Part shown: positions 1-64,000 of the stretch, piece after piece
Layout: every line of letters starts with the position of its first letter
How positions within the stretch are numbered: position 1 is the stretch's first letter
Source: Gracilibacillus suaedae
GTDB taxonomy: Bacteria > Bacillota > Bacilli > Bacillales > Amphibacillaceae
Reading direction: 5' to 3'
DNA: 64,000 nt
Assembly: GCF_017599345.1 (NCBI RefSeq)
Contig: NZ_JAGFVL010000040.1
Location: forward strand, 62,001-126,000
Made by a program: the position numbers and the translations under genes
The notes under the pieces: model-generated
Seen by the model: the letters and a program-made list of their open reading frames with translations, nothing else
Databases searched by the model: none
What the model was told of the DNA's origin: nothing

Positions 1-1200
1 GAATTGATGTTCTGCATATAATTGTAAGCCAAGCATCGCCGAATAATAGTTATTTTCGTAACCGTCATCCCCCCATAAAGTAACAAAAACATCTTCTATA
101 CCTTCTTGCTTACATACCGATAGAGCCGCTTCACTTGTTTTTAATGATAGTCCATAATTCGTTGCGAAGGTATTCCAAACCCAAATACCACCAGCAAACG
201 CAGGTGTTTGTCCCAATTGTTTATGTTTAGCAATCAACGCCTGATAATCTTCTTGTTCCGTATGATAGTAATCCCAATACATCAGCTTGATATTGTCAGG
301 TATTTTATTTTTCATAACCTCTGAAATTTCCGTTGACATATCATACTGATCATCCCCAGAATTAGAAGCTAGCTTTAAAAACATGTCACTCCACATCATG
401 ACATCAAGCTCTAGTTTATCTGTTATTTCTTTTACCTGTCGTAAATGATCTGTCATCAAATCTATACGATCTTTATAGCCAAATTTATTTAAATAGATCC
501 CTCTTCCTGATTCTTCGGCTTCATCCATTCCAATATGAATACGTTTAGTTCGGAAAGGTTGAGCAGCAGCGGTAATCATTTTTCGTAAAAATTCATATGT
601 TGCTTCCTGTTCCACTAACAAAACACCTCTGGTATCCTTAAGGTGTGCTGCTGCATCCCACTTCAAAAACTCTTCTAAGTGTGCAAGTGTTTGGATACAA
701 GGAATCAGCTCGATTCCAAATTGAAACGCATAATCATCAAGCTCTTGCAATTCTTGTTGTGTATAACGTCCTCGCATATATCCAAAGTAAGGAAAGTCTT
801 TAACTTCATACGTATCTTCCATGTAAAGCATTGCAGCGTTAAATCCCATTAATGCCATTTTTCGAAGCATACCTTTGAATTGATCTACTCGGATCACGGC
901 ATTTCTAGACAGGTCAAACATCGGACCAATTGTTTGAAAATGTGGTGTTTCTTTCATCATAAACGTTGCTTGTTCTTCACTGTATTGGACAAATAAACCA
1001 ATTGCTCTATAGACGTGATAGGCTTGACTATAAGAAATAAACCCTTCACCATTTCTGAACTCAACAACAGTCTCCTTACTATCACTCTTCTCTATTGTTA
1101 ATGGGATACCGTCTTCATGGAGGGTAATATTAATTTCCTTCTGTAATTCTTCAATACCAGGTAAAAATGAATGAAATTCTCCTTGTAATAAAATATACAA
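1..1200 (-). CDS. GH20 beta-N-acetylhexosaminidase, C-terminus cut by window edge
   Basis: Reading the minus strand from a TTG at 1200 gives 400 uninterrupted codons that run off the window, so the 3' end is missing. A Shine-Dalgarno-like AAAGGGTG lies just upstream. Residues 92-100 (GPMFDLSRN) open the GH20 barrel, and HIGMDEAEE at about 222-230 holds the Asp226-Glu227 pair expected for substrate-assisted catalysis. There is no signal peptide, so the enzyme should be cytoplasmic and trim imported N-acetylglucosaminides. It is last in an operon after a binding protein and two permeases (gap to the permease 37 bp). This suggests that imported chito-oligosaccharide or muropeptide sugars are its substrate. 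The family call is firm; the exact substrate is inferred. Confidence 0.88.
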   Translation of the reverse strand, partial: MYILLQGEFHSFLPGIEELQKEINITLHEDGIPLTIEKSDSKETVVEFRNGEGFISYSQAYHVYRAIGLFVQYSEEQATFMMKETPHFQTIGPMFDLSRNAVIRVDQFKGMLRKMALMGFNAAMLYMEDTYEVKDFPYFGYMRGRYTQQELQELDDYAFQFGIELIPCIQTLAHLEEFLKWDAAAHLKDTRGVLLVEQEATYEFLRKMITAAAQPFRTKRIHIGMDEAEESGRGIYLNKFGYKDRIDLMTDHLRQVKEITDKLELDVMMWSDMFLKLASNSGDDQYDMSTEISEVMKNKIPDNIKLMYWDYYHTEQEDYQALIAKHKQLGQTPAFAGGIWVWNTFATNYGLSLKTSEAALSVCKQEGIEDVFVTLWGDDGYENNYYSAMLGLQLYAEHQF

Positions 1201-1237
1201 ATGGATCACCCTTTCTTTTTTGATTGTCTCTCAATCG

Positions 1238-2128
1238 TTACCCTTTTACTGCTCCAGATGTTGCTCCTTTTTCAAATGTTTTTTGAGCTACAAGATAGAA
1301 AATCAGTACAGGAATTACTGTCATCGCAATCGCCGCAGTCATTAAACCGTAATCTGTACCATATTGTGAACTAACATTAGATAATAGCACTACGATTGGT
1401 GCTACGCTTTCGTGTGATACTAATACTAATGAGGAGAATAAATCGTTATATGACCAAAGGAATACAAATATACCCACTGTTGCGAAAGAAGGTAATGATA
1501 TCGGTAAGAATACTCTAGTAAACATTTTGAATCGACCGCAGCCATCCATTACAGATGCCTCTTCCAATTCCTTGGGGATAGTCGCCATATAACCACTGAT
1601 AACCAAGATAGCAAAAGGCAAATTACCCGCAGTATGAGGAATAATCAGCGCAAGGTATGTATTGACGAGATCCATTTGAATCATCATCCGGTATACAGGA
1701 ACAATCGTAGCAAATGCTGGGATTAATAAACTTGCGATTAACAACGCTTGCAATACCCCTCTTAACTTAAATTGCATTCGTGCCATTGCAAAAGCTGCTA
1801 ATCCACCAATAAACAATACAAGTAGTACAACAGATCCAGATATAATAAAACTGTTCATATAACTCTTTCCAATGTTAACCGTTTCAAACGCATTTACATA
1901 ATTTTGCATCGTTGGGTCAGTTGGCATTTTAAATGTATCCGTAATAATCTCACGGGATTCCTTAAAAGAATTCAAGAATACCCATGCTAAAGGAAAAATG
2001 GTAGTCATTGACCATAAAGTAAGTATGACGTAAATAAAAATTTTTCCTATTTTTGATTGAGTAAAATATCTTTCTTGAAACCTTTCCCAAAATGTTAAAC
2101 GGTCTTCAGTATAAGAATGCAATGGCAA
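1238..2128 (-). CDS. Sugar ABC transporter permease, MalG type
   Basis: A 296-residue polytopic membrane protein of the carbohydrate ABC permease family (CUT1, MalG-like). It has a first membrane segment at about 29-52, a cytoplasmic EAA loop around 187-210 (EEASVMDGCGRF, then LPISLP), and a C-terminal tail of the kind seen in MalG proteins. It should pair with the MalF-type permease encoded 15 bp upstream to form the channel. No ATPase is encoded nearby, so a shared MsmX-type ATPase encoded elsewhere is likely, as is common for CUT1 systems in Bacillus. The neighbouring GH20 and NagR-type operators suggest N-acetylglucosamine oligomers as cargo. Confidence 0.9.
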   Translation of the reverse strand: MPLHSYTEDRLTFWERFQERYFTQSKIGKIFIYVILTLWSMTTIFPLAWVFLNSFKESREIITDTFKMPTDPTMQNYVNAFETVNIGKSYMNSFIISGSVVLLVLFIGGLAAFAMARMQFKLRGVLQALLIASLLIPAFATIVPVYRMMIQMDLVNTYLALIIPHTAGNLPFAILVISGYMATIPKELEEASVMDGCGRFKMFTRVFLPISLPSFATVGIFVFLWSYNDLFSSLVLVSHESVAPIVVLLSNVSSQYGTDYGLMTAAIAMTVIPVLIFYLVAQKTFEKGATSGAVKG

Positions 2129-2143
2129 ACACCTCTCTTCCTA

Positions 2144-3007
2144 TTAGTATGTTACTTCTTCTTTTTGCAATAATTTGTTCGTAATAAACGCTAAACTTAA
2201 ACCTAAAACAACGATTACCACTGCAATAGTAGCACCATATCCCATTGCCGTATCTTCAAATGCTTTCTGATACATATAGGTTCCTAGTACTTCTGAGGAA
2301 CTACCCGGACCACCTCTAGTAATAATGTAAACAAGTTCGAAAATCTTTAACGTACCGGTAATGGCAAGAACAATACATGTTTTCAAATCACTCACTATTA
2401 ACGGAATCGTCAGTTTAAACATCTTTTGTACACCGGTAATTCCTTCTAAAGCAGCTGCTTCATAAAAATCATTCGGAATCTTTTGAATAGCCGTTAATAA
2501 GATGACAAAGTAAAAGCCAACATAGTTCCAAATCGTTGGTATAGCTACCATATATAAGGATGATTGTTCGGTCAGCCATAACACTCTTTCTAAACCAAGA
2601 TTAACTAAAATCTCATTCAGCAAACCGTTTCTGTAATTATAAATCAAGGTAAATAATAACCCGATCGCAGCACCGGAAATAACGATTGGAAAGAAAAAAG
2701 TTGTCCGATAAAAGCCCGCCCCTTTCGTAATTGCATTAACCATTATCGCTAAAACTAGTGCGATGCCTACCTGAAAAATCGTTACATACAACATTAACTC
2801 CAGCGAATTGAATAATGCTTCTCTGGCAATCTCATCACTCCATAACCGAACATAGTTATCTAGTCCAATAAACGTAGAGTTAAAGAATCCATCCGTTTTA
2901 TAAAAGCTCTGCAAAATATTGTCCACAAACGGATAATACAAAAAGATACCTGTTATGACAAAAGCAGGCGTGAGAAAAAGAAAAACATATAGTTTATCAC
3001 CTTTCAT
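2144..3007 (-). CDS. Sugar ABC transporter permease, MalF type
   Basis: A 287-residue CUT1 permease with six predicted membrane segments and an EAA loop near 196-216 (EAAALEGITGVQK). The frame stays open upstream to 3058. The start at 3007 is preferred because AAGGGAGGATGTC precedes it at proper spacing and the protein then begins MKGDKLYVFLFLTPAF, a typical MalF N-terminus. The upstream extension (SLYLGQPRC and so on) looks like untranslated sequence. It lies 77 bp downstream of the binding-protein gene and 15 bp before the MalG-type gene, in one operon. It should form the heterodimeric channel with the next permease. Confidence 0.9.
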   Translation of the reverse strand: MKGDKLYVFLFLTPAFVITGIFLYYPFVDNILQSFYKTDGFFNSTFIGLDNYVRLWSDEIAREALFNSLELMLYVTIFQVGIALVLAIMVNAITKGAGFYRTTFFFPIVISGAAIGLLFTLIYNYRNGLLNEILVNLGLERVLWLTEQSSLYMVAIPTIWNYVGFYFVILLTAIQKIPNDFYEAAALEGITGVQKMFKLTIPLIVSDLKTCIVLAITGTLKIFELVYIITRGGPGSSSEVLGTYMYQKAFEDTAMGYGATIAVVIVVLGLSLAFITNKLLQKEEVTY

Positions 3008-3084
3008 GACATCCTCCCTTCCAGATGAGCAACGAGGCTGACCCAGATACAGGGACAACCTCCTATTTGCTATCTAGTTATCTA

Positions 3085-4392
3085 TTACTCTTCCATTGCA
3101 GCTGCTTCCTCTAATACTTGTTCACCAGTTGTGTTACCACTTACAATATCAGGGACGCTTGTCCGCACATGCGTAAACGCTTCCGGATAAATACGATCGT
3201 TAATCGGTAAAGCTACTGCTGGGGCGTCACTTACTAATTGATGACCTGCTTCCAGATAAGCTGGTAAATCTTCCAATGCACCTTTAGCTGGTGGTTGTCC
3301 TGTTGCTTCAGCAATCCGAACAATAATTTCTTCTGAAGTTAAATAGTTAAACAAATCTACAACGACATCACGCTTTGCTTCATCTTCATAGGATTTAGTA
3401 CTGATAAACCATCCTTGAGATGCTCCACCGACAATCTCACCAGTTTCACCTCCATCAGCATAAACCGGCATCGGTAAAACGGTAACATCTTCGCCCATAC
3501 CTGCTTCTTCCAATTGCCCCCAGAACCAGGAGCCTTCGAAAATCATTGCTGCTTGTTCCTGTTTAAATAATTCCTGTGCCATTGCTAAATCAATTGTAGC
3601 CGCATCAGGTGTAAACGCTCCCATATCTGCGTGTTTTTTAATGTTATCTAAACCTTCCGCCCATGTCGGATTTTGGTCTGCTAATTCTGCTTTATAATTT
3701 TCCATACCACCTGCCGCGAGTGCGTAGTGTTCTACTACATAATAAGAATCCTCTGTAGACGCTGCGATTGGAACAATATCTGTTTCAGCAAAAGCTTCAA
3801 TTGCTGCTTCATATTGCTCCCAAGTAGTAGGTAGTTCAATTCCATTTTCTTCAAATAACTTCTTATTTACGAATAAGCCTTCATAAAAACCAGATTGTGG
3901 CGCAGCATAAATGTTACCGTCACTATGTCTTTGTTGTTCTAACATGGAATTAAATCCAGATAAGTCAATACCTTCCGCTTCTTCTAAGTTTACAACTTTA
4001 CCTTCTTCGATAAGTCCTTCTGCATCAACTGTATTAAAATAGAACATCATATCAGGCTCATTATCAGAAGAGAAATCCGTATTTACTTTCGTTCGGATTG
4101 TACCAGCATCGGCTGATTGTGAATCATTTTCAATGCTTACATGTGGATGTTCGCTTACAAATTCGTCTAATACTTCCTGAAATACTTCACCAGCTGGATC
4201 CGTACCTGCCATTGTCGTAACCACTCGTAAATCAACTTCTCCAGATGCTTCTTCTGTATCTGTCTCTTCCGCACTTTCAGAAGTATCATCATTATCTGCC
4301 GGTGTTGAATCGGTTTCATTATTAGAACATGCTACTAAACCTATTAAAACAAACAAAAGTACTAACAACAGACTCCATTTAAAATGCTTCAA
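3085..4392 (-). CDS. Extracellular sugar-binding lipoprotein of the amino-sugar ABC transporter
   Basis: A 435-residue solute-binding protein (SBP family 1). The N-terminus has a positive start, a hydrophobic stretch and the lipobox LVAC with Cys22 as the predicted lipidation site. A Glu/Asp/Thr-rich linker (about 24-50) tethers the domain to the membrane. The start is TTG at 4392, eight bases after AAAGGAG; the first ATG in frame would remove the signal peptide. It is the first gene of the minus-strand operon, transcribed from a sigma-A promoter overlapped by a NagR-type operator. Context points to GlcNAc-containing oligosaccharides, but binding specificity cannot be read from the sequence. 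Confidence 0.9.
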   Translation of the reverse strand: MKHFKWSLLLVLLFVLIGLVACSNNETDSTPADNDDTSESAEETDTEEASGEVDLRVVTTMAGTDPAGEVFQEVLDEFVSEHPHVSIENDSQSADAGTIRTKVNTDFSSDNEPDMMFYFNTVDAEGLIEEGKVVNLEEAEGIDLSGFNSMLEQQRHSDGNIYAAPQSGFYEGLFVNKKLFEENGIELPTTWEQYEAAIEAFAETDIVPIAASTEDSYYVVEHYALAAGGMENYKAELADQNPTWAEGLDNIKKHADMGAFTPDAATIDLAMAQELFKQEQAAMIFEGSWFWGQLEEAGMGEDVTVLPMPVYADGGETGEIVGGASQGWFISTKSYEDEAKRDVVVDLFNYLTSEEIIVRIAEATGQPPAKGALEDLPAYLEAGHQLVSDAPAVALPINDRIYPEAFTHVRTSVPDIVSGNTTGEQVLEEAAAMEE

Positions 4393-4437
4393 CCTAACTA
4401 CTCCTTTTCTATAAAGTTTATCAACAACTTATGTACA

Positions 4438-4453
4438 GTTGTCTATACCTAAT
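4438..4453. promoter_or_regulatory. NagR-type (GntR/YvoA) operator, site 1
   Basis: GTTGTCTATACCTAAT is the exact reverse complement of the site at 4784-4799. The core GGTATAGACAAC resembles the operator recognised by B. subtilis NagR/YvoA. It overlaps the downstream edge of the -10 box of the binding-protein promoter, so a bound repressor would block transcription of the importer and hexosaminidase. Confidence 0.8.
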
Positions 4454-4479
4454 ATAGCTTGGCAGGTTTGAAATGTCAA
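4451..4479 (-). promoter_or_regulatory. Sigma-A promoter of the amino-sugar importer operon
   Basis: On the minus strand TTGACA (4479-4474), a 17-bp spacer and TATATT (4456-4451) make a near-consensus promoter. It lies about 60 bp upstream of the TTG start at 4392 and overlaps NagR-type operator 1. Confidence 0.75.
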
Positions 4480-4658
4480 TACCTATTCTATAATTTTGCC
4501 ATAATCAACCATTATTTAAATAAATCTGTTAGAAATCAAAACATACCAATCTATAATAGTAGTACATTTTTCATTAATTTAGATTTATTATTCTATCATA
4601 CTATTGCTTAAACTCCTCCTATTTAATGATCTGATTTTTTGGATACAGTGAAACCATA

Positions 4659-4697
4659 ATCAGTTGGGGTTTTACAGACGGTTAACACCGTGATAAA
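4659..4697 (+). repeat. Partial copy of structured repeat family R2
   Basis: This stretch carries the 3' box of a repeat found at three other places in the window: GGGGTTTTACAGACGG followed by a small stem ACGGT-TAAC-ACCGT and TGATAAA. Only the 3' part is recognisable. It lies in the 465-bp divergent gap 4393-4857, which also holds the two operators and the importer promoter and otherwise AT-rich DNA with no further gene. Confidence 0.5.
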
Positions 4698-4783
4698 TGT
4701 CAACATATCTTGTATATACCATTTGCAACCTTTTTGCAATAACTGTTCACACACTTTTTACAAAAAATATACCATATATCTTT

Positions 4784-4799
4784 ATTAGGTATAGACAAC
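4784..4799. promoter_or_regulatory. NagR-type (GntR/YvoA) operator, site 2
   Basis: ATTAGGTATAGACAAC is an exact inverted copy of site 1, 346 bp away, and lies 58 bp upstream of the nagA start. It covers the region where a weak plus-strand promoter would have its -10 (TTTACA, 18 bp, TTTATT). It is expected to control nagA-nagB-nagR-murQ. Confidence 0.8.
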
Positions 4800-4857
4800 C
4801 ATACTTTAAACTGGTATTCTATGATTAACAACTTATTCTCTAAAGGTGTGATCATAA

Positions 4858-6039
4858 TTGAATAGACAAAAGCTTTTGATTAAAAACATGAAAATTTATG
4901 CAGAAAACCGGAAACTTCATAACGGATTCATTAAAATCAAGGATCATATCATCGAAGAAATTGGTACATTAGACCAATTAACAACAGAAGAGGAATACCA
5001 AATCCTTGATTTTTCAGATAAAAATGTAAAGGCGATACCTGGATTAATCGACGTTCATATACATGGCGCCAACGGAGCTGATGTGATGGATGGCACGAAA
5101 CAGGCATTGCGAACAATGGCTGATACATTACCGAAAGAAGGAACGACTTCTTTTTTAGCGACCACCATGACCCAAAGTAACGACGATATCGAAAGAGCGA
5201 TTAAAAATGTCGCTTCTTACATGGGTCAGCAACATCCAGGGGTAGCAGAGATTATCGGGATTCATTTAGAAGGGCCTTTCATCAACATTAAGCGAAAAGG
5301 AGCACAGTCTGAAGAACATATTACAGAACCAAATATTTCACTGTTTCAAAAATGGCAGCAATTAGCGAACAAACAAATAAAACTTGTCACACTTGCACCA
5401 GAAGTAAATGGTGGAATGGAATTAGTTCAGCATTTAAAAAGCCAAGGCATTATTGCATCAGCAGGACATACCGACGCTACCGCTGACGAAATTAAGACAG
5501 CTATCAAACATGGCTTATCTCATATTACACATTTATATAACCAGATGCGTGGCTTTCATCATCGGGAACCAGGTGTAGTAGGTGCTGCATGGCTACAGAA
5601 TGAACTGATGGTAGAAATGATTGCTGATGGTGTTCATTCCACACCTGAAGCGATTCAGACAGCTTTTGAACTCAAAGGGAAAGACAGATTACTTTTAATA
5701 ACTGATGCAATGAGAGCTAAGTGCTTGCACGATGGTCACTATGACTTAGGCGGACAAAAAGTCAATGTCGTAGAACAAAAAGCTAGACTGGAGGATGGCA
5801 CGTTGGCAGGCAGCACTTTAAAATTGGGTGATGCACTGAAAAATATCATTCAATTTAGTGGTTGTACTTTCGAGGAGGCAATCGCCATGACTTCCGCAAA
5901 TGCTGCTAAAGAATTGGGTATGATAAACAGAAAAGGTACCATTGCCGAGAAAAAAGATGCCGATATCGTTTTATTAGATGATAACAATGATATCATTCTT
6001 ACACTTTGCCGCGGAGAAATTGCTTACGAAAGGATGTAA
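4858..6039 (+). CDS. nagA: N-acetylglucosamine-6-phosphate deacetylase
   Basis: A 393-residue amidohydrolase-superfamily enzyme that converts GlcNAc-6-phosphate to glucosamine-6-phosphate and acetate in the cytoplasm. Visible family motifs are PGLIDVHIHG (about 61-70, metal-binding His pair), HLEGPF near 136-141, ASAGHTDA near 200-207, the HLYNQM segment near 224-229 and the catalytic Asp in ITDAMRA near 282. The start is TTG at 4858 after TAAAGGTGTG; the next in-frame ATG would delete the first strand. It is the first gene of the plus-strand operon, six bases before nagB, downstream of NagR-type operator 2. The length is normal for the family. Confidence 0.95.
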   Translation: MNRQKLLIKNMKIYAENRKLHNGFIKIKDHIIEEIGTLDQLTTEEEYQILDFSDKNVKAIPGLIDVHIHGANGADVMDGTKQALRTMADTLPKEGTTSFLATTMTQSNDDIERAIKNVASYMGQQHPGVAEIIGIHLEGPFINIKRKGAQSEEHITEPNISLFQKWQQLANKQIKLVTLAPEVNGGMELVQHLKSQGIIASAGHTDATADEIKTAIKHGLSHITHLYNQMRGFHHREPGVVGAAWLQNELMVEMIADGVHSTPEAIQTAFELKGKDRLLLITDAMRAKCLHDGHYDLGGQKVNVVEQKARLEDGTLAGSTLKLGDALKNIIQFSGCTFEEAIAMTSANAAKELGMINRKGTIAEKKDADIVLLDDNNDIILTLCRGEIAYERM

Positions 6040-6045
6040 CAAAAG

Positions 6046-6777
6046 ATGAAAGTAATTCGCACAACTAATCACCAAGAAATGAGTAAAATTGCAGCAAATA
6101 TTATCCTGGATAGAATTAAATCTAGTTCACAAATCACATTGGGATTAGCTACTGGTGGGACCCCTATTCAAACATATGCCCATTTAGCGCAAGATTATCT
6201 GGAGAATAAAACCTCTTATCAGCATGTCATCACATTTAATTTAGATGAGTATATTGGACTTCCTAAAGAGGACCCTAACAGTTACCATTACTATATGGAT
6301 AAACATTTATTCAGCAAGGTAAACATTCCCAGAGATCAAACATTCATTCCCAACGGGCTAACGGAAGATCTTGAAGCAGAATGCAAAGCATACGAGCAAA
6401 AAATCCAACAATACAACGGGATTGATTTACAACTATTGGGATTAGGTATAAACGGTCATATCGGGTTTAATGAACCTGGAACACCATTTGATCAGCACAC
6501 CCATATCGTTTCCTTAACCAATTCAACGATACAGGCAAACGCTCGCTTTTTTGGAACGGTAGCGGAAGTCCCGAAAAAGGCCATCACAATGGGAATTGGC
6601 TCGATCATAGAAAGCAAAGAAATATTACTACTAGTATCCGGAAAAGAAAAGAATCAAGCACTAAACAAACTCTTGCATGGTAGAATTGATGAACAATTCC
6701 CAGCATCTATCCTAAACCATCATGAAAATGTTACCATCATTGCAGATGAAGATGCTATAATGAATACGGATATTTAA
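6046..6777 (+). CDS. nagB: Glucosamine-6-phosphate deaminase
   Basis: A 243-residue member of the NagB/SIS-like isomerase-deaminase family. It converts glucosamine-6-phosphate to fructose-6-phosphate and ammonia, feeding glycolysis. Signature segments are LGLATGGTP near 33-41, FNLDEYIGL near 65-73 with the catalytic Asp, and LGLGINGHIGFNEPG near 131-145 with the catalytic His. It has the length of the short Bacillus form, without the long allosteric C-terminus of the E. coli enzyme. It lies six bases downstream of nagA and acts directly after it. Confidence 0.95.
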   Translation: MKVIRTTNHQEMSKIAANIILDRIKSSSQITLGLATGGTPIQTYAHLAQDYLENKTSYQHVITFNLDEYIGLPKEDPNSYHYYMDKHLFSKVNIPRDQTFIPNGLTEDLEAECKAYEQKIQQYNGIDLQLLGLGINGHIGFNEPGTPFDQHTHIVSLTNSTIQANARFFGTVAEVPKKAITMGIGSIIESKEILLLVSGKEKNQALNKLLHGRIDEQFPASILNHHENVTIIADEDAIMNTDI

Positions 6778-6781
6778 TAAA

Positions 6782-6847
6782 TTACAATGTGAAATTTAAT
6801 GATATTGCAAGTAGAACACCAAAAACGACGCTAACTAAAGCAACTAT
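6782..6847 (-). pseudogene. Possible C-terminal remnant of a membrane-protein gene
   Basis: In the 112-bp nagB-nagR gap the minus strand reads IVALVSVVFGVLLAISLNF, then TL and a stop, preceded by an in-frame stop. This looks like the last membrane helix of a transporter whose remainder is gone. It could also be chance, because hydrophobic codons are common in AT-rich DNA. No family can be named. Confidence 0.25.
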
Positions 6848-6889
6848 TTATTTTAGTAATAAGATCGATAACAGAAAGGAGAAAGTCCA

Positions 6890-7612
6890 ATGATAGATAA
6901 GCAATCGCCAATTCCTATTTATCATCAACTAGAAGAGCAAATTAAATCTAAAATAGAAAATGGTGAATACAAGCCGGGTGATGCATTACCATCCGAGCGA
7001 GAATACGCTGAACAGCTGAATATCAGTAGAATGACAGTGCGGCAAGCAATTACCAATTTAGTAAATGAACGCTATTTACACCGCATAAAAGGTAAAGGAA
7101 CATTCATAACCGAGCAAAAGTTAGAACAAAACTTAAATGGACTCACAAGCTTTACAGAGGACATGAAAGCACGTGGTATGGAGCCAGGTAACAAATTAAT
7201 TAATTTCGAAATCATCCCAGCCAATCAGAGTTTAGCCGAACAGCTTCATATACCGGAACACGCACCGATTTATGAGATAAAACGAATACGCTTAGCTGAG
7301 AATATTCCCATGGCTTTGGAGCGCACATATATTTCAGCAAACTTAATAAAAGGCATGACAGATGATATTGTGCAAAACTCACTTTATCAATATATCGAGA
7401 GTGAATTAGGATTAAAAATAGGAAAAGCAAGCCAAATATTTGAAGCTACTATTGCTAATGAAGAAGAAATTGAATATTTAGAAATACCTGAGCATTCACC
7501 TGTCCTTTTCATGAAAAGAACGACACAACTAGAAAATGGCACGACATTTGAAGTTGTTAAATCCTCTTACCGTGCAGATCGATACAAATTTATGCTTGAT
7601 CTAGAGCGTTAA
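6890..7612 (+). CDS. nagR: GntR-family repressor of amino-sugar genes (NagR/YvoA type)
   Basis: A 240-residue regulator with an N-terminal winged helix (about 5-72; GEYKPGDALPSEREYAEQLNISRMTV recognisable in part) and a C-terminal UTRA effector domain (about 92-235) with the family segment LNGLTSFTEDM near 85-95. UTRA-domain GntR proteins of this branch sense glucosamine-6-P or GlcNAc-6-P. AGAAAGGAGAAAGTCC precedes the ATG. It sits between nagB and murQ, as expected for an autoregulated pathway repressor. The two identical operators at 4438 and 4784 are its probable targets. Confidence 0.92.
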   Translation: MIDKQSPIPIYHQLEEQIKSKIENGEYKPGDALPSEREYAEQLNISRMTVRQAITNLVNERYLHRIKGKGTFITEQKLEQNLNGLTSFTEDMKARGMEPGNKLINFEIIPANQSLAEQLHIPEHAPIYEIKRIRLAENIPMALERTYISANLIKGMTDDIVQNSLYQYIESELGLKIGKASQIFEATIANEEEIEYLEIPEHSPVLFMKRTTQLENGTTFEVVKSSYRADRYKFMLDLER

Positions 7613-7628
7613 TAAGGAGCGTCGTATA

Positions 7629-8528
7629 ATGGTTAAAACAGTTACAGAAGCGATAAATCAAAATTCGCTTGCTATCGATGAAATGGAAGCTATCGATATC
7701 GTCTCTTTAATGTTGGAAGAAGAAGACCATATTCGAGAAGGAATTAAAAAATCACTAACAACTATTGCTGAAGCAGTTGAGCTAATCGTCGACAGGTGGC
7801 AACATGGAGCTCGTGTCTTTGTTATTGGCGCTGGAACGAGTGGACGTATTGGGGTATTAGACGCTGTCGAGCTTGGTCCGACATTTTCAATAGACCCCGA
7901 TCGATGGATTGCTTTCGTTGCTGGTGGAAAAAATGCCATGTGGGAACCACTTGAACAGCATGAAGATAATACTTCTGATATCGTTCAGGAATTACAACAT
8001 CACAATTTTAACGAAAACGATGTACTGATTGCTCTCAGCGCGAGTGGCTCGACTCCTTATTCCGTAGCTGCTCTAACCCATGCGAAAGAAAAACAAGCTG
8101 CATCGATTTCAATAAGCTGTAATCAACAGACATTGTCAACTAAACTAAGTGATGTTGGCATCGAATTGATAGTAGGTCCCGAAGTAATCCGTGGCTCAAC
8201 GAGACTAAAAGCTGGAACGGCCCAGAAAATAGCGATTAACATGATATCAACCGCAACCATGGTCAAGCTTGGTAAGGTGTATCAGAATGAGATGATCGAT
8301 ATGCAGCTAATTAATAAAAAGTTAGTAAAGCGCGCAGAGTCGATGCTAATGCAATTGACAAGTATCACGGAAAAAGAAGCACAAGCTTTGATGGATGAAA
8401 CAAACCATGATGTAAAACTTTCTTTAATCATGGCCAAAACAGGATGCAATAAGAACGAGGCAGCTCAATACCTAGCGAAGGCAAATAACCATGTAAAGAA
8501 AGCAATCCAATTATATGAAATGGGTTAA
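7629..8528 (+). CDS. murQ: N-acetylmuramic acid 6-phosphate etherase
   Basis: A 299-residue SIS-domain enzyme that cleaves the lactyl ether of MurNAc-6-phosphate to give GlcNAc-6-phosphate and D-lactate, feeding NagA. Motifs: VFVIGAGTSGRIGVLDAVE near 61-79 (phosphosugar loop), ALSASGSTPY near 136-145 and GPEVIRGSTRLKAGTAQK near 180-197, all diagnostic of MurQ. It begins 16 bp after nagR with GGAGCG upstream. In B. subtilis murQ sits with murR-murP-amiE-nagZ; here it is built into the nag operon and no MurNAc PTS permease or kinase is in the window. The MurNAc-6-P must therefore come from elsewhere. Confidence 0.95.
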   Translation: MVKTVTEAINQNSLAIDEMEAIDIVSLMLEEEDHIREGIKKSLTTIAEAVELIVDRWQHGARVFVIGAGTSGRIGVLDAVELGPTFSIDPDRWIAFVAGGKNAMWEPLEQHEDNTSDIVQELQHHNFNENDVLIALSASGSTPYSVAALTHAKEKQAASISISCNQQTLSTKLSDVGIELIVGPEVIRGSTRLKAGTAQKIAINMISTATMVKLGKVYQNEMIDMQLINKKLVKRAESMLMQLTSITEKEAQALMDETNHDVKLSLIMAKTGCNKNEAAQYLAKANNHVKKAIQLYEMG

Positions 8529-8567
8529 GAAACAGCGTGAAGAGCCGAACGTAAAATCATCTAACTC

Positions 8568-8596
8568 TTCACAAAAAGTATAGACTTCGCTATAAT
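8568..8596 (+). promoter_or_regulatory. Sigma-A promoter for the 26-residue peptide gene
   Basis: TTCACA (8568-8573), a 17-bp spacer and a perfect TATAAT (8591-8596) lie 57 bp upstream of the small gene at 8653. The peptide can therefore be made independently of the nag-mur operon. Confidence 0.7.
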
Positions 8597-8652
8597 AGAG
8601 AAAGAATAAAGTACATACGCAGTCGATTTTTCTTTTAAAAAGGAGGAGACTC

Positions 8653-8733
8653 ATGGGAATCGCATTAATTATCGGTGTTTGCGTTGCATTTTTTGTGGCT
8701 ATCTTCGCTGCGGGATATGAAGCGAAACAATAG
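8653..8733 (+). CDS. Small single-pass membrane peptide (26 aa)
   Basis: AAAGGAGGAGACTC precedes an ATG encoding 26 residues: MGIALIIGVCVAFFVAIFAA then GYEAKQ and a stop. One hydrophobic helix (about 2-20) is followed by a short charged tail, so an N-out or N-in membrane peptide is expected. The unit has its own near-perfect promoter, a textbook ribosome site and an intrinsic terminator four bases after the stop, so it is very likely a real gene despite its size. I do not recognise a family. Its position directly after murQ may be incidental. Confidence 0.72.
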   Translation: MGIALIIGVCVAFFVAIFAAGYEAKQ

Positions 8734-8736
8734 GTA

Positions 8737-8770
8737 AAAGGCTTGCTTTTGGTTGAAAGCAAGCCTTTTA
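8737..8770 (+). terminator. Intrinsic terminator after the small peptide gene
   Basis: A 13- to 14-bp stem (AAAAGGCTTGCTTT with AAAGCAAGCCTTTT) with a short loop, ending in T-rich DNA. It probably ends both the peptide transcript and read-through from murQ. Confidence 0.85.
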
Positions 8771-8780
8771 ATTTGTAAGT

Positions 8781-9105
8781 TAAGAAAGCATAAAATCAGC
8801 GCAATGACTGCGTTAAGCGAAGTAGTTATGTTGAAATGTTTATGTCTATTTGCAACAATTCTTGTCATAAGTAATAGGTTGACTTTTTTACAATGGACAA
8901 AGTGACAATCGTTATCCGTGAGTATAAAAGCAACTGTGTTACTTCCTGCTAGTGTTGTAGAGCAGATCTTAACGAAGGGCGCCCATTTCCACTCCTGTGG
9001 GAATTGTTTTACCTGAAGATCCACTTTTTCGAACGGGTTTTGCTCGAAAAAGTTAGCTGAAGGCCAAACCTCACGGAAAGCAGCCGGAGTGGTGGTCAAG
9101 CAGTT
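8781..9105. repeat. Dispersed repeat family R1, copy A
   Basis: This fills most of the 456-bp gap 8771-9226. Bases 8781-8855 are the reverse complement of 23690-23765 with few differences. Bases 8990-9100, read on the minus strand, match 34120-34245: CTTTTTCGAGC-loop-GTTCGAAAAAG inside a larger stem starting CCCACAGGAGTGG. The rest of the gap shows nothing codable. A 144-codon open frame on the minus strand is translation of the repeat, since the other copies carry different frames. Confidence 0.7.
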
Positions 9106-9226
9106 GATATTATTCCATAATAGTCACTAGAGGAAGCGTAAATCTTGAGCATTTAGTGATAAAGGACTAAGCGAATTTTTCTCAGTTTTTCTTAAGTGTA
9201 TGAACCGGATAAAAACGTAAAAACAT

Positions 9227-13203
<3,977 letters not shown>

Positions 13204-13260
13204 ATTATTTCATCCTTTCATTTTTTATTTTTCCTTACATCTATCCTCCTTTTCTAAAAC

Positions 13261-13297
13261 AAACAACCCCGGCTTTGTATAAAAGCCGGGGTTGTTT
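13261..13297. terminator. Strong hairpin in the CGTase leader (attenuator-like)
   Basis: A perfect 16-bp stem (arms 13261-13276 and 13282-13297, GC core ACCCCGGC) with a five-base loop. On the minus strand it is followed by TTTGTTTT, so it looks like an intrinsic terminator lying between the cgt promoter (13361-13390) and the cgt start (13203). No other minus-strand gene is there for it to end. It could instead bound the divergent promoter region. Confidence 0.65.
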
Positions 13298-13360
13298 GTA
13301 ATAAATACAAAAGCAGTGCCCTCAATTTGTTTATTGGTATTTTTCATAGTTGTTAGCATT

Positions 13361-13390
13361 ATTATTACAATAAATTGAATAGTATGTCAA
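13361..13390 (-). promoter_or_regulatory. cgt: Promoter of the CGTase gene
   Basis: On the minus strand a perfect TTGACA (13390-13385), an 18-bp spacer and AATAAT (13366-13361). The predicted transcript would have a leader of about 150 bases containing the 16-bp hairpin. The 340-bp gap 13204-13543 holds this promoter, the hairpin, the divergent mdx promoter and its operator. Confidence 0.6.
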
Positions 13391-13460
13391 TACATTTTTT
13401 ATTATGGAAAAATACATATAATGTAGGAAAAATTATTAGTTAATTTTTTCGAGAAAACGC

Positions 13461-13489
13461 TTGCTTAAATAATTGATCCTATGTATAAT
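13461..13489 (+). promoter_or_regulatory. Promoter of the maltodextrin/cyclodextrin importer operon
   Basis: TTGCTT (13461-13466), a 17-bp spacer and a perfect TATAAT (13484-13489). A cre-like AGAAAACGCTTGCT (13452-13465) overlaps the -35 box, and the palindromic operator 13502-13517 sits just past the predicted start of transcription, giving places for both CcpA and the LacI-type repressor. Confidence 0.72.
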
Positions 13490-13501
13490 TAGACTCAATA
13501 A

Positions 13502-13517
13502 GCGCAATCGATTGCGC
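13502..13517. promoter_or_regulatory. Perfect 16-bp palindromic operator (LacI/MalR type)
   Basis: GCGCAATCGATTGCGC is a perfect palindrome with the central CG and symmetry typical of LacI-family sites. It lies a few bases downstream of the TATAAT at 13484-13489 and 27 bp before the binding-protein start. The LacI-family gene at 17323 is the likely partner. Confidence 0.8.
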
Positions 13518-13543
13518 AAATTGTTAAAAAGGGGAGAAATTAT

Positions 13544-14854
13544 ATGAGAAACACAAAATTATTTTTAGCTTTAATTACACTGTTATTTGCAATCGTTATC
13601 ATTACAGCATGTGCTCCAGACAGAGAGGAAGAAACAAATACAGATAATAATGATGGAAGTACATCAGAAGAGACTTCGGAAGAATCAAATGATTCTGCTC
13701 AAACAGATCAACCTGATGAACTAACAGTATGGGCAAATGATGAAGAAGAACAATTAGAAGCTATTGAAAAAATAGCAGCAGATTATGAAGAGCAAAATGG
13801 CATTACAGTTAATGTAGTACCTAAATCAATGCTAGAACAATTAGATGAATTATCATTGGCTGGACCTGAAGGACGTGGACCGGATTTATTCTTTCAACCA
13901 CATGATCGAATCGGTGATATCGTTGCACAAGGATTAGCGCAACCACTTGATATTTCCACTGAACAGTTAGCTGACTACAGTGATGCTTCTCAAGCATCTG
14001 TACAGTACGAATTTGAAGAATCCACCAATATGTATGGCGTTCCTGCTGTGATTGAAACATACGGCATTTTTTATAACAAAGACATAATTGATGAGCCTCA
14101 AACAATTGATGACTTACTTACTGCATTAGAGGAACACACAGATGCCTCTCAAGATAAATTCGGATTTTTAATGAAACCGAACGACTTATATTTCTCTTAT
14201 CCATTCTTTAAGAGTTCTGGTGGATACATTTTTGGCGGTGACATCGGTGAATATGATACAAGTGATATCGGACTAGCAAATGAAGGTTCAATCGAAGGTG
14301 GTGAACTCTATCAGTCATTCTTCGGCGATGGAAAAATACCTCCTTCTACCACAACTGATGTTATAGATGGGTTATTTACGGAAGGGAAAGTTGGGGCGGT
14401 TATTAATGGTCCATGGAGTATACCTAGTTATCAGGAATCATTAGGTGATAGTCTTGGATTTGTGCCATTCCCTGACATCAATGGTCAAGGAGCTCAATCA
14501 CTTGTTGGTGTAAAAGCTTGGATGGTATCTTACTATTCTGACAATACTGAATGGGCAACAGATCTTGCATTATTCATGACAAATGAAGAAAATCAAAAAC
14601 ATTACTTTGAAGTTGCGGGGGAACTGCCAACTAATACAAACGCACTTGAATCTATTGATGATCCAATTTTTAGTTCATTTAGCCAACAAATTGAAAACGG
14701 CGTGCCGATGCCTAGTACTCCGCAAATGTCTCAGGTTTGGGAACCAATGAATAATGCATTACAGTTCTTAGCTGAAGGGGAAGATCCTTCTTCCGTACTT
14801 CCAGAAGCGGTAGAACAAATTAAAACAAATATTGATGCTAGTGGTGCTCAATAA
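13544..14854 (+). CDS. mdxE: Maltodextrin/cyclodextrin-binding lipoprotein (MdxE-like)
   Basis: A 436-residue solute-binding protein with a lipoprotein signal peptide: hydrophobic 5-20, lipobox ITAC with Cys23. An acidic Ser/Thr-rich linker (about 26-58) is followed by the binding domain, which begins ELTVWANDEEEQ as in maltose/cyclodextrin-binding proteins of Bacillus. GGGGAG lies before the ATG. First gene of a binding protein-MalF-MalG operon behind a LacI-type operator and divergent from the CGTase gene, so linear or cyclic maltodextrins are the expected ligand. No ATPase is present; an MsmX-type ATPase is presumably shared. The gene symbol is assigned by synteny and similarity, not by ligand data. 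Confidence 0.9.
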   Translation: MRNTKLFLALITLLFAIVIITACAPDREEETNTDNNDGSTSEETSEESNDSAQTDQPDELTVWANDEEEQLEAIEKIAADYEEQNGITVNVVPKSMLEQLDELSLAGPEGRGPDLFFQPHDRIGDIVAQGLAQPLDISTEQLADYSDASQASVQYEFEESTNMYGVPAVIETYGIFYNKDIIDEPQTIDDLLTALEEHTDASQDKFGFLMKPNDLYFSYPFFKSSGGYIFGGDIGEYDTSDIGLANEGSIEGGELYQSFFGDGKIPPSTTTDVIDGLFTEGKVGAVINGPWSIPSYQESLGDSLGFVPFPDINGQGAQSLVGVKAWMVSYYSDNTEWATDLALFMTNEENQKHYFEVAGELPTNTNALESIDDPIFSSFSQQIENGVPMPSTPQMSQVWEPMNNALQFLAEGEDPSSVLPEAVEQIKTNIDASGAQ

Positions 14855-14861
14855 AATGAGA

Positions 14862-15006
14862 CTGCCATCAGCGGGGAATTTTTACCCCTACTGATGAATA
14901 GCGAAACTATCAGGGTTTAGCTTCCGTTATCTCTCACTTAGAGCTTTCTTACATTGCTAAAAGCTTAAAGTGGAAGGCTTATGGAAGGTTAGTATCGCGA
15001 CAAAAC
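14862..15006 (+). repeat. Structured repeat family R2, most complete copy, inside the mdx operon
   Basis: It lies between the binding-protein stop and the permease gene. A first stem pairs CATCAG-GGGG with CCCC-CTGATG (14866-14896). A second pairs CACTTAGAGCTTT with AAAGCTTAAAGTG (about 14936-14972). Then comes the conserved box GAAGGCTTATGGAAGGTTAG and GACAAAAC. Related copies are at 4659, 47640 and, on the minus strand, 52828. Because the operon transcript runs through it, it will be present as RNA and may affect the ratio of binding protein to permease. Confidence 0.65.
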
Positions 15007-15071
15007 ATTCACCGGGAAGAAAATTATTTCTTCCCTCTCATTTTTTCTGTCCTATTGGGGAGGTAATCAAA

Positions 15072-16370
15072 TTGAATCACAATACCAATAACAACTTTAA
15101 AAAACACAATCCTAACATTGCTACTGTATTATCTATAATTTTTGCAGGGTTAGGTCAACTTTATAATCGTAGATTTTTAAAAGGGACTATTTTTATTCTA
15201 TTAGAGCTCGCTTTTTTAATAACGTTATTCGATACCATTAATTTTGGATTATGGGGATTACGTACGTTAGGTACTATTCCTGGTACAGATCACTCTATTC
15301 GATTATTGGTCTTTGGCGTCTTAGCATTAATTGCCACAATTATTTTGATCGTGCTATACGTAGGGAATGTGATGGATGCACGTAACCAGGCCAAAAAAAT
15401 AAAAGATGGATGGAAGCCAAAAGGGCTTAAAGATACCATTATCGATTTTTATGATACTGCTTTTCCATATTTAATGACTGTTCCTGGGTTATTACTAATG
15501 ATTTTTGTCGTCATATTCCCACTTATCTTTTCAGTCTTACTGGCATTTACTAATTATAATTTATACAACTCACCACCAAGGAACCTTGTCGATTGGGTTG
15601 GGTTTGAAAACTTTAAAGAACTTATTACTGTACCAATCTGGCAGGATACTTTCATTAGTGTTTTAGCTTGGACCATTGTATGGACGGTGGTTGCAACAAC
15701 ACTGCAAATAGCTATAGGTTTATTCTTAGCATTGATCGTTAATGATCCAAGAATTCGATTCAAGAAATTAATTCGTACCATTTTAATTTTACCTTGGGCA
15801 GTTCCAGCATTTGTTACAATTTTAATTTTCTCAGCTATGTTTAATGATGACTTTGGTGCGATAAACCGTGATATTATTATTCCTCTCCTCGGTGGAGAAG
15901 GGATTCCGTGGTTGAGTGAGCCATTCTACGCGCGGACAGCAATTATATTAATTCAAACATGGTTAGGATTCCCATTTATATTCGCATTGTTTACAGGTGT
16001 TTTACAAAGTATCTCAAAAGACTGGTATGAAGCAGCAGACGTAGATGGCGGATCCCGTTTTCAAAAATTTCGATTTATTACTTTTCCACATGTAATGTTT
16101 GCCACTGCACCATTACTAATCATGCAGTATGCGCAAAATTTTAATAACTTTAACATTATTTACTTGTTTAATGAAGGTGGACCTCCGGTAAGAAATCAGA
16201 ATGCTGGTGGTACCGACATATTAATTTCGTGGGTATACAAACTAACCTTTGAAACGAACAACTATGCAATGGCGGCAGTTATCTCTTTAATCATGGGACT
16301 TATCATTTCTGGTTTTGCCTTTTATCAATTTAGGCAAACGAAATCATTCAAGGAAGAAGGTGAATTGTAA
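15072..16370 (+). CDS. mdxF: Maltodextrin ABC permease, MdxF type
   Basis: A 432-residue permease. It carries the N-terminal extension typical of MdxF: a TM2-like helical hairpin (about 12-90, with GLGQLYNRRFLKG) before the MalF core (about 135-425). The EAA loop is EAADVDGGSRFQKFRF near 317-332. The start is TTG at 15072, eleven bases after GGGGAGG. An in-frame ATG at 14970 lies inside the R2 repeat and would add 34 unlikely residues. It overlaps the next permease by one base, so their synthesis is coupled. It forms the channel with MdxG for import of maltodextrins or cyclodextrins. Confidence 0.9.
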   Translation: MNHNTNNNFKKHNPNIATVLSIIFAGLGQLYNRRFLKGTIFILLELAFLITLFDTINFGLWGLRTLGTIPGTDHSIRLLVFGVLALIATIILIVLYVGNVMDARNQAKKIKDGWKPKGLKDTIIDFYDTAFPYLMTVPGLLLMIFVVIFPLIFSVLLAFTNYNLYNSPPRNLVDWVGFENFKELITVPIWQDTFISVLAWTIVWTVVATTLQIAIGLFLALIVNDPRIRFKKLIRTILILPWAVPAFVTILIFSAMFNDDFGAINRDIIIPLLGGEGIPWLSEPFYARTAIILIQTWLGFPFIFALFTGVLQSISKDWYEAADVDGGSRFQKFRFITFPHVMFATAPLLIMQYAQNFNNFNIIYLFNEGGPPVRNQNAGGTDILISWVYKLTFETNNYAMAAVISLIMGLIISGFAFYQFRQTKSFKEEGEL

Positions 16371-17209
16371 TGAATCAAAAGCAAAAATCAAAAATTGAAG
16401 TAACGCTTATGTATCTTGTTATTCTTATCACTTCCATTATTATCTTTTATCCATTAGTGTGGACAGTGGGAATGTCTCTCAATCAGGGTACTAGCTTATA
16501 TTCATCTTCACTTATTCCAGAAAATTTTTCATTGGAACATTATAAATGGCTTTTTAGTGAGGAAAGTGATTATTTATTATGGTATAAAAATTCATTAATT
16601 GTATCCATCTCAGTAGCTGCAGGCAGTGTGATCATCACCTCTTTGGTAGCATATGCTTTTTCACGTTACCAATTTGCTGGTAAAAAGAATGCATTATATA
16701 TCTTCCTGTTACTACAAATGTTTCCTGTCATGATGGCAATGGTAGCATTATATATTTTTCTTAATATGATCGGAATGCTTGATACATTATCTGGATTGAT
16801 ATTGGTTTACCTTGGAGGACAAATACCATTTAATGCGTGGTTAGTTAAAGGATATTTTGATACTATACCACGTGAGCTTGACGAAGCTGCCAGAATTGAT
16901 GGGGCTGGACATTTAAGGGTATTTTGGAGTGTTATGCTCCCATTAGCAAAACCTATTCTAGCAGTTGTTGCATTATTTAATTTTATGATGCCACTTTTTG
17001 ATTTCCTATTACCATCAATCATACTATCAAGTCAAGATAATTATACACTAGCAGTTGGATTATTTAATTTTATTAATGATCGCTTTGCTAATAACTTCAC
17101 TAGATTTGCTGCAGGTTCTATTTTAATAGCAGTCCCGGTTGCAACAGTCTATCTCTTCTTGCAACGCTATTTGATTTCTGGACTAACAGCCGGAGGAACA
17201 AAAGGTTAG
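16370..17209 (+). CDS. mdxG: Maltodextrin ABC permease, MdxG type
   Basis: A 279-residue MalG-family permease with six membrane helices. The EAA loop is ELDEAARIDGAGHLRVFW near 168-185, and the C-terminus SGLTAGGTKG is characteristic of MalG/MdxG. Its ATG overlaps the stop of the MdxF gene (TAATG). It is the last structural gene of the importer operon; the regulator follows 113 bp later behind its own promoter. Confidence 0.92.
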   Translation: MNQKQKSKIEVTLMYLVILITSIIIFYPLVWTVGMSLNQGTSLYSSSLIPENFSLEHYKWLFSEESDYLLWYKNSLIVSISVAAGSVIITSLVAYAFSRYQFAGKKNALYIFLLLQMFPVMMAMVALYIFLNMIGMLDTLSGLILVYLGGQIPFNAWLVKGYFDTIPRELDEAARIDGAGHLRVFWSVMLPLAKPILAVVALFNFMMPLFDFLLPSIILSSQDNYTLAVGLFNFINDRFANNFTRFAAGSILIAVPVATVYLFLQRYLISGLTAGGTKG

Positions 17210-17245
17210 TAACATTATATCTTTCGTTTTTTTAATGATATATCT

Positions 17246-17273
17246 TTGATATTAATACCTTATAACATATAAT
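17246..17273 (+). promoter_or_regulatory. Promoter of the LacI-family regulator gene
   Basis: TTGATA (17246-17251), a 16-bp spacer and TATAAT (17268-17273), 50 bp upstream of the regulator start. It would allow regulator synthesis without induction of the importer. Confidence 0.55.
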
Positions 17274-17322
17274 AGAAATATCAGACAATCATGCATTTTT
17301 AGAAAGCTAAAGGGTGAAAATT

Positions 17323-18360
17323 ATGGCAGTTACAATAAAAGACGTAGCAAAAAAAGCAGGAGTAGCACCCTCAACGGTTTCCAGAGTTATAGCTGACAAC
17401 CCTAGAATCAGTTTAGATACCAAAAAGCGTGTTCGAAAGGCGATGAAAGAGCTTGGTTACCATCCAAACATAAACGCCCGTAATCTCGCGGTACGATCTT
17501 CACAAGCAATTGGTGTCATCATGCCATCATCTGCTGATAAAGCACTGCAAAATCCATTTTTCCCTGAAGTTTTACGAGGAATTGGCTCTTTTGCCCATGA
17601 AGCAGAATATTCTTTATACGTATCAACGGGTGGTAATGATCAAGACGTATATGAAGAAGTACAACGAATGGTAAATGGTAACCGGGTTGATGGTATTATC
17701 TTACTTTATTCACGAATTGCTGATCCTGTACAACAATTTTTAACGGAGAAGAATTTTCCCTTTGTTATTGTAGGGAAACCTTCTGAACAAGAAAGTGAAA
17801 TTACGTATGTCGATAATAATAACTTTAAAGCGAGCAAAGACTTAACCAATCACCTGATAGACATTGGACATCAGCATATTGCTTTTATCGGTGGTTCCAC
17901 TGAATTAACAGTGACTGTTGACCGTCTAAATGGTTATAAGTCTGCCATAGAAGAAGCAGGCTTGCCATTACCAAATGAATATACGGTACATGCAGAATTT
18001 CTGAAGTCCGGTGGTCGTGATGCGGTCGAGCAACTATTTGCGTTGGATGAACCGCCAACAGGGTTGGTAGTAGCCGATGACTTGATGTCTTTAGGGGTTA
18101 TTAATACATTAGAAGAAATCGGTCTAAGCTGTCCTGAAGATGTTTCCTTAACATCATTTAATAACCTTTATTTATCGGAAATTACCACACCACCTTTAAC
18201 AACTGTTGATATTCAAATCTATCAGTTAGGTGTACAATCCGCAAGGTGCTTAATTGAAAAAGCAAAAAACAAGGATGAGCCAGCTAAACGTATCATTGTT
18301 CCTTATGATATTAAATTTAGACAATCGACAAAATCGATGACACCTGAAACTTTACGATAG
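17323..18360 (+). CDS. malR: LacI-family regulator of the maltodextrin/cyclodextrin locus (MalR-like)
   Basis: A 345-residue LacI-family protein. The helix-turn-helix is at about 3-26 (TIKDVAKKAGVAPSTVSRVI) with the hinge helix near 45-60 (NARNLA), followed by a periplasmic-binding-protein-like sensor domain. The ATG at 17323 follows AAAGGGTG at good spacing. A GTG nine bases earlier is inside that ribosome site and is rejected. It is downstream of mdxEFG and most likely binds GCGCAATCGATTGCGC at 13502, with maltose or maltodextrin as inducer. The regulated genes are inferred from position. Confidence 0.88.
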   Translation: MAVTIKDVAKKAGVAPSTVSRVIADNPRISLDTKKRVRKAMKELGYHPNINARNLAVRSSQAIGVIMPSSADKALQNPFFPEVLRGIGSFAHEAEYSLYVSTGGNDQDVYEEVQRMVNGNRVDGIILLYSRIADPVQQFLTEKNFPFVIVGKPSEQESEITYVDNNNFKASKDLTNHLIDIGHQHIAFIGGSTELTVTVDRLNGYKSAIEEAGLPLPNEYTVHAEFLKSGGRDAVEQLFALDEPPTGLVVADDLMSLGVINTLEEIGLSCPEDVSLTSFNNLYLSEITTPPLTTVDIQIYQLGVQSARCLIEKAKNKDEPAKRIIVPYDIKFRQSTKSMTPETLR

Positions 18361-18363
18361 TTG

Positions 18364-18399
18364 AAAAGGTATACCTGTGTTAGTAGGTATACCTTTTTT
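18364..18399. terminator. Bidirectional intrinsic terminator between malR and yhfI
   Basis: AAAAGGTATACCT and AGGTATACCTTTTTT form a symmetric stem with A and T runs on both sides. It ends both convergent genes; the stop codon of the minus-strand hydrolase gene overlaps its edge. Confidence 0.85.
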
Positions 18400-19123
18400 A
18401 TATAGTAATCGATCGACCGACTACTGCTATTGTTGCTTGATTGCTATATGTTTGTTCCGCCTCTTTCAATATATTTTGGACATTGCCGAAATGAGGTAAA
18501 TGAGTTAGTATCAGTTGTTTAGCGGCTGCTTTTTCTGCCAAGGCCCCCGCTTGTCGACCACTCACATGGCCTGGAATTTTCCCTTCATATTCCTGATAGA
18601 GATTAGCCTCCGAAACCAACAATTCAGCATGTTGACAAAACGGGATCAACGACTTTTCCCAGCCAGTATCCGCTGTAAAGACGACCTTTTTCCCTTTTGC
18701 CTCTAATCTTATTGCTAAACAGTATACAGGATGATTCGTCTCTGTTGTCTCTATTGTAAAAGGACCTATTTGTGACGATTTGATTATATTATATGCTTCA
18801 ATATGTTCTTTATAAGATAGAGAGTGGTACTGTTCATCCCGATCATGCGCATATATAGCTAATGTTTTAGGTTGATCTGCTAATTGGTTTTGGATTAATT
18901 TTGCGTAATGAAGCGCTCCGACATCCGCAATATGATCATGGTGGTAATGGGTGATAATCACCGCATCTAATTGCTGAATAGATATGTAATTTTGTAACGA
19001 CGCAAGTACACCACTACCACAATCTAATAACAGATGAAACCCGTCTTCCTCGATTAAAAAAGAAGATGTAGCACTATTTGCCTTCGGGTAGCCTCCCCAA
19101 ATACCTAGAGGGATTATTTTCAT
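18398..19123 (-). CDS. yhfI: Metallo-beta-lactamase-fold hydrolase, YhfI-like
   Basis: A 241-residue metallo-hydrolase. HYHHDHIAD near 61-69 supplies the HxHxDH metal site; ADTGW near 151-155 and the C-terminal LILTHLPHFG give further ligands. The closest family I recognise is B. subtilis YhfI, related to ribonuclease Z/phosphodiesterase-type MBL proteins; the substrate is unknown. The start at 19123 follows AAAAGGAGTTGAGCTC. The frame is open for another 95 codons upstream, but that part is translation of a 51-bp tandem repeat and is not believed to belong to the protein. Confidence 0.88.
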   Translation of the reverse strand: MKIIPLGIWGGYPKANSATSSFLIEEDGFHLLLDCGSGVLASLQNYISIQQLDAVIITHYHHDHIADVGALHYAKLIQNQLADQPKTLAIYAHDRDEQYHSLSYKEHIEAYNIIKSSQIGPFTIETTETNHPVYCLAIRLEAKGKKVVFTADTGWEKSLIPFCQHAELLVSEANLYQEYEGKIPGHVSGRQAGALAEKAAAKQLILTHLPHFGNVQNILKEAEQTYSNQATIAVVGRSITI

Positions 19124-19210
19124 GAGCTCAACTCCTTTTATAGAAATCAATTGGCTTCTGTTTCGTTTCAGTGTTAAACCACATCTTAGGGTCAGCTTTT
19201 GCTTGCTTAT

Positions 19211-19425
19211 GTCTTCTAGATTCTGCTTCTCGAAGACACTTTTGCTCATTTTAGCTTTCTTTTGTCCTCGAGAGCGCTTCTCGAAGACACTTTTCTTCAT
19301 TTTAGCTTTCTTTTGTCCTCGAGAGTGCTTCTCGAAGACACTTTTCTTCATTTTAGCTTTCTTTTGTCCTCGAGAGTGCTTCTCGAAGACACTTATGCTC
19401 GACTTCACACTTTTTTATCCACGAG
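19211..19425. repeat. 51-bp tandem repeat upstream of yhfI
   Basis: Four head-to-tail units begin near 19211, 19264, 19315 and 19366. The middle ones are spaced exactly 51 bp and nearly identical; the outer ones are diverged. Each unit has a small inverted pair CGAGA...TCTCG. Read on the minus strand each unit would encode SVFEKHSRGQKKAKMKK, which keeps the frame open into yhfI because 51 is divisible by three. Unit junctions have no unique spacers, so this is not CRISPR. It occupies most of the 380-bp gap 19124-19503. Confidence 0.85.
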
Positions 19426-19448
19426 ATTGCTAAATTAGTTCGCATGTA

Positions 19449-19481
19449 AAAAAGCCACTAAAATATCCTAGTGGCTTTACT
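19449..19481 (-). terminator. Intrinsic terminator after melA
   Basis: On the minus strand AAAGCCACTA and TAGTGGCTTTTTT form a ten-base stem with a T run, 23 bp past the melA stop. Confidence 0.85.
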
Positions 19482-19503
19482 ATACTAATTTTCTTCACTT
19501 TTA

Positions 19504-20991
19504 TCAAAAATTCCCTTTGTCTGCTTCTCCGGCATTTTTCACAGCTGCTTCTCTGTCTTTGGCCATTTCTGCCACTGATTTCACTTTTACTCGTGTCGCT
19601 CCCTGATAATCTTTCGTTGGAATTTGTTCTTCTTCTGCTAATCTTTTTTCGGCCTGAGCTATCGCTTCTTTATACTGTGGTAACCATTTTTTTTCGGCAA
19701 CTAACATTTCGTCTGTCATTTGCCAAATTTCTTCCGGGTTACAAACTGCACCGACTAGCGGGTCCATCATCATCGCTTGACGCAACAAATAATCATCTCC
19801 ATGAACAGCTGCTTCCACTGCCAAGCGTTGAACGGAAATACTGACATTACAAACAGCTGCAGGTCCCAGCGGTAAATCCCCTATATATGGCATATTGATT
19901 CCATTGCGATCAACGTAACCCGGTGCTTCAATGATCGCATCATCTGGTAAATTCGAAATAATTCCATTGTTTACCCGGTTAAAATGACCTCGGTATACAC
20001 GACCGGTTTCCAATCCTTCTAAAATATAGGAACCATGTTCTTCACCGCGATTTTCCTCTTTGTATTCAAAGGCCGGTTCCTTTAACCAATTTGGAAAATC
20101 TGTCTCAAACCAATTACGTCCTTCCGTACAAACGCGTAAATATCCGCCTGTTTCCCCGTTTATCCAACTGCTCAAATCAATCCACTCGTTAATTTCTTCT
20201 GGACGTTTGCGGTACCACGGTACATATTCACTCAAATGACCGTTAGACTCTGTACTAAAATAACCGAAGCGACGAAGCATATCTATCCGTACTTTCTCGG
20301 TATCCTTATACTCCGGGTGACTTTCAAATCCTTCTAATAAATCGCCAGTCCGGTCGACTCCATTTGTTTTTACTTCCATATACCATGTCTGATGGTTGAT
20401 CCCTGCGCAAATGATATCAACCTCTTCTTTTTTCCTTCCTAATACTTCAGCTATTTGTTTATGCCCATTTTGTACACCGTGGCAAAGACCAATGGTATTG
20501 ACTCCTCCATACTTGTTGCAAGCCCATGTTAACATTGCCATTGGATTTGCATAGTTTAACAGCAGTACACCTGGATCCGCTACTTCACTAATATCTTTAC
20601 AAATTTCTAACATTTCGGCAATACCACGCTGTCCATACATAATTCCGCCTGCACTTAGTGTATCTCCGACGCACTGGTCAACACCGTATTTTAAGGGGAT
20701 CTCCACATCATGTTTAAATGCTTCTAATCCACCAATTCTGACCACATTAAAAATATATTTTGCATCTGTTAAAGCAGTTCTTCTGTCTGTAGTTGCTTCA
20801 ATCGTAATAGCTAGTCCATTTTCATCGATATCCCGTTGACACAGCTGTGTTACCATATCTAAGTTTTTCTGATTGATATCGGTAAAAGCTACGTCTATTG
20901 TTTGAAACTCTGGTACCGACATAATGTCACGAAGTAAGCCTCGGGTAAATCCAATACTACCTGCACCGATAAAAGCAATTTTAAATGACAT
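19504..20991 (-). CDS. melA: Alpha-galactosidase of glycoside hydrolase family 4
   Basis: A 495-residue GH4 enzyme, a family that uses NAD+ and a divalent metal (usually Mn2+). The N-terminal Rossmann loop is FIGAGSIGF (7-15). The family segments are NYANPM near 146-151, the metal-ligand Cys170-His171 in LCHGVQ, and AGINHQTWY with His200. Alpha-galactosidases and alpha-galacturonidases of this family are similar. The pectin-related genes elsewhere in the window make galacturonidase worth considering, so substrate specificity is the uncertain part. An AraC-type regulator gene precedes it by 105 bp. Upstream, GTGTAAGCGATTTAA (near 21038) is a weak cre candidate. Confidence 0.82.
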   Translation of the reverse strand: MSFKIAFIGAGSIGFTRGLLRDIMSVPEFQTIDVAFTDINQKNLDMVTQLCQRDIDENGLAITIEATTDRRTALTDAKYIFNVVRIGGLEAFKHDVEIPLKYGVDQCVGDTLSAGGIMYGQRGIAEMLEICKDISEVADPGVLLLNYANPMAMLTWACNKYGGVNTIGLCHGVQNGHKQIAEVLGRKKEEVDIICAGINHQTWYMEVKTNGVDRTGDLLEGFESHPEYKDTEKVRIDMLRRFGYFSTESNGHLSEYVPWYRKRPEEINEWIDLSSWINGETGGYLRVCTEGRNWFETDFPNWLKEPAFEYKEENRGEEHGSYILEGLETGRVYRGHFNRVNNGIISNLPDDAIIEAPGYVDRNGINMPYIGDLPLGPAAVCNVSISVQRLAVEAAVHGDDYLLRQAMMMDPLVGAVCNPEEIWQMTDEMLVAEKKWLPQYKEAIAQAEKRLAEEEQIPTKDYQGATRVKVKSVAEMAKDREAAVKNAGEADKGNF

Positions 20992-21096
20992 GTTTCTACC
21001 TCCTTTTCGTCTTTAAAGGTATCTTAACACGAAAGGAGTGTAAGCGATTTAAATATTATCGTTTCTTGTTTAGTTTATGTGTAAAATTCTAGCTTT

Positions 21097-21921
21097 TTAT
21101 ATTTCACGCAAATGCTCTCGATAGGCTGACGGTGATAATCCTGTTTCTTTTTTAAACAAATTGCTAAAGTATTGGCTCGTGTTCACCCCAACATAATTAG
21201 AGATTTCTGTAACAGGAATTTCGGTATTGACTAACAACATCTTCGCTTTCTCAAGCCGTACTTTTGTAATATATTGATTAATGGTCATTCCTTGTGAACG
21301 ACTGAAGATTTTATGTAAATAGCTAGGATGAAGATGTGTGATATTCGCAAGGCTTTCTACCTTTATTTCGGTGTCATAATGTTCATGAATATAAGTCAAC
21401 GCTTTTTTAATATGCTGATTATCTGCTTGATCCTGATATTCACGTCGGTTGCGGTCAATCCACAATAACAATTGGACCATTAAGTTATCGATCAGTAGCT
21501 GATTGTTCTTAGCGTGATGATCTAATTCTAAAACAAGGTGTCGTAAAGTAAAAAATACCGCTTGATCATCTTTTAAGAGAAAATACCGCTCGCTCTGGTC
21601 AAATAATGATTGTAAAGATGGCTGTGTTTGAAAAAGCCGTTCAATGGATATATAAGGAGTAATTTTGTTGCTGTGAAGGATAAATTCGACATTTAACATC
21701 CGGCAAGGGTGATCTTTATCAATGTTTAAACGATGCTTCACATTGCTATGAATATAAATATATTGACCCTTACGCAGCTGCACAACTCGATCATCAATTT
21801 CAATCTGACATTTGCCATCAATTACATACATAATTTCAATTGCATCGTGATGGTGCAATTCCATTTCAAACTCGTGCCAGCGTTTATAATAATATGCCAC
21901 AGCCTTTGGAAATTGTTCCAT
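21097..21921 (-). CDS. AraC-family regulator, probably of melA
   Basis: A 274-residue protein with an N-terminal cupin sugar-sensing domain (about 15-100; HHHDAIEIMYVIDG visible) and a C-terminal double helix-turn-helix (about 172-272) ending FSNLFKKETGLSPSAYR, the AraC signature. GGAGGAAAGAGA precedes the ATG. It lies directly upstream of melA on the same strand, which suggests it activates that gene in response to an alpha-galactoside or related sugar. Confidence 0.88.
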   Translation of the reverse strand: MEQFPKAVAYYYKRWHEFEMELHHHDAIEIMYVIDGKCQIEIDDRVVQLRKGQYIYIHSNVKHRLNIDKDHPCRMLNVEFILHSNKITPYISIERLFQTQPSLQSLFDQSERYFLLKDDQAVFFTLRHLVLELDHHAKNNQLLIDNLMVQLLLWIDRNRREYQDQADNQHIKKALTYIHEHYDTEIKVESLANITHLHPSYLHKIFSRSQGMTINQYITKVRLEKAKMLLVNTEIPVTEISNYVGVNTSQYFSNLFKKETGLSPSAYREHLREI

Positions 21922-21970
21922 TCTCTTTCCTCCTTTGAAAAAAAGCCAGAAGATGATCTCCTAACTTTTT

Positions 21971-22726
21971 TCAAACTCTCCACTTACGTATATCTGTGAT
22001 TTTTTCATCAAAAAAGGCAAGCACATCGTCGACCTCTTGTTTCAATAATGTTAAATCCGTTGAAAGCCAACGAATAAGAATTCCCTTACCATCGATATCG
22101 GTCATCCCTGCCCGATGGTGCTTCGCTTGTGACAACCGCTGCTGGACATCCCATTCATCAAAAGGCGGATTCGGTGATATATACCATATCGAAGCAACAT
22201 ATGGAAATGACTCGGTCATGCCATGATGTGCCAGCACTTCTTCATTTGCATTAAACTGGACCGGATCATAAGCTAAACAATGTTCTTCCGTCCAGATCTC
22301 CATTAACGAATAGTAATGATATTCAGACCCTTGATTTAAATGAACAATTTCCGACCAGACAAATTCCGCATCCCCAGTGACATTCACTTTGATATGCTGG
22401 CTAATATTACTATTATTTACTGGAATTATCTCTCGCTTATTAAAAAATAATAGTGCTTCTTCTTCAATATTACAGGTGAATTGAAGAGAATGATTTTCTC
22501 GAGTATCTTTTTCTGTCGCTGTGTCTAGTAATTTTATATTAGACGCTTTTTTCACAGTTAAATCTACCGAAATTGGATCTGTTGTTTGATTCAGCCCATC
22601 AATATTATAGGTCGTAAATACACGATGGCTCTGATCTGCTTTTGCAATTTTTAATGGTTGATCACCTTTATAGTCTAGAAGATTGACTTTCTGAAACCGT
22701 GCTTGTAACTGCTTATTCGATTCCAT
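21971..22726 (-). CDS. ureD: Urease accessory protein UreD (orphan)
   Basis: A 251-residue protein matching UreD/UreH in layout: an N-terminal LQARFQKV strand, PLKIAKADQ, SVDLTVKKAS and a C-terminal GILIRWLSTDL. UreD forms the UreDFG chaperone that loads nickel into urease. The start at 22726 is chosen because GGAGGTAATG precedes it at proper spacing; two ATGs just upstream overlap or touch that ribosome site. It is translationally coupled to ureF, whose stop lies at 22738. The partners ureABC, ureE and ureG are not in the window. Confidence 0.8.
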   Translation of the reverse strand: MESNKQLQARFQKVNLLDYKGDQPLKIAKADQSHRVFTTYNIDGLNQTTDPISVDLTVKKASNIKLLDTATEKDTRENHSLQFTCNIEEEALLFFNKREIIPVNNSNISQHIKVNVTGDAEFVWSEIVHLNQGSEYHYYSLMEIWTEEHCLAYDPVQFNANEEVLAHHGMTESFPYVASIWYISPNPPFDEWDVQQRLSQAKHHRAGMTDIDGKGILIRWLSTDLTLLKQEVDDVLAFFDEKITDIRKWRV

Positions 22727-22737
22727 CATTACCTCCA

Positions 22738-23436
22738 TTAAGATATAAATAATTTTGATAAAAGGTATTTATGCTGCATAGCGGATATTTCTAATCCGAT
22801 CGCATTATTCTGCATATCTTTTAAATGTAGTGTCATCGCCAATTCAGTTGCTTGATCCACTTCTGCTAGTGCCTCTAATGTGGCTTGTTCTGCGTCTTTT
22901 GGTGCTAGTGGAATCGCCCTTACCGCATGTTGGATGAGATTTGTTAAGGAAAAATATAGATAGGTTTGAATCGTTGCAAACAAGTCAAACCCTTTTTCAA
23001 ATGCGTAAAGACTATATACGATAACATAATGATTTAGTGAATCTCTATCCTTTATTTCTTCCGACCATTTGGATAGGATAGGTGACGATTCAATCGATAA
23101 TAACCGATCAAGGAAACGACTCCCTGCTTGACGACTAGTCTTCTTTAACTCCAATACATTTTTTCTGGCATTATATATTTCGGCTAAATATAGAACTTGA
23201 TCCCAATCATTTTTCTTAAGTTTTGAAAATAATTCTTTAATAATAATTGCATCGTTATATAATAAATAATTACCGACGTAACTATGGCAAAAGGAAGCCA
23301 GATCTTCCTTCGAATTTACTTGCTTGGATCGGATATACATTTCCATTCCAATTGCATGCGCTACCTGACTTTTTAAGAAAGATGAATGGTGCATATGTAA
23401 TAAATGTAATAATTTTTGCGATTCATTGATACTCAT
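22738..23436 (-). CDS. ureF: Urease accessory protein UreF (orphan)
   Basis: A 232-residue all-helical protein. The C-terminus ISAMQHKYLLSKLFIS corresponds to the conserved UreF end (xSAMRHExLxSRLFxS), and SRFLDRLLSIE near 118 is also typical. The start at 23436 follows a run of eight G residues that acts as ribosome site; a TATAAT at 23467-23462 puts transcription start only about 20 bases upstream. An in-frame ATG at 23451 would place the G run inside the gene. It is followed immediately by ureD with no ureG between, unlike the usual ureEFGD order. Confidence 0.82.
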   Translation of the reverse strand: MSINESQKLLHLLHMHHSSFLKSQVAHAIGMEMYIRSKQVNSKEDLASFCHSYVGNYLLYNDAIIIKELFSKLKKNDWDQVLYLAEIYNARKNVLELKKTSRQAGSRFLDRLLSIESSPILSKWSEEIKDRDSLNHYVIVYSLYAFEKGFDLFATIQTYLYFSLTNLIQHAVRAIPLAPKDAEQATLEALAEVDQATELAMTLHLKDMQNNAIGLEISAMQHKYLLSKLFIS

Positions 23437-23564
23437 CCAATCCCCCCCCATTTCTTTGTCTATTATATCATACTCATAAAGGTGGATTGATAATATCTTT
23501 CGATTGATTTGTTGCTGAATAGAGATTGTACTAAGAAAAACCGAGCAAAAAACGCTCAATCCTT

Positions 23565-23765
23565 ATGACTAAACCTGCCCACTTCCCTTTTCGTGGGGTT
23601 TGTCCTTCAGCTAACTTTTTCGAGCAGAAACCGCTTTGCATAGTTAGTGGAGGCCGTGCCCGCGGAAAGCGAAGTAATTAGACGGAGCGTTGCAAATAGA
23701 CATCAAACATTTCAACATAACTACTTCGTTTAACACGGTCATTGCGCTGATTTTATGCTTTCTTT
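23565..23765. repeat. Dispersed repeat family R1, copy B (composite)
   Basis: It starts with the R1 head (CCCACTTCCCTTTTCGTGGG, then CTAACTTTTTCGAGC). It breaks off after ACCGCTT and continues with a different Bacillaceae-type repeat (GCCCGCGGAAAGCGAAGT). It ends with the tail shared with copy A (23690-23765, TGCTTTCTTT end). It occupies the 372-bp gap between ureF and the PHP gene, which otherwise holds only the ureF promoter and the terminator at 23775. Confidence 0.7.
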
Positions 23766-23774
23766 CCATATAAG

Positions 23775-23803
23775 AAAAAAGGATACCACCTTGGTGATAT
23801 CCC
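23775..23803 (-). terminator. Terminator of the ECF/PHP operon
   Basis: On the minus strand GGATATCACC-AA-GGTGGTATCC followed by TTTTTT, six bases after the PHP gene stop. Confidence 0.88.
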
Positions 23804-23808
23804 GCCTG

Positions 23809-24585
23809 TTAAAGCGACACTGTGTCCACTTCTTGCAAATATTTTTTCATATACTTTTTCACTAATGTAGCAGATTTCACTTTTAATTGTAATTGATCGG
23901 AGATTTTTATTTGGTATTTTTGTTGCACAATAGCTAGTTTTAATTCTTCACTATTGTGGCAATCTTGCTCGAACACATTCATGATACTACCATATTGCAA
24001 ATATTGATGAGTATCACTTCCACCTACAACAGGTAAATCAATCTCTTCCGCTAATTCAAGTAATTCTTGGCGACAAGTCTCTATTCCTTTCGCATATAAA
24101 TCCTTGCCATTTAAATCAAGCGCATCTAACCTTTTCAACTGTTCCCTAGAAACATTTTGCGCTAATGGCGTACTATCACGATAAGGATGTGCACCAATCT
24201 TTATCAGAGAATACCCTTCCGCAAGATCCATCAACAAATCAAACGGAATAAATTGATCCTCATCGATATAATCAGCTAATTGCTCACGAACAGCACAAAC
24301 TTCCTTTCGATCACCAATTAACAAAATATGTCCGACTTCTTGTACATCCACCTCTATTCCTGGGAACAACTTCAATCCATTGACATCATAATAACCATCT
24401 AGATAGCTATAATGCTCATCTAAAAAGGAATAGATATCAAAGAATCGAATCGTATTAAAATGCTCCGTTAACGCTAAAGCTGTTAATCCATTCTGTTTCG
24501 CCTCTGCTACCATTTCGCGGAAATAATCCGGCATAAAACGAGATTTTTTTGAAATCTTTACATGACTGTGAAAATCAATAATCAT
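23809..24585 (-). CDS. PHP-domain phosphoesterase
   Basis: A 258-residue member of the polymerase-and-histidinol-phosphatase family. Metal-binding motifs are visible: DFHSH (4-8), ALTEHFN near 37-43, the GIEVDV Glu near 77, a His in GAHPYRD near 132-138 and GGSDTHQ near 192-198. Such enzymes hydrolyse small phosphoesters such as histidinol phosphate or nucleotide and sugar phosphates. It is the last gene of an operon with an ECF transporter (12-bp gap), so it probably dephosphorylates something linked to the transported substrate. The substrate is unknown. Confidence 0.82.
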   Translation of the reverse strand: MIIDFHSHVKISKKSRFMPDYFREMVAEAKQNGLTALALTEHFNTIRFFDIYSFLDEHYSYLDGYYDVNGLKLFPGIEVDVQEVGHILLIGDRKEVCAVREQLADYIDEDQFIPFDLLMDLAEGYSLIKIGAHPYRDSTPLAQNVSREQLKRLDALDLNGKDLYAKGIETCRQELLELAEEIDLPVVGGSDTHQYLQYGSIMNVFEQDCHNSEELKLAIVQQKYQIKISDQLQLKVKSATLVKKYMKKYLQEVDTVSL

Positions 24586-24597
24586 ACAAACACCTTC

Positions 24598-25410
24598 CTA
24601 TAATAATATAAATAATGCTATGACATAAATAGCGGAACCTAGCAAAAATAAATAATCTTGTCGTTTCATTTTTAATGAAGCTAGTTTTAATTTCTTTACT
24701 TCAGGGTGATTAAACCCATACATACTTCCCTTTGTTTCTAACGCCTCCACGGTTGTTCGTGCCCTTTTAGCTGTCGATAACAACAATGGGTAGAAAGAAA
24801 GCATCGCAAGTTTAACAAAATATGCAATCGAACGGATATATAAGAATCCATGTTTTTCAGGAGCTTTCCCGCGCAAACGGAATGACTGAAATACATGATG
24901 ATATTCCTCTAATAAAGTAGGTAACATCCGGTAGCCATAAGCAATACTAAAAGAAACTTGACCTGGCACCTTGATTTTGAGTAGACCATCACTTAATTTA
25001 TCTGGGTTCATCGAACAAAAAACCGAGATACTTGCGAGCGAAATCGTCGATAATTTAACAGTTAAAACAAGCAGTGGTAGCATCGTTGTCCAATTACCAC
25101 CAAAAAATAATGATACGACCAATAAGTAGCCACCTTGCCCTAATAAACCTAAACAGAGAATAAAAATAATTAATGGACTAATTTTCGCCATATATGTTGT
25201 CACCATCATAAAGAGGCACATACCAATCAATACACGCACATCATGAATAAACCACGGTACAATTCCAAAGAACAGGTACCAAATAAATAATGTTCTCGGA
25301 TCCAATTTTGCTAAAAAAGTATCTCCGTTTCCATATGCCGTATTAAGTAATTCAATTTTCACTTGTTCTACCGACAACTTATCGGCAAATTTACGCGTAT
25401 ACTCCATCAC
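24598..25410 (-). CDS. ecfT: ECF transporter transmembrane coupling protein (EcfT)
   Basis: A 270-residue membrane protein with about five to six hydrophobic segments. It has the two cytoplasmic coupling motifs of EcfT: SFRLRGKAPE near 163-172 and TAKRARTTVEALETKGS near 212-228 (Ala-Arg-Gly-type motifs that contact the ATPases). Its start overlaps the end of the ATPase gene by 20 bp. It links the S component to the ATPase in an energy-coupling-factor importer. Confidence 0.9.
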   Translation of the reverse strand: MMEYTRKFADKLSVEQVKIELLNTAYGNGDTFLAKLDPRTLFIWYLFFGIVPWFIHDVRVLIGMCLFMMVTTYMAKISPLIIFILCLGLLGQGGYLLVVSLFFGGNWTTMLPLLVLTVKLSTISLASISVFCSMNPDKLSDGLLKIKVPGQVSFSIAYGYRMLPTLLEEYHHVFQSFRLRGKAPEKHGFLYIRSIAYFVKLAMLSFYPLLLSTAKRARTTVEALETKGSMYGFNHPEVKKLKLASLKMKRQDYLFLLGSAIYVIALFILL

Positions 25411-27088
25411 TGACTTCCTCTCTTTGATAGCGCTCGATAAACTCCTGTACCGTATATGCTGGGTCTGTCCATTCTAATGATTTCGTAAGCGAAAAAACCT
25501 GTGGAGGCACAAGCCCTGCCTTTTCTAACAATCGGTAATTTTGAAATACCGAAGCACGATCTCCGTCATGAATGATTCTCCCTTCATGCATGACAATAAT
25601 CCGATTAGCAAATTCACTGGCTAACTGCATATCGTGAGTAGCGATCACGACTGCTTTTAATTGTGTTTTAAAATTTTCCAGTAATTTGGTAATGTGTTTT
25701 CTCGTTGCAATATCTAAATTGGCGGTTGGTTCATCTAACAACATAATTTCTGGATTCATTCCTACCCCAATTGCAAGTGATGCTCTACGTTGCTGGCCAC
25801 CACTCAATAGTCGGCTATCACGATCAGCAAGTTCAGTTAGCTCAAATTGTTTCAGTAATCTATCCACTTTTGTTTGATAATCTTCTATTTTACGAGATTT
25901 CATAAAAAATGCTACATCTTTCTCCACACAATCTTCGATAAACATTTGTTCAGGGTTCTGGTGAATATATGTTACCTTTTCCGCTAAATATTCAGGAGGC
26001 ACATCTCTTGTATTCTCTCCATCAACAATTACTTCACCAGCCGCAGCCTTTACTAATCCTGTCATCAAACGCATAAACGAAGATTTTCCTGCCCCATTAT
26101 TACCAACTAACGCGATATAATCACCTTCATGAATGGTGCAGTTAATCTGATGTAATACTTGTTTCTTTTCTCTTGTGATTGTTTTATAGGAAAAATCGAC
26201 ATTTTCGTATGACACAATGGCTTGCTTCTGCTCCCTACTGGAAATATATGTACTTTCTTTTGGTTCTGTAGTGGAAAAATGAGACAAACCTTCTTCTAAC
26301 GTAACAGGTAATCTTCCGTCCATTCCTGTTTCTCGTGCAACTTGTGTAACCTGTGGTGGATAAATCTGGTGTGCAAGTAATCTATCAACTTGATTTAATG
26401 CTTCGGCAACTGGTAACGTGAACTGAATGGAACCTTGATCCATCAGCACCACTTTCTTCGCGTAAGAAGCAACAAATTCCGTATGATGTTCAATGACAAT
26501 GATCGTCTTACCGTGCACTTGATTTAATTCCGTTAAAATATCATAAATGTCTTTGGCATGATGGGGATCAAGTTGGGCGACCGGTTCATCAATAATTATA
26601 ATGTCAGGATTCAATGACAGTACACTTGCTAATGCTAATAGGTGCTTTTGCCCACCACTTAACTGCCATATAAAAGCATCCTTCTGCTCCTCTAGGCCGA
26701 CTAACTTTAAGGCATGGAGTCCTCTTTCACGAAAATCAGGCAGTCCGTAGTGCAGAGGAGCAAAAGATGCATCCTCTAACACTCTCGGACTGACAATCTG
26801 ATTTTCAAAGTCTTGATAAACATAGCCAACATGCTTGGATAAATCTGCTACTTTGTAATCCGTTGTTTTGTAGCCATTTACTGCCACTTCCCCAGAAAAA
26901 TCGCCAACGTAATAGTGCGGAATTAAACCATTCAACAGCTTACACATTGTTGACTTACCACTACCATTTCCACCTAATATTGCAATAAAATCCCCTTTTT
27001 TAATCGATAATTTGATATTATTTAAGACTGGATGTTCGGCACCTGGGTATTGAAAGGTGACGTTTTTTATTTCGATTTGAGATGTCAT
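25391..27088 (-). CDS. ECF transporter ATPase, two ABC domains fused
   Basis: A 565-residue protein with two nucleotide-binding domains in tandem. Walker A motifs are GGNGSGKST (39-47) and GNNGAGKSS near 330; signatures are LSGGQKHLL near 143 and LSGGQQRRAS near 430; Walker B segments (IIIIDEP, IMLLDEP) follow. This is the fused equivalent of EcfA-EcfA'. It is encoded with its own T and S components, so this is a dedicated (group I) ECF system and not the shared housekeeping module. The start overlaps the S-component stop by four bases. Confidence 0.92.
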   Translation of the reverse strand: MTSQIEIKNVTFQYPGAEHPVLNNIKLSIKKGDFIAILGGNGSGKSTMCKLLNGLIPHYYVGDFSGEVAVNGYKTTDYKVADLSKHVGYVYQDFENQIVSPRVLEDASFAPLHYGLPDFRERGLHALKLVGLEEQKDAFIWQLSGGQKHLLALASVLSLNPDIIIIDEPVAQLDPHHAKDIYDILTELNQVHGKTIIVIEHHTEFVASYAKKVVLMDQGSIQFTLPVAEALNQVDRLLAHQIYPPQVTQVARETGMDGRLPVTLEEGLSHFSTTEPKESTYISSREQKQAIVSYENVDFSYKTITREKKQVLHQINCTIHEGDYIALVGNNGAGKSSFMRLMTGLVKAAAGEVIVDGENTRDVPPEYLAEKVTYIHQNPEQMFIEDCVEKDVAFFMKSRKIEDYQTKVDRLLKQFELTELADRDSRLLSGGQQRRASLAIGVGMNPEIMLLDEPTANLDIATRKHITKLLENFKTQLKAVVIATHDMQLASEFANRIIVMHEGRIIHDGDRASVFQNYRLLEKAGLVPPQVFSLTKSLEWTDPAYTVQEFIERYQREEVSDGVYA

Positions 27089-27969
27089 GATGGAATCTTT
27101 TCCTCCTGTTGATCAGCCGCGTTTGTTTTTGATTTTTTCTTGATCATAAACGTAATCGTAATAATTGCTATTATTAACGCAACTCCAAGACTTATCCAAA
27201 TAAACCAGTCACCGAACATTTCCAGGAAATCTGCTTCCCATTCGACATTAAAGCCTGATTCTGAAAGATATTCAAATAGAAAAGCTGCAGCAGCAAGAAA
27301 AATACCTGTAACGATTAATCGTGGACCAACGATTTCACCTAATGAATAGCGGTCATTACGATCACGTGGTTTCATACCTAATAGCGGTTCGATTTTTCCA
27401 TATAACCTTGGTACTAAATATAAAGTTGGTAACAAGGCAAATAGAATACCTGAGAACAAGACATCATTAAGAAAAGCGACACCTTCCACAACTACAACAC
27501 TTTCTGCTAATCCTGGTACAGCTTCCAACTCTTCGACGCCGACCCAAACTTTTAAAATATCGACCATTGCGCTAATCGCCTGATGAATAAGCACCCCTAA
27601 GATGGCAGCCGTTCCGACTTGTGCCTTGTTTTTGGGGTCACGTACAAATGTGCCTGCTACATACATCGCTAATGAAAAAGCGATAAACTTCTCTAATTCA
27701 CCAAAGCCGCCGAATTGGCCGAGCATCAACTCACCGAAAATTACTTCTCCTAAGGATGCACCGATCGCAGCATATAACGGGTGGAACAAAATACATAATG
27801 TTAAAGGAATAAAGGCAAAATACTCAATCGAAAATTCGATTGGACCAAGGTATGCACTAGGCACCAATTCCGTAATCATATTCGAAAGACCATACAACGA
27901 CATAGATAAAATAAAGACCATCATTTTTTGTGACTGTGTTAGCTTATAACGTTGATTTAATGTTGCCAT
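27085..27969 (-). CDS. ECF transporter substrate-specific component, unknown substrate
   Basis: A 294-residue integral membrane protein. The first about 190 residues have six hydrophobic helices like an S component. An extra pair of helices follows (about 220-240 and 258-280) with a basic tail (MIKKKSKTN). It is the first gene of the operon, just before the ATPase gene, which is the usual place for the S component. It is longer than typical vitamin S components (about 180-200), so the added C-terminal helices are notable. GGAGGTAGAAAAA precedes the ATG. I cannot assign a ligand. Confidence 0.72.
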   Translation of the reverse strand: MATLNQRYKLTQSQKMMVFILSMSLYGLSNMITELVPSAYLGPIEFSIEYFAFIPLTLCILFHPLYAAIGASLGEVIFGELMLGQFGGFGELEKFIAFSLAMYVAGTFVRDPKNKAQVGTAAILGVLIHQAISAMVDILKVWVGVEELEAVPGLAESVVVVEGVAFLNDVLFSGILFALLPTLYLVPRLYGKIEPLLGMKPRDRNDRYSLGEIVGPRLIVTGIFLAAAAFLFEYLSESGFNVEWEADFLEMFGDWFIWISLGVALIIAIITITFMIKKKSKTNAADQQEEKIPS

Positions 27970-28045
27970 TTTTTCTACCTCCTTTATTTGATTATCTTCA
28001 TTGTAAAGAAGGATTATTAATCTATTTTGCGAATGAAGTTAAGAG

Positions 28046-28085
28046 AATGTAAATTTGTTAACTTTTATTTTCATAATGTAAATTT
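28046..28085. promoter_or_regulatory. Paired AATGTAAATTT direct repeats in the ECF/RpiR divergent region
   Basis: AATGTAAATTT occurs at 28046-28056 and 28075-28085, 29 bp apart, in the 176-bp gap between the divergent S-component and RpiR genes. A regulator could bind both on nearly the same DNA face. Binding by the neighbouring RpiR protein is a guess. Confidence 0.4.
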
Positions 28086-28145
28086 TTTATCATAATCAGC
28101 TATATTTAAGATTCATTTGCTAGAATACAAACGAGGAGGGATCAT

Positions 28146-28967
28146 ATGCTACCATTTTCCATTGAAAAAGATCGGTTAACACCTAGCCAAATGAAAATAG
28201 CAAATTACATTTCTAAGCATTTGCAACAAGTATTATTATCAACAGAAAAGGAAATTGCTCAAGAGATCGGAGTAAGTATAGCTACCGTTTCCCGCTTCTG
28301 GTCGATAATTGGCTATCACAATCTGAAAGATTTTAAAAAACAGATGAAAAAGAAGCTAGAAGTATCTCCGGCTGGTAAGATTAAACGAGTATCAACGCAA
28401 CCATCACATTACCTGACGTTAGAAAAAAGTCTGTCACTACTGCAAGAAACGTTCGATAATATGGATCAAACACGCTTTCAACAAGCACTTGACCTACTTT
28501 ATCGGGCCAATCGTGTTTACATATTTGCTAGTGGACCTTCAAAAGGGCTAGGTGAATTACTAGTTTATCGAATGAAACGTTTTGGAATATCGATTCACTT
28601 AATAGAACATCAAGGAAATGAATTGTTAGAAGAGTTGATTCACTTTAAACGAGAAGATGTTGTGATTGTTTTTGCTTTTGGAAGATTATTGCCTGAAACA
28701 AAGGTCATATTAGACTATCAGCGAGAAATTCATTACCGAACTGTTATGATTACCGATCAATTAGTAGCAGATTTCACTTCACTATCCACTATTACTTTAT
28801 ATGCTAGTAGAGGAGATGCAAATGAATTCCATTCTATGATAGCACCTACTATATTAGTGGAAAACCTGATACTTGGATTAAGTTTAAAAGACCACGAAGA
28901 TAATATTGAAAGATTGGAGCATTTATCACGATTAAGAAAAAAGTACGATAAAGAACTTCCAAGATAA
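28146..28967 (+). CDS. RpiR/MurR-family regulator with SIS domain
   Basis: A 273-residue protein with an N-terminal RpiR helix-turn-helix (about 1-77; EKEIAQEIGVSIATVSRF contains the recognition helix) and a C-terminal SIS domain (about 108-240; VYIFASGPSKGLGE is the phosphosugar loop). This family senses phosphorylated sugars. GAGGAGGGATC precedes the ATG. It is divergent from the ECF-PHP operon, which suggests that the imported or processed compound is a sugar phosphate or becomes one. Confidence 0.88.
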   Translation: MLPFSIEKDRLTPSQMKIANYISKHLQQVLLSTEKEIAQEIGVSIATVSRFWSIIGYHNLKDFKKQMKKKLEVSPAGKIKRVSTQPSHYLTLEKSLSLLQETFDNMDQTRFQQALDLLYRANRVYIFASGPSKGLGELLVYRMKRFGISIHLIEHQGNELLEELIHFKREDVVIVFAFGRLLPETKVILDYQREIHYRTVMITDQLVADFTSLSTITLYASRGDANEFHSMIAPTILVENLILGLSLKDHEDNIERLEHLSRLRKKYDKELPR

Positions 28968-29084
28968 AAAATAAACAAGTCTATATTCCTATAATTATAA
29001 AAATATATTGTAACTATTTACTTATTTATTTATACTGAAAGCAATAGAATATTATTACATACATAGGAAAGGAAGACTATAAAC

Positions 29085-30560
29085 ATGGACCTTATTCAAA
29101 CGATGAAACACAATGATACCAAGCGTAAGAATATTTTAATGATAAGCATTCTAACGATTATGATGAGTGCAGGACTTATATTATCGTTCGCAACGAATCA
29201 AACTCTATCAGCAATCTTCTATGCAAGTGAGCTACTAATTGCTCTGATACTATTTTTTATATTGCAAAAAAGGCTTAATAAACCTGATATATTACCTTTT
29301 TTACTCGTCATTATGTACTTCAGTCTTATCTTTATTTTTATAGCACTTCAAGGTGCGAGTGCAACAATTTTTATTATTGTACTTTTTCTTAGCTTATTTT
29401 CAGGTATTCCAATGAATAAGAAAGTGTTTTATACAGGATTTGTTATCGGACTATTTGTCATAGCATATAATTACTATGAAATGGATAAAACAAACGAATT
29501 AATGGTAGATATTTTTCTATACACGTCACTCTCTTATTTGCTAACTGGGATTATTTTTCACTTCATTATTAAAATGGCGAATTACCAAATGAAACAGCTT
29601 GCCGACTTGTTACAAAAATCAGAATTAGATAGTCATAATAAAGAACAACAAGGACAAGTCGTCGAAAAATCGATGACAAATATCTTGAAAAAAATGGAAC
29701 AGGTCAATGACAAATTGCAAGACAATGTCAAAACACAAAATGATCTAAATGCTACCATTCATGAAATCTCTCAAGCTAGTCAATCACAATCAGAGCAAAT
29801 TTCTGATATTTCCAATGCCACTAATGATACTCGGCAAAATATTGATGTCGTCGAACAGACTTCTCAGCACCTTTATGACGAAGCTTTACAAGCGAGTGAA
29901 TTAACATTGTCTGGCAAAGAAAAAATGGATACATTAAATGAAAATAATCATGTCCTTGAACAGACAATTGGTGATTTAAGCAGAACCTTTGCTGAATTAA
30001 CCGATAAAATCAAAGAAACAAATGGTTTTGCTGACAATATTAAAGAAATTACCGAACAAACCAATTTACTTGCCTTAAATGCATCTATAGAGGCAGCACG
30101 TGCCGGAGAAGCAGGGAAAGGATTTGCCGTTGTAGCAGATGAAATAAGAAAGCTCGCTGACTTAACAGGTGAGACAACCGAAAAAATCACAAGCAATTTA
30201 TCCGCATTAAATGATACTAACGACTCCGCGGTTGCCCAGATGGATAAGAGTATGCAAAATTTTGTCGACGGTATGCAAACGTCTGAGGAAGTAACTGGCT
30301 ATTTTGAAAGACTCACGACAACGATGGGAACATTAAATGATGCGTTACAGAACTTTTCCCAATTAGCTATGCAAGTACAGGAACAATCAAACGGTGTAGA
30401 TGGGTCCACTAATGATTTAGCAGCGATTATCGAAGAGACTTCTGCTAGCTTAGAAGAAATGAGTTCAACGATTACCACCTTAACCGAAAGCAACCAAGAG
30501 TTGGCTGAATTATTAGATGAAGCAGTCGAGGACTCAGAAACATTAAAGAAACAGTTTTAA
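29085..30560 (+). CDS. Methyl-accepting chemotaxis protein with a membrane-embedded N-terminus
   Basis: A 491-residue chemoreceptor. The N-terminal about 165 residues hold six closely spaced hydrophobic helices and no extracellular sensor domain, followed by a coiled coil and the signalling domain. The conserved hairpin tip ([21 protein letters not shown]) is at about 321-341, with [29 protein letters not shown] partly visible around it. No HAMP domain is evident. The layout suggests sensing of a membrane-located signal or of energy state. A single-domain CheY is encoded at 44721, but no che operon is nearby. Confidence 0.88.
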
Positions 30561-30587
30561 GATTTAGAACGATGGAACAATAAAAAG

Positions 30588-30631
30588 GATAGAGGAGCAA
30601 ATTATTATGCTCTATCTATCTTTTTTTGCAT
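30588..30631 (+). terminator. Probable terminator after the chemoreceptor gene
   Basis: An imperfect stem pairing GATAGAGGAGCA with TGCTCTATC, followed by CTATCTTTTTTT. Confidence 0.6.
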
Positions 30632-30760
30632 TTTAAATATCCTAGCAATTTGTTCTTCAGTAATATTTGAAAATTGTGTTCTAGTTGATTAATAACTAGT
30701 TTTTGGCACTGTGAAGCATGATTTTGGCTGAACTTAATATTCCTTCTATCTTATTAAATT

Positions 30761-31300
<540 letters not shown>

Positions 31301-31753
31301 TCAGTAATCCCTCTTGTTCCCTTTTTTAACAAATTCCCAATCTCTTTCTATATTTTCTCTTACTCTTTGAAGAAGGTTGGAAATGGTTTCTATCTCTTTG
31401 TCGGAAAATCCGTTTAATGCAACTGTATTGGAATAATCATTTTCTCTTTTGATAAAAGGGTAAACATTTTCCCCTTTCTCTGTTGGAAAGAGTTTTTTTA
31501 TTTTTTGGTTATGATTGTCTGCATTCTTTTCAATAAAACCATTTAATTCAAGTTTTTTTATAGCGCGTGCTGCTGTTGTTCGATCTACTTTTATCATTTC
31601 AGCTAGCTTTTCTTGAATAATACCCGGGTTTTCACATATTCGCACAAGATACAAATACTGCCCTTTTGTAAGATCATATTCTTTAAACTCTATATTACTT
31701 ATAGAATCTAATGCCCTTGCTATCATCCCGATTTCACGAAGAATTTCCTTCAT
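31301..31753 (-). CDS. MarR-family regulator upstream of paiA
   Basis: A 150-residue winged-helix regulator. The DNA-binding part is about 40-100, with QEKLAEMIKVDRTTAARAIKKLE as recognition helix and NQKIKKLFPTEKG as wing. The start at 31753 follows AAGGAGTTAATT; the open frame upstream of it (MHLQQKIS and so on) runs into the operator region. It shares an operon with paiA and probably represses it through the inverted 25-bp arms just upstream. Confidence 0.85.
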   Translation of the reverse strand: MKEILREIGMIARALDSISNIEFKEYDLTKGQYLYLVRICENPGIIQEKLAEMIKVDRTTAARAIKKLELNGFIEKNADNHNQKIKKLFPTEKGENVYPFIKRENDYSNTVALNGFSDKEIETISNLLQRVRENIERDWEFVKKGNKRDY

Positions 31754-31774
31754 AATTAACTCCTTAGCGCTTAT

Positions 31775-31845
31775 TTTTTGTTGTAAATGCAATAAAAAAT
31801 ATACATACTTAACTTAACTTATTTTTATTGCATTTGCAACAAAAA
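31775..31845. promoter_or_regulatory. Large inverted repeat upstream of marR-paiA, candidate MarR operators
   Basis: Arms 31775-31799 and 31821-31845 are reverse complements with two mismatches in 25. Each contains TTGCA-NN-TGCAA or a close variant, the short inverted repeat form favoured by MarR dimers. The arms are 46 bp apart and end about 20 bp before the MarR start. Confidence 0.6.
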
Positions 31846-31930
31846 CAGAAAACTACTAATCACTTTGCATCTCTTACTGACTGCTACTCTTCCAAATTTG
31901 TGCTATATTTATTGCTAAGGAGAGGATTAC

Positions 31931-32617
31931 ATGACCAAGATTCTGATTGTGGAAGATGAAGAAAAGTTAGCACGTGTATTAGAACTTGAATTAGGCTACG
32001 AAGACTACCAAACTACGATTGCTACTGATGGACAGACGGCTTTTCAACTTTTACAGGAAAATGATTATGATCTTGTTTTATTAGATATCATGCTACCAGG
32101 GTTGAGCGGATTTGAAATTCTCAGGCGCTATCGCAAAGCGAATACTACTACACCAATCCTTCTATTAACCGCTCGAGATGAAGTACATGACAAAGTTTCT
32201 GGCCTGGATTTAGGAGCTAATGATTATATAACCAAGCCATTTCAAATAGAAGAATTGTTAGCAAGAGTACGAGCTCATCTACGACAGGCCGGACCAGCTA
32301 CGTCCCAGCAAGACCAACTAAATTATCAAGATTTAACGATTGATCTACAGTCACGAGATGTGACAAGAAATGGGGAAACGATCGATCTCACTCCTCGTGA
32401 ATATGATCTGCTTACCTTCTTATTACGGAACAGAAACCAAGTCTTCAACCGTGATCAATTGCTGGATAAGGTATGGGGATTTGATTATGCTGGAGATACT
32501 AATGTTGTCGACGTCTATATCCGTTATATTCGCAATAAAATTGATAAACCATTCCAGAAGGTAACCATTCAAACCGTGCGAGGTGTTGGTTATACCATAA
32601 AGGATGTTAAACAATGA
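31931..32617 (+). CDS. ykoG: OmpR-family response regulator, YkoG-like
   Basis: A 228-residue regulator with a receiver domain (1-118; phosphoacceptor Asp52 in LLDIMLPG, acidic pocket EDE 8-10, ITKPF near 100) and a C-terminal winged helix (about 130-225; LTPREYDLLTFLL and VDVYIRYIRNKID). It overlaps the sensor-kinase gene by four bases. Similarity is strongest to B. subtilis YkoG and the ArlR group. A PepSY protein like YkoI is encoded 580 bp downstream, matching the ykoIHG set. The stimulus is unknown. Confidence 0.88.
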   Translation: MTKILIVEDEEKLARVLELELGYEDYQTTIATDGQTAFQLLQENDYDLVLLDIMLPGLSGFEILRRYRKANTTTPILLLTARDEVHDKVSGLDLGANDYITKPFQIEELLARVRAHLRQAGPATSQQDQLNYQDLTIDLQSRDVTRNGETIDLTPREYDLLTFLLRNRNQVFNRDQLLDKVWGFDYAGDTNVVDVYIRYIRNKIDKPFQKVTIQTVRGVGYTIKDVKQ

Positions 32618-33966
32618 AACTACGAACGAAAGTACAACTTTTTCTTAGTGGATTTATGGTCCTTGTTATTTTTCTCATCAATAGTGCTGTTTATGTTTTA
32701 TATGAAGATCGGGTTAGTGATAATGAACTGAATCGAGTCAAGGAAGATGCTGAAAGTATAATGGAGGCAATAGTAAAAAGCTCAACAGTTGCAATTGAAC
32801 AGGAGAATTTACTGACAGCATTTCTTCCTGCAAATGGTATTATCCGTATTATTGATGAAAATGGAGAGCTTATTGAAAATGCCAGCACAGAGGATCGATT
32901 TAGTGAATGGCCATTTTCATATTCACAAACAGAAAAAAGTCAGATAGCTAAAGATGAAAATAAAACTCCCTATGCACAAGTTTTGATGCCCATCATTTGG
33001 GAGGATGGCTCAATAATTACATTACAAGTTAATGAAGCGTTGTACTCCATGGAAGATTCATTACGTACACTTCGTCTTGTTTTATTTCTTACAGCGGGAG
33101 TCATGCTCTTCCCTGCATTATTTGCCGGGTATTTTTTGTCGCGCTATATTACCAATCAAATTCAGACACTAACATTAGAAATGAGGAAAAATCCGAAGAA
33201 CGGAAAATGGGAGAAACTCGCCATTAAGAAGAAAAATAACGATGAGATTAGTGAAATGCAGCAAGCTTATAATGCCATGATCGATCGGATCGAGGAAAAT
33301 AGACAGAAGCAAGAACGCTTCGTTTCTGATGCTTCTCACGAACTTCGCACCCCTATTTCTGTCATTAAAAGCTATACAGAATTATTACAACGACGCGGAA
33401 AAGATAAACCGGAAATTTTTGAGGAAGCAACGAATGCCATTCTTTCGGAATCTGATCGGATGCAGCATTTAACAGAACAAATGCTTATTTTAGCCAAAAA
33501 TGAGGATCAAGAAAATTTATTATTTGAGCAAGTCAATATCAGTCAGATTACACGTGACGTCATTCGGTCATTATCTACCGCTTATCAACGTGAAATTAAA
33601 TTTTATCATGAAGAGGATCAAGACATCACCATAAGTGCAGACCGTAGGAAAATTCATCAGGCGATTTATATTCTAGTTGATAATGCATGCAAATATAGTG
33701 AAGACATCGTCATCGTAAAGATGCGAGATAAACAGCAACTGTTATCGATTGATGTGGTGGATAAAGGAGAAGGTTTATCTTCAGAAGATCAGGAACATGT
33801 TTTTGACCGGTTTTACCGTGTTGATAAAGCTCGCAGTCGAAAAGCCGGTGGGACAGGTCTTGGTCTAGCTATTTGCCAACAAATTATTCAGGCACATGGA
33901 GGAAGTATCCATATCACGAGTCAAGTGAATGAAGGGTCAACCTTGACACTTACATTACCAAAATGA
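32614..33966 (+). CDS. ykoH: Sensor histidine kinase, YkoH-like
   Basis: A 450-residue membrane kinase. Two membrane segments (about 8-30 and 150-172) enclose an extracellular domain of about 120 residues. A HAMP-like linker follows, then the dimerisation helix with phospho-His in SDASHELRTP near 243, and the ATPase domain with N box (LVDNACKYSE), DKGEGLS and GGTGLGLAICQQII. Translation is coupled to the response regulator by a four-base overlap. Confidence 0.9.
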   Translation: MKLRTKVQLFLSGFMVLVIFLINSAVYVLYEDRVSDNELNRVKEDAESIMEAIVKSSTVAIEQENLLTAFLPANGIIRIIDENGELIENASTEDRFSEWPFSYSQTEKSQIAKDENKTPYAQVLMPIIWEDGSIITLQVNEALYSMEDSLRTLRLVLFLTAGVMLFPALFAGYFLSRYITNQIQTLTLEMRKNPKNGKWEKLAIKKKNNDEISEMQQAYNAMIDRIEENRQKQERFVSDASHELRTPISVIKSYTELLQRRGKDKPEIFEEATNAILSESDRMQHLTEQMLILAKNEDQENLLFEQVNISQITRDVIRSLSTAYQREIKFYHEEDQDITISADRRKIHQAIYILVDNACKYSEDIVIVKMRDKQQLLSIDVVDKGEGLSSEDQEHVFDRFYRVDKARSRKAGGTGLGLAICQQIIQAHGGSIHITSQVNEGSTLTLTLPK

Positions 33967-34099
33967 GATTATTTTTTCTCATCAAATTCTCATTTTTCTC
34001 TCATGGTCTACTCATAGTGTTTGGATAAACTATACGTAATAAGAAAAATCGGCACACCCCCGCCGGTCCTTTATTACTTTAGTAGTAATGATGAAATAG

Positions 34100-34310
34100 T
34101 TGAACAGCTTGACCACCGCTCCGGCTGCCCACTTCCCTTTCCGTGGGGTTTGTCCTTCAGCTAACTTTTTCGAGCCAAAACCGCTCGAAAAAGTGGATCT
34201 TCAGGTCAAACGATTCCCACAGGAGTGGAAGTGGGCGGCCTTCGCTTTATACATGTGCTACAACATTTGTCAGATCAGGCAATTTGAGTTGTCATCCCTG
34301 TGAAAGTGCA
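34100..34310. repeat. Dispersed repeat family R1, copy C (best folded)
   Basis: An outer stem pairs GCCCACTTCC (34127-34136) with GGAAGTGGGC (about 34228-34237). Inside is a perfect 11-bp stem CTTTTTCGAGC / GCTCGAAAAAG. Flanking sequence also resembles copies A and D. Short open frames across it are not credible genes. It is part of the 582-bp gap 33967-34548. Confidence 0.75.
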
Positions 34311-34379
34311 ATGTATGGCTTAGGAAATTACTAATAAGGTTTATAAAACCCAATATCTTTTTTCTATTATTCGTTGTAG

Positions 34380-34498
34380 ATAAAGTATAGCGAAGGCGAC
34401 CGTTTAGAAACGTAGCGGCTTCAGAATCAACTGAGATAAAGGAATTACGGTGAGCAGAGCCGATGATCTTCTTTGTTAAGGGCCGCTTTATTCACAGG
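34380..34498. other. Second repeat-like, possibly structured segment in the ykoH-ykoI gap
   Basis: GC-richer segment beginning AGCGAAGGCGACC and containing GAAACGTAGCGGCTTC and TTACGGTGAGCAGAGCC. It looks like a dispersed Bacillaceae intergenic repeat but no second copy is visible in this window. No gene is seen in it. Confidence 0.3.
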
Positions 34499-34548
34499 GG
34501 GGGAATTTTATAATTTTCCAGAACACAAGAAATGAGGAGTGATCATGG

Positions 34549-35175
34549 ATGAAAAAAAAGCTGTTATATCCCTTAATTCTAGTTATCGTAATCGGTGGTG
34601 TATTTGTCATTTACAATTTCACTTCTTCTCCTGCTGATGCCTATTTATCAGAAGAAGAAGCAAAAGAAAAAATATCGAAACAATACTCCGGTGAAATCGC
34701 AGAAATAGAATTAGAAGCGGAAAATAACAAAAAAATATATAAAGTAAAAATCAAAAGAACAGATCGTGATTATGAGTTAAAAATAGATGCAGAAACGGGA
34801 GAAGTATTACTGTTAAATGAAACATCTGTAACCGAAAGTAACAACTCTACTAGAAAGGAGGTTACTGCAGTTGATGATAATATTGAACAAGAGGATAACA
34901 GTAGAAATAACCATACAGAAGATCGTGATGATAGTAGCACTGAAGAAACTAAGCAGCAACCAAATAACACATTAATTTCTGCAGAAGAAGCAAGTGATAT
35001 TGCATTAGATCAATATCCAGGTGCGGAAATTATCGATTTTGAACAGGATGAAGATGATGGAAGATACCTATATGAAATCGAATTGATAACTGACAAAGAA
35101 GAAATTGATTTGGAGATTGATGCATATACCGGTTCCATTATTTCCATTTCTAAAGATGAACTTGATGAGGACTAA
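34549..35175 (+). CDS. ykoI: Membrane-anchored protein with two PepSY domains, YkoI-like
   Basis: A 208-residue protein with an N-terminal signal or anchor helix (about 4-24), then two PepSY repeats (about 33-84 and 143-203: YLSEEEAKEKISKQYSGEI and ISAEEASDIALDQYPGAEI). They are separated by an acidic, Asn/Ser/Thr-rich linker. It is very acidic overall, as expected for an exposed protein in a salt-tolerant cell. The start at 34549 follows GAGGAG; a nearby ATG at 34545 is out of frame. PepSY proteins of this type accompany YkoGH-like two-component systems. Confidence 0.8.
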   Translation: MKKKLLYPLILVIVIGGVFVIYNFTSSPADAYLSEEEAKEKISKQYSGEIAEIELEAENNKKIYKVKIKRTDRDYELKIDAETGEVLLLNETSVTESNNSTRKEVTAVDDNIEQEDNSRNNHTEDRDDSSTEETKQQPNNTLISAEEASDIALDQYPGAEIIDFEQDEDDGRYLYEIELITDKEEIDLEIDAYTGSIISISKDELDED

Positions 35176-35224
35176 AGCTATTTGATAAAAAAGACACTAT
35201 GTCTCACCAATGATAAATTTTTTC

Positions 35225-35450
35225 CTTCATCACGCTTATGACGGACACTTTTCTCTCACTTCCTTCTTTTTTGTCCTTCATAAGAAAAAACTGAGCAAAA
35301 ACCGCTCGAAAAAAAAGGATCTTCTGGTCAAACAATTCCCACAAGATTGGGAATGGGCATCGCTAAGACCTTGTCAAAAACATATGTCAGACCTAGCAAC
35401 TTGGGTTATTACCCCAGTGGTGCTTATTATCGTTCAACATACGATAGTAT
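35225..35450. repeat. Dispersed repeat family R1, copy D (degraded)
   Basis: Diverged R1 copy recognisable by ACCGCTCGAAAA, GGATCTTCTGGTCAAACA and ATTCCCACAAG, in the same order as copies A and C, and by TCAGACCTAGCAACTTGGG matching the distal part of copy C. It fills the 383-bp gap 35176-35558 together with the terminator at 35478. An open frame through it is not a gene. Confidence 0.6.
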
Positions 35451-35477
35451 CACGAATTATATGCTTTCTTATTTTAT

Positions 35478-35520
35478 TAAAAAGATACCCTTCACCAATG
35501 GAATGAAGGGCATCTTTTAA
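35478..35520. terminator. Intrinsic terminator between ykoI and ctaB
   Basis: A stem AAAGATACCCTTCA / TGAAGGGCATCTTT with a nine-base loop. On the minus strand it is followed by a T-rich run, ending the SAM hydrolase-ctaB transcript; it may act in both directions. Confidence 0.8.
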
Positions 35521-35558
35521 GATATTCGATGTAATTGCTTCTTTTAGCAAAAATGGCA

Positions 35559-36419
35559 TCAAACAAAAGCAACATATAATCCATAAACTACTAACAAATA
35601 AACTAATGAACTTGCAAATAAGAGATTGGCCCATTTTTTTACTGATGGTGTTTTAAAGCCGATAACTCCAATGATTAACCAACCAACATTTAGTAATGTG
35701 ATAAGGACATAAAACAAAGTACTGAATCCACTCAAAAACAAAGGAATAAATAGCAACAACAATATATAAATATTAGTCCTGCGAATTGTAGTCTTGAAAC
35801 CACGTACTACTGGTAACATTTTCAATCCTGATCTTGCATAGTCTTCATACTTACGAATGGCAATTGCATACGTATGTGGCATTTGCCAAAGAAACATAAT
35901 TGCAAAAAGACTTAGTGGAATAGGGTGAAACGCTGAACCTATTACCCCCCACCCCATCAATGGTGTAACTGCACCTGATAAACTGCCTATATGTGTATTC
36001 CACGTTACTTTTCTTTTAGTCCAAATTGTATATACAACAACATACGTATACCAACCTACAAAACCATAAATGGCAACCTCTAAATTAATTAAAAGTAACA
36101 AAAATTGCCCAATCAAACTCAAAACTATTCCCATTATCAGAATCGTACGTAAAGAGATAGAGCCAGTGACAGTCGGCCTATTTTTAGTCCGTTCCATTAA
36201 TTTGTCAACATCTGCTTCTAACCAATTATTTAATGTTAAAGCACCTGCAACCAACATTGCACTGCCGATCAGCAGCAATAAGAAATCAACCGAATAGTCA
36301 TCGAATCTAATATCATAATAACGCGCGGCGATCATAAATCCGAGTACTGTCGGTAACACATTCGCAATTAATACAAATCTTTTAAATAAGTATTTTAATT
36401 CTGTCAAAACACTAACCAT
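35559..36419 (-). CDS. ctaB: Protoheme IX farnesyltransferase (heme O synthase)
   Basis: A 286-residue UbiA-superfamily prenyltransferase with about eight to nine membrane helices. The prenyl-diphosphate site is NNWLEADVDKLMERTKNRP near 64-82; the second Asp-rich loop appears as YEDYARSGLKMLP near 192-204. It adds a farnesyl group to heme B to make heme O for heme-copper oxidases. No ctaA or cytochrome oxidase genes are nearby; instead it follows a SAM hydrolase gene by 12 bp. Confidence 0.9.
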   Translation of the reverse strand: MVSVLTELKYLFKRFVLIANVLPTVLGFMIAARYYDIRFDDYSVDFLLLLIGSAMLVAGALTLNNWLEADVDKLMERTKNRPTVTGSISLRTILIMGIVLSLIGQFLLLLINLEVAIYGFVGWYTYVVVYTIWTKRKVTWNTHIGSLSGAVTPLMGWGVIGSAFHPIPLSLFAIMFLWQMPHTYAIAIRKYEDYARSGLKMLPVVRGFKTTIRRTNIYILLLLFIPLFLSGFSTLFYVLITLLNVGWLIIGVIGFKTPSVKKWANLLFASSLVYLLVVYGLYVAFV

Positions 36420-36431
36420 TCCGTGAACTCC

Positions 36432-37274
36432 TTAAACCTTCTTTATATAAACGTGCCAGCTTGAACCAGTTCCAATATTGTGAGCTTTAGCAAATGAACC
36501 TTGGTTGATCGCCATTGCCATATTATCCAACGAATTCACATATAATACTGGCTCTCCAATTTGAATAGCAGCGAATGAGCGACCAAACGTCATCTTATTT
36601 CGGTATACTCTTCTCGTATCATGGAGAATTTCTATTTCGACTGCTTCACCATATTCAATATTTAATTCGAAAAAAAGCTCTCTACTAATATTAGTCCACA
36701 AATTACCAAAACGGACATCCAATATATCAATCGTCCCGCTTATCATTTGCTCCTCAAGCTTTGGCTCATAAAACGGCAGACGTACTATATCCTCTATTTG
36801 TAATTCTGGTCCAATATTATCAAAAGAAATCACCCCTGCAGCTATTCGAGCTCCTGTATAGGCATAAATATCTCGACCATGAAAAGTATGAGAAGCTCCT
36901 GACTTTGGTAACCGATTGACCTCTTCATCAATTTCTCTGATTTGCTTAATGCCAATTTTATTATAAATATGTGTTAACGTACCATTATCTGGTGTAACAA
37001 TATATTGATTATTCTTTGTTTTGACAACCACACTTTTTCGTTCTGAACCGACTCCTGGATCTACAACAGATACAAAAACAGTATTTTCTGGCCAATAGGA
37101 CACTGTTTGTAATAATCGATAGGAACCTGACCAGATATCAAACGGTGGTATATCATGAGTATTATCAAATATGTTAACGATTTTACTTACACTATGCGCA
37201 ACACCTTTCATTGCACTTACTGCTCCATCTTCTAGTCCGAAATCTGATTGTAACACCAATGGATTCATCATCAT
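36432..37274 (-). CDS. SAM hydrolase (S-adenosyl-L-methionine hydroxide adenosyltransferase family, DUF62)
   Basis: A 280-residue member of the fluorinase-like DUF62 family. Motifs: LQSDFGLEDGAVSAMKGV near 8-25, SVVDPGVGSERK near 69-80, VTPDNGTLTHI near 93-103 and HTFHGRDIYA near 127-136 (His/Arg/Asp for water activation). Family members split SAM into adenosine and methionine. AAAGGGGTAATC precedes the first of three consecutive ATGs. It is first in a two-gene unit with ctaB, a pairing I cannot explain from pathway knowledge. Confidence 0.85.
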   Translation of the reverse strand: MMMNPLVLQSDFGLEDGAVSAMKGVAHSVSKIVNIFDNTHDIPPFDIWSGSYRLLQTVSYWPENTVFVSVVDPGVGSERKSVVVKTKNNQYIVTPDNGTLTHIYNKIGIKQIREIDEEVNRLPKSGASHTFHGRDIYAYTGARIAAGVISFDNIGPELQIEDIVRLPFYEPKLEEQMISGTIDILDVRFGNLWTNISRELFFELNIEYGEAVEIEILHDTRRVYRNKMTFGRSFAAIQIGEPVLYVNSLDNMAMAINQGSFAKAHNIGTGSSWHVYIKKV

Positions 37275-37363
37275 GATTACCCCTTTCTATGCTTAGCACC
37301 ATTATACTATTATCTAGCAATGAAATGAAAGAATATCATTTGAATCCTAAATACTTGGTGCTT

Positions 37364-37400
37364 GCATAAAAAACCGACACCCACTATCAGGTGCCTGCCT
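37364..37400 (-). terminator. Terminator after the arabinanase gene
   Basis: On the minus strand GGCACC-loop-GGTGTC extended by flanking pairs and followed by GGTTTTTT, just past the GH43 stop. Confidence 0.7.
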
Positions 37401-37412
37401 TTCTTCATATAA

Positions 37413-38453
37413 TTAAAATGCTGGCCAATCATTACGCCAGTTTACTTTTCGGATTTGCATACGAATGACACCATCGGCATCCCCATCATAATAATGATAA
37501 ACCATAAAATAGTCGCCATCTTTCTTGATAATATCTTGCCCACCTGGACCAATTTGATTATCCTGGCTATCTAATATAATATCACCACCGCCTTGCAGTA
37601 ACTCCTCCCCTTCGAAATCTAGATATGGGCCAGTTACAGCTTCAGCACGACCTACCGCTATTTTATAGGTACTATCTACACCATTACAGCATGAATCCCA
37701 AGAAGTTAATAGATAAAAATAACCATCTCGTTCAAAAATAGCCGGTCCTTCGATGGCATTGTGCTGAGTTGTAGCTTGTCTGGAAGCAATTTTCGTCGGT
37801 TCTCCATTTAATTCCTTCATATTATCTGAGAGCTCTTGAACTGCAATCCCACCAAAATGAGAGCCATAAACCATCCACCAGCTACCTTCTGCTTCAAAAA
37901 CCATTGGATCTATTGCGTTATACTCTGTTTCACCAGGTGCTGACGTTAAAATCGGTCCATGGTCTTCCCAGCTAGCTATATCGCCTGGTGTAGTCGTACT
38001 AGCAACACCAATTCCGGAATGATTCGTACCAAAAATGGACGCTGCATAATAAAGATAATATGTATCATCCTTTTCTACAACATGCGGAGCCCACAGATGT
38101 GCAGTATTATACTTAAAGATCCATTCTGGCACCGCAATTTCGCCCATCGCTTCCCATGGACCTGCTAAGGATTCCGTAGACTTTCTCATGAAGATACCTC
38201 CAGGATCTTCTGTACTTCTTGCTACACCTGTAGATACTACGAAAAATTCACCATTTGACTCAAATATCGACGGATCATGTACTGGATCATCAATCCCTAA
38301 TGCAGGATCATAGTCACCATAATCCCCACTCATTTCTAACAAACCATCTTCATCACTATTTGATAAACCATTTAATTCATCATCATAAAGACTAACTACT
38401 ATTAATATACCTAACGCTATTATAATAGCAACCCACATACTCCGTTTATTCAA
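37413..38453 (-). CDS. Endo-alpha-1,5-L-arabinanase-like GH43 enzyme, membrane-anchored
   Basis: A 346-residue five-bladed propeller enzyme. Catalytic positions: base Asp in VHDPSIFE near 57-64, pKa-modulating Asp in NAIDPMVFE near 178-186 and acid Glu in AIEGPAIFE near 235-243. An N-terminal hydrophobic helix (about 6-24) has no clear cleavage site, so it may be a signal anchor. The start is TTG at 38453 after AAGGTGG; the open frame before it adds an implausible MCGQLHRKVDFV. It should cut arabinan side chains of pectin, complementing the pectinase at 54508. A cre site overlaps its promoter. Confidence 0.85.
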   Translation of the reverse strand: MNKRSMWVAIIIALGILIVVSLYDDELNGLSNSDEDGLLEMSGDYGDYDPALGIDDPVHDPSIFESNGEFFVVSTGVARSTEDPGGIFMRKSTESLAGPWEAMGEIAVPEWIFKYNTAHLWAPHVVEKDDTYYLYYAASIFGTNHSGIGVASTTTPGDIASWEDHGPILTSAPGETEYNAIDPMVFEAEGSWWMVYGSHFGGIAVQELSDNMKELNGEPTKIASRQATTQHNAIEGPAIFERDGYFYLLTSWDSCCNGVDSTYKIAVGRAEAVTGPYLDFEGEELLQGGGDIILDSQDNQIGPGGQDIIKKDGDYFMVYHYYDGDADGVIRMQIRKVNWRNDWPAF

Positions 38454-38489
38454 AACAAAATCCACCTTCCTATGTAATTGTCCGCACAC

Positions 38490-38527
38490 ATTATAGCATA
38501 AAATTAACCATAATGTATACGTTTGCA
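38490..38527 (-). promoter_or_regulatory. Arabinanase promoter with overlapping cre site
   Basis: On the minus strand TATAAT at 38495-38490 has TATACA about 18 bp upstream as -35. TGTATACGTTTGCA (38514-38527) fits the CcpA consensus TGNNANCGNWNNCA at all fixed positions and covers the -35, so catabolite repression is expected. Confidence 0.7.
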
Positions 38528-38552
38528 GATAAAGGTGGATTAAATTAATAAA

Positions 38553-39272
38553 TTAGATATCCATATAATTTCCATTATTATCAATAAATGCAAACGGACT
38601 CGATTTCCATCCATTCTCTATGAGACTATATATATTATCTGCTGTATCATCGGGATCTTGTGGCGCCTTCTCACCACCCATATCTGTTTTCATCCATCCT
38701 GGATGGACAGATACAACTTCCACTGGTTCATCCTTTAAATATACCCTTAATTTTTCAGTAAGCATATTCAAAGCCACTTTTGTCATACCATAAGGATAGT
38801 CGCCACTATAAGCATTGGTAAGACTTCCAGCTTCGGAACTGATATTAATAATCGCTTGTGTTTCTGCTACATGTTGCCTAATACCAATTCGTAAAACAGG
38901 AAGAAAATGTTTCACTACTCGCATTGGACCTAAAGTATTCACATCAAATGCTTGCAGTGCGGCATTCATATCCAATTCTTCTATCGCCTTTTCCCGTTCG
39001 TTTAAAATAGCTGCATTATTTATAATCACATCTAAATATTGATCAGTCAGTTTCACTGCTTCAGCAGCTTGCTTGACTGATTTTTCATGCGTGACGTCCA
39101 TATGAATAATCCGAAGTTGTCCTTCATAAGATTCTTTTAAATTTTGTAATTCTTTTATGTGTTTATCCGCTACAGAGCGAACAGTAGCAAAAATAATATT
39201 GCCTTTTTTCAAACCACTACGTACTAAGGCTAAGCCTAAGCCTCTATTAGCTCCTGTAACTAAAACTTTCAT
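38553..39272 (-). CDS. Short-chain dehydrogenase/reductase
   Basis: A 239-residue classical SDR with the cofactor loop TGANRGLGLAL (6-16), NNAA near 86-89, catalytic Ser in NISSEAGS near 142-149 and YGMTKVAL (Tyr-x-x-x-Lys) near 158-165. It resembles C-factor-like SDRs of Bacillus; cofactor and substrate cannot be assigned. It is a single gene between the arabinanase and P-ATPase genes. Confidence 0.85.
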   Translation of the reverse strand: MKVLVTGANRGLGLALVRSGLKKGNIIFATVRSVADKHIKELQNLKESYEGQLRIIHMDVTHEKSVKQAAEAVKLTDQYLDVIINNAAILNEREKAIEELDMNAALQAFDVNTLGPMRVVKHFLPVLRIGIRQHVAETQAIINISSEAGSLTNAYSGDYPYGMTKVALNMLTEKLRVYLKDEPVEVVSVHPGWMKTDMGGEKAPQDPDDTADNIYSLIENGWKSSPFAFIDNNGNYMDI

Positions 39273-39357
39273 CTTTTCACCCCATTCTTTATTGTTGAAA
39301 ACCCTTACATATATTTTATCACAATCTCCTATCTATTTGGTGAAAAACTAATAAAAT

Positions 39358-39412
39358 AGCACTACTGTTGACACGATATTCTTAATTATCAGGCCAACAG
39401 CAGCACTTGTTT
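39358..39412 (-). terminator. Possible terminator after the P-type ATPase gene
   Basis: On the minus strand GTGCTGCTGTTG pairs imperfectly, with G-U pairs, with CAACAGTAGTGC across a 24-base loop, followed by TATTTTATT. Confidence 0.45.
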
Positions 39413-39419
39413 CCATTAT

Positions 39420-42047
39420 TCACTTTTTATTTCTGATCACCTTCACACCCTCCATTAATACCACACTTCCGAGTGCTAATGCGAAGGCAATTAATCCTTG
39501 ATTCCAGCCAAATTCAGCTGGGATATGGAACACTTCTCTTGCGAAAGGCATAATGGTAATCGAATATAGTACAAACCCAATTACGACAGCTCCTAATACA
39601 TATTTATTTTGGAAAAACCCCGCACCAAAAGCAGTCTGCACATTTGATCTTGCTGGGAAGGTTTGTAACGTCCTCGACAGAATAAGGGTGGTAAAAGCCA
39701 TTGCTACCCCCATTTCTTCTGAGTGTTGTAACCCAATATAATGAGAAATGATAACTGCCACCCCAATTAATAGCCCTCGAATAATGACGGATCGTAATGT
39801 TCCTTCAGCAAAAATCCCCTCATCTATTTTTCGAGGTTTACGCTTCATAACGTTTGGTTCTGATTTTTCCATCCCTAAAGCAATAGCCGGCAAAGAATCA
39901 TTAACAAGATTAATAAATAATAATTGTAATGCTGTAAACGGATTAGCCCAATTCATAATTACTGCAAACAAAATCGCAATAATCGCCCCTAAATTTCCGG
40001 CGAATAAATAAGCTATTGACTTCTTGATATTATCAAAAACGGTTCGTCCCACTCTTACAGCTTTCACAATCGATACAAAATTGTCATCAGTTAAAATCAT
40101 TGCCGCAGAATCCTTCGCCACATCGGTTCCACTCCCCATTCCAATTCCGATATCAGCCTGTTTTAACGCTGGAGCATCATTGACCCCATCACCTGTCATC
40201 GCAGTAATTTGGTCTTTGCGCTGCCATGCTTTCACAATTCGGATTTTATTTTCAGGTGAAACACGGGCATATACAGAAATATGTTCTAATTTCTCGTCTA
40301 ATTCTGTGTCAGACATATTGTCCAATTCTTTACCAGTAACAGCTAAATCACCTTCAGCCATTAATCCGATATCCTTACCGATCGCTTCTGCGGTTGTTTT
40401 ATGGTCACCTGTGATCATGACAGGTTTTATACCTGCTTTTTTTGCTTCTTCAATTGATCCATAAACTGCATCTCTTGGTGGGTCCATCATTGCTGTAAAA
40501 CCTATTAAAGTGAAATCTTGTTCATCATCTAATGTGATCTTTTGATCTTCTTCGATTTTTTTATATGCAAAAGCTAAAACACGTAAAGCTTGCTTGGAGT
40601 AACGCTCATTTTGATTCTCTAAATGTTCAAGCCATTCCGAAGTTAATTCTTGTTCCTCACCGTTAACGAAAATAGTACTTGCACGGTCTAACATTACATC
40701 TGGACCGCCTTTGATTAACATCAACCGTTCTCCATCAATCGTATAGACAGTCGACATCATTTTCCGATCAGAATCAAAAGGCAGTTCTGCTTCACGCTGA
40801 TATTTATTTCGTAATTCTTTATATGACAGATTTTGCTTTTCCGCTAATCGAATCAATGCAATTTCTGTCGGATCTCCAATTTCATTGTTATCTTCATTAA
40901 TATAGGAATCATTACAAAGCACTAAGATTTGAATGAGTAATCGTTCACTTTTTGTCCATTTTTCTTTACTGAACGGATCCTTAATTTCTGGTAAATAGGC
41001 TTCTGTAACGGTCATTTGATTTTGGGTTAATGTTCCGGTTTTATCGGTACAAATCACACTCGTAGAACCAAGTGTTTCTACTGCCGGTAAACGGCGAATG
41101 ATCGCATGTTGTTTTGCCATTTTATTAGTACCAACTGATAAAACAATCGTCACAATGGACTGCAAAGCCTCAGGAATAGCTGCAACCGCAATAGCAACGG
41201 AGAACATTAAGGCATCTAATATTGCCTTCGTCATATCAACATCAGTATCATTAAACCAAATCCGACCAACCTGTACGGCAAAGATAACGATACAAATAAG
41301 TAAAATCGCAATCCCTAATTTCTTACTGAAAGAATCCAGTTTTCGTTGCAATGGTGTTTGTTTTGTTTCCGCTGTTTCAATCATTTCGGCAATTTTTCCA
41401 ATCTCAGCTTTTTCGCCAGTTGACGTTACCACGAAAGTAGCTCGACCATTCACTACTAGTGAGCTGGAAAACACCATGTTTTTCTGATCGCCGATTGATA
41501 CTTCCTCTTGAATCGGTTCGGTGACTTTTTCTACTGCATCGGATTCACCTGTCAGCATACCTTCATTAATTTTTAATGATTCAGCTTCCAAAAGACGACC
41601 ATCTGCCGGTATATAGTCTCCTGCCTCGAGCAAGACAATATCACCTGGTACTAATTCACGTGCCATTATGGTATGACTTGTACCGTCACGAATCACTTTA
41701 GCCTCTGGTGCAGACATATCCCGGAGTGCATCTAGTGAACTCTCCGCCTTCTTCGTTTGCACCACACTGATAATGGAATTTAACAAAATAACGATGAAAA
41801 TAATGATTGATTCTATTAATTCACCGAGTACTAATTGCACAATTGCCGCCGCGAGGAGCACAACGACCATTGCGTCTTTAAAGCTTTCTAAAAATAGCTT
41901 CCATGTCGGTACTTTTTCTTTATCAGCGATTTCGTTATAGCCTTCCTGTTCAAGTCGGTTGTTAACTTCGTTGGCTGTCAACCCATTCGAAGGTGATACT
42001 TCCCATTTTTCTAATACTTCCTGCTTCGTTTTTTGATAACTACTCAA
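39420..42047 (-). CDS. Calcium-transporting P-type ATPase (SERCA-like, type IIA)
   Basis: An 875-residue P-type ATPase. N-terminal cation-ATPase domain (about 5-70); TGES near 167 in the actuator loop; the ion-binding helix with PEAL near 290; phosphorylation site ICTDKTGTLTQ near 333; MITGDHKTTA near 545; TGDGVNDAPALK near 615. It ends with a six-helix C-terminal domain. PEAL (not PEGL/PCAL) is usual for Ca2+ pumps of the YloB type. The start is TTG at 42047, overlapping the stop of the CNNM gene by four bases, with GGAGGAG upstream. Expected in the cell membrane, exporting Ca2+. Confidence 0.9.
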   Translation of the reverse strand: MSSYQKTKQEVLEKWEVSPSNGLTANEVNNRLEQEGYNEIADKEKVPTWKLFLESFKDAMVVVLLAAAIVQLVLGELIESIIIFIVILLNSIISVVQTKKAESSLDALRDMSAPEAKVIRDGTSHTIMARELVPGDIVLLEAGDYIPADGRLLEAESLKINEGMLTGESDAVEKVTEPIQEEVSIGDQKNMVFSSSLVVNGRATFVVTSTGEKAEIGKIAEMIETAETKQTPLQRKLDSFSKKLGIAILLICIVIFAVQVGRIWFNDTDVDMTKAILDALMFSVAIAVAAIPEALQSIVTIVLSVGTNKMAKQHAIIRRLPAVETLGSTSVICTDKTGTLTQNQMTVTEAYLPEIKDPFSKEKWTKSERLLIQILVLCNDSYINEDNNEIGDPTEIALIRLAEKQNLSYKELRNKYQREAELPFDSDRKMMSTVYTIDGERLMLIKGGPDVMLDRASTIFVNGEEQELTSEWLEHLENQNERYSKQALRVLAFAYKKIEEDQKITLDDEQDFTLIGFTAMMDPPRDAVYGSIEEAKKAGIKPVMITGDHKTTAEAIGKDIGLMAEGDLAVTGKELDNMSDTELDEKLEHISVYARVSPENKIRIVKAWQRKDQITAMTGDGVNDAPALKQADIGIGMGSGTDVAKDSAAMILTDDNFVSIVKAVRVGRTVFDNIKKSIAYLFAGNLGAIIAILFAVIMNWANPFTALQLLFINLVNDSLPAIALGMEKSEPNVMKRKPRKIDEGIFAEGTLRSVIIRGLLIGVAVIISHYIGLQHSEEMGVAMAFTTLILSRTLQTFPARSNVQTAFGAGFFQNKYVLGAVVIGFVLYSITIMPFAREVFHIPAEFGWNQGLIAFALALGSVVLMEGVKVIRNKK

Positions 42048-43363
42048 GATGGATCTCCTCCTGGTTCGATCGTAATCAATACTTTTTCTATACGATAGTC
42101 GGATATTTCTACTGCTTCAAATGTCAGGTTTTTATACGCTATGGATGGTCGCTCCTCTGAATTTTGCGGAATGTATCCAAGCTGATGAACAATAAATCCA
42201 TTCACCGTCTCGAAATCGTCGTAAGGTAACTCCATTTGGAAAGCTTCCTCCAATAAATAGAGATGAGTCGTGCCCTCCACCTCATATTGATTCGTATTAA
42301 CTTTTTTTACACTGCTAGCTTCATCTTCACCAGGTAAATGATGTTCACTTAATATTTCCCCGACAATTTCCTCGATCATATCTTCCATTGTAATAAGGCC
42401 ATCAATTCCTCCATATTCATCCACGATCATCGCAATATGAATGTTATGCTTTTTCATATCACGAAAGGCGATATCAATTGGCTGGGACTCCATTACATAA
42501 TAAGGTTTGCGTAAGAGGTGATTCCACGGATGATTATTTCCTTTTAAATAAGGAAACATGTCCTTCATATGTAAAATACCAATAACATGATCGATACCCT
42601 CCTCATAGACAGGAAAACGAGTAAAACGTTTATCATTAATGATATCTAAGATTTCATCGATACTTGACTCGACATTAATGGCTGTAATATCTGTTCTGTG
42701 TGTCATAATATCGGAGACGGTTTTATCATTAAACTCAAATATATTATGAATCATCCGCTTTTCATCATTTTTGATCGTTCCACGTTCACCACCAATATCT
42801 ACTAACATTCTTATTTCTTCTTCATTTGCCTCTTCTTGTTTGGCATGGGGATCTACTCCAAACAATTTTACGATTAAGTTCGTCGAAAGATTCAATATTT
42901 TAACAAATGGATAACTAATTTTAAACAATATTGATAATGGATTAACGGTTTTATATGCGATGGTTTCTGCTTTTTGTAAAGCTAATTGTTTCGGTACTAA
43001 CTCCCCAATTACCAATGTAAAATAGGAAAGTAGTATCGTAATAGTAACAACAGCGATTGTTTTTAGTAATGATAAAGCGACCGGTATACCGATAGACACT
43101 GACCATTCCGCTAAAGGTTCCGCAAATCGATCAGCAGCAAACGCACTTGCCAGAAAGCCTGCTAAGGTTATACCGATTTGAATCGTTGCTAAAAAACGGC
43201 CAGGTTCCGATAATAACTCCTGCAATTTAACTGATTTTTTATCTCCTTGTTCCGCTCTTTTCTTTATTTTATTGTCATTCAAAGCAACTAGTGAAATCTC
43301 AGAAGCCGCAAAAAATGCATTGATTAATATTAGTAATACAAGAATAATAAAAGATAATACCAA
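42044..43363 (-). CDS. CNNM/CorC (HlyC) family ion-transport protein
   Basis: A 439-residue protein: DUF21 membrane domain (about 1-190, three to four helices), paired CBS domains (about 205-325; IMTHRTDITAINVE and DEYGGIDGLITMEDMIEEIVGEI) and a C-terminal CorC_HlyC domain (about 345-430). Members are Mg2+/Co2+ exporters or regulators of divalent-cation balance. The start is TTG at 43363 after AAGGTGG. Overlap with the Ca2+-ATPase gene argues for joint divalent-cation handling. Confidence 0.88.
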   Translation of the reverse strand: MVLSFIILVLLILINAFFAASEISLVALNDNKIKKRAEQGDKKSVKLQELLSEPGRFLATIQIGITLAGFLASAFAADRFAEPLAEWSVSIGIPVALSLLKTIAVVTITILLSYFTLVIGELVPKQLALQKAETIAYKTVNPLSILFKISYPFVKILNLSTNLIVKLFGVDPHAKQEEANEEEIRMLVDIGGERGTIKNDEKRMIHNIFEFNDKTVSDIMTHRTDITAINVESSIDEILDIINDKRFTRFPVYEEGIDHVIGILHMKDMFPYLKGNNHPWNHLLRKPYYVMESQPIDIAFRDMKKHNIHIAMIVDEYGGIDGLITMEDMIEEIVGEILSEHHLPGEDEASSVKKVNTNQYEVEGTTHLYLLEEAFQMELPYDDFETVNGFIVHQLGYIPQNSEERPSIAYKNLTFEAVEISDYRIEKVLITIEPGGDPS

Positions 43364-43574
43364 AATACCACCTTCTCTTTGCCAGTCTTATCATTGTTAT
43401 ACCCAAAATAAACGGTAACAAGACAATTTTTTTGATAATACATGATTAAAAAATGTTAAATTTGGATGAAACCTGTTACAAAATATGTCATAATAGATTA
43501 TGTTAGAAAATTTATTCTTAATATGTGATAATAAAAATAATTTAATTAGTACTCAGAAAGTAGTTGGTGGAATT

Positions 43575-44477
43575 ATGCAGTTAGAAATAGATAAGTCGTC
43601 TTTACCGGTGTATGAAGCATTAGCAAGCCAAGTTAGATTAGAAATTATTCAATTATTATCGAAAAATAAAATGAATATTAAGGAACTATCCAGTGTTTTA
43701 GGGATCAGTAGCCCGATTGTGACCAAACATATCGAGAAGTTAGAAAAAGCTGGTATAATTCGAACAGAAAAGATACCGGGGAAATCCGGGTTACAGAGAA
43801 TCTCCATATTAAAAGTCGACCACATCGAAGTCAATTTCCCTAAAAAAATCTACCATTCGTTTGCTACATATGAAACGTCAGTACCTATTGGTCATTATAC
43901 AGACTATCATGTCGTACCTACTTGTGGCTTGGCAACTAGTAAAGACTTTGTTGGCCCAGTAGACCAAACCAAATATTTTATGGATCCTAAACGGATAGAC
44001 GCACGAATATTATGGTTTACTCAAGGATTTATTGAATATAAAACTCCGAACTTTTTACAAGAAGAAGATCAATTACAACAGATGGATATCAGCTTTGAAA
44101 TCTCATCGGAGTTTCCATTTTCAAACGAGGTATGGCCATCTGACATTACTTTCACTTTAAACAATATCGAGTTAGGAACATGGCAAAGTCCTGGTGATTT
44201 TGCGGATACTAGAGGTAAATATACCCCTGACTGGTGGCCGCACAACATTAACCAATATGGGTTATTAAAAACGATTCGTGTCACGTCACATGGTACCTAT
44301 ATGGATGGGGAACCTTTGTCAGATGTAACCATTCATGATTTAGACACTACTGTAGATGGATGGAAATTCAGAGTAGAAGTAAAAGAAGATGCCGAACATG
44401 TCGGTGGAGTTACATTGTTCGGAAAAGAATTCGGAAACCATGATCAGGATATTAATTTTAAATTGTATTATATTTAA
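43575..44477 (+). CDS. ArsR-like transcriptional regulator with large C-terminal domain
   Basis: A 300-residue protein. The N-terminal winged helix (about 8-85; LASQVRLEIIQLL, IKELSSVLGISSPIVTKHIEKLEKAGII) is followed by a beta-rich domain of about 210 residues of the kind annotated as predicted transcriptional regulator (COG4189). The start at 43575 is preferred because GGTGGAATT precedes it; 25 upstream codons are open but lack a ribosome site. The C-terminal domain may bind a carbohydrate. Its target is unknown. Confidence 0.75.
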   Translation: MQLEIDKSSLPVYEALASQVRLEIIQLLSKNKMNIKELSSVLGISSPIVTKHIEKLEKAGIIRTEKIPGKSGLQRISILKVDHIEVNFPKKIYHSFATYETSVPIGHYTDYHVVPTCGLATSKDFVGPVDQTKYFMDPKRIDARILWFTQGFIEYKTPNFLQEEDQLQQMDISFEISSEFPFSNEVWPSDITFTLNNIELGTWQSPGDFADTRGKYTPDWWPHNINQYGLLKTIRVTSHGTYMDGEPLSDVTIHDLDTTVDGWKFRVEVKEDAEHVGGVTLFGKEFGNHDQDINFKLYYI

Positions 44478-44512
44478 TAGTTAGCTATTTCATAAGGGAG
44501 TTTGGAAAACAA

Positions 44513-44547
44513 GAACCCGTTTCCATATTTATTGGACGGGTTTTTTG
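44513..44547 (+). terminator. Intrinsic terminator after the ArsR-like gene
   Basis: AACCCGT and ACGGGTT form the stem, followed by TTTTT. Confidence 0.8.
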
Positions 44548-44720
44548 TTATTGAAAATTATATATTCCATATTTATAGTATGTCGCGAATTACTATCCTT
44601 CTAAAACTTTTGTCTTTTTAAAGTGTAAAAAAAACAGCTTCACAACGGCTTTTACTTCCTTTAAAATAAAAGTAGAAGAATGTCGAATTATGAAATGAAA
44701 AAGAAAATGAGGGAACAGTG

Positions 44721-45080
44721 ATGAAAAAAACAGTAATCATTGCAGATGATTCGCGATTTATGAGGCAATGGCTTAAGCAGAAAGTAGAACAACATTCTTA
44801 TCAAGTTGTCACGGAAGCCTCAACTGGTCTAGAAGCAGTTAAAGCATATCAACAATACAAACCAGATATTATCATCTTAGATATCGTTATGCCAAAATCG
44901 AACGGATTAGATGCCTTACTAAAAATCAAAGACTTAGATCCAAACGCTAATGTCATCATGGCCTCTTCCCTCGCCACTCACGATAACGTTACAAGGGCAT
45001 TACACTACGGAGCCAAAGACTTTATCATTAAACCACACTTTCATAACTTGATACAAATTATGGATAGTATCTTCGATTAG
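44721..45080 (+). CDS. Single-domain response regulator (CheY-like)
   Basis: A 119-residue receiver domain only: acidic pocket DD (9-10), phosphoacceptor Asp54 in IILDIVMPKSNG, Ser in MASSLAT near 81 and Lys in IIKPH near 103. No output domain. It is a lone gene without kinase, CheA or che genes nearby. The closest related gene is the chemoreceptor at 29085. The ATG at 44721 is preferred over the GTG directly before it, since GAGGG lies seven bases upstream of the ATG. Confidence 0.88.
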   Translation: MKKTVIIADDSRFMRQWLKQKVEQHSYQVVTEASTGLEAVKAYQQYKPDIIILDIVMPKSNGLDALLKIKDLDPNANVIMASSLATHDNVTRALHYGAKDFIIKPHFHNLIQIMDSIFD

Positions 45081-45105
45081 CAAGGCTCTTGAACTATTTA
45101 ATGTA

Positions 45106-45291
45106 GAGCGGACATTTAGTGCCTTATTTGTTAGAATAACAACCTTTTTTGATCTTGGGCGGACTTTTATTCCCTTATTCGGTCATTTAAATTAATATTA
45201 GCACTATTTTCGATGAATAGCGGAATAGATGTCCGCATGCACCCTAAAAATGGCACTTTTGTCACAAATAACGGAACAAATGTCCGCGCTC
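45106..45291. repeat. Long imperfect inverted repeat, family R3
   Basis: Left arm 45106-45188 (GAGCGGACATTTAGTGCC, GGGCGGACTTTTATTCCC) pairs with right arm 45212-45291 (ATAGCGGAATAGATGTCCGC, AACGGAACAAATGTCCGCGC). Each arm itself contains two copies of a GCGGACA-type box. This could be a MITE-like element or a large RNA hairpin. It is most of the 323-bp gap 45081-45403; the rest includes a stem at 45365-45405 (TAAGCTTGGC / GCCAAGCTT) without a T tract, close to the stop of the next gene. Confidence 0.7.
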
Positions 45292-45403
45292 AGCCCTAAA
45301 ATAATCTATGTTTATGTTACTTCGTAGCTTGGAACAAAAGCGCAAACGACACAGCGACTTCACGGTGAGTTAAGCTTGGCATTTGTCTAGCCAAGCTTCC
45401 TCA

Positions 45404-45958
45404 CTAAAATAATTCGTAATAGCTTTCTTGTCCTAAGTGCTGAACATATTTGTCCGCCAATTCTTTTAAATCCGTAGATTCTTCTAAAAAGAGCCACTGA
45501 TCATCTTTTTCACCCGTATAAGATTTACGTTCTACTTGAAAAGCTCTCGTGTCTTTGTCCAATAATGTAAAGCATAACTGCGCATCATATGTTTTATATT
45601 TCGGGTCTGATAATGCCTCAACAATCAAAGGATTCTCATCAAACGGAACCGGATTTTCGTACGTATACAAATAGATACTTTTTTGTCTGATATCTAACTT
45701 ATAATCCTTAATTGGACTATTATATTCCATACTCTCGTTAATTAACTGCACTTCTTCATCAGTTATTTTCCGCCTTGACTTTTTCGTTAAAAATACCCTT
45801 CCATTCGGGTGTTCATATATTTCATAACCTTCTGGAATGCTATCAACTGAAGTATTAGAATCATCTTTTTTAAAATAATAGGACGGGTTACCTTTATTCG
45901 TTTTCCTTACATGTAAATAGTACTCATCTCCACGAAAGTTCGTATATTTCACTGCCAT
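45404..45958 (-). CDS. Conserved hypothetical protein, 184 aa
   Basis: I do not recognise the family. The 184-residue soluble protein is rich in charged and aromatic residues. Its N-terminus (MAVKYTNFRGDEYYLHVRK) reads like a short beta domain describing what appears to be a text-like motif YEIYEHPNGRVFLTKK near 60-75, and the C-terminal half is alpha/beta. No signal peptide or membrane segment. The start at 45958 follows AAAGGTGGTGTAAAG; 14 upstream codons are open but lack support. Single gene between repeat R3 and the RIC gene. Confidence 0.7.
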   Translation of the reverse strand: MAVKYTNFRGDEYYLHVRKTNKGNPSYYFKKDDSNTSVDSIPEGYEIYEHPNGRVFLTKKSRRKITDEEVQLINESMEYNSPIKDYKLDIRQKSIYLYTYENPVPFDENPLIVEALSDPKYKTYDAQLCFTLLDKDTRAFQVERKSYTGEKDDQWLFLEESTDLKELADKYVQHLGQESYYELF

Positions 45959-46087
45959 CTTTACACCACCTTTAGTTTCATCACCGATACATAATCTCAA
46001 GATTTTACTTTCATTAGTATAACAAAAATCAGATTAAAGTGAAACTTTGAATAGAAACATGTTTACAATTGAATAACATTTAAATAA

Positions 46088-46130
46088 TGTGATTTCGATC
46101 ACAAATAACTTCTTATCCTTTTGTTACAGT
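46088..46130 (+). promoter_or_regulatory. FNR-type class II promoter of the RIC gene
   Basis: TGTGATTTCGATCACA (46088-46103) is a perfect TGTGA-N6-TCACA palindrome. A -10-like TACAGT begins 29.5 bp from its centre (46125-46130). That puts the site at about -41.5, the arrangement for activation by FNR/CRP-type proteins. Confidence 0.78.
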
Positions 46131-46162
46131 AAAAGTAATACAAGTAAAGGAGGATCAATATC

Positions 46163-46864
46163 ATGAGAGAGTTCCAACTAACTGATACACCTGCAGATAT
46201 TGTCAAAATATACCCGAAAGCAAGTGATTTTTTTAAAAAAGAAAAAATTGATTTTTGTTGCGGCGGTGACCAACCTCTTCAATCTATTCTCGATAAGAAA
46301 AAAAGACCTGTTGATGGCAAACAACTTATCGGATCGATCAATAAATCCTACCAAGCATGGATAGATGCCGGCAATAAAGAAATCAATTGGGATGAAGTCT
46401 CTCCTTCAGAATTGGTGGACTATATTATGCAACATCATCATCACTATTTACATGAAGAGTTAACACCACTTAGCCAGTTTGTTACAAAAATATACCGAGT
46501 ACACGGTCCGCATCATCCGCACCTTGAAGATTTATATAAATTATTTCATCAATTCAAAATGGAAATGGAAGCTCATATGATTGAAGAAGAACGTGATTTA
46601 TTTCCGCTCTTTGAAGAATATGATGTAGAGCCTAGCGAAACATTAAAGGAGCACATTTTCCAATTGAACAAAACGATGATCGAGGATCACGAATTTGTAG
46701 GTGAAATTATTCAACAAATGAACGAAATAACCAACGACTATACATTACCAGAAGGCGCATGTAATTCATACAGGATCACCTATGCTAGACTAGCAGAGCT
46801 AGAACAAAACACGTATCAGCATATACACTTGGAAAACAATATACTCTTTAAGTCGATTTCATAA
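46163..46864 (+). CDS. ric: Iron-sulfur cluster repair di-iron protein (RIC, YtfE/ScdA family)
   Basis: A 233-residue protein. The N-terminal ScdA_N domain has the DFCCGG motif (30-35), and a hemerythrin-like four-helix domain (about 75-230) provides the di-iron ligands: HHHHYLHEEL near 92-101, a His in HHPHLEDLY near 117-125, EAHMIEEERDLFP near 137-149, His in MIEDHEF and HIHLENN near the end. The family restores Fe-S clusters damaged by nitric oxide or oxidants. AAAGGAGG precedes the ATG. The FNR-type promoter fits anaerobic or nitrosative induction. Confidence 0.93.
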   Translation: MREFQLTDTPADIVKIYPKASDFFKKEKIDFCCGGDQPLQSILDKKKRPVDGKQLIGSINKSYQAWIDAGNKEINWDEVSPSELVDYIMQHHHHYLHEELTPLSQFVTKIYRVHGPHHPHLEDLYKLFHQFKMEMEAHMIEEERDLFPLFEEYDVEPSETLKEHIFQLNKTMIEDHEFVGEIIQQMNEITNDYTLPEGACNSYRITYARLAELEQNTYQHIHLENNILFKSIS

Positions 46865-46907
46865 AGTAAGCAAGAACTGGAACATAACTAAACAGGAAGA
46901 ACGAGAA

Positions 46908-47084
46908 TCCGAACAATCTGAGCCTAGCGTAGACTCCTGCGGGAATTCACGTAAGCTGAAGCCGCGCCCACGGTATAGGATAAACTGCGAAAGCAAACTT
47001 TGGGCAGATGTTCGCTTATGCCCTTAGGGTAAAAGCGAATTATTTTGCCGGAGCGGTAGGTGTACTCAGATATTAATGTTCGGA
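46908..47084. repeat. MITE-like Bacillaceae repeat with inverted ends, family R4
   Basis: The ends read TCCGAACAATCTGAG and CTCAGATATTAATGTTCGGA, an imperfect terminal inverted repeat. Inside are GTAGACTCCTGCGGGAA, GAAGCCGCGCCCACGG and TTGCCGGAGCGG, motifs that recur in Bacillaceae intergenic repeats; related GCCCGCGGAAAGCG is in R1 copy B. It is the main content of the 367-bp gap 46865-47231, with no gene. Confidence 0.6.
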
Positions 47085-47231
47085 TTTTTTCTTATCTTTT
47101 GTCCCTGCGACAATTCCCGAGGAACACTTCCAAATTATTGTATTGATTTATGATAATATAGTGTAATAATGATCCATATTGGGAATAGTTTAAAGAGTAT
47201 TATTCTAATGTAATTAAAGGAGTGCTTATGC

Positions 47232-47531
47232 ATGGAAATTAAAGTATCAGATCAAGCATTACAATGGTTTAAAGACGACGTAGAGGTAAGCGATGGAGAT
47301 ACAATTAAATTTCAAGCTAAATATGGTGGCTACAGCCCAATACATGAAGGCTTTTCATTAGCCTTTGCACTAAATGAACCAATGGAAGATACGATTACAA
47401 CAACTGAAAAAGATGGCATTACCTTTTTTATTGACGTAACAGATGCATGGTATTTTGAAGGGTATAATTTAATTGTCGAATATAATGAACAACTAGATGA
47501 AGTTGCGTATGATTATGAAGAAATTCAGTAG
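47232..47531 (+). CDS. yneR: HesB/YadR-family protein, YneR-like
   Basis: A 99-residue protein with the HesB-like fold: VSDQALQWFKDD, KFQAKYGGYSP, GFSLAFALNEP and FFIDVTDAWYFEGYNL match the YneR/YfhF branch. It has no Cys at all, so the Fe-S ligands of IscA are missing and it is not a normal A-type cluster carrier. Very acidic. AAAGGAG precedes the ATG. Monocistronic with its own terminator. Confidence 0.82.
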   Translation: MEIKVSDQALQWFKDDVEVSDGDTIKFQAKYGGYSPIHEGFSLAFALNEPMEDTITTTEKDGITFFIDVTDAWYFEGYNLIVEYNEQLDEVAYDYEEIQ

Positions 47532-47561
47532 AAGAGTGAGGAATTCCCTCACTCTTTTTCT
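47532..47561 (+). terminator. Intrinsic terminator after the HesB-like gene
   Basis: AGAGTGAGG-AATT-CCCTCACTCT followed by TTTTC, starting at the stop codon. Confidence 0.88.
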
Positions 47562-47639
47562 TTATCTAAATTTTCCTACCTCTCGAACCAATTCCAACGA
47601 AACAGGAGGAAATTATGTTAAAATAAAGGAAGACTTAAC

Positions 47640-47716
47640 AGGAAGGTAGCGAACTTCATCGCTTGCTTGATGAATCTTGAAGTGGAGCCTTACGGACGGT
47701 TAGCAACGTGATAAAA
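47640..47716 (+). repeat. Structured repeat family R2, copy upstream of the flavin reductase gene
   Basis: A small stem TTCATC-loop-GATGAA precedes the conserved box GAAGTGGAGCCTTACGGACG, GTTAGCAACGTGATAAAA. It lies 65 bp before the flavin reductase ATG and so may be in its leader. Confidence 0.6.
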
Positions 47717-47780
47717 AGGAACTTATTAGAATGTTAAGTATAATTTCTCTATACATATTTTATAAAGGAGGTTTTAATCG

Positions 47781-48242
47781 ATGGGGAAGCAGGAGTTCCG
47801 TAAAGCGATGAGCAAATTTGCGACAGGAATTACTGTCGTAACATCGGAATTGGATAATGAGATACAAGGAATGACAGTCAATGCGTTTATGTCTGTATCT
47901 TTGGATCCACAACTAATCACTATTTCACTAGATTCCAAAACGAATTTTTACCAAAATGCCGATAAAATTAAACGATTCGGCGTTAGTATCTTACGAGAAG
48001 AACAACAGGAAATATCCATGATCTTTGCTAAACAAATAGAAAAGGAATATAAAGACTTTACAAATTTAGATGGTATACCTGTCATTGATCATGCACTCAC
48101 TACATTGGCATGTTCGGTTGTCAATACGGTTGAAGCAGGTGATCACTTACTGATTATTGCAGAAGTAGACGAAATCAAATTAGACGAAGGTAATCCAATT
48201 CTTTATTACAACAGTACATATAAAAGAATATCGGATAAATAG
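47781..48242 (+). CDS. Flavin reductase family protein
   Basis: A 153-residue FMN-binding split-barrel protein of the HpaC/flavin reductase type. FRKAMSKFATGITVVTSE (6-23) and MTVNAFMSVSLDPQLITISL (32-51) are the FMN-binding family signatures. It reduces flavin with NAD(P)H, usually to feed a two-component monooxygenase; no such oxygenase gene is nearby. AAAGGAGGTTTTAATCG precedes the ATG. A membrane-protein gene follows after 20 bp. Confidence 0.88.
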   Translation: MGKQEFRKAMSKFATGITVVTSELDNEIQGMTVNAFMSVSLDPQLITISLDSKTNFYQNADKIKRFGVSILREEQQEISMIFAKQIEKEYKDFTNLDGIPVIDHALTTLACSVVNTVEAGDHLLIIAEVDEIKLDEGNPILYYNSTYKRISDK

Positions 48243-48262
48243 AGACGGTACGGAGGATAGTC

Positions 48263-48745
48263 ATGGCCATTCTTGCAATCTTACGAAATAGTGCAATATT
48301 ACCTAAAAAAGAAGCTATGTTTTGGCTAAATCGAGTAAGTATGAGGGGTACACTCGTTTATCTTTTTCTTATATTCTTTATTAGCTTCTTGCCTAATGTC
48401 ATTTTAATGATAACAAACTTTAAACAAGGTCAATCTCACATTTCTTTTAGTCAATTTCTATTACAAATTATTGTCTTTTATCCATTTTTTATCATGTTTA
48501 TCGTTGTTACAGGGATTTCCATATTAGCAACCGGCTCATGGATACTAAAAGCCTTCCTGCAGCGCAAATTAGCATATCAACAATTATGGAAAATGACTTC
48601 CTTTGCGTTACTTTGGCCATTAATCATTTATCACCTGTTATTTTTCACACCACTACCAACTTCCATTGCTTTTTTAGTTGGGTTAGTGTTGTTATATATA
48701 CTCATCTATCAAATGATTTTGATTTACCCAAAAAAAAGAAAGTGA
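48263..48745 (+). CDS. Hypothetical membrane protein, 160 aa
   Basis: Four hydrophobic segments (about 29-50, 66-92, 108-126 and 132-154) with a basic C-terminus (PKKRK). It could belong to the Yip1-like group, but I cannot confirm this. CGGAGGATAGTC precedes the ATG. It sits between the flavin reductase and NUDIX genes (20 and 10 bp), so all three are probably co-transcribed. Confidence 0.7.
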   Translation: MAILAILRNSAILPKKEAMFWLNRVSMRGTLVYLFLIFFISFLPNVILMITNFKQGQSHISFSQFLLQIIVFYPFFIMFIVVTGISILATGSWILKAFLQRKLAYQQLWKMTSFALLWPLIIYHLLFFTPLPTSIAFLVGLVLLYILIYQMILIYPKKRK

Positions 48746-48755
48746 GGGAGTTTCA

Positions 48756-49295
48756 TTGGCAGATAATGAGTGGAAGATAAGCCATAGCTCAACTACACAA
48801 GTAGATCGGTTTAAAATAACGATCGATGAAGTATTACTTGCAAATGAACAGACACAGAATTTTTCGTATATTGAATTTCGTGATGGTGTCTGTGTTTTGG
48901 CATTAACAGATGATAATAAAGTGATTATGTTAAAACAATATCGCCATCCATTACAATCCACTGAACTAGAATTTCCTGCAGGTATGATTGAAGAAGATGA
49001 AGAACCTCTTTACGCAGCAAAACGGGAATTACTAGAGGAAACAGGATATCAGGCAGAAGAGTGGCAATCTCTCGATTATTTCTATCCATCTCCTGGTTCC
49101 ACAACCGAAAAAATCCACTTATATCTAGCAACAAAAGCAACAAAGATAGATGACCAATTCTTAGACGAGCTAGAAAACATCGAGGTTGAAATAGTAAGTA
49201 TGAAAGATTTTTGCAAACTGGTAGAGCAAGGGATTTTCCGCCATGGTGCCGGTCTTGCTTGTTGGGCTAGATATTTAAGTATGTCTTTCAATTAA
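48756..49295 (+). CDS. NUDIX hydrolase, ADP-ribose pyrophosphatase type
   Basis: A 179-residue NUDIX protein. The NUDIX box reads GMIEEDEEPLYAAKRELLEE then TGY (near 74-96), matching GX5EX7REUXEEXGU. The N-terminal FRDGVCVLALTDDNKVIMLKQYRHPL and the SPGSTTEKIHLYLA segment are typical of ADP-ribose pyrophosphatases. The start is TTG at 48756 after GAGGGAG. It hydrolyses nucleoside-diphosphate sugars such as ADP-ribose to AMP and a sugar phosphate. Confidence 0.88.
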   Translation: MADNEWKISHSSTTQVDRFKITIDEVLLANEQTQNFSYIEFRDGVCVLALTDDNKVIMLKQYRHPLQSTELEFPAGMIEEDEEPLYAAKRELLEETGYQAEEWQSLDYFYPSPGSTTEKIHLYLATKATKIDDQFLDELENIEVEIVSMKDFCKLVEQGIFRHGAGLACWARYLSMSFN

Positions 49296-49324
49296 TTCTT
49301 TTTTAAAAAAGCTTGATCCATACT

Positions 49325-49365
49325 AGTGTCTGCAAGAATTGATTTAATCATGCAGACACTTTTTT
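49325..49365 (+). terminator. Intrinsic terminator after the NUDIX gene
   Basis: AGTGTCTGCA and TGCAGACACT form a perfect ten-base stem followed by TTTTT. Confidence 0.88.
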
Positions 49366-49417
49366 ATAAATCGTCCATAAGGTTAATTCTTAGAAACACT
49401 TCTTTGAGAGCTAAACA

Positions 49418-49453
49418 AAAAAGCTAAAGCCTTTTTCAGACTTTAGCTTTTGA
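49418..49453 (-). terminator. Intrinsic terminator of the LCP gene
   Basis: On the minus strand AAAAGCTAAAG and CTTTAGCTTTT pair, followed by TTG and more T; the stem includes the stop codon of the gene. Confidence 0.85.
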
Positions 49454-50366
49454 TCATGTCCCTCACTTTCGCTACTTCTTCATCAGGAACTATGTAATAA
49501 TAAATACCGTCGATCGTTGTTCCCGATCCTTGTACTTGATAGCTTGTGACATTTTTCCTTGTATCAGTATAACCATTCAGTAGTGACTTCACTGCATTAA
49601 AATCAAGACTGGTAGACATGTTATTACCCATTATGTCAATCAATTCGTTCACTTTGGTAACATTTGCTACACTGGCACCTTCATCAATTATTGCTTGTAT
49701 TACATTGCGTTGGCGTTCTGTTCTTCCAAAGTCACCAGCCGGATCTTGCTTTCTCATCCTTACATATGCAAGCGTCTTTTCTCCATCCATTTCAACTGGA
49801 CCTTTTGTAAATTCATATTTGTTATCATTCCACTCTATCTCATTGTCAACAGTAATCGTTCCTAGCTCGTCCACCAACTCTTGTAAGCCTTCCATATTAA
49901 TACGAACAAAATAATCAATTTCAATATCCAGAAAATTTTGAACAGTTTGTACGGCCATATCAGCACCACCGAATGCATAGGCATGATTAATTTTATCCTC
50001 ATTACCCCTACCGACAATCAGTGTACGAGTATCTCGTGGAATACTAATTAATTGCATCTCATCTTTTTCTGGCTTTAATGATAATACCATTAAAGCATCA
50101 GATCGACCTGAATCATTCCCGCGCTGATCCACTCCTAATAACAATATGTTTAAAGGTTCAGCATTTTCCGTTTTCTCTTTAACTTTTTCCATGTCGATCG
50201 ATTCTACCGGATCATGCATTTTAGTATTGAATGTATCCTCCACATTATTCACAACCGACCAAACATAACCACCCACCGCTAAAATAATAACGAACAGAAT
50301 AATAAGGGGGGTTAATATCCACCATTTTTTTGATTTTCTTCGATTTGATCTTGTCTCCACTCTCAA
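49443..50366 (-). CDS. LytR-CpsA-Psr (LCP) family cell-wall ligase
   Basis: A 307-residue protein with a cytoplasmic basic N-terminus (TRSNRRKSKK), one membrane helix (about 14-35) and an extracellular LCP domain (about 75-260): LNILLLGVDQRGNDSGRSDALMVLSL visible in part, the conserved RDTR near 110 and FGRTERQRNVIQ near 215. LCP enzymes attach teichoic acids or other polymers to peptidoglycan. The start is TTG at 50366. Single gene with its own terminator. Confidence 0.9.
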   Translation of the reverse strand: MRVETRSNRRKSKKWWILTPLIILFVIILAVGGYVWSVVNNVEDTFNTKMHDPVESIDMEKVKEKTENAEPLNILLLGVDQRGNDSGRSDALMVLSLKPEKDEMQLISIPRDTRTLIVGRGNEDKINHAYAFGGADMAVQTVQNFLDIEIDYFVRINMEGLQELVDELGTITVDNEIEWNDNKYEFTKGPVEMDGEKTLAYVRMRKQDPAGDFGRTERQRNVIQAIIDEGASVANVTKVNELIDIMGNNMSTSLDFNAVKSLLNGYTDTRKNVTSYQVQGSGTTIDGIYYYIVPDEEVAKVRDMIKS

Positions 50367-50592
50367 TCAACATCCTATCTGATTTTCTAAATGATCTTCC
50401 ATCATTATAGCACAATAAGACCACAAAAAGGAAACTCCTTTTGCATTTTTATGGCAATATATCTCATTTTTTGTATAAGTATGTCAAAGAAATTGATTAA
50501 TCAGACACAGTGATTAACGGAAATAATATTACTTTAACGTTAAGTTGTTTATTAATAATAATTTTTTATATCATTATAAAAAAGATCACAAA

Positions 50593-50777
50593 ATGGAAGG
50601 GGAATATGGTCTGGCATATAATTTTACGATGGCCGGAATGAGCTAATCACAAAAGATGTAATCTCACAATTAGAAAAGAATGCTACTATTCAATTAAACT
50701 ATCAAAACACAACTGTCACTATTCCTGTCCAACTTTTACAATCGTATATTGTTCTACCAAAAAACAGATTTTTATAG
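50593..50777 (+). pseudogene. Frameshifted fragment of a secreted or repeat-domain protein
   Basis: Within the 495-bp gap 50367-50861 the plus strand reads MEGEYGLAYNFTMAGMS then a stop. In the -1 frame, directly adjoining, it reads ELITKDVISQLEKNATIQLN and TVTIPVQLLQSYIVLPKN to a stop at 50777. The second part looks like one strand-helix-strand unit of an extracellular domain. The switch of frame at 50640 suggests a decayed gene. The rest of the gap is AT-rich with no gene seen. Confidence 0.4.
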
Positions 50778-50861
50778 CTAACCTCGAATACTTGCATTCC
50801 GATAGCAAAAGGCAGATAATGATAACAGGAAGTTTTTCAAAAATGGAAGGAACGTGTCAAA

Positions 50862-51509
50862 ATGGGGTCTACTCATGAATTTTCAGTAAGAGAAGAAATT
50901 GCTAATTCTATTACTCATGGAATTGGAATGGCGTTAAGTATTGCCGGGTTAGTTATTTTGATCGTCTATTCATCACTATACGGTACAGTATGGCATATCG
51001 TTAGTTTTACTTTATTTGGCGTTACAATGGTACTCCTCTACACATCCTCTACTCTGTTGCACAGTCTCCGAAAAGGGAAAGCAAAAAATGTCTTTGAAAT
51101 ATTGGATCATTCATCGATCTATTTCTTTATCGCCGGTTCCTATACTCCCTTCTTATTAGTTGTTATTCGCGGATGGGAAGGTTGGACATTATTCGGCGTT
51201 ATTTGGGGACTTGCGATTGGCGGAACTATATTTAAAGCCTTCTTCGTTAAAAAGTTTTTATATTTTTCCACGATACTGTATGTATTGATGGGCTGGCTTA
51301 TTGTATTTGCTTGGCAGCCACTGGTAGAAAATATGCATCCTAACGGTCTCAAACTTTTAGTTATCGGTGGTGTATTATACACGGTTGGTGCTATTTTTTA
51401 TGTATGGCGTGGGTTTAATTATCACCATGCATTATGGCATTTATTTGTTTTAGCAGGATCAATTGCTCACTTTTTCGCTGTTTTGTTATATGTATTGCCT
51501 ATTCAATAA
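50862..51509 (+). CDS. trhA: Hemolysin III family membrane protein (TrhA/YqfA-like)
   Basis: A 215-residue seven-helix protein of the PAQR/hemolysin III superfamily: EEIANSITHGIGMALS near 10-25, the STLLHSLRK segment near 63-71, EILDHSSIYFFIAGSYTPF near 79-97 and the C-terminal HALWHLFVLAGSIAHFF with the metal-binding His residues. Despite the name, it acts in membrane homeostasis in related bacteria. AAGGAACG precedes the ATG. Confidence 0.9.
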   Translation: MGSTHEFSVREEIANSITHGIGMALSIAGLVILIVYSSLYGTVWHIVSFTLFGVTMVLLYTSSTLLHSLRKGKAKNVFEILDHSSIYFFIAGSYTPFLLVVIRGWEGWTLFGVIWGLAIGGTIFKAFFVKKFLYFSTILYVLMGWLIVFAWQPLVENMHPNGLKLLVIGGVLYTVGAIFYVWRGFNYHHALWHLFVLAGSIAHFFAVLLYVLPIQ

Positions 51510-51512
51510 TAT

Positions 51513-51547
51513 GAAAGAAGCTCCAGTAAATGGTGCTTCTTTTTTTA
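51513..51547 (+). terminator. Intrinsic terminator after the hemolysin III gene
   Basis: AAAGAAGCTCC and GGTGCTTCTTTTTTT form the stem and T run. Confidence 0.82.
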
Positions 51548-51555
51548 TCTATATG

Positions 51556-51598
51556 TGTGCATTTGATCACATCATTTCCATAACAGGAGCGATACAAT
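51556..51598 (+). promoter_or_regulatory. FNR-type class II promoter of the radical-SAM gene
   Basis: TGTGCATTTGATCACA (51556-51571) has one mismatch to TGTGA-N6-TCACA. TACAAT (51593-51598) begins 29.5 bp from its centre, exactly the geometry of the RIC promoter. It lies 59 bp upstream of the TTG start. Confidence 0.7.
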
Positions 51599-51629
51599 AT
51601 CATTAACACCTTGTTAAGGAGGTACTATA

Positions 51630-52781
51630 TTGACTCGACAACCACCGTTTTTTAAACCTAGAGACTATCATAAAGACCCTTTTATTGTTATATGGGAAGT
51701 TACACGTGCTTGTGCATTGAAATGTCTTCACTGCAGAGCTGATGCACAATATCACCGTGATCCCCGCGAATTAAATTTTAATGAGGCAAAGCAATTAATT
51801 GATCAAATCCAGTCTATGAATAACCCGCTTCTCGTATTTACTGGTGGTGACCCACTGGAACGTGAGGATTTACTGGATATTGTCCAATATGCTGTCAAAA
51901 AAGGCGTTCGAGTCTCCATGACACCATCCGCTACCCCTAATGTAACTAAAGAAGTGATGCAAAAAGCGAAAGAAGTCGGATTATCTCGTTGGGCATTCAG
52001 TATTGATGGTCCAAACAAAGAGGTACATGATTTCTTCCGGGGCACAACTGGCTCCTTTAACCGTACAATTGAAGCTATTAACTATTTACACGAACTTGGG
52101 ATGCCACTGCAAATTAATACCGTCATTTCTCAATATAATATCGATTACTTAGAAGAAATGAGAGCATTAATGGAACAATTAAATGTCGTGCTCTGGAGCG
52201 TATTCTTTCTTGTACCTGTTGGGCGTGGACAGGATAAAGATATGATTTCACCAGTTGAACATGAGAAAGTATTCCGCTGGTTATACCAAGTATCAAAGAC
52301 AGCAAGTTTTGATATTAAAACAACTGCTGCACAACATTATCGCCGTGTTGTGCTTCAGCAAAAAGCAAGAGAACAAAAAATCGAAAAAGATGATATCGCA
52401 TTTCAGAATGTCTTATCAGAAGGTGCAACAGGTACAGTGGATGGATTAGGACGAGCGCCCAAAGGTGTCAATGACGGGAATGGTTTTATTTTTATTTCTC
52501 ATATTGGAGATGTCTATCCAAGTGGTCTACTCCCTGTCAAAGTAGGAAATGTCCGTTTGCAATCATTACCTGAAATTTATCGGGAATCACCTATTTTAAA
52601 ACAGTTACGCGATCCAGATCAATATAAAGGAAAATGTGGCATTTGTGAGTTCCGTCATGTATGTGGAGGGTCTCGTTCTCGAGCTTATGCAGCAACTGGA
52701 GATTATTTGCAAAGTGAGCCGTATTGCGTCTATATACCTCGGGCGATGCGGAAGAAGGATAAACAAGGTAATTTTTTATAG
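51630..52781 (+). CDS. Radical SAM/SPASM-type protein (TIGR04053-like)
   Basis: A 383-residue radical-SAM enzyme. The 4Fe-4S motif is Cys28-x3-Cys32-x2-Cys35 (CALKCLHC), followed by the GGDP SAM-binding segment near 71-74 and SIDGPNKEVHDFFRG near 123-137. A C-terminal Cys cluster (CGICEFRHVCGG near 335-346, plus a later Cys) resembles SPASM auxiliary-cluster domains. It is related to the heme-biosynthesis/peptide-maturase radical-SAM group; I see no precursor peptide gene beside it. The start is TTG after GGAGG. The FNR-type promoter suggests anaerobic expression. Confidence 0.85.
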   Translation: MTRQPPFFKPRDYHKDPFIVIWEVTRACALKCLHCRADAQYHRDPRELNFNEAKQLIDQIQSMNNPLLVFTGGDPLEREDLLDIVQYAVKKGVRVSMTPSATPNVTKEVMQKAKEVGLSRWAFSIDGPNKEVHDFFRGTTGSFNRTIEAINYLHELGMPLQINTVISQYNIDYLEEMRALMEQLNVVLWSVFFLVPVGRGQDKDMISPVEHEKVFRWLYQVSKTASFDIKTTAAQHYRRVVLQQKAREQKIEKDDIAFQNVLSEGATGTVDGLGRAPKGVNDGNGFIFISHIGDVYPSGLLPVKVGNVRLQSLPEIYRESPILKQLRDPDQYKGKCGICEFRHVCGGSRSRAYAATGDYLQSEPYCVYIPRAMRKKDKQGNFL

Positions 52782-52827
52782 ATTATTCATGATTTCAGCA
52801 ATGTCATATCTCATCACTATCAAATTT

Positions 52828-52955
52828 GTTTTCATCACGTTACTAATCGTCTGTAAGCCCTCCACTTCAAACTTCAAGTAACACGAGGATAGTTTAGGGT
52901 TAACAAAAGAGTTCCACTAATGCTTAGTAGGGGCAAAACCCCCCCACTGAGATCT
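52828..52955 (-). repeat. Structured repeat family R2, inverted copy
   Basis: On the minus strand a stem ATCTCAGTGGGG / CCCCTACTAAG-type (52916-52952) is followed by about 60 bases and then GAAGTGGAGGGCTTACAGAC, GATTAGTAACGTGATGAAAAC. This is the same order as the copy at 14862. It lies in the 379-bp gap 52782-53160 with the terminator at 52980; the remainder shows no gene. Confidence 0.6.
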
Positions 52956-52979
52956 GTGATAAGGCGGAAAAGGAGTAGA

Positions 52980-53011
52980 AAAGTCGTGAACACAATCACG
53001 GCTTTTTTCTT
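52980..53011 (+). terminator. Intrinsic terminator downstream of the radical-SAM gene
   Basis: AAGTCGTGA-ACACAA-TCACGGCTT followed by TTTTCTTTT. Confidence 0.82.
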
Positions 53012-53160
53012 TTACTATTGATTCATTTTGCTAATTAAATCTCACAACATTTTCATCAGTTAAAGCACTCCACTGTTCACCATTACTCTTAGATAGCATA
53101 TTTTCCCCTGTCTCTTTGCTAACTATTAAGAGAAAACTGAATGCCATATCGCTAGTTGCA

Positions 53161-53532
53161 TCAGGCATCTTTTTTCAAAACACCTATTCCAGCTAATATT
53201 ACTTTTGCATCATTAGTTAAAAAATTTAATGCTTCTTTTTCCATAAAAAGATTAGGCTTTTCTTTTATGACTAACTTAATACCTCTAACGTCGAATTGTT
53301 CAGCATACACGTTGACAGCTCTAATCGAAGCTAATTCTTTCTTATCCAAACTTCTATAACCAGATTCCTGACGCTTGATCATAAAACTTAAGATCTCCCG
53401 AGCGTTATGATTTAATAAGTGCCTTTTTTCTTTTAATATTTCAAGGTTATCCTCTATATAACGTCTGGATGTCACTAAGTCAAGATTCTCTGTAGCATGA
53501 TTGATACTTTTTATAAGTTCACTGAATCTCAT
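53161..53532 (-). CDS. Hypothetical protein, 123 aa
   Basis: A small, mostly helical, basic protein I do not recognise (MRFSELIKSINHATENLDLVTSRRYIEDNLEILKEKRH at the start, in part). The start at 53532 is preferred because AGGAGGATGGAT precedes it at six bases; the ATG six bases upstream directly touches the ribosome site. No signal peptide, membrane segment or metal motif. Single gene on the minus strand between the radical-SAM and SMR genes. Confidence 0.7.
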   Translation of the reverse strand: MRFSELIKSINHATENLDLVTSRRYIEDNLEILKEKRHLLNHNAREILSFMIKRQESGYRSLDKKELASIRAVNVYAEQFDVRGIKLVIKEKPNLFMEKEALNFLTNDAKVILAGIGVLKKDA

Positions 53533-53632
53533 ATCCATCCTCCTGATTTAAATTCAAGATAACTATATCATATATAGGTATTTTCAACCATATTTTTGTT
53601 GAAATTAATCTTTTTTTGTCGAAAAACATCTC

Positions 53633-53947
53633 TTAACCTAGCAATTTCAACCCGACTACCGCCAATATAATTAAAGATAAGAAAAAAATTCTCTTTGCAC
53701 TTTTAGATTCATTGTAAAATAAAATCCCAACAATAGCTCCGCCTGCAGCACCAATTCCGGTCCATATCGCATACCCCATGCTCATCGGAATGGTTTCTAA
53801 GGCTTTAGACAAGAACAAAAAACTGAAAGCAAAACCTGCAATCATAAAACTAAATGGTGTCTTTGATTTTTGTCTATGCCACTGATTCATCATGATTACT
53901 GCTAACATTTCAAATAAACCTGCTATAATTAAAAGTATCCAAGCCAT
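53633..53947 (-). CDS. ykkD: SMR-family guanidinium exporter subunit, YkkD-like
   Basis: A 104-residue four-helix small multidrug resistance protein. The membrane Glu (AGLFEMLAV, Glu13) needed for proton-coupled export and the helix-3 GYAIWTGIGAAGGAI motif are present. Its ATG overlaps the stop of its partner (TAATG). Together they form a heteromeric pair like B. subtilis YkkCD, which is controlled by a guanidine riboswitch; export of guanidinium is the expected job. Confidence 0.88.
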   Translation of the reverse strand: MAWILLIIAGLFEMLAVIMMNQWHRQKSKTPFSFMIAGFAFSFLFLSKALETIPMSMGYAIWTGIGAAGGAIVGILFYNESKSAKRIFFLSLIILAVVGLKLLG

Positions 53948-54279
53948 TAGTTACTTTCCTCCTTTGGTTCCGATGTCGATTTTAGGCCAATAACACCGAT
54001 CAACAGCAGCAAAATTAGTGCAATTTTAGCAAGACTAAGTTCTTCATTAAAAAAGAAAGCTCCAGCAACTACCGTCCCAACTGTTCCTAAACCTACAAAA
54101 ACGGCATAAACCGTTCCGACTGCAATCTTTTCTCCAGCCATAATTAGAAAATAAAAACTAATAATAATGGCGATAACTGTACCAATCCACTCCAAAATAT
54201 GATCGGAGTGTGTTAAGCCAATTACCCATAAAACTTCAAATACTGCAGCGATTATCACTTTTAGCCATTCTTTTAACAT
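53947..54279 (-). CDS. ykkC: SMR-family guanidinium exporter subunit, YkkC-like
   Basis: A 110-residue four-helix SMR protein with the conserved Glu15 in AAVFEVLWV and helix-3 VGTVYAVFVGLGTVGTVVAG; the C-terminal tail is acidic (SEPKEESN). AAGGAGGAAGTTGC precedes the ATG. It is the first gene after the guanidine-I riboswitch. Both subunits of the pair keep the essential Glu. Confidence 0.88.
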   Translation of the reverse strand: MLKEWLKVIIAAVFEVLWVIGLTHSDHILEWIGTVIAIIISFYFLIMAGEKIAVGTVYAVFVGLGTVGTVVAGAFFFNEELSLAKIALILLLLIGVIGLKSTSEPKEESN

Positions 54280-54372
54280 AGCAACTTCCTCCTTACTTTT
54301 TTCACGAAAGAATATTTTGATGTGCAGTAAAACTGCCTTTCATAAGAACAAATTCCACCCCAAAGTGTACTC

Positions 54373-54409
54373 AAAAAAAAGCCTAGGAGAATGAATCTCC
54401 CAGGCTTTT
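54373..54409 (-). terminator. Riboswitch-controlled terminator before the SMR pair
   Basis: On the minus strand AAAAGCCTGGGAGA and TCTCCTAGGCTTTTTTTT form a long stem with a T run. The left arm is the conserved 3' part of the aptamer, so ligand binding and termination compete. Confidence 0.85.
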
Positions 54410-54484
54410 ATCCCTCCGTGTCACAGTAGTTACTGTGTGTTTTCTCTCGGACCAGTCCAACTTGTGTTGCGGAACCCTAGAAAA
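54390..54484 (-). ncRNA. Guanidine-I riboswitch (ykkC-yxkD leader)
   Basis: On the minus strand the conserved blocks appear in order: CTAGGGTTCCG, then GGACTGGTCCGAGAGAAAAC, a variable stem (CACAGTAACTACTGTG), ACGG-GGGATAAAAGCC and TGGGAGA. These are the hallmark segments of the guanidine-I aptamer. It is followed by a terminator and then two SMR transporter genes, the classical target. Free guanidinium should stabilise the aptamer and allow read-through. Confidence 0.92.
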
Positions 54485-54507
54485 CAATTACCCTATTTTA
54501 TTGTTAA

Positions 54508-57500
54508 TTATTGTATCATCTTTTGATTTCTTTTTCTAACAATTACTAATAATCCGATCCCTAATCCTAACAATAATCCACTTGCTAACAACCAATTAAA
54601 GATGTTAGTTGCAGTGTCTGGTAAATCAATACCTCCTTTTGATTCTTCATCAGCCGCTAATACACCATAAGTTGAGAAGTGATCTACTGTTGTAGTTACG
54701 ACACCATCGCTTACGTCACCACCAATAAGCTCCCAACTATTAGTTGCTTCATTATAATAATAAATCGCTACATTTTCCGCATTTTCGTCATGTCCCATGA
54801 TTAATTGGAATTCACCAGTATAATTTTCAAAACCTTCTGGGAAAGTAAATTCAAACGTATATACATCCCCCGCAACTTTAAGGTCTCCTAAGTTTTGAGG
54901 CTGTGCTTTTTCAACAACTAAAGTCGTTCCTTCCGGTAAATCGCTTGGTAAAATCACTTTAGTTGGTGTATCGGCAATAGCGATTAGCATATCTGCAGCT
55001 ACTTCTATTTCTTCACCTACTTCAACTTTCATTTCTTTCGTGTCATTTCTTGATTTATTATTATCTTTATTCTCATCTTCTGGGGTTTCCGTTCCTTCAC
55101 TATCACCATCTTGTTCAGATTCATTACCAGGTGATTTATGATCATCTCCAGGATTATCTGGTTTTTCACCAGGCTTTTCGTCAGACCCGTCACCTGGTTC
55201 TTTATCTGAATCCTCATCTGGATCTTTATCTGGTTCTTCTATCGGATCTAACGCATATGGATCCCAGCCTTTTAATACATTTTGTACGGTCCAGTCGGCA
55301 GCTTCTTCATCTGTTAACTGTCTACGTGAATCATTGATTACTGCTCCTGGTCCTTTATTTTTATACTCATATAAACGTGCATCTTCAGGCTGTAAGCCAC
55401 TCATTGATGTCCAGCCTTCTGGTTTGATATGCTCACCAAGTTTACTTTCCATGATGACAACACTGCCAATTGCATCCGGGTTGCCACCAGCTGGCCATGG
55501 CCTGCCTAAATATACAGTTTCTGCAGGTGCATCACTCGTAAATTTACTGTCGACAAATAACATGCCGTGTTCTTCTGAAATTAATGTACTGGCTGCGGTT
55601 ACATAACCATTATTAGAGTCTGAGCCTCGATCCAATGAATGAATAACAGAATCTTCAATGACAATACTTGCGCCGCCAAAAATAAAGTCAACATCCCCTT
55701 CGATATAGACATCCCCATAATACTGCGTACCAGAATGAGCATATAACGTATCTTGATTTCCGATAAAACGGACATCATTGAAATATTGACGATCACCACT
55801 GGCATATACTGCTACAGCCTGTTTCCCTTCGACATCAGCACTTTCATCAAAGGAATTTTCCAATGTTAGATTTTCGATACGAAGATCATCAGCCCGTAGA
55901 TAGACACTGGCACTGCCACTTGTCCCAAGCGTTCCACCTACACCATTGTCACGACCAGCATAATTATCATACGTAATGATCGTATCGTTTTTGCTTTCAC
56001 CTAATAAAGTAATAAATGGTTTATTCGTTGGAATAGTGACTACTTCTTTGTACGTACCATCTTTAATAAAAATGGTGACAGGATTACGATTGTTTTCCGG
56101 AACTGCGTCAATTGCAGCTTGAACAGTCTCATAATCTCCTGATCCATCCTGTGCAACAACTAAATGACTTTCGATCTCATTCATTTCTTTTGTTTGTCCT
56201 TCCAATACTTTAATATCATCTTGTACTAATGTTCTGCCATTTACATCAACAGAGTCGGTACCTGTTACTTGAACAAATACTTTATCCGTATAGTCTCCTG
56301 TCGTTTGCATAATTTCCAACAGCTGTGTTGCCCAATGGCCTCCCCAGGAATAACCGTCTCTTCTTTCCGCTTCTATTTCCATGATATCATGTTTTATCAC
56401 ACCATCACGGCCAGAGAATATCGGTTTATTCGTACCGATTTCATAGAAACGGTACCACGCAGTTGAATTCGAATCTTCTACAAAGTATTCATTGTTAGGA
56501 TCACCGCTGACATATCTGGTATTTTCCAATTTCACTTCATCAAACCATTCTAACGCTGCTAATACAGCTTCATTAATTTCCTCGGTCTGTGGTTGAGACA
56601 TTAAATAACGAATAATCCCGACTGACTCAGATCCTGAGATGGAAGGATGCTCATATGAACGAGCTTCTCTTGGTTCATACGTATATGGATCATGCTGTGC
56701 ACACCAAGCAGTTAATTTACCATCCACTTCAATCTGTGCATTTAAAATATAGTCAACAGCTAATTCAATCGACTCCTGTGATTTGATTACATACTCTTCA
56801 CTGACCAGATCAGAATCAAATGGATAACGTTGTTCTGCCACTAAATCCAATAATTCCAATACATTAATCATTGCTTCATCATTGAAGGTTACGTAGTCAG
56901 AGTAGTTGCCCCGTTCAGGATAAACCTGTGCAAAGCCTCCTGTTTCATACTGGAGCTTGAATAAAAACTCTAAACCTTTTTCGATGCTTTCCTTATATTT
57001 AGGATCTTTCGTTTCTTGATACACCTCTGCTAAATATTGCAGCTCTGAAATGGTCGCACCATTATCAATCGTACCTAATTCAACACCATCTTCTACCCAC
57101 TCTGATCGTGATTCTTCACCATCCCAAGGACGAGTATAAATGTGTGACCAGTTTTTCGTCCATCCACCGTGATCCATTTGCCATGTTAATAGATTATCTG
57201 CTTCTTCTACAGCCGTATCTAAATCACCGGAGAATCTTGTTTCCTCAAATTCGACTGGATACTCAGCATACTCGTTCCATTCGTCTAAACTATGCATCAC
57301 AATAACTGTTTGACCAAATTGGTTAGTAGCCGTTGCCGCCTTGTCCATATTTAAATTTGTAAATCCTGGTGCTAAAAGCTCCCATCTTCTCGTCGGAGCT
57401 ACTACCTCAAGATCAGTTGGTGTAAATTCTTCAAAGTAGCCGTTTAATGTAACAACAAGTAGATTGTTAGAAACAGCGTGTACACCAGCAATATCGATGG

Positions 57501-60054
57501 TTTCACTTTCATTTTCCCCTTCTACTAATGCTACTAAATCTTTTGCTTCACCCCACGTTACTTGTTCACTTTCTGACTCAGTAGTTTGATCAGATACTGA
57601 CTGTATAATTTGTACCGCTTCAGCACCTGTAATTGTCTCATCTGGGTTAACATGATTATCACGCACTAAGTGATTGGCATACCCTAATCCTTGAGCAGTC
57701 TCTAAGACATAGGAGTACCATTCTTCCGTAGATGTTTCCCAAACAGCTTCTTGCTTACTCAATCCTTTAAATTTTTCTTCATGAATATAACCTAAAGCCT
57801 GATTCACTAATGCAAAAAATTCTATTCTGGTAATTGCTTCGTCATTCGCTGGAAGTTCGTTCACTACGATGCCTAATTCTTTTAGTTTTTTCAATTCAAC
57901 TCCACTAACCACTTCTTCTATATCAACTGCTTCGACTTCTATTGGATTTTCGTTGTCTGCATCTGATTTATTATGCACACGCAAATGGTCAATGTTTGCT
58001 CCACCGCTTGGTCCGACTCCAGTAGCCCGAATCGTATTATCACCGGCCTGTAGTACTGCCTTCGCAGACGTATACTCCCAATTCGCCCAGTCACCTGTCG
58101 GATCAAATGCAAGTGCTTCTTCGACTACTTCACCATTGACTTGAATTTCTGCTGGACGCTGATCTGTACCACCGTGTCCATAACGGAAGTCTAAGAAATA
58201 CTCTCCTTCTACCGGAACATTGACTGTCCACTCCACCCAGCTTCCAGGAGCGTTAGGACTATAATCGATAAAACCGTCTCCAGTAAAACCGACATGTTTA
58301 TTATCAATTATCACTGTATCCTCTTCTAATTCCGCTTCTTCCGCTTCATATATCTCATCATATTCCATAAAAACACGTAAGTGATCAATGTTCGCTCCAC
58401 CACTTGAACCGACACCTGTTGCACGAATAACATTCTCGCCTTCTGTTAATGCTGCTTTTGTAGAAGTTTGTTCCCATGCTGTCCAATCACCTGTCGGGTC
58501 AAAAGCTAACTCTTCTTCTACTACTTCACCATTCACCTCGATTTCAGCAGGACGAAGATCTGTACCACCATGAGCGTAACGGAAATCTAATGTATACTCC
58601 CCATCTGCAGGCACATCCACTACCCATTCGATCCAGCCACCTGGAGCATTCGGAACATAATCAACAAAGCCTGTACCGGTAAAACCAGCATGTTTGTTAT
58701 CAATAATCGCATCATTAAAATTTGCATCTTCCGCTTCATAAATATTTCCACCAACAGGTCCTGATGGTTCTTCTGGTTCCTGTGGCTCTTCTTCCTCCGG
58801 TTCTTGATAAAGATCACCTGAAATTTTTAAGTCATCAATATGGTGTCCATCTGTTCCACTGTTAGGAGTGAAGCTTTCCACAAAATTAACTTTTTCTGCC
58901 GGTTGATTAAGCTCAGCCTCTTCATGCACTAGCTCATCATCAATATAAACATTGGCATGCTGAGCGTCCAAATCAATCTCCACTGTCACTTTATACCAAG
59001 TTTCTTCTTCTACTTCTACTAACGGATGATATTGATCACCTGTGCGATATGTTATAGACCCATCTTTTGTTTCAATTATTACCGGTGTACTATCACCTTT
59101 TATCCTCATCACTTTGGTTGAGCTGGTATAGTTTGGCTGCATAAATAACACTTCAAATGTCGCTACACCGCCAAGATCCTCCACTGATTTACTTAAAATA
59201 ACATTTATATCATCACTTGTATCATCAAGGAATACACTCTTATTCTCCTCAGACGGCACATCGACTACCGTTACGGTTCCTCCACCTTCTGATCCATCAA
59301 CATTTGCAGGAACCTCACCTGTTACATCATCATTAAAATCTGTTTCAAAAACAAAGTCTGCTTCCGGTGTTTCCGGTGGCAGTTCTACTTCCTCTAATTG
59401 TGAAATACGAAGATCATCAATATAATGTCCCAATTCTTTACTTCCAGGAGTAAATGATTCCATATAATTGATTTTGGATGCATCCTCGTAAAATGCTGCC
59501 CCTTCTACTTTTAACTCATCATTGACATAAGTATCAACTGTTTTTTCTATTAAATCTACTTCAACTTTTAGGTCATACCATTGATTCTCTTGCACCTCAA
59601 CTAAATTTTCATAAGAATCATCACTGTTTCGGTAGCCAATATAGCCATCATTCGTTTCAATAATGACCGAGGTACCGTCACCTTTAAGACGCATGACTTT
59701 TGATGAACTTGTATAAGTTGGCTGCATAAATTTCATCTCGATCGTTACTTGTTTATCCAAGTCATCAAATGATTTAGAGACTAATACATCATCACTCTCA
59801 CTAGTGTCATTCAGATATACACTTTTATTTTCTGCATCAGGTAACGCTTCAACTGTGACTTCTCCCCCAGCTGCAGATACATCTAAATTTACTGGTGCTG
59901 TACCTGTTTCATCATCATTAAAATCATCCTCAAAGATAACAACGTTGTTAAAATCAGACTCAGCTTGTACCAGCGTGACTGGCATTGTAGAAAATACAGT
60001 CGTAAACGTTAACATAAAAATAAGGAATACGTTGATTGCTTTTTTACCATTCAT
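54508..60054 (-). CDS. Giant cell-wall-anchored pectinase: PL10 pectate lyase fused to CE8 pectin methylesterase
   Basis: An 1848-residue secreted protein. In order: signal peptide (1-31, VQA end); two related beta-sandwich modules (about 38-215 and 232-412); two CBM35/CBM6-like carbohydrate-binding modules (about 433-565 and 568-700, both with IDNKHxGFTGxGF); an SLH-like region (about 715-840); PL10 pectate lyase (about 935-1255; WQMDHGGWTKNW, RFYEIGTNKPIFSGRDG); CE8 pectinesterase (about 1295-1590; GNQDTLYAHSGTQYY, VDFIFGGA, YLGRPW with catalytic Asp pair and Arg); an acidic Pro/Asp/Lys linker; a beta domain (about 1678-1790); LPDTA sorting motif (1811-1815), helix and RKR tail. De-esterification and cleavage of pectin are thus done by one surface protein. 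Confidence 0.92.
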   Translation of the reverse strand: MNGKKAINVFLIFMLTFTTVFSTMPVTLVQAESDFNNVVIFEDDFNDDETGTAPVNLDVSAAGGEVTVEALPDAENKSVYLNDTSESDDVLVSKSFDDLDKQVTIEMKFMQPTYTSSSKVMRLKGDGTSVIIETNDGYIGYRNSDDSYENLVEVQENQWYDLKVEVDLIEKTVDTYVNDELKVEGAAFYEDASKINYMESFTPGSKELGHYIDDLRISQLEEVELPPETPEADFVFETDFNDDVTGEVPANVDGSEGGGTVTVVDVPSEENKSVFLDDTSDDINVILSKSVEDLGGVATFEVLFMQPNYTSSTKVMRIKGDSTPVIIETKDGSITYRTGDQYHPLVEVEEETWYKVTVEIDLDAQHANVYIDDELVHEEAELNQPAEKVNFVESFTPNSGTDGHHIDDLKISGDLYQEPEEEEPQEPEEPSGPVGGNIYEAEDANFNDAIIDNKHAGFTGTGFVDYVPNAPGGWIEWVVDVPADGEYTLDFRYAHGGTDLRPAEIEVNGEVVEEELAFDPTGDWTAWEQTSTKAALTEGENVIRATGVGSSGGANIDHLRVFMEYDEIYEAEEAELEEDTVIIDNKHVGFTGDGFIDYSPNAPGSWVEWTVNVPVEGEYFLDFRYGHGGTDQRPAEIQVNGEVVEEALAFDPTGDWANWEYTSAKAVLQAGDNTIRATGVGPSGGANIDHLRVHNKSDADNENPIEVEAVDIEEVVSGVELKKLKELGIVVNELPANDEAITRIEFFALVNQALGYIHEEKFKGLSKQEAVWETSTEEWYSYVLETAQGLGYANHLVRDNHVNPDETITGAEAVQIIQSVSDQTTESESEQVTWGEAKDLVALVEGENESETIDIAGVHAVSNNLLVVTLNGYFEEFTPTDLEVVAPTRRWELLAPGFTNLNMDKAATATNQFGQTVIVMHSLDEWNEYAEYPVEFEETRFSGDLDTAVEEADNLLTWQMDHGGWTKNWSHIYTRPWDGEESRSEWVEDGVELGTIDNGATISELQYLAEVYQETKDPKYKESIEKGLEFLFKLQYETGGFAQVYPERGNYSDYVTFNDEAMINVLELLDLVAEQRYPFDSDLVSEEYVIKSQESIELAVDYILNAQIEVDGKLTAWCAQHDPYTYEPREARSYEHPSISGSESVGIIRYLMSQPQTEEINEAVLAALEWFDEVKLENTRYVSGDPNNEYFVEDSNSTAWYRFYEIGTNKPIFSGRDGVIKHDIMEIEAERRDGYSWGGHWATQLLEIMQTTGDYTDKVFVQVTGTDSVDVNGRTLVQDDIKVLEGQTKEMNEIESHLVVAQDGSGDYETVQAAIDAVPENNRNPVTIFIKDGTYKEVVTIPTNKPFITLLGESKNDTIITYDNYAGRDNGVGGTLGTSGSASVYLRADDLRIENLTLENSFDESADVEGKQAVAVYASGDRQYFNDVRFIGNQDTLYAHSGTQYYGDVYIEGDVDFIFGGASIVIEDSVIHSLDRGSDSNNGYVTAASTLISEEHGMLFVDSKFTSDAPAETVYLGRPWPAGGNPDAIGSVVIMESKLGEHIKPEGWTSMSGLQPEDARLYEYKNKGPGAVINDSRRQLTDEEAADWTVQNVLKGWDPYALDPIEEPDKDPDEDSDKEPGDGSDEKPGEKPDNPGDDHKSPGNESEQDGDSEGTETPEDENKDNNKSRNDTKEMKVEVGEEIEVAADMLIAIADTPTKVILPSDLPEGTTLVVEKAQPQNLGDLKVAGDVYTFEFTFPEGFENYTGEFQLIMGHDENAENVAIYYYNEATNSWELIGGDVSDGVVTTTVDHFSTYGVLAADEESKGGIDLPDTATNIFNWLLASGLLLGLGIGLLVIVRKRNQKMIQ

Positions 60055-60123
60055 CCATGAATCTCCCTTCTCTTAATTAGTAGCATGACATTTAGTACAG
60101 GAAATAATTCCCTCCTTCCCCTG

Positions 60124-60984
60124 TTATGCTTGATTACGGAATTGCTTAGGAGTTACATGTTGATATTTCTTAAAGCATCTTATAAAGTTAGATGCTGTTG
60201 AAAAACCAATTCGGGAAGCTATTTCTGCAATAGGTATGCTAGTTTGCCTCAGTAATTTCTTCGCTTCATACATTCTTCTTTGTAATATATATTGATGAAT
60301 CGTCATACCAAACTCTTTTTTAAAAAAGTGACACAAATAATATTTATTAAAGTGTAACTTGCCGGCAAGATCCTCTAATTGCCAATTGGTATTCCAAAGA
60401 CTGTTGATTTCTTTTAAAATCCTTTCTTGTGTACGAACTGGATTTGCCGCTGATTCTTGAAAAGTTCGCTCCTTTGAAGTTTGTAATGATCGACAGAAAA
60501 AGAGCAATAATTCTGATATATAAAGGATTAATGCATGTTGATGTTGCCAATTATTCGGGGACATATCTTCTTGTAATAGTTGACGAATAATATGATGAAA
60601 ATTATCATATCCACGTTCTTCTATTTGCAAAAAGAAATGTGGTGTAGGCTGTTGATTTAATAGGCGTTTAAATGCTTGAAAGATCGGCTGTTCATAGCAA
60701 AATAAATCATCCTGAAACATGATCATCACGCGATCATATGCTTGATTATCTGGTAAATTTACCTTATGTAGCTTCTCACTATTAAACAAAAAAACATGAC
60801 CTCTCTTCAAATGAAATACTCTTTCTTCAAAAATAAATTGTGCTTCTCCATTTCTCACCCATACGATTTCATAGCCTCGATGAGAGTGAAAATCTTTTGG
60901 TGTATGGTTATCCACCTTATGTTGGATCGTAAATGCTGGCATGTCCTGTTGTTTTTGCACGGTTTCTAGTTTCTCTATTAACAC
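60124..60984 (-). CDS. AraC-family regulator upstream of the pectinase gene
   Basis: A 286-residue regulator with an N-terminal cupin domain (about 20-95; DFHSHRGYEIVWVRNGEAQF) and a C-terminal AraC DNA-binding domain (about 185-284) ending FIRCFKKYQHVTPKQFRNQ. The start is GTG at 60984 because GGAGGTGAAAGA directly precedes it; an in-frame ATG at 61020 would lie within the cre site. It is co-directional with the pectinase gene (69-bp gap) and probably its activator. Its own expression should be carbon-repressed. Confidence 0.86.
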   Translation of the reverse strand: MLIEKLETVQKQQDMPAFTIQHKVDNHTPKDFHSHRGYEIVWVRNGEAQFIFEERVFHLKRGHVFLFNSEKLHKVNLPDNQAYDRVMIMFQDDLFCYEQPIFQAFKRLLNQQPTPHFFLQIEERGYDNFHHIIRQLLQEDMSPNNWQHQHALILYISELLLFFCRSLQTSKERTFQESAANPVRTQERILKEINSLWNTNWQLEDLAGKLHFNKYYLCHFFKKEFGMTIHQYILQRRMYEAKKLLRQTSIPIAEIASRIGFSTASNFIRCFKKYQHVTPKQFRNQA

Positions 60985-61005
60985 TCTTTCACCTCCGTCA
61001 ATAAT

Positions 61006-61031
61006 AGAAAACGTTTTCATTTTGTATTATA
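61006..61031 (-). promoter_or_regulatory. AraC-gene -10 box with cre site over the transcription start
   Basis: On the minus strand TATAAT (61031-61026) is followed by TGAAAACGTTTTCT (61019-61006), which differs from the CcpA consensus TGNNANCGNWNNCA at one position. The site is just downstream of the -10, a repressing position. The -35 is poor. Confidence 0.7.
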
Positions 61032-61094
61032 GCATAAATATTACCTATTCAAATAACGAAATATTGTTGAAAAAATATTCCGGGATTGCTATAA

Positions 61095-61124
61095 CAAAAA
61101 TGGCTAGAAATAATTTCTAGCCAT
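61095..61124 (-). terminator. Intrinsic terminator after ydbT
   Basis: On the minus strand AATGGCTAGAAA and TTTCTAGCCATT pair perfectly, followed by TTTGTT; the stem includes the stop codon. Confidence 0.85.
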
Positions 61125-62646
61125 TCTGTTGATAGGTAGTATCTTTCTGTCTTTGTAGATACCAATGCTGAAAGGTTTTGGCAAAATCTAGCGGTACATC
61201 ATTGATAGTTTCAATTCGCGCTGGTATAGAACGATTCATCGTTGAAATAGAAGCGAGCTTGAAAAATCTCTGTAGTATCGATTGCGAATAACTTATTTCG
61301 ATGACCCGTCTCCTTTTCGTAATAAACATTCTACTTGTTAATCCGCCATGCCACCATTGCAATTGGTCTTCCGAGATTAAATATTTCGTATGTAGATAAT
61401 CGAGTATTCTATTCATAATAACGATCAATAATAACAACAGCGACAATAACCACCAAGCTGCATCAATTTGAAAAATAGTTGGCTTAAAATAAAATAGACC
61501 AGCTGTTACTACTATCCAAAACCAACTCGGTTTTAGTAATTTCATATATAAAGAAATCTTTGTTAATCGATTCATAGATTCCTCTACATAATAGTCTGGT
61601 AATAGTTCTTCCATTAATTGATAGGCTCGATTAATCGGCAGAAAAGGATATAACGAATTAACACTAACGACATAATCTTCCGCTTGAGTATTGGCAGAAC
61701 TGATTAGTTTCACTTCCGCTAATCCAAAAATGCGTTTAAGTAATGTTTGTTCGATTTCTAACCCTTGTATCTTCTGTTTTTCTATTGCAAAATGTGTCTC
61801 ATCTAATAAACCTCTCTCAATATAGATATGAGTAGCACTAGATGAAATGCGATATTTCCCATAACGAGAAAATGTTCTGATAATACCGATGATTATTGCA
61901 ATCACAACGCCAACGACACTTAACATGATAATTAACCATCTGCTATTAATAATTTGATAGAATACACCTTGATAATGATCCGAATCAGGTAATAACGGAC
62001 CAATAATATCATACAAACCCGTCACAATCGGTATAATTGCTAAAAAACTCAAAGAAGTAAAGCTTGCTTTTAGTAAATCCAGATTGGTAGGCTCAAAATG
62101 TGTAACAAGATCTGTTTCCACTTTATTTTCTGCTTCATTTACTTCCTGCTCTTGTTGAGTTTGTTCTGATTCTTTTTCTGATTCTTTCTCGTCCAACTTG
62201 GACATGTGACTTTCCTCTATATTGACTAATTCTAATAAAAAGGCAGCATGTTGATTCGAAACCACTTGAAAGGTAATTGCGTCATCATCACCATCCATCG
62301 CCGTCTCAAATGTAAGGGAAGTCAGACCAAACAGCTTGTGAAAAAGCGTAGTATGTCTAGTTACATTTTGAATTTTTGAAAAAGGAATCGTGCTTGTATG
62401 TTTGACAAAAAGACCTTTTTTGAGTTGAAAGGTACGATCATCCCACTCATATGTTTCCACAAACCAACTTACCACAATATAGATCAACCGTAATAGAACA
62501 CCGGCAACAAACAGATAACGGCCATATTCGAACAACCAAAAGTCTGAATTTCTTTTCACAACAAATAATAGAATTCCCAGTATTAAACTATTTTTTATTA
62601 ATTGATAAATTCGATATAAAATGGTTAAAGGATGGTATCTCATCAT
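61117..62646 (-). CDS. ydbT: Bacterial PH-domain membrane protein, YdbT-like
   Basis: A 509-residue protein with paired hydrophobic helices before each of three bPH2 domains (about 75-155, 265-345 and 425-500). KHTSTIPFSKIQNV, HFAIEKQKIQGLEIEQTLLKRIFGLAEV and KRRRVIEISYSQSILQRFFKLASI are the repeated motif. A charged Glu/Gln-rich linker (about 150-175) is inserted after the first. B. subtilis YdbT has the same layout and is linked to antimicrobial resistance and envelope functions. The start overlaps the end of the YdbS-like gene by four bases. Confidence 0.86.
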   Translation of the reverse strand: MMRYHPLTILYRIYQLIKNSLILGILLFVVKRNSDFWLFEYGRYLFVAGVLLRLIYIVVSWFVETYEWDDRTFQLKKGLFVKHTSTIPFSKIQNVTRHTTLFHKLFGLTSLTFETAMDGDDDAITFQVVSNQHAAFLLELVNIEESHMSKLDEKESEKESEQTQQEQEVNEAENKVETDLVTHFEPTNLDLLKASFTSLSFLAIIPIVTGLYDIIGPLLPDSDHYQGVFYQIINSRWLIIMLSVVGVVIAIIIGIIRTFSRYGKYRISSSATHIYIERGLLDETHFAIEKQKIQGLEIEQTLLKRIFGLAEVKLISSANTQAEDYVVSVNSLYPFLPINRAYQLMEELLPDYYVEESMNRLTKISLYMKLLKPSWFWIVVTAGLFYFKPTIFQIDAAWWLLSLLLLLIVIMNRILDYLHTKYLISEDQLQWWHGGLTSRMFITKRRRVIEISYSQSILQRFFKLASISTMNRSIPARIETINDVPLDFAKTFQHWYLQRQKDTTYQQNG

Positions 62647-63125
62647 TCATCCACTTCCTTTAGCTTAGCAAGTTCAGCAATCTTCGCACGTAATTCCAGG
62701 GCAACTTGTTCTTCTAGAGCAGGGATAACGTGTGAAGACCCCATTGTCTCGACTTTAATTGAACGCAATTGATACACCCGCATAATGGGTCCTTGGCTAG
62801 TAGATACAGATTGGATTTTGGACATCGGAACGGTAACCCATTCTTTATTTATCACACCATAGCTTAATTGTAGATATTCATTGCTTATCTGATAACGCCA
62901 ACTTCGATAGAGGTAATGAGGCTCAATGAACGACCAGATCGTACCAGCAACAGCAAATAGTAGAACAGCTATCAAGATCCAATTAGCCCATATTGGCCAG
63001 CCAAAGTAATAATCTAACCAAAATAATACTGCCAGCACGATAAGGCCAATGATATTACCTATCGTTTCAGATATGATTCGGGCTTTAGGAAACTTAGATG
63101 ATAATCGATGTTCTAATTCATTCAT
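62643..63125 (-). CDS. ydbS: Bacterial PH-domain membrane protein, YdbS-like
   Basis: A 160-residue protein with two adjacent helices (about 22-40 and 44-66) and one bPH2 domain (about 70-150; NKEWVTVPMSKIQSVSTSQGPIMR visible in part). The start at 63125 follows AAAGGATG and overlaps the stop of the DUF418 gene (ATGA), so the long open frame upstream of it belongs to that gene's strand in another frame. Partner of YdbT. Confidence 0.86.
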   Translation of the reverse strand: MNELEHRLSSKFPKARIISETIGNIIGLIVLAVLFWLDYYFGWPIWANWILIAVLLFAVAGTIWSFIEPHYLYRSWRYQISNEYLQLSYGVINKEWVTVPMSKIQSVSTSQGPIMRVYQLRSIKVETMGSSHVIPALEEQVALELRAKIAELAKLKEVDE

Positions 63126-64000
63126 ACGGCAACATCCTTTGTTCTCATTTTCGGTTTGGACCTGAACGAAAGATAAACTACTATTTTCATCAACCTTTCT
63201 AATGGACCTTGTGTAAATCGTTCCATATACCATTTACTAAAAAACACTTGTAGTATAAAGATGACAATCCCTAGAAAAATAGCAAACCATACTCCTAAAC
63301 GAGCAAATAATCCTATCCCATACCCGTAAAAAATAAAAGTACAGATCACGGTCTGTAGGATATAATTGGTAAGTGACAGTTTCCCGACTTGCTCAAACGC
63401 ATATACAATCACACTTTTTTGACAAACGGTATACAAATAGGCAAACAAGAAAATGTATCCGACAGCCAAAACAATTCCACCGACCTCACTAAAAGCGATC
63501 ATTTCTGAGAAATATGGGATAAGCTTCAGCAGTAACCCAATCGGTATCAGCCAGAAAAATGCCTGTTTATATCTATTTTTATTTTTTTCAAAATGATGGA
63601 GCCATTCTTTTTTGCCAGCATAAATACCTAGTAAAAAAATCGGTAAAAACACTACCGGGGTCAGCAATAAAATGAACAATGCCTCGATTTCTCCAATTTC
63701 TAACGGATCTTCATTATTACGATGGTGTTGGATTTCATGGTAAGTACCAGTTTGATAAATCGGCAATGTCTCTTCTAAGTAATTATTAATAGTCGTGTCA
63801 CTATAAAGTGCATGTTCTTCTTCTGAACCGACAGGAATATTCATTAATAGCAGAAGTCCGAAGAGAATAGCAAACCAAACGAAAATAGTCTTAGCTTTTC
63901 TCTTTACCAAAAATAATAATAAAAGTCCTATTAAACCGTAAGCTAATAAAATATCCCCTTCCCACAAATAATAGCTGTGCAAATAGCCAAATACCATCAA
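63122..64000 (-). CDS. DUF418 (YeiB-like) membrane protein, N-terminus cut by window edge
   Basis: The C-terminal 292 residues of a polytopic membrane protein; the start lies beyond the window. It has about eight helices and the conserved DUF418 end: FEQVGKLSLTNYILQTVICT near 200-219 of the visible part, then helices and GPLERLMK before the last basic segment. Members are predicted envelope or transport proteins of unknown function. The four-base overlap puts it in one operon with ydbS and ydbT. Confidence 0.85.
   Translation of the reverse strand: MMVFGYLHSYYLWEGDILLAYGLIGLLLLFLVKRKAKTIFVWFAILFGLLLLMNIPVGSEEEHALYSDTTINNYLEETLPIYQTGTYHEIQHHRNNEDPLEIGEIEALFILLLTPVVFLPIFLLGIYAGKKEWLHHFEKNKNRYKQAFFWLIPIGLLLKLIPYFSEMIAFSEVGGIVLAVGYIFLFAYLYTVCQKSVIVYAFEQVGKLSLTNYILQTVICTFIFYGYGIGLFARLGVWFAIFLGIVIFILQVFFSKWYMERFTQGPLERLMKIVVYLSFRSKPKMRTKDVAV

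Follow-up and report, generated by a model that had tools for sequence, protein, structure and literature searches.

Organization of the Pectinase Locus

The window analyzed here is the whole stretch of 64,000 nucleotides of Gracilibacillus suaedae DNA, and the gene of interest is a single unbroken ORF of 1,848 codons that occupies exactly positions 54508–60054 on the minus strand, the opposite (plus) strand being riddled with stops. The features of the encoded protein and of the adjacent gene are as follows, with the evidence on which each assignment rests given in brackets.

60124..61020 (-), AraC-type regulator directly upstream of the pectinase gene on the same strand (AraC-family matches)
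54508..60054 (-), whole gene, predicted PL10-CE8 pectinase with an LPDTATN anchor, 1,848 aa (ORF, translation, Pfam, NCBIfam)
59962..60054 (-), signal peptide, residues ~1–31 (by eye: N-terminus short and basic, followed by a hydrophobic stretch and LVQA-ES)
58801..59952 (-), two homologous N-terminal beta-sandwich repeats, residues ~35–225 and ~229–418 (PF22585, two stretches)
57967..58743 (-), two CBM35/6 modules, residues ~438–563 and ~565–696 (PF03422, CBM_6, and PF16990, CBM_35, two stretches each)
57505..57957 (-), degenerate SLH-derived module, residues ~700–850, with motif positions ITRIE, ITGAE, and VTWGE (alignment, profile, fold)
57190..57474 (-), small domain, residues ~861–955 (precedes PL10 in most compared relatives)
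56320..57180 (-), PL10 pectate lyase domain, residues 959–1245 (PF09492, E value 9.7e-112; 1gxm alignment)
55267..56163 (-), CE8 pectin methylesterase domain, residues 1298–1596 (PF01095, E value 1.2e-53; 1qjv alignment)
55045..55248 (-), acidic linker, residues 1603–1670 (27 of 68 residues D or E)
54643..55044 (-), wall-proximal GAIN/ZU5-like beta-sandwich, residues 1671–1804 (model with pLDDT 92.8, fold matches)
54673..54681 (-), H1792-F1793-S1794, predicted self-cleavage site F|S (near-invariant triad)
54604..54624 (-), LPDTATN sorting motif, residues 1811–1817 (NF058670)
54511..54603 (-), hydrophobic stretch and basic tail of the sorting signal, residues 1818–1848 (PF00746)

An earlier, sequence-only reading of this DNA had placed all of its modules in one chain of 1,848 residues, and the ORF together with the Pfam and NCBIfam searches bears this out; the acidic linker that it described is likewise present, and the DNA encoding this linker contains an imperfect 12-bp tandem repeat (55194–55249). 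Two features were absent from that reading, namely the minus-strand orientation of the gene and a folded domain, approximately 130 residues long, that separates the acidic linker from LPDTA. In the N-terminal half, the model matched by the beta-sandwich repeats, PF22585, is a sialidase-like CBM, and searches of relatives with either repeat also pick up the other one. The closest solved chains to the CBM35/6 modules are 2w47 (8.5e-33) and 2w1w (9e-33).

Both Catalytic Domains Retain Their Active-Site Positions

The PL10 domain scores 373.4 bits against PF09492 (cut-off 22) and 339.2 bits against TIGR02474 (cut-off 189.8), and in an alignment with 1gxm the active-site positions D997, N998, D1059, R1132, R1202, and R1216 are all conserved. 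We take these to be the counterparts of the Pel10A catalytic residues D389, N390, D451, R524, R596, and R610, and the PDB entries 1gxm, 1gxn, and 1gxo to be Pel10A of Cellvibrio. The two PL10 domains are alike (E value 3.6e-75, six of six checked residues kept); however, solved Pel10A is a one-enzyme chain, whereas the PL10 domain in the window is fused to a CE8 domain and predicted to be wall anchored.

The CE8 domain scores 182.2 bits against PF01095 (cut-off 27), and the alignment with 1qjv shows that Q1434, D1435, D1456, R1518, and W1520 are conserved, the roles of these residues being assumed by us to be those of a PemA-type enzyme. Although this domain is similar to the PemA-type methylesterases (PDB 1qjv and 2ntb, E value 3.2e-48, with the Q/D/D/R/W residues kept), those enzymes are stand-alone proteins, whereas the CE8 domain in the window lies C-terminal to PL10 and, at 192.9 bits, is far under the cut-off of 700 of the PemA equivalog model NF041896, which makes it a CE8 domain and not a PemA equivalog. 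The claimed joining of a pectate lyase and a pectin methylesterase in one chain is supported, and 11 of 11 checked active-site positions are intact in the alignments with 1gxm and 1qjv. Judged as a pectinase, the protein is a regular member of families already described. Neither a PL10-CE8 fusion nor a sortase-anchored one was noticed among the matches listed in the open-licence literature.

The LPDTATN Signal Has a Matching Class D Sortase

The C-terminal sortase motif proposed in the sequence-only reading is a genuine sorting signal: the pectinase scores 43.9 bits against the LPxTATN sorting signal model NF058670 (cut-off 32), and residues 1805–1844 match Gram_pos_anchor (PF00746). That reading had also called for a matching sortase, and the genome does encode one, a class D, LPxTATN-specific sortase that scores 240.5 bits against NF058671 (cut-off 140). 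In this genome, which is rated 100% complete, a PF04203 search found only two sortases, this class D enzyme and a class B enzyme (SrtB). LPxTATN signals over the cut-off occur at 24 places in the genome, including that of the pectinase and one motif-less fragment, and 12 of the 23 LPxTATN proteins that were scanned contain PL, CE, or GH catalytic domains. The general LPXTG model, at scores above its own cut-off, returned 23 of the LPxTATN places and just three others, all of them weak (17.8 bits or less) and without the start of the motif. LPxTATN is the main sorting signal of this genome. The further suggestion that LPDTA marks a special, non-housekeeping sortase was not borne out, because class D and class B sortases are the only ones found and LPxTATN is the main signal. 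Both the LPxTATN signal and the class D sortase are present in all 17 genomes of the genus that were searched.

Sortases cut between the T and the A of their motif. LPDTA is also the signal of YfkN from Bacillus subtilis, where YfkN (LPDTA) and YhcR (LPDTS) are displayed by the sortase YhcS (PMC3222306). A class D sortase and an LPDTA signal are common to both systems; however, the substrates in B. subtilis are two nucleotide-degrading proteins, whereas here there are 24 LPxTATN matches, half of them with polysaccharide-degrading domains.

The Wall-Proximal Domain Resembles Self-Cleaving GAIN/ZU5 Domains

In fold comparisons with the model of the wall-proximal domain, ranks 1–10 were adhesion-GPCR (BAI3 and CD97) and ankyrin ZU5 entries, with TM scores of 0.54–0.63 and E values of 2.8e-4 to 1.4e-2, only two of which are below 0.001. 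The best single match is BAI3 (4dlo), presumably ADGRB3, the B3 receptor. This receptor is called cleavage-inefficient in the GAIN literature (PMC13062082). Thirteen further LPxTATN proteins of this genome carry the domain (14 of the 24 matches including the pectinase), and in a sample of 398 genomes from the phylum it was found in at least 143, with up to 10 candidates scored per genome. None of the Pfam models ZU5, GPS, and FIIND matched over the cut-off, either in 29 aligned copies of the domain or in 10 copies scanned singly. Weak matches to the Nup98 autopeptidase (3.3e-4, two of the 29 copies) and to FIIND (0.06, one of the 29) stood amid many unrelated weak ones, and neither model matched the 10 copies scanned singly; a profile search of solved structures with the domain led to no assignment. 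NCBIfam model NF006937 (multifunctional nucleotidase), which we take to be a YfkN-type model, was matched by 21 of the 29 aligned copies (best 7.5e-18), and the copy in the window matches the C-terminal part of this model weakly (7.3e-4).

The model places H1792-F1793-S1794 in the loop that connects its penultimate and final strands. No other columns are as conserved as these three positions in the 29-sequence alignment, where HFS is found in 27 sequences and HFT and SFS in one each. Across 92 copies of the domain, taken from 89 loci of other genomes, position -2 is H in 88 and position +1 is S or T in 91 and A in the remaining copy, whereas the intervening residue is variable (F, L, and W, among others). 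A search profile in which the triad had been blanked recovered 84 non-redundant copies, 79 of which have the H and 83 the S/T. Bias of the search profile was considered as a source of the H-x-S/T pattern and rejected, as the pattern stays when those columns are blanked or cut off. Related H-x-S/T domains of the same phylum are found mostly ahead of SLH or sortase anchors.

Judged from these alignments, the conservation is of the kind shown by a hydroxyl nucleophile paired with a base, and from sequence and model together we predict that the domain self-cleaves between F1793 and S1794. The domain shares its fold, and the H-x-S/T triad that precedes its final strand, with the GAIN/ZU5/Nup98 autoproteolytic domains, although it is bacterial, lies right before a wall anchor, and lacks Pfam-level similarity over the cut-off to them; its cleavage is a prediction. 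A 2014 study by Liao et al. of the ancient GAIN/ZU5/Nup98 domain reportedly extended ZU5-like domains to bacteria. Cleavage of GAIN domains takes place at H-X|S/T, and the two fragments remain associated (PMC13062082, PMC11697300). Zhang et al. (2012) had earlier suggested that ZU5 domains undergo autoproteolysis in bacterial surface proteins that contain glycohydrolase domains, and gave the active site of the ZU5 superfamily as CxH (PMC3482391, section 8). The sole Cys of the entire pectinase is C1118, which lies inside PL10.

The wall-proximal domain could instead be a non-cleaving ZU5-like stalk, in which H-F-S is retained because folding requires it and one unbroken chain links the enzyme covalently to the wall. 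Ankyrin ZU5 domains, which to our knowledge are not known as self-cleaving, are among the fold matches. The GAIN literature also states that domains with H-X-S/T can remain uncleaved, the motif alone being insufficient (PMC13062082). A residue triad kept for folding sits less well with a +1 position that, apart from a single A, is only S or T, a -2 position that is nearly always H, and a middle position that is free to vary, a pattern that persists with a search profile lacking the triad. We regard the stalk as possible but somewhat doubtful.

A Probable Gain of Anchoring within Gracilibacillus

The PL10-CE8 core without an anchor was found across Bacillaceae and Paenibacillaceae, whereas the anchored form accounts for nine of the 40 proteins compared, all of them in one Gracilibacillus group. 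Nine of 17 genomes of the genus encode a pectinase with a sorting-type C-terminus and five of the 17 encode one without a sorting signal; anchoring is therefore dispensable. The signal is missing in two members nested in the anchored group (L124 and L125), and the history of the anchor on the tree requires two changes (one to two over the bootstrap trees). We read these as one gain and one later loss, because L124 and L125 both end inside the wall-proximal domain; no relic of a sorting signal was recognized by eye downstream of either gene. Two PL10 proteins without CE8 from outside Gracilibacillus, L026 (Evansella) and L044 (Amphibacillus), which were left out of the tree, have sorting-type ends, and anchoring of PL10 as such is thus not confined to Gracilibacillus.

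The pectinase might also leave its sorting signal unused and act as a secreted enzyme, as most of the PL10-CE8 relatives compared and the two nested members of the anchored group lack the signal, and in B. subtilis the secretome is taken to include both YhcR and YfkN, though YhcR is sortase anchored (PMC11458576). However, the signal scores over the cut-off, the genome has a dedicated class D sortase and 23 further LPxTATN matches (one of them the motif-less fragment), and a sorting-type C-terminus recurs in more than half of the genus genomes (9/17), and we consider a purely secreted enzyme improbable.

The SLH-Derived Region Is Degenerate

The sequence-only reading had noted an SLH-like region. 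Its SLH ancestry is upheld by profile and fold, but the copy in the window has no SLH profile match: Pfam detected no SLH domain at an E value of 1 in the whole protein or at 0.1 in the region alone. Among 32 aligned sequences of this region, 19 match PF00395 at an E value of 0.1 or less (best 4.5e-12), and the copy in the window is not among them. Searched against solved structures, a profile of the alignment retrieved SLH domains from Sap (9e-5). The model of the region has an unreliable tail; its top 15 fold matches are without exception SLH structures (TM score 0.39–0.43, E values 1.2e-3 to 0.16, none reaching 0.001). SLH domains typically carry a TRAE-type motif with a conserved Arg. This Arg is present in one of the three repeats in the window and in all three repeats of just one of the 32 sequences, and the third repeat of the pectinase is shortened. 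No other SLH domain was found in the genome at an E value of 1 or less, nor was the pyruvyl transferase CsaB at 0.001 or less. The region is of real SLH ancestry but degenerate, and the module is probably a structural relic and no second anchor. We also considered that the third repeat was lost when the sortase signal was gained and rejected this, as short forms also occur in the unanchored L005, L008, L011, and L012.

The proposed combination of SLH and LPxTA anchoring was thus not borne out, and a second, working wall anchor beside LPDTA is highly improbable: against the ancestry and fold of the region, and against the presence of CsaB over the cut-off in seven of seven Paenibacillus genomes with the pectinase (and in three of 24 other genomes searched), stand the shortened repeat, the presence of the motif Arg in just one of the three repeats, the lack of other SLH domains and of CsaB in this genome, and the lack of CsaB over the cut-off in all four of the named Gracilibacillus genomes that encode an anchored pectinase.

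A Probable Wall-Attached Pectinase with a Predicted Release Point

We conclude from its sequence features that the protein is a cell-wall-attached bifunctional pectinase, with a probability of roughly 0.88; with self-cleavage of the wall-proximal domain included, we put the reading slightly above even odds. The CE8 domain would de-esterify homogalacturonan and the PL10 domain would then cleave the resulting polygalacturonate by beta-elimination, the substrate being held by the two CBM35/6 modules and the two beta-sandwich repeats. Cutting of LPDT|A by the class D sortase would join the protein to the wall. The pectinase would be one of approximately two dozen probable substrates of this sortase, half of them polysaccharide-degrading enzymes, and therefore one tool of a surface array through which products stay close to the cell. 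Self-cleavage at F1793|S1794 after sorting would leave a 21-residue stub (S1794–T1814) on the wall, and the cleaved pectinase would be held solely by the last beta-strand.

Paenibacillus sp. JDR-2 likewise holds enzymes with CBMs at its surface and takes up the products locally (PMC4765114); however, anchoring in JDR-2 is by SLH domains, whereas here it would be by sortase, the pectinase keeping a degenerate SLH module only. This would extend the surface-display strategy of the SLH-anchored Paenibacillus enzymes to a sortase: a polysaccharide-harvesting array seems to be operated via a class D sortase in an organism in which no other SLH protein was detected.

We judge the wall-proximal domain to be more important than the pectinase itself. 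If it is self-cleaving, many surface enzymes of the phylum would be covalently displayed yet non-covalently held, which would provide a simple release switch for surface display and could bear on the appearance of sortase-anchored proteins such as YhcR in the secretome. We consider it about as likely as not that surface enzymes of the phylum are generally joined to their sortase or SLH wall anchors through a self-cleaving domain of the GAIN/ZU5 type; such a joint could shed the enzyme under pull or unfolding and leave a short stub on the wall, resembling the way in which adhesion GPCRs hold their outer part.

The AraC-type regulator encoded upstream (60124..61020) is a probable partner of the pectinase gene. 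An AraC-type gene lies directly upstream on the same strand in eight of the 16 loci of relatives examined; those of L003, L004, L006, and L025 are close, and those of L013, L014, L015, and L027 are at 24–27% identity.

Architecture of the Pectinase

The gene at 54508-60054 is the sole long frame of this interval and lies on the minus strand (1,848 codons, ATG to stop); the plus strand is interrupted by stops. The window corresponds to C37:62001-126000 (C37 being the contig) in a 4.65-Mb genome rated 100% complete. Because the closest named relative among the fetched loci, from which records very near the window may have been omitted, is Gracilibacillus lacisalsi DSM 19029 (91% identity in the best segment, with a match spanning residues 1-1848), the source organism is Gracilibacillus. 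The encoded protein has the following domain order.

Domain order of the pectinase, from the N-terminus (minus strand throughout)
N-terminus: signal peptide (by eye)
Ahead of the CBM35/6 modules: two mutually homologous beta-sandwich repeats
Between the repeats and the SLH-derived module: two CBM35/6 modules (best solved relatives 2w47 and 2w1w)
Residues ~700-850: SLH-derived module
Between the SLH-derived module and PL10: small domain
Residues 959-1245: PL10
Residues 1298-1596: CE8
After CE8: acidic linker (27 D/E in 68 residues)
Residues 1671-1804: folded wall-proximal domain
Residues 1811-1817: LPDTATN
C-terminal to LPDTATN: hydrophobic stretch and basic tail

The architecture and both enzymes are members of known families. 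Alignment to solved structures revealed that six of six PL10 and five of five CE8 active-site positions examined are conserved, bearing out the proposal that a single chain unites both enzymes with their catalytic residues; the correspondence comes from the alignments, and the active-site roles are those we take these residues to have. The observation made in the sequence-only reading is confirmed and its interpretation partly supported; the modules it named are present, and it missed the folded domain at residues 1671-1804.

A GAIN/ZU5-Like Domain Directly Ahead of the Anchor

Residues 1671-1804 match C-terminal regions of numerous other large Gracilibacillus proteins, and an iterated profile detects the domain in 13 further LPxTATN proteins of this genome; with the query this makes 14 of the 24, among them 9 of the 12 polysaccharide-degrading ones. 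Pfam provided no named family for this domain; in NCBIfam, part of the multifunctional nucleotidase model NF006937, which is taken to be of YfkN type, is matched by 21 of the 29 aligned copies. The structural model of the domain is confident (pLDDT 92.8), and the ten solved folds closest to it all belong to adhesion GPCRs (BAI3, CD97) or ankyrin ZU5 (probability 1.00, TM 0.54-0.63), two of the ten having an E value below 0.001. The three most conserved alignment columns are consecutive, H, F, and S (H1792-F1793-S1794), and in the model they fall between the penultimate and the final strand, the place at which GAIN and ZU5 domains self-cleave.

Among 398 genomes sampled from the phylum, at least 143 encode the domain (E value of 1e-5 or less; up to 10 candidates per genome scored). 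We examined the triad at 89 loci outside the own genome, of which 29 came back from the search and 60 were hand-picked among the better-scoring of the further matches listed, mostly with a match reaching the profile end. These loci yield 92 domain copies, all covering the triad, with H in first position in 88, S/T in third position in 91, and both in 87; in the set made non-redundant at 60% identity, the counts are 60 of 64 for H and 63 of 64 for S/T. The middle position is variable, with F, L, W, and some other residues. In the wider set, H is the single most conserved column, and an upstream W and G are by entropy at least as conserved as the S/T column. Downstream of the 92 copies we found SLH repeats in 72 and a sorting signal in 7, both classes being assigned by simple text patterns. 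Five copies are followed directly by the stretch end and 8 by other sequence; of these 8, four continue to the stretch end, three show by eye a hydrophobic C-terminal segment, and one stops soon after the domain.

Because the original profile itself contains the triad, the search was repeated with the triad blanked. Over 1,707 ORFs this profile found 136 copies, 133 of which cover the triad, and among non-redundant copies H is present in 79 of 84 and S/T in 83 of 84. With the profile truncated before the triad, the text pattern H-x-[ST] occurs near the end in 128 of 136 copies, and three of the remaining eight end ahead of the triad or are cut. Since the ORFs include loci found with the original profile, this control is strong as regards the motif, though not as regards domain frequency.

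In GAIN domains, H-X-S/T is cut before S/T and the fragments remain together, according to two reports (PMC13062082, PMC11697300), the former of which also describes the motif by itself as insufficient for cleavage. A report on PIDD and Nup98 describes the same reaction at HF/S and only a slight effect of changing the Nup98 histidine (PMC3210808), so that H is not strictly required. Zhang et al. (PMC3482391) had already proposed that ZU5 domains cleave themselves in bacterial surface proteins that also carry glycohydrolase domains; the present analysis adds the domain's place directly ahead of SLH or sortase anchors, the statistics on H-x-S/T, and the connection to a class D sortase array. If the domain self-cleaves as GAIN does, the sortase-bound stub would be S1794 to T1814 (21 residues), and the pectinase would hang on one beta-strand.

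Sortases and Sorting Signals of the Genome

A search with PF04203 (E value of 0.001 or less) identified two sortases and no class A sortase in the genome. The first (197 aa, contig C20) is class D by the "LPxTATN-specific" model NF058671, with 240.5 bits against a cut-off of 140, and is the match to the LPxTATN signal. The second is class B by TIGR03064, and its locus holds ABC-transporter genes. At this SrtB locus (L114:2-2152 and 4935-5723), the sortase gene lies among ABC-transporter genes and a repeat protein that look of heme/iron type by eye; the repeat protein has a GAIN/ZU5-like domain copy well inside the chain and an NTKTAD-type signal at its end.

The genome has 24 LPxTATN signals above the NF058670 cut-off, one of which (C29:229625), in a frame of 71 residues, lacks an LPxT motif and is probably a fragment. 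The general LPXTG model TIGR01167 scores above its low cut-off at 26 places. Of these, 23 coincide with the remaining LPxTATN places, and three (C50:17120, C24:1382, and C58:25706) are weak (16.2-17.8 bits), begin past the motif, and are not LPxTATN signals. As only these three are added, LPxTATN is, judged by signal matches, the main sorting signal of the genome. The idea that LPDTA implies a non-housekeeping sortase therefore holds as to kind, the enzyme being class D and not LPxTG-type, and not as to emphasis, LPxTATN being the main signal here. LPDTA is also the sorting signal of Bacillus subtilis YfkN, which is displayed by YhcS (PMC3222306).

The Pfam scan covered 23 of the 24 proteins, leaving out C29:229625; four of those scanned are truncated by a contig end. 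Twelve of the 23 contain a polysaccharide-degrading catalytic domain: the PL10-CE8 protein, one each of GH5, GH10, GH13, GH16, GH18, GH26, GH30, and GH53, and three GH43. Of the other eleven, one shows a weak GH32-type match, three contain a nucleotidase or metallophosphatase domain, and one contains PAP2; the remainder have repeat or unassigned domains, apart from one without any Pfam match. All 17 genus genomes searched encode LPxTATN signals (1 to 28 matches each, E value of 1e-5 or less) and a class D sortase above cut-off. In this genome, the class D sortase/LPxTATN system appears to provide the principal route to the wall. Past the window end, the same contig encodes two further LPxTATN proteins (C37:127697-132638), one of them of the choice-of-anchor I type and the other a GH5 cellulase with CBM46.

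The SLH-Derived Module

Pfam found no SLH domain in the pectinase itself. A relation of the SLH-like region to SLH is nevertheless supported: PF00395 matches 19 of 32 aligned sequences of the region (E value of 0.1 or less), a profile of the alignment retrieves Sap and other SLH domains among solved structures, and the top 15 fold matches of its model are all SLH with nothing comparable below (modest E values, 1.2e-3 to 0.16; model residues 150-200, mostly the following domain, are unreliable). The suggestion that SLH acts as an anchor beside LPxTA fared worse. The SLH motif arginine is retained in one of three repeats, and the genome has no SLH domain at an E value of 1 or less and no CsaB at 0.001 or less. 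CsaB is above cut-off in all seven Paenibacillus genomes with the pectinase versus 3 of 24 other genomes searched. In our reading, the module is a remnant of SLH ancestry retained for structure.

Distribution and History

The CBM35/SLH-like/PL10/CE8 core is present in many Bacillaceae and Paenibacillaceae species. In a tree of 40 PL10-CE8 rows, from which five duplicate rows and the reversed-order and CE8-less proteins had been excluded, all nine anchored proteins belong to a single Gracilibacillus group of 12 rows, whose other members are two unanchored proteins and one cut by its contig; anchoring requires two changes on the tree. Because both unanchored members (L124 from genome G016 and L125 from G011) end inside the wall-proximal domain, they fit a later loss of the anchor. 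G016 and G011 have one and three LPxTATN matches, respectively, and G014, with a short unanchored pectinase, has three, so the LPxTATN set and the pectinase anchor may shrink together; G005 does not fit, being unanchored yet having 18 matches, and the coupling is therefore not strict. Across the 17 genus genomes, nine have the anchored form (judged by the C-terminus), five have an unanchored form, and three yielded no complete copy. CE8-less PL10 proteins with a sorting-type C-terminus occur in Evansella (L026) and Amphibacillus (L044), and an AraC-type regulator lies immediately upstream on the same strand at 8 of 16 relatives' loci examined.

The own genome encodes a second fusion in reversed order, fn3-CE8-PL10 (L113:4457-9682 on contig C29; 1,741 aa), without a sorting signal, and apparently carries one anchored and one free pectinase fusion. 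A third CE8 gene (L131, C29:144538-145320) is disrupted: its match contains one TGA and one TAA. Two genus members (L129 and L130) have neighboring genes for PL10 with an LPDTATN ending and CE8 with an LPNTFNG ending, endings that would anchor both enzymes side by side as separate proteins.

Elsewhere in the window, 19224-19431 contains a tandem repeat with a 51-bp unit (19224-19394; 3.4 copies, 96%) that overlaps the N-terminal part of an ORF at 18398-19408 and an opposite-strand ORF at 19122-19433. Similar short translated stretches (TTTPAA...EKVDLQ) at L002:2397-2639 and window 8665-9099, which are distant sites in the genome, are perhaps a dispersed repeat.
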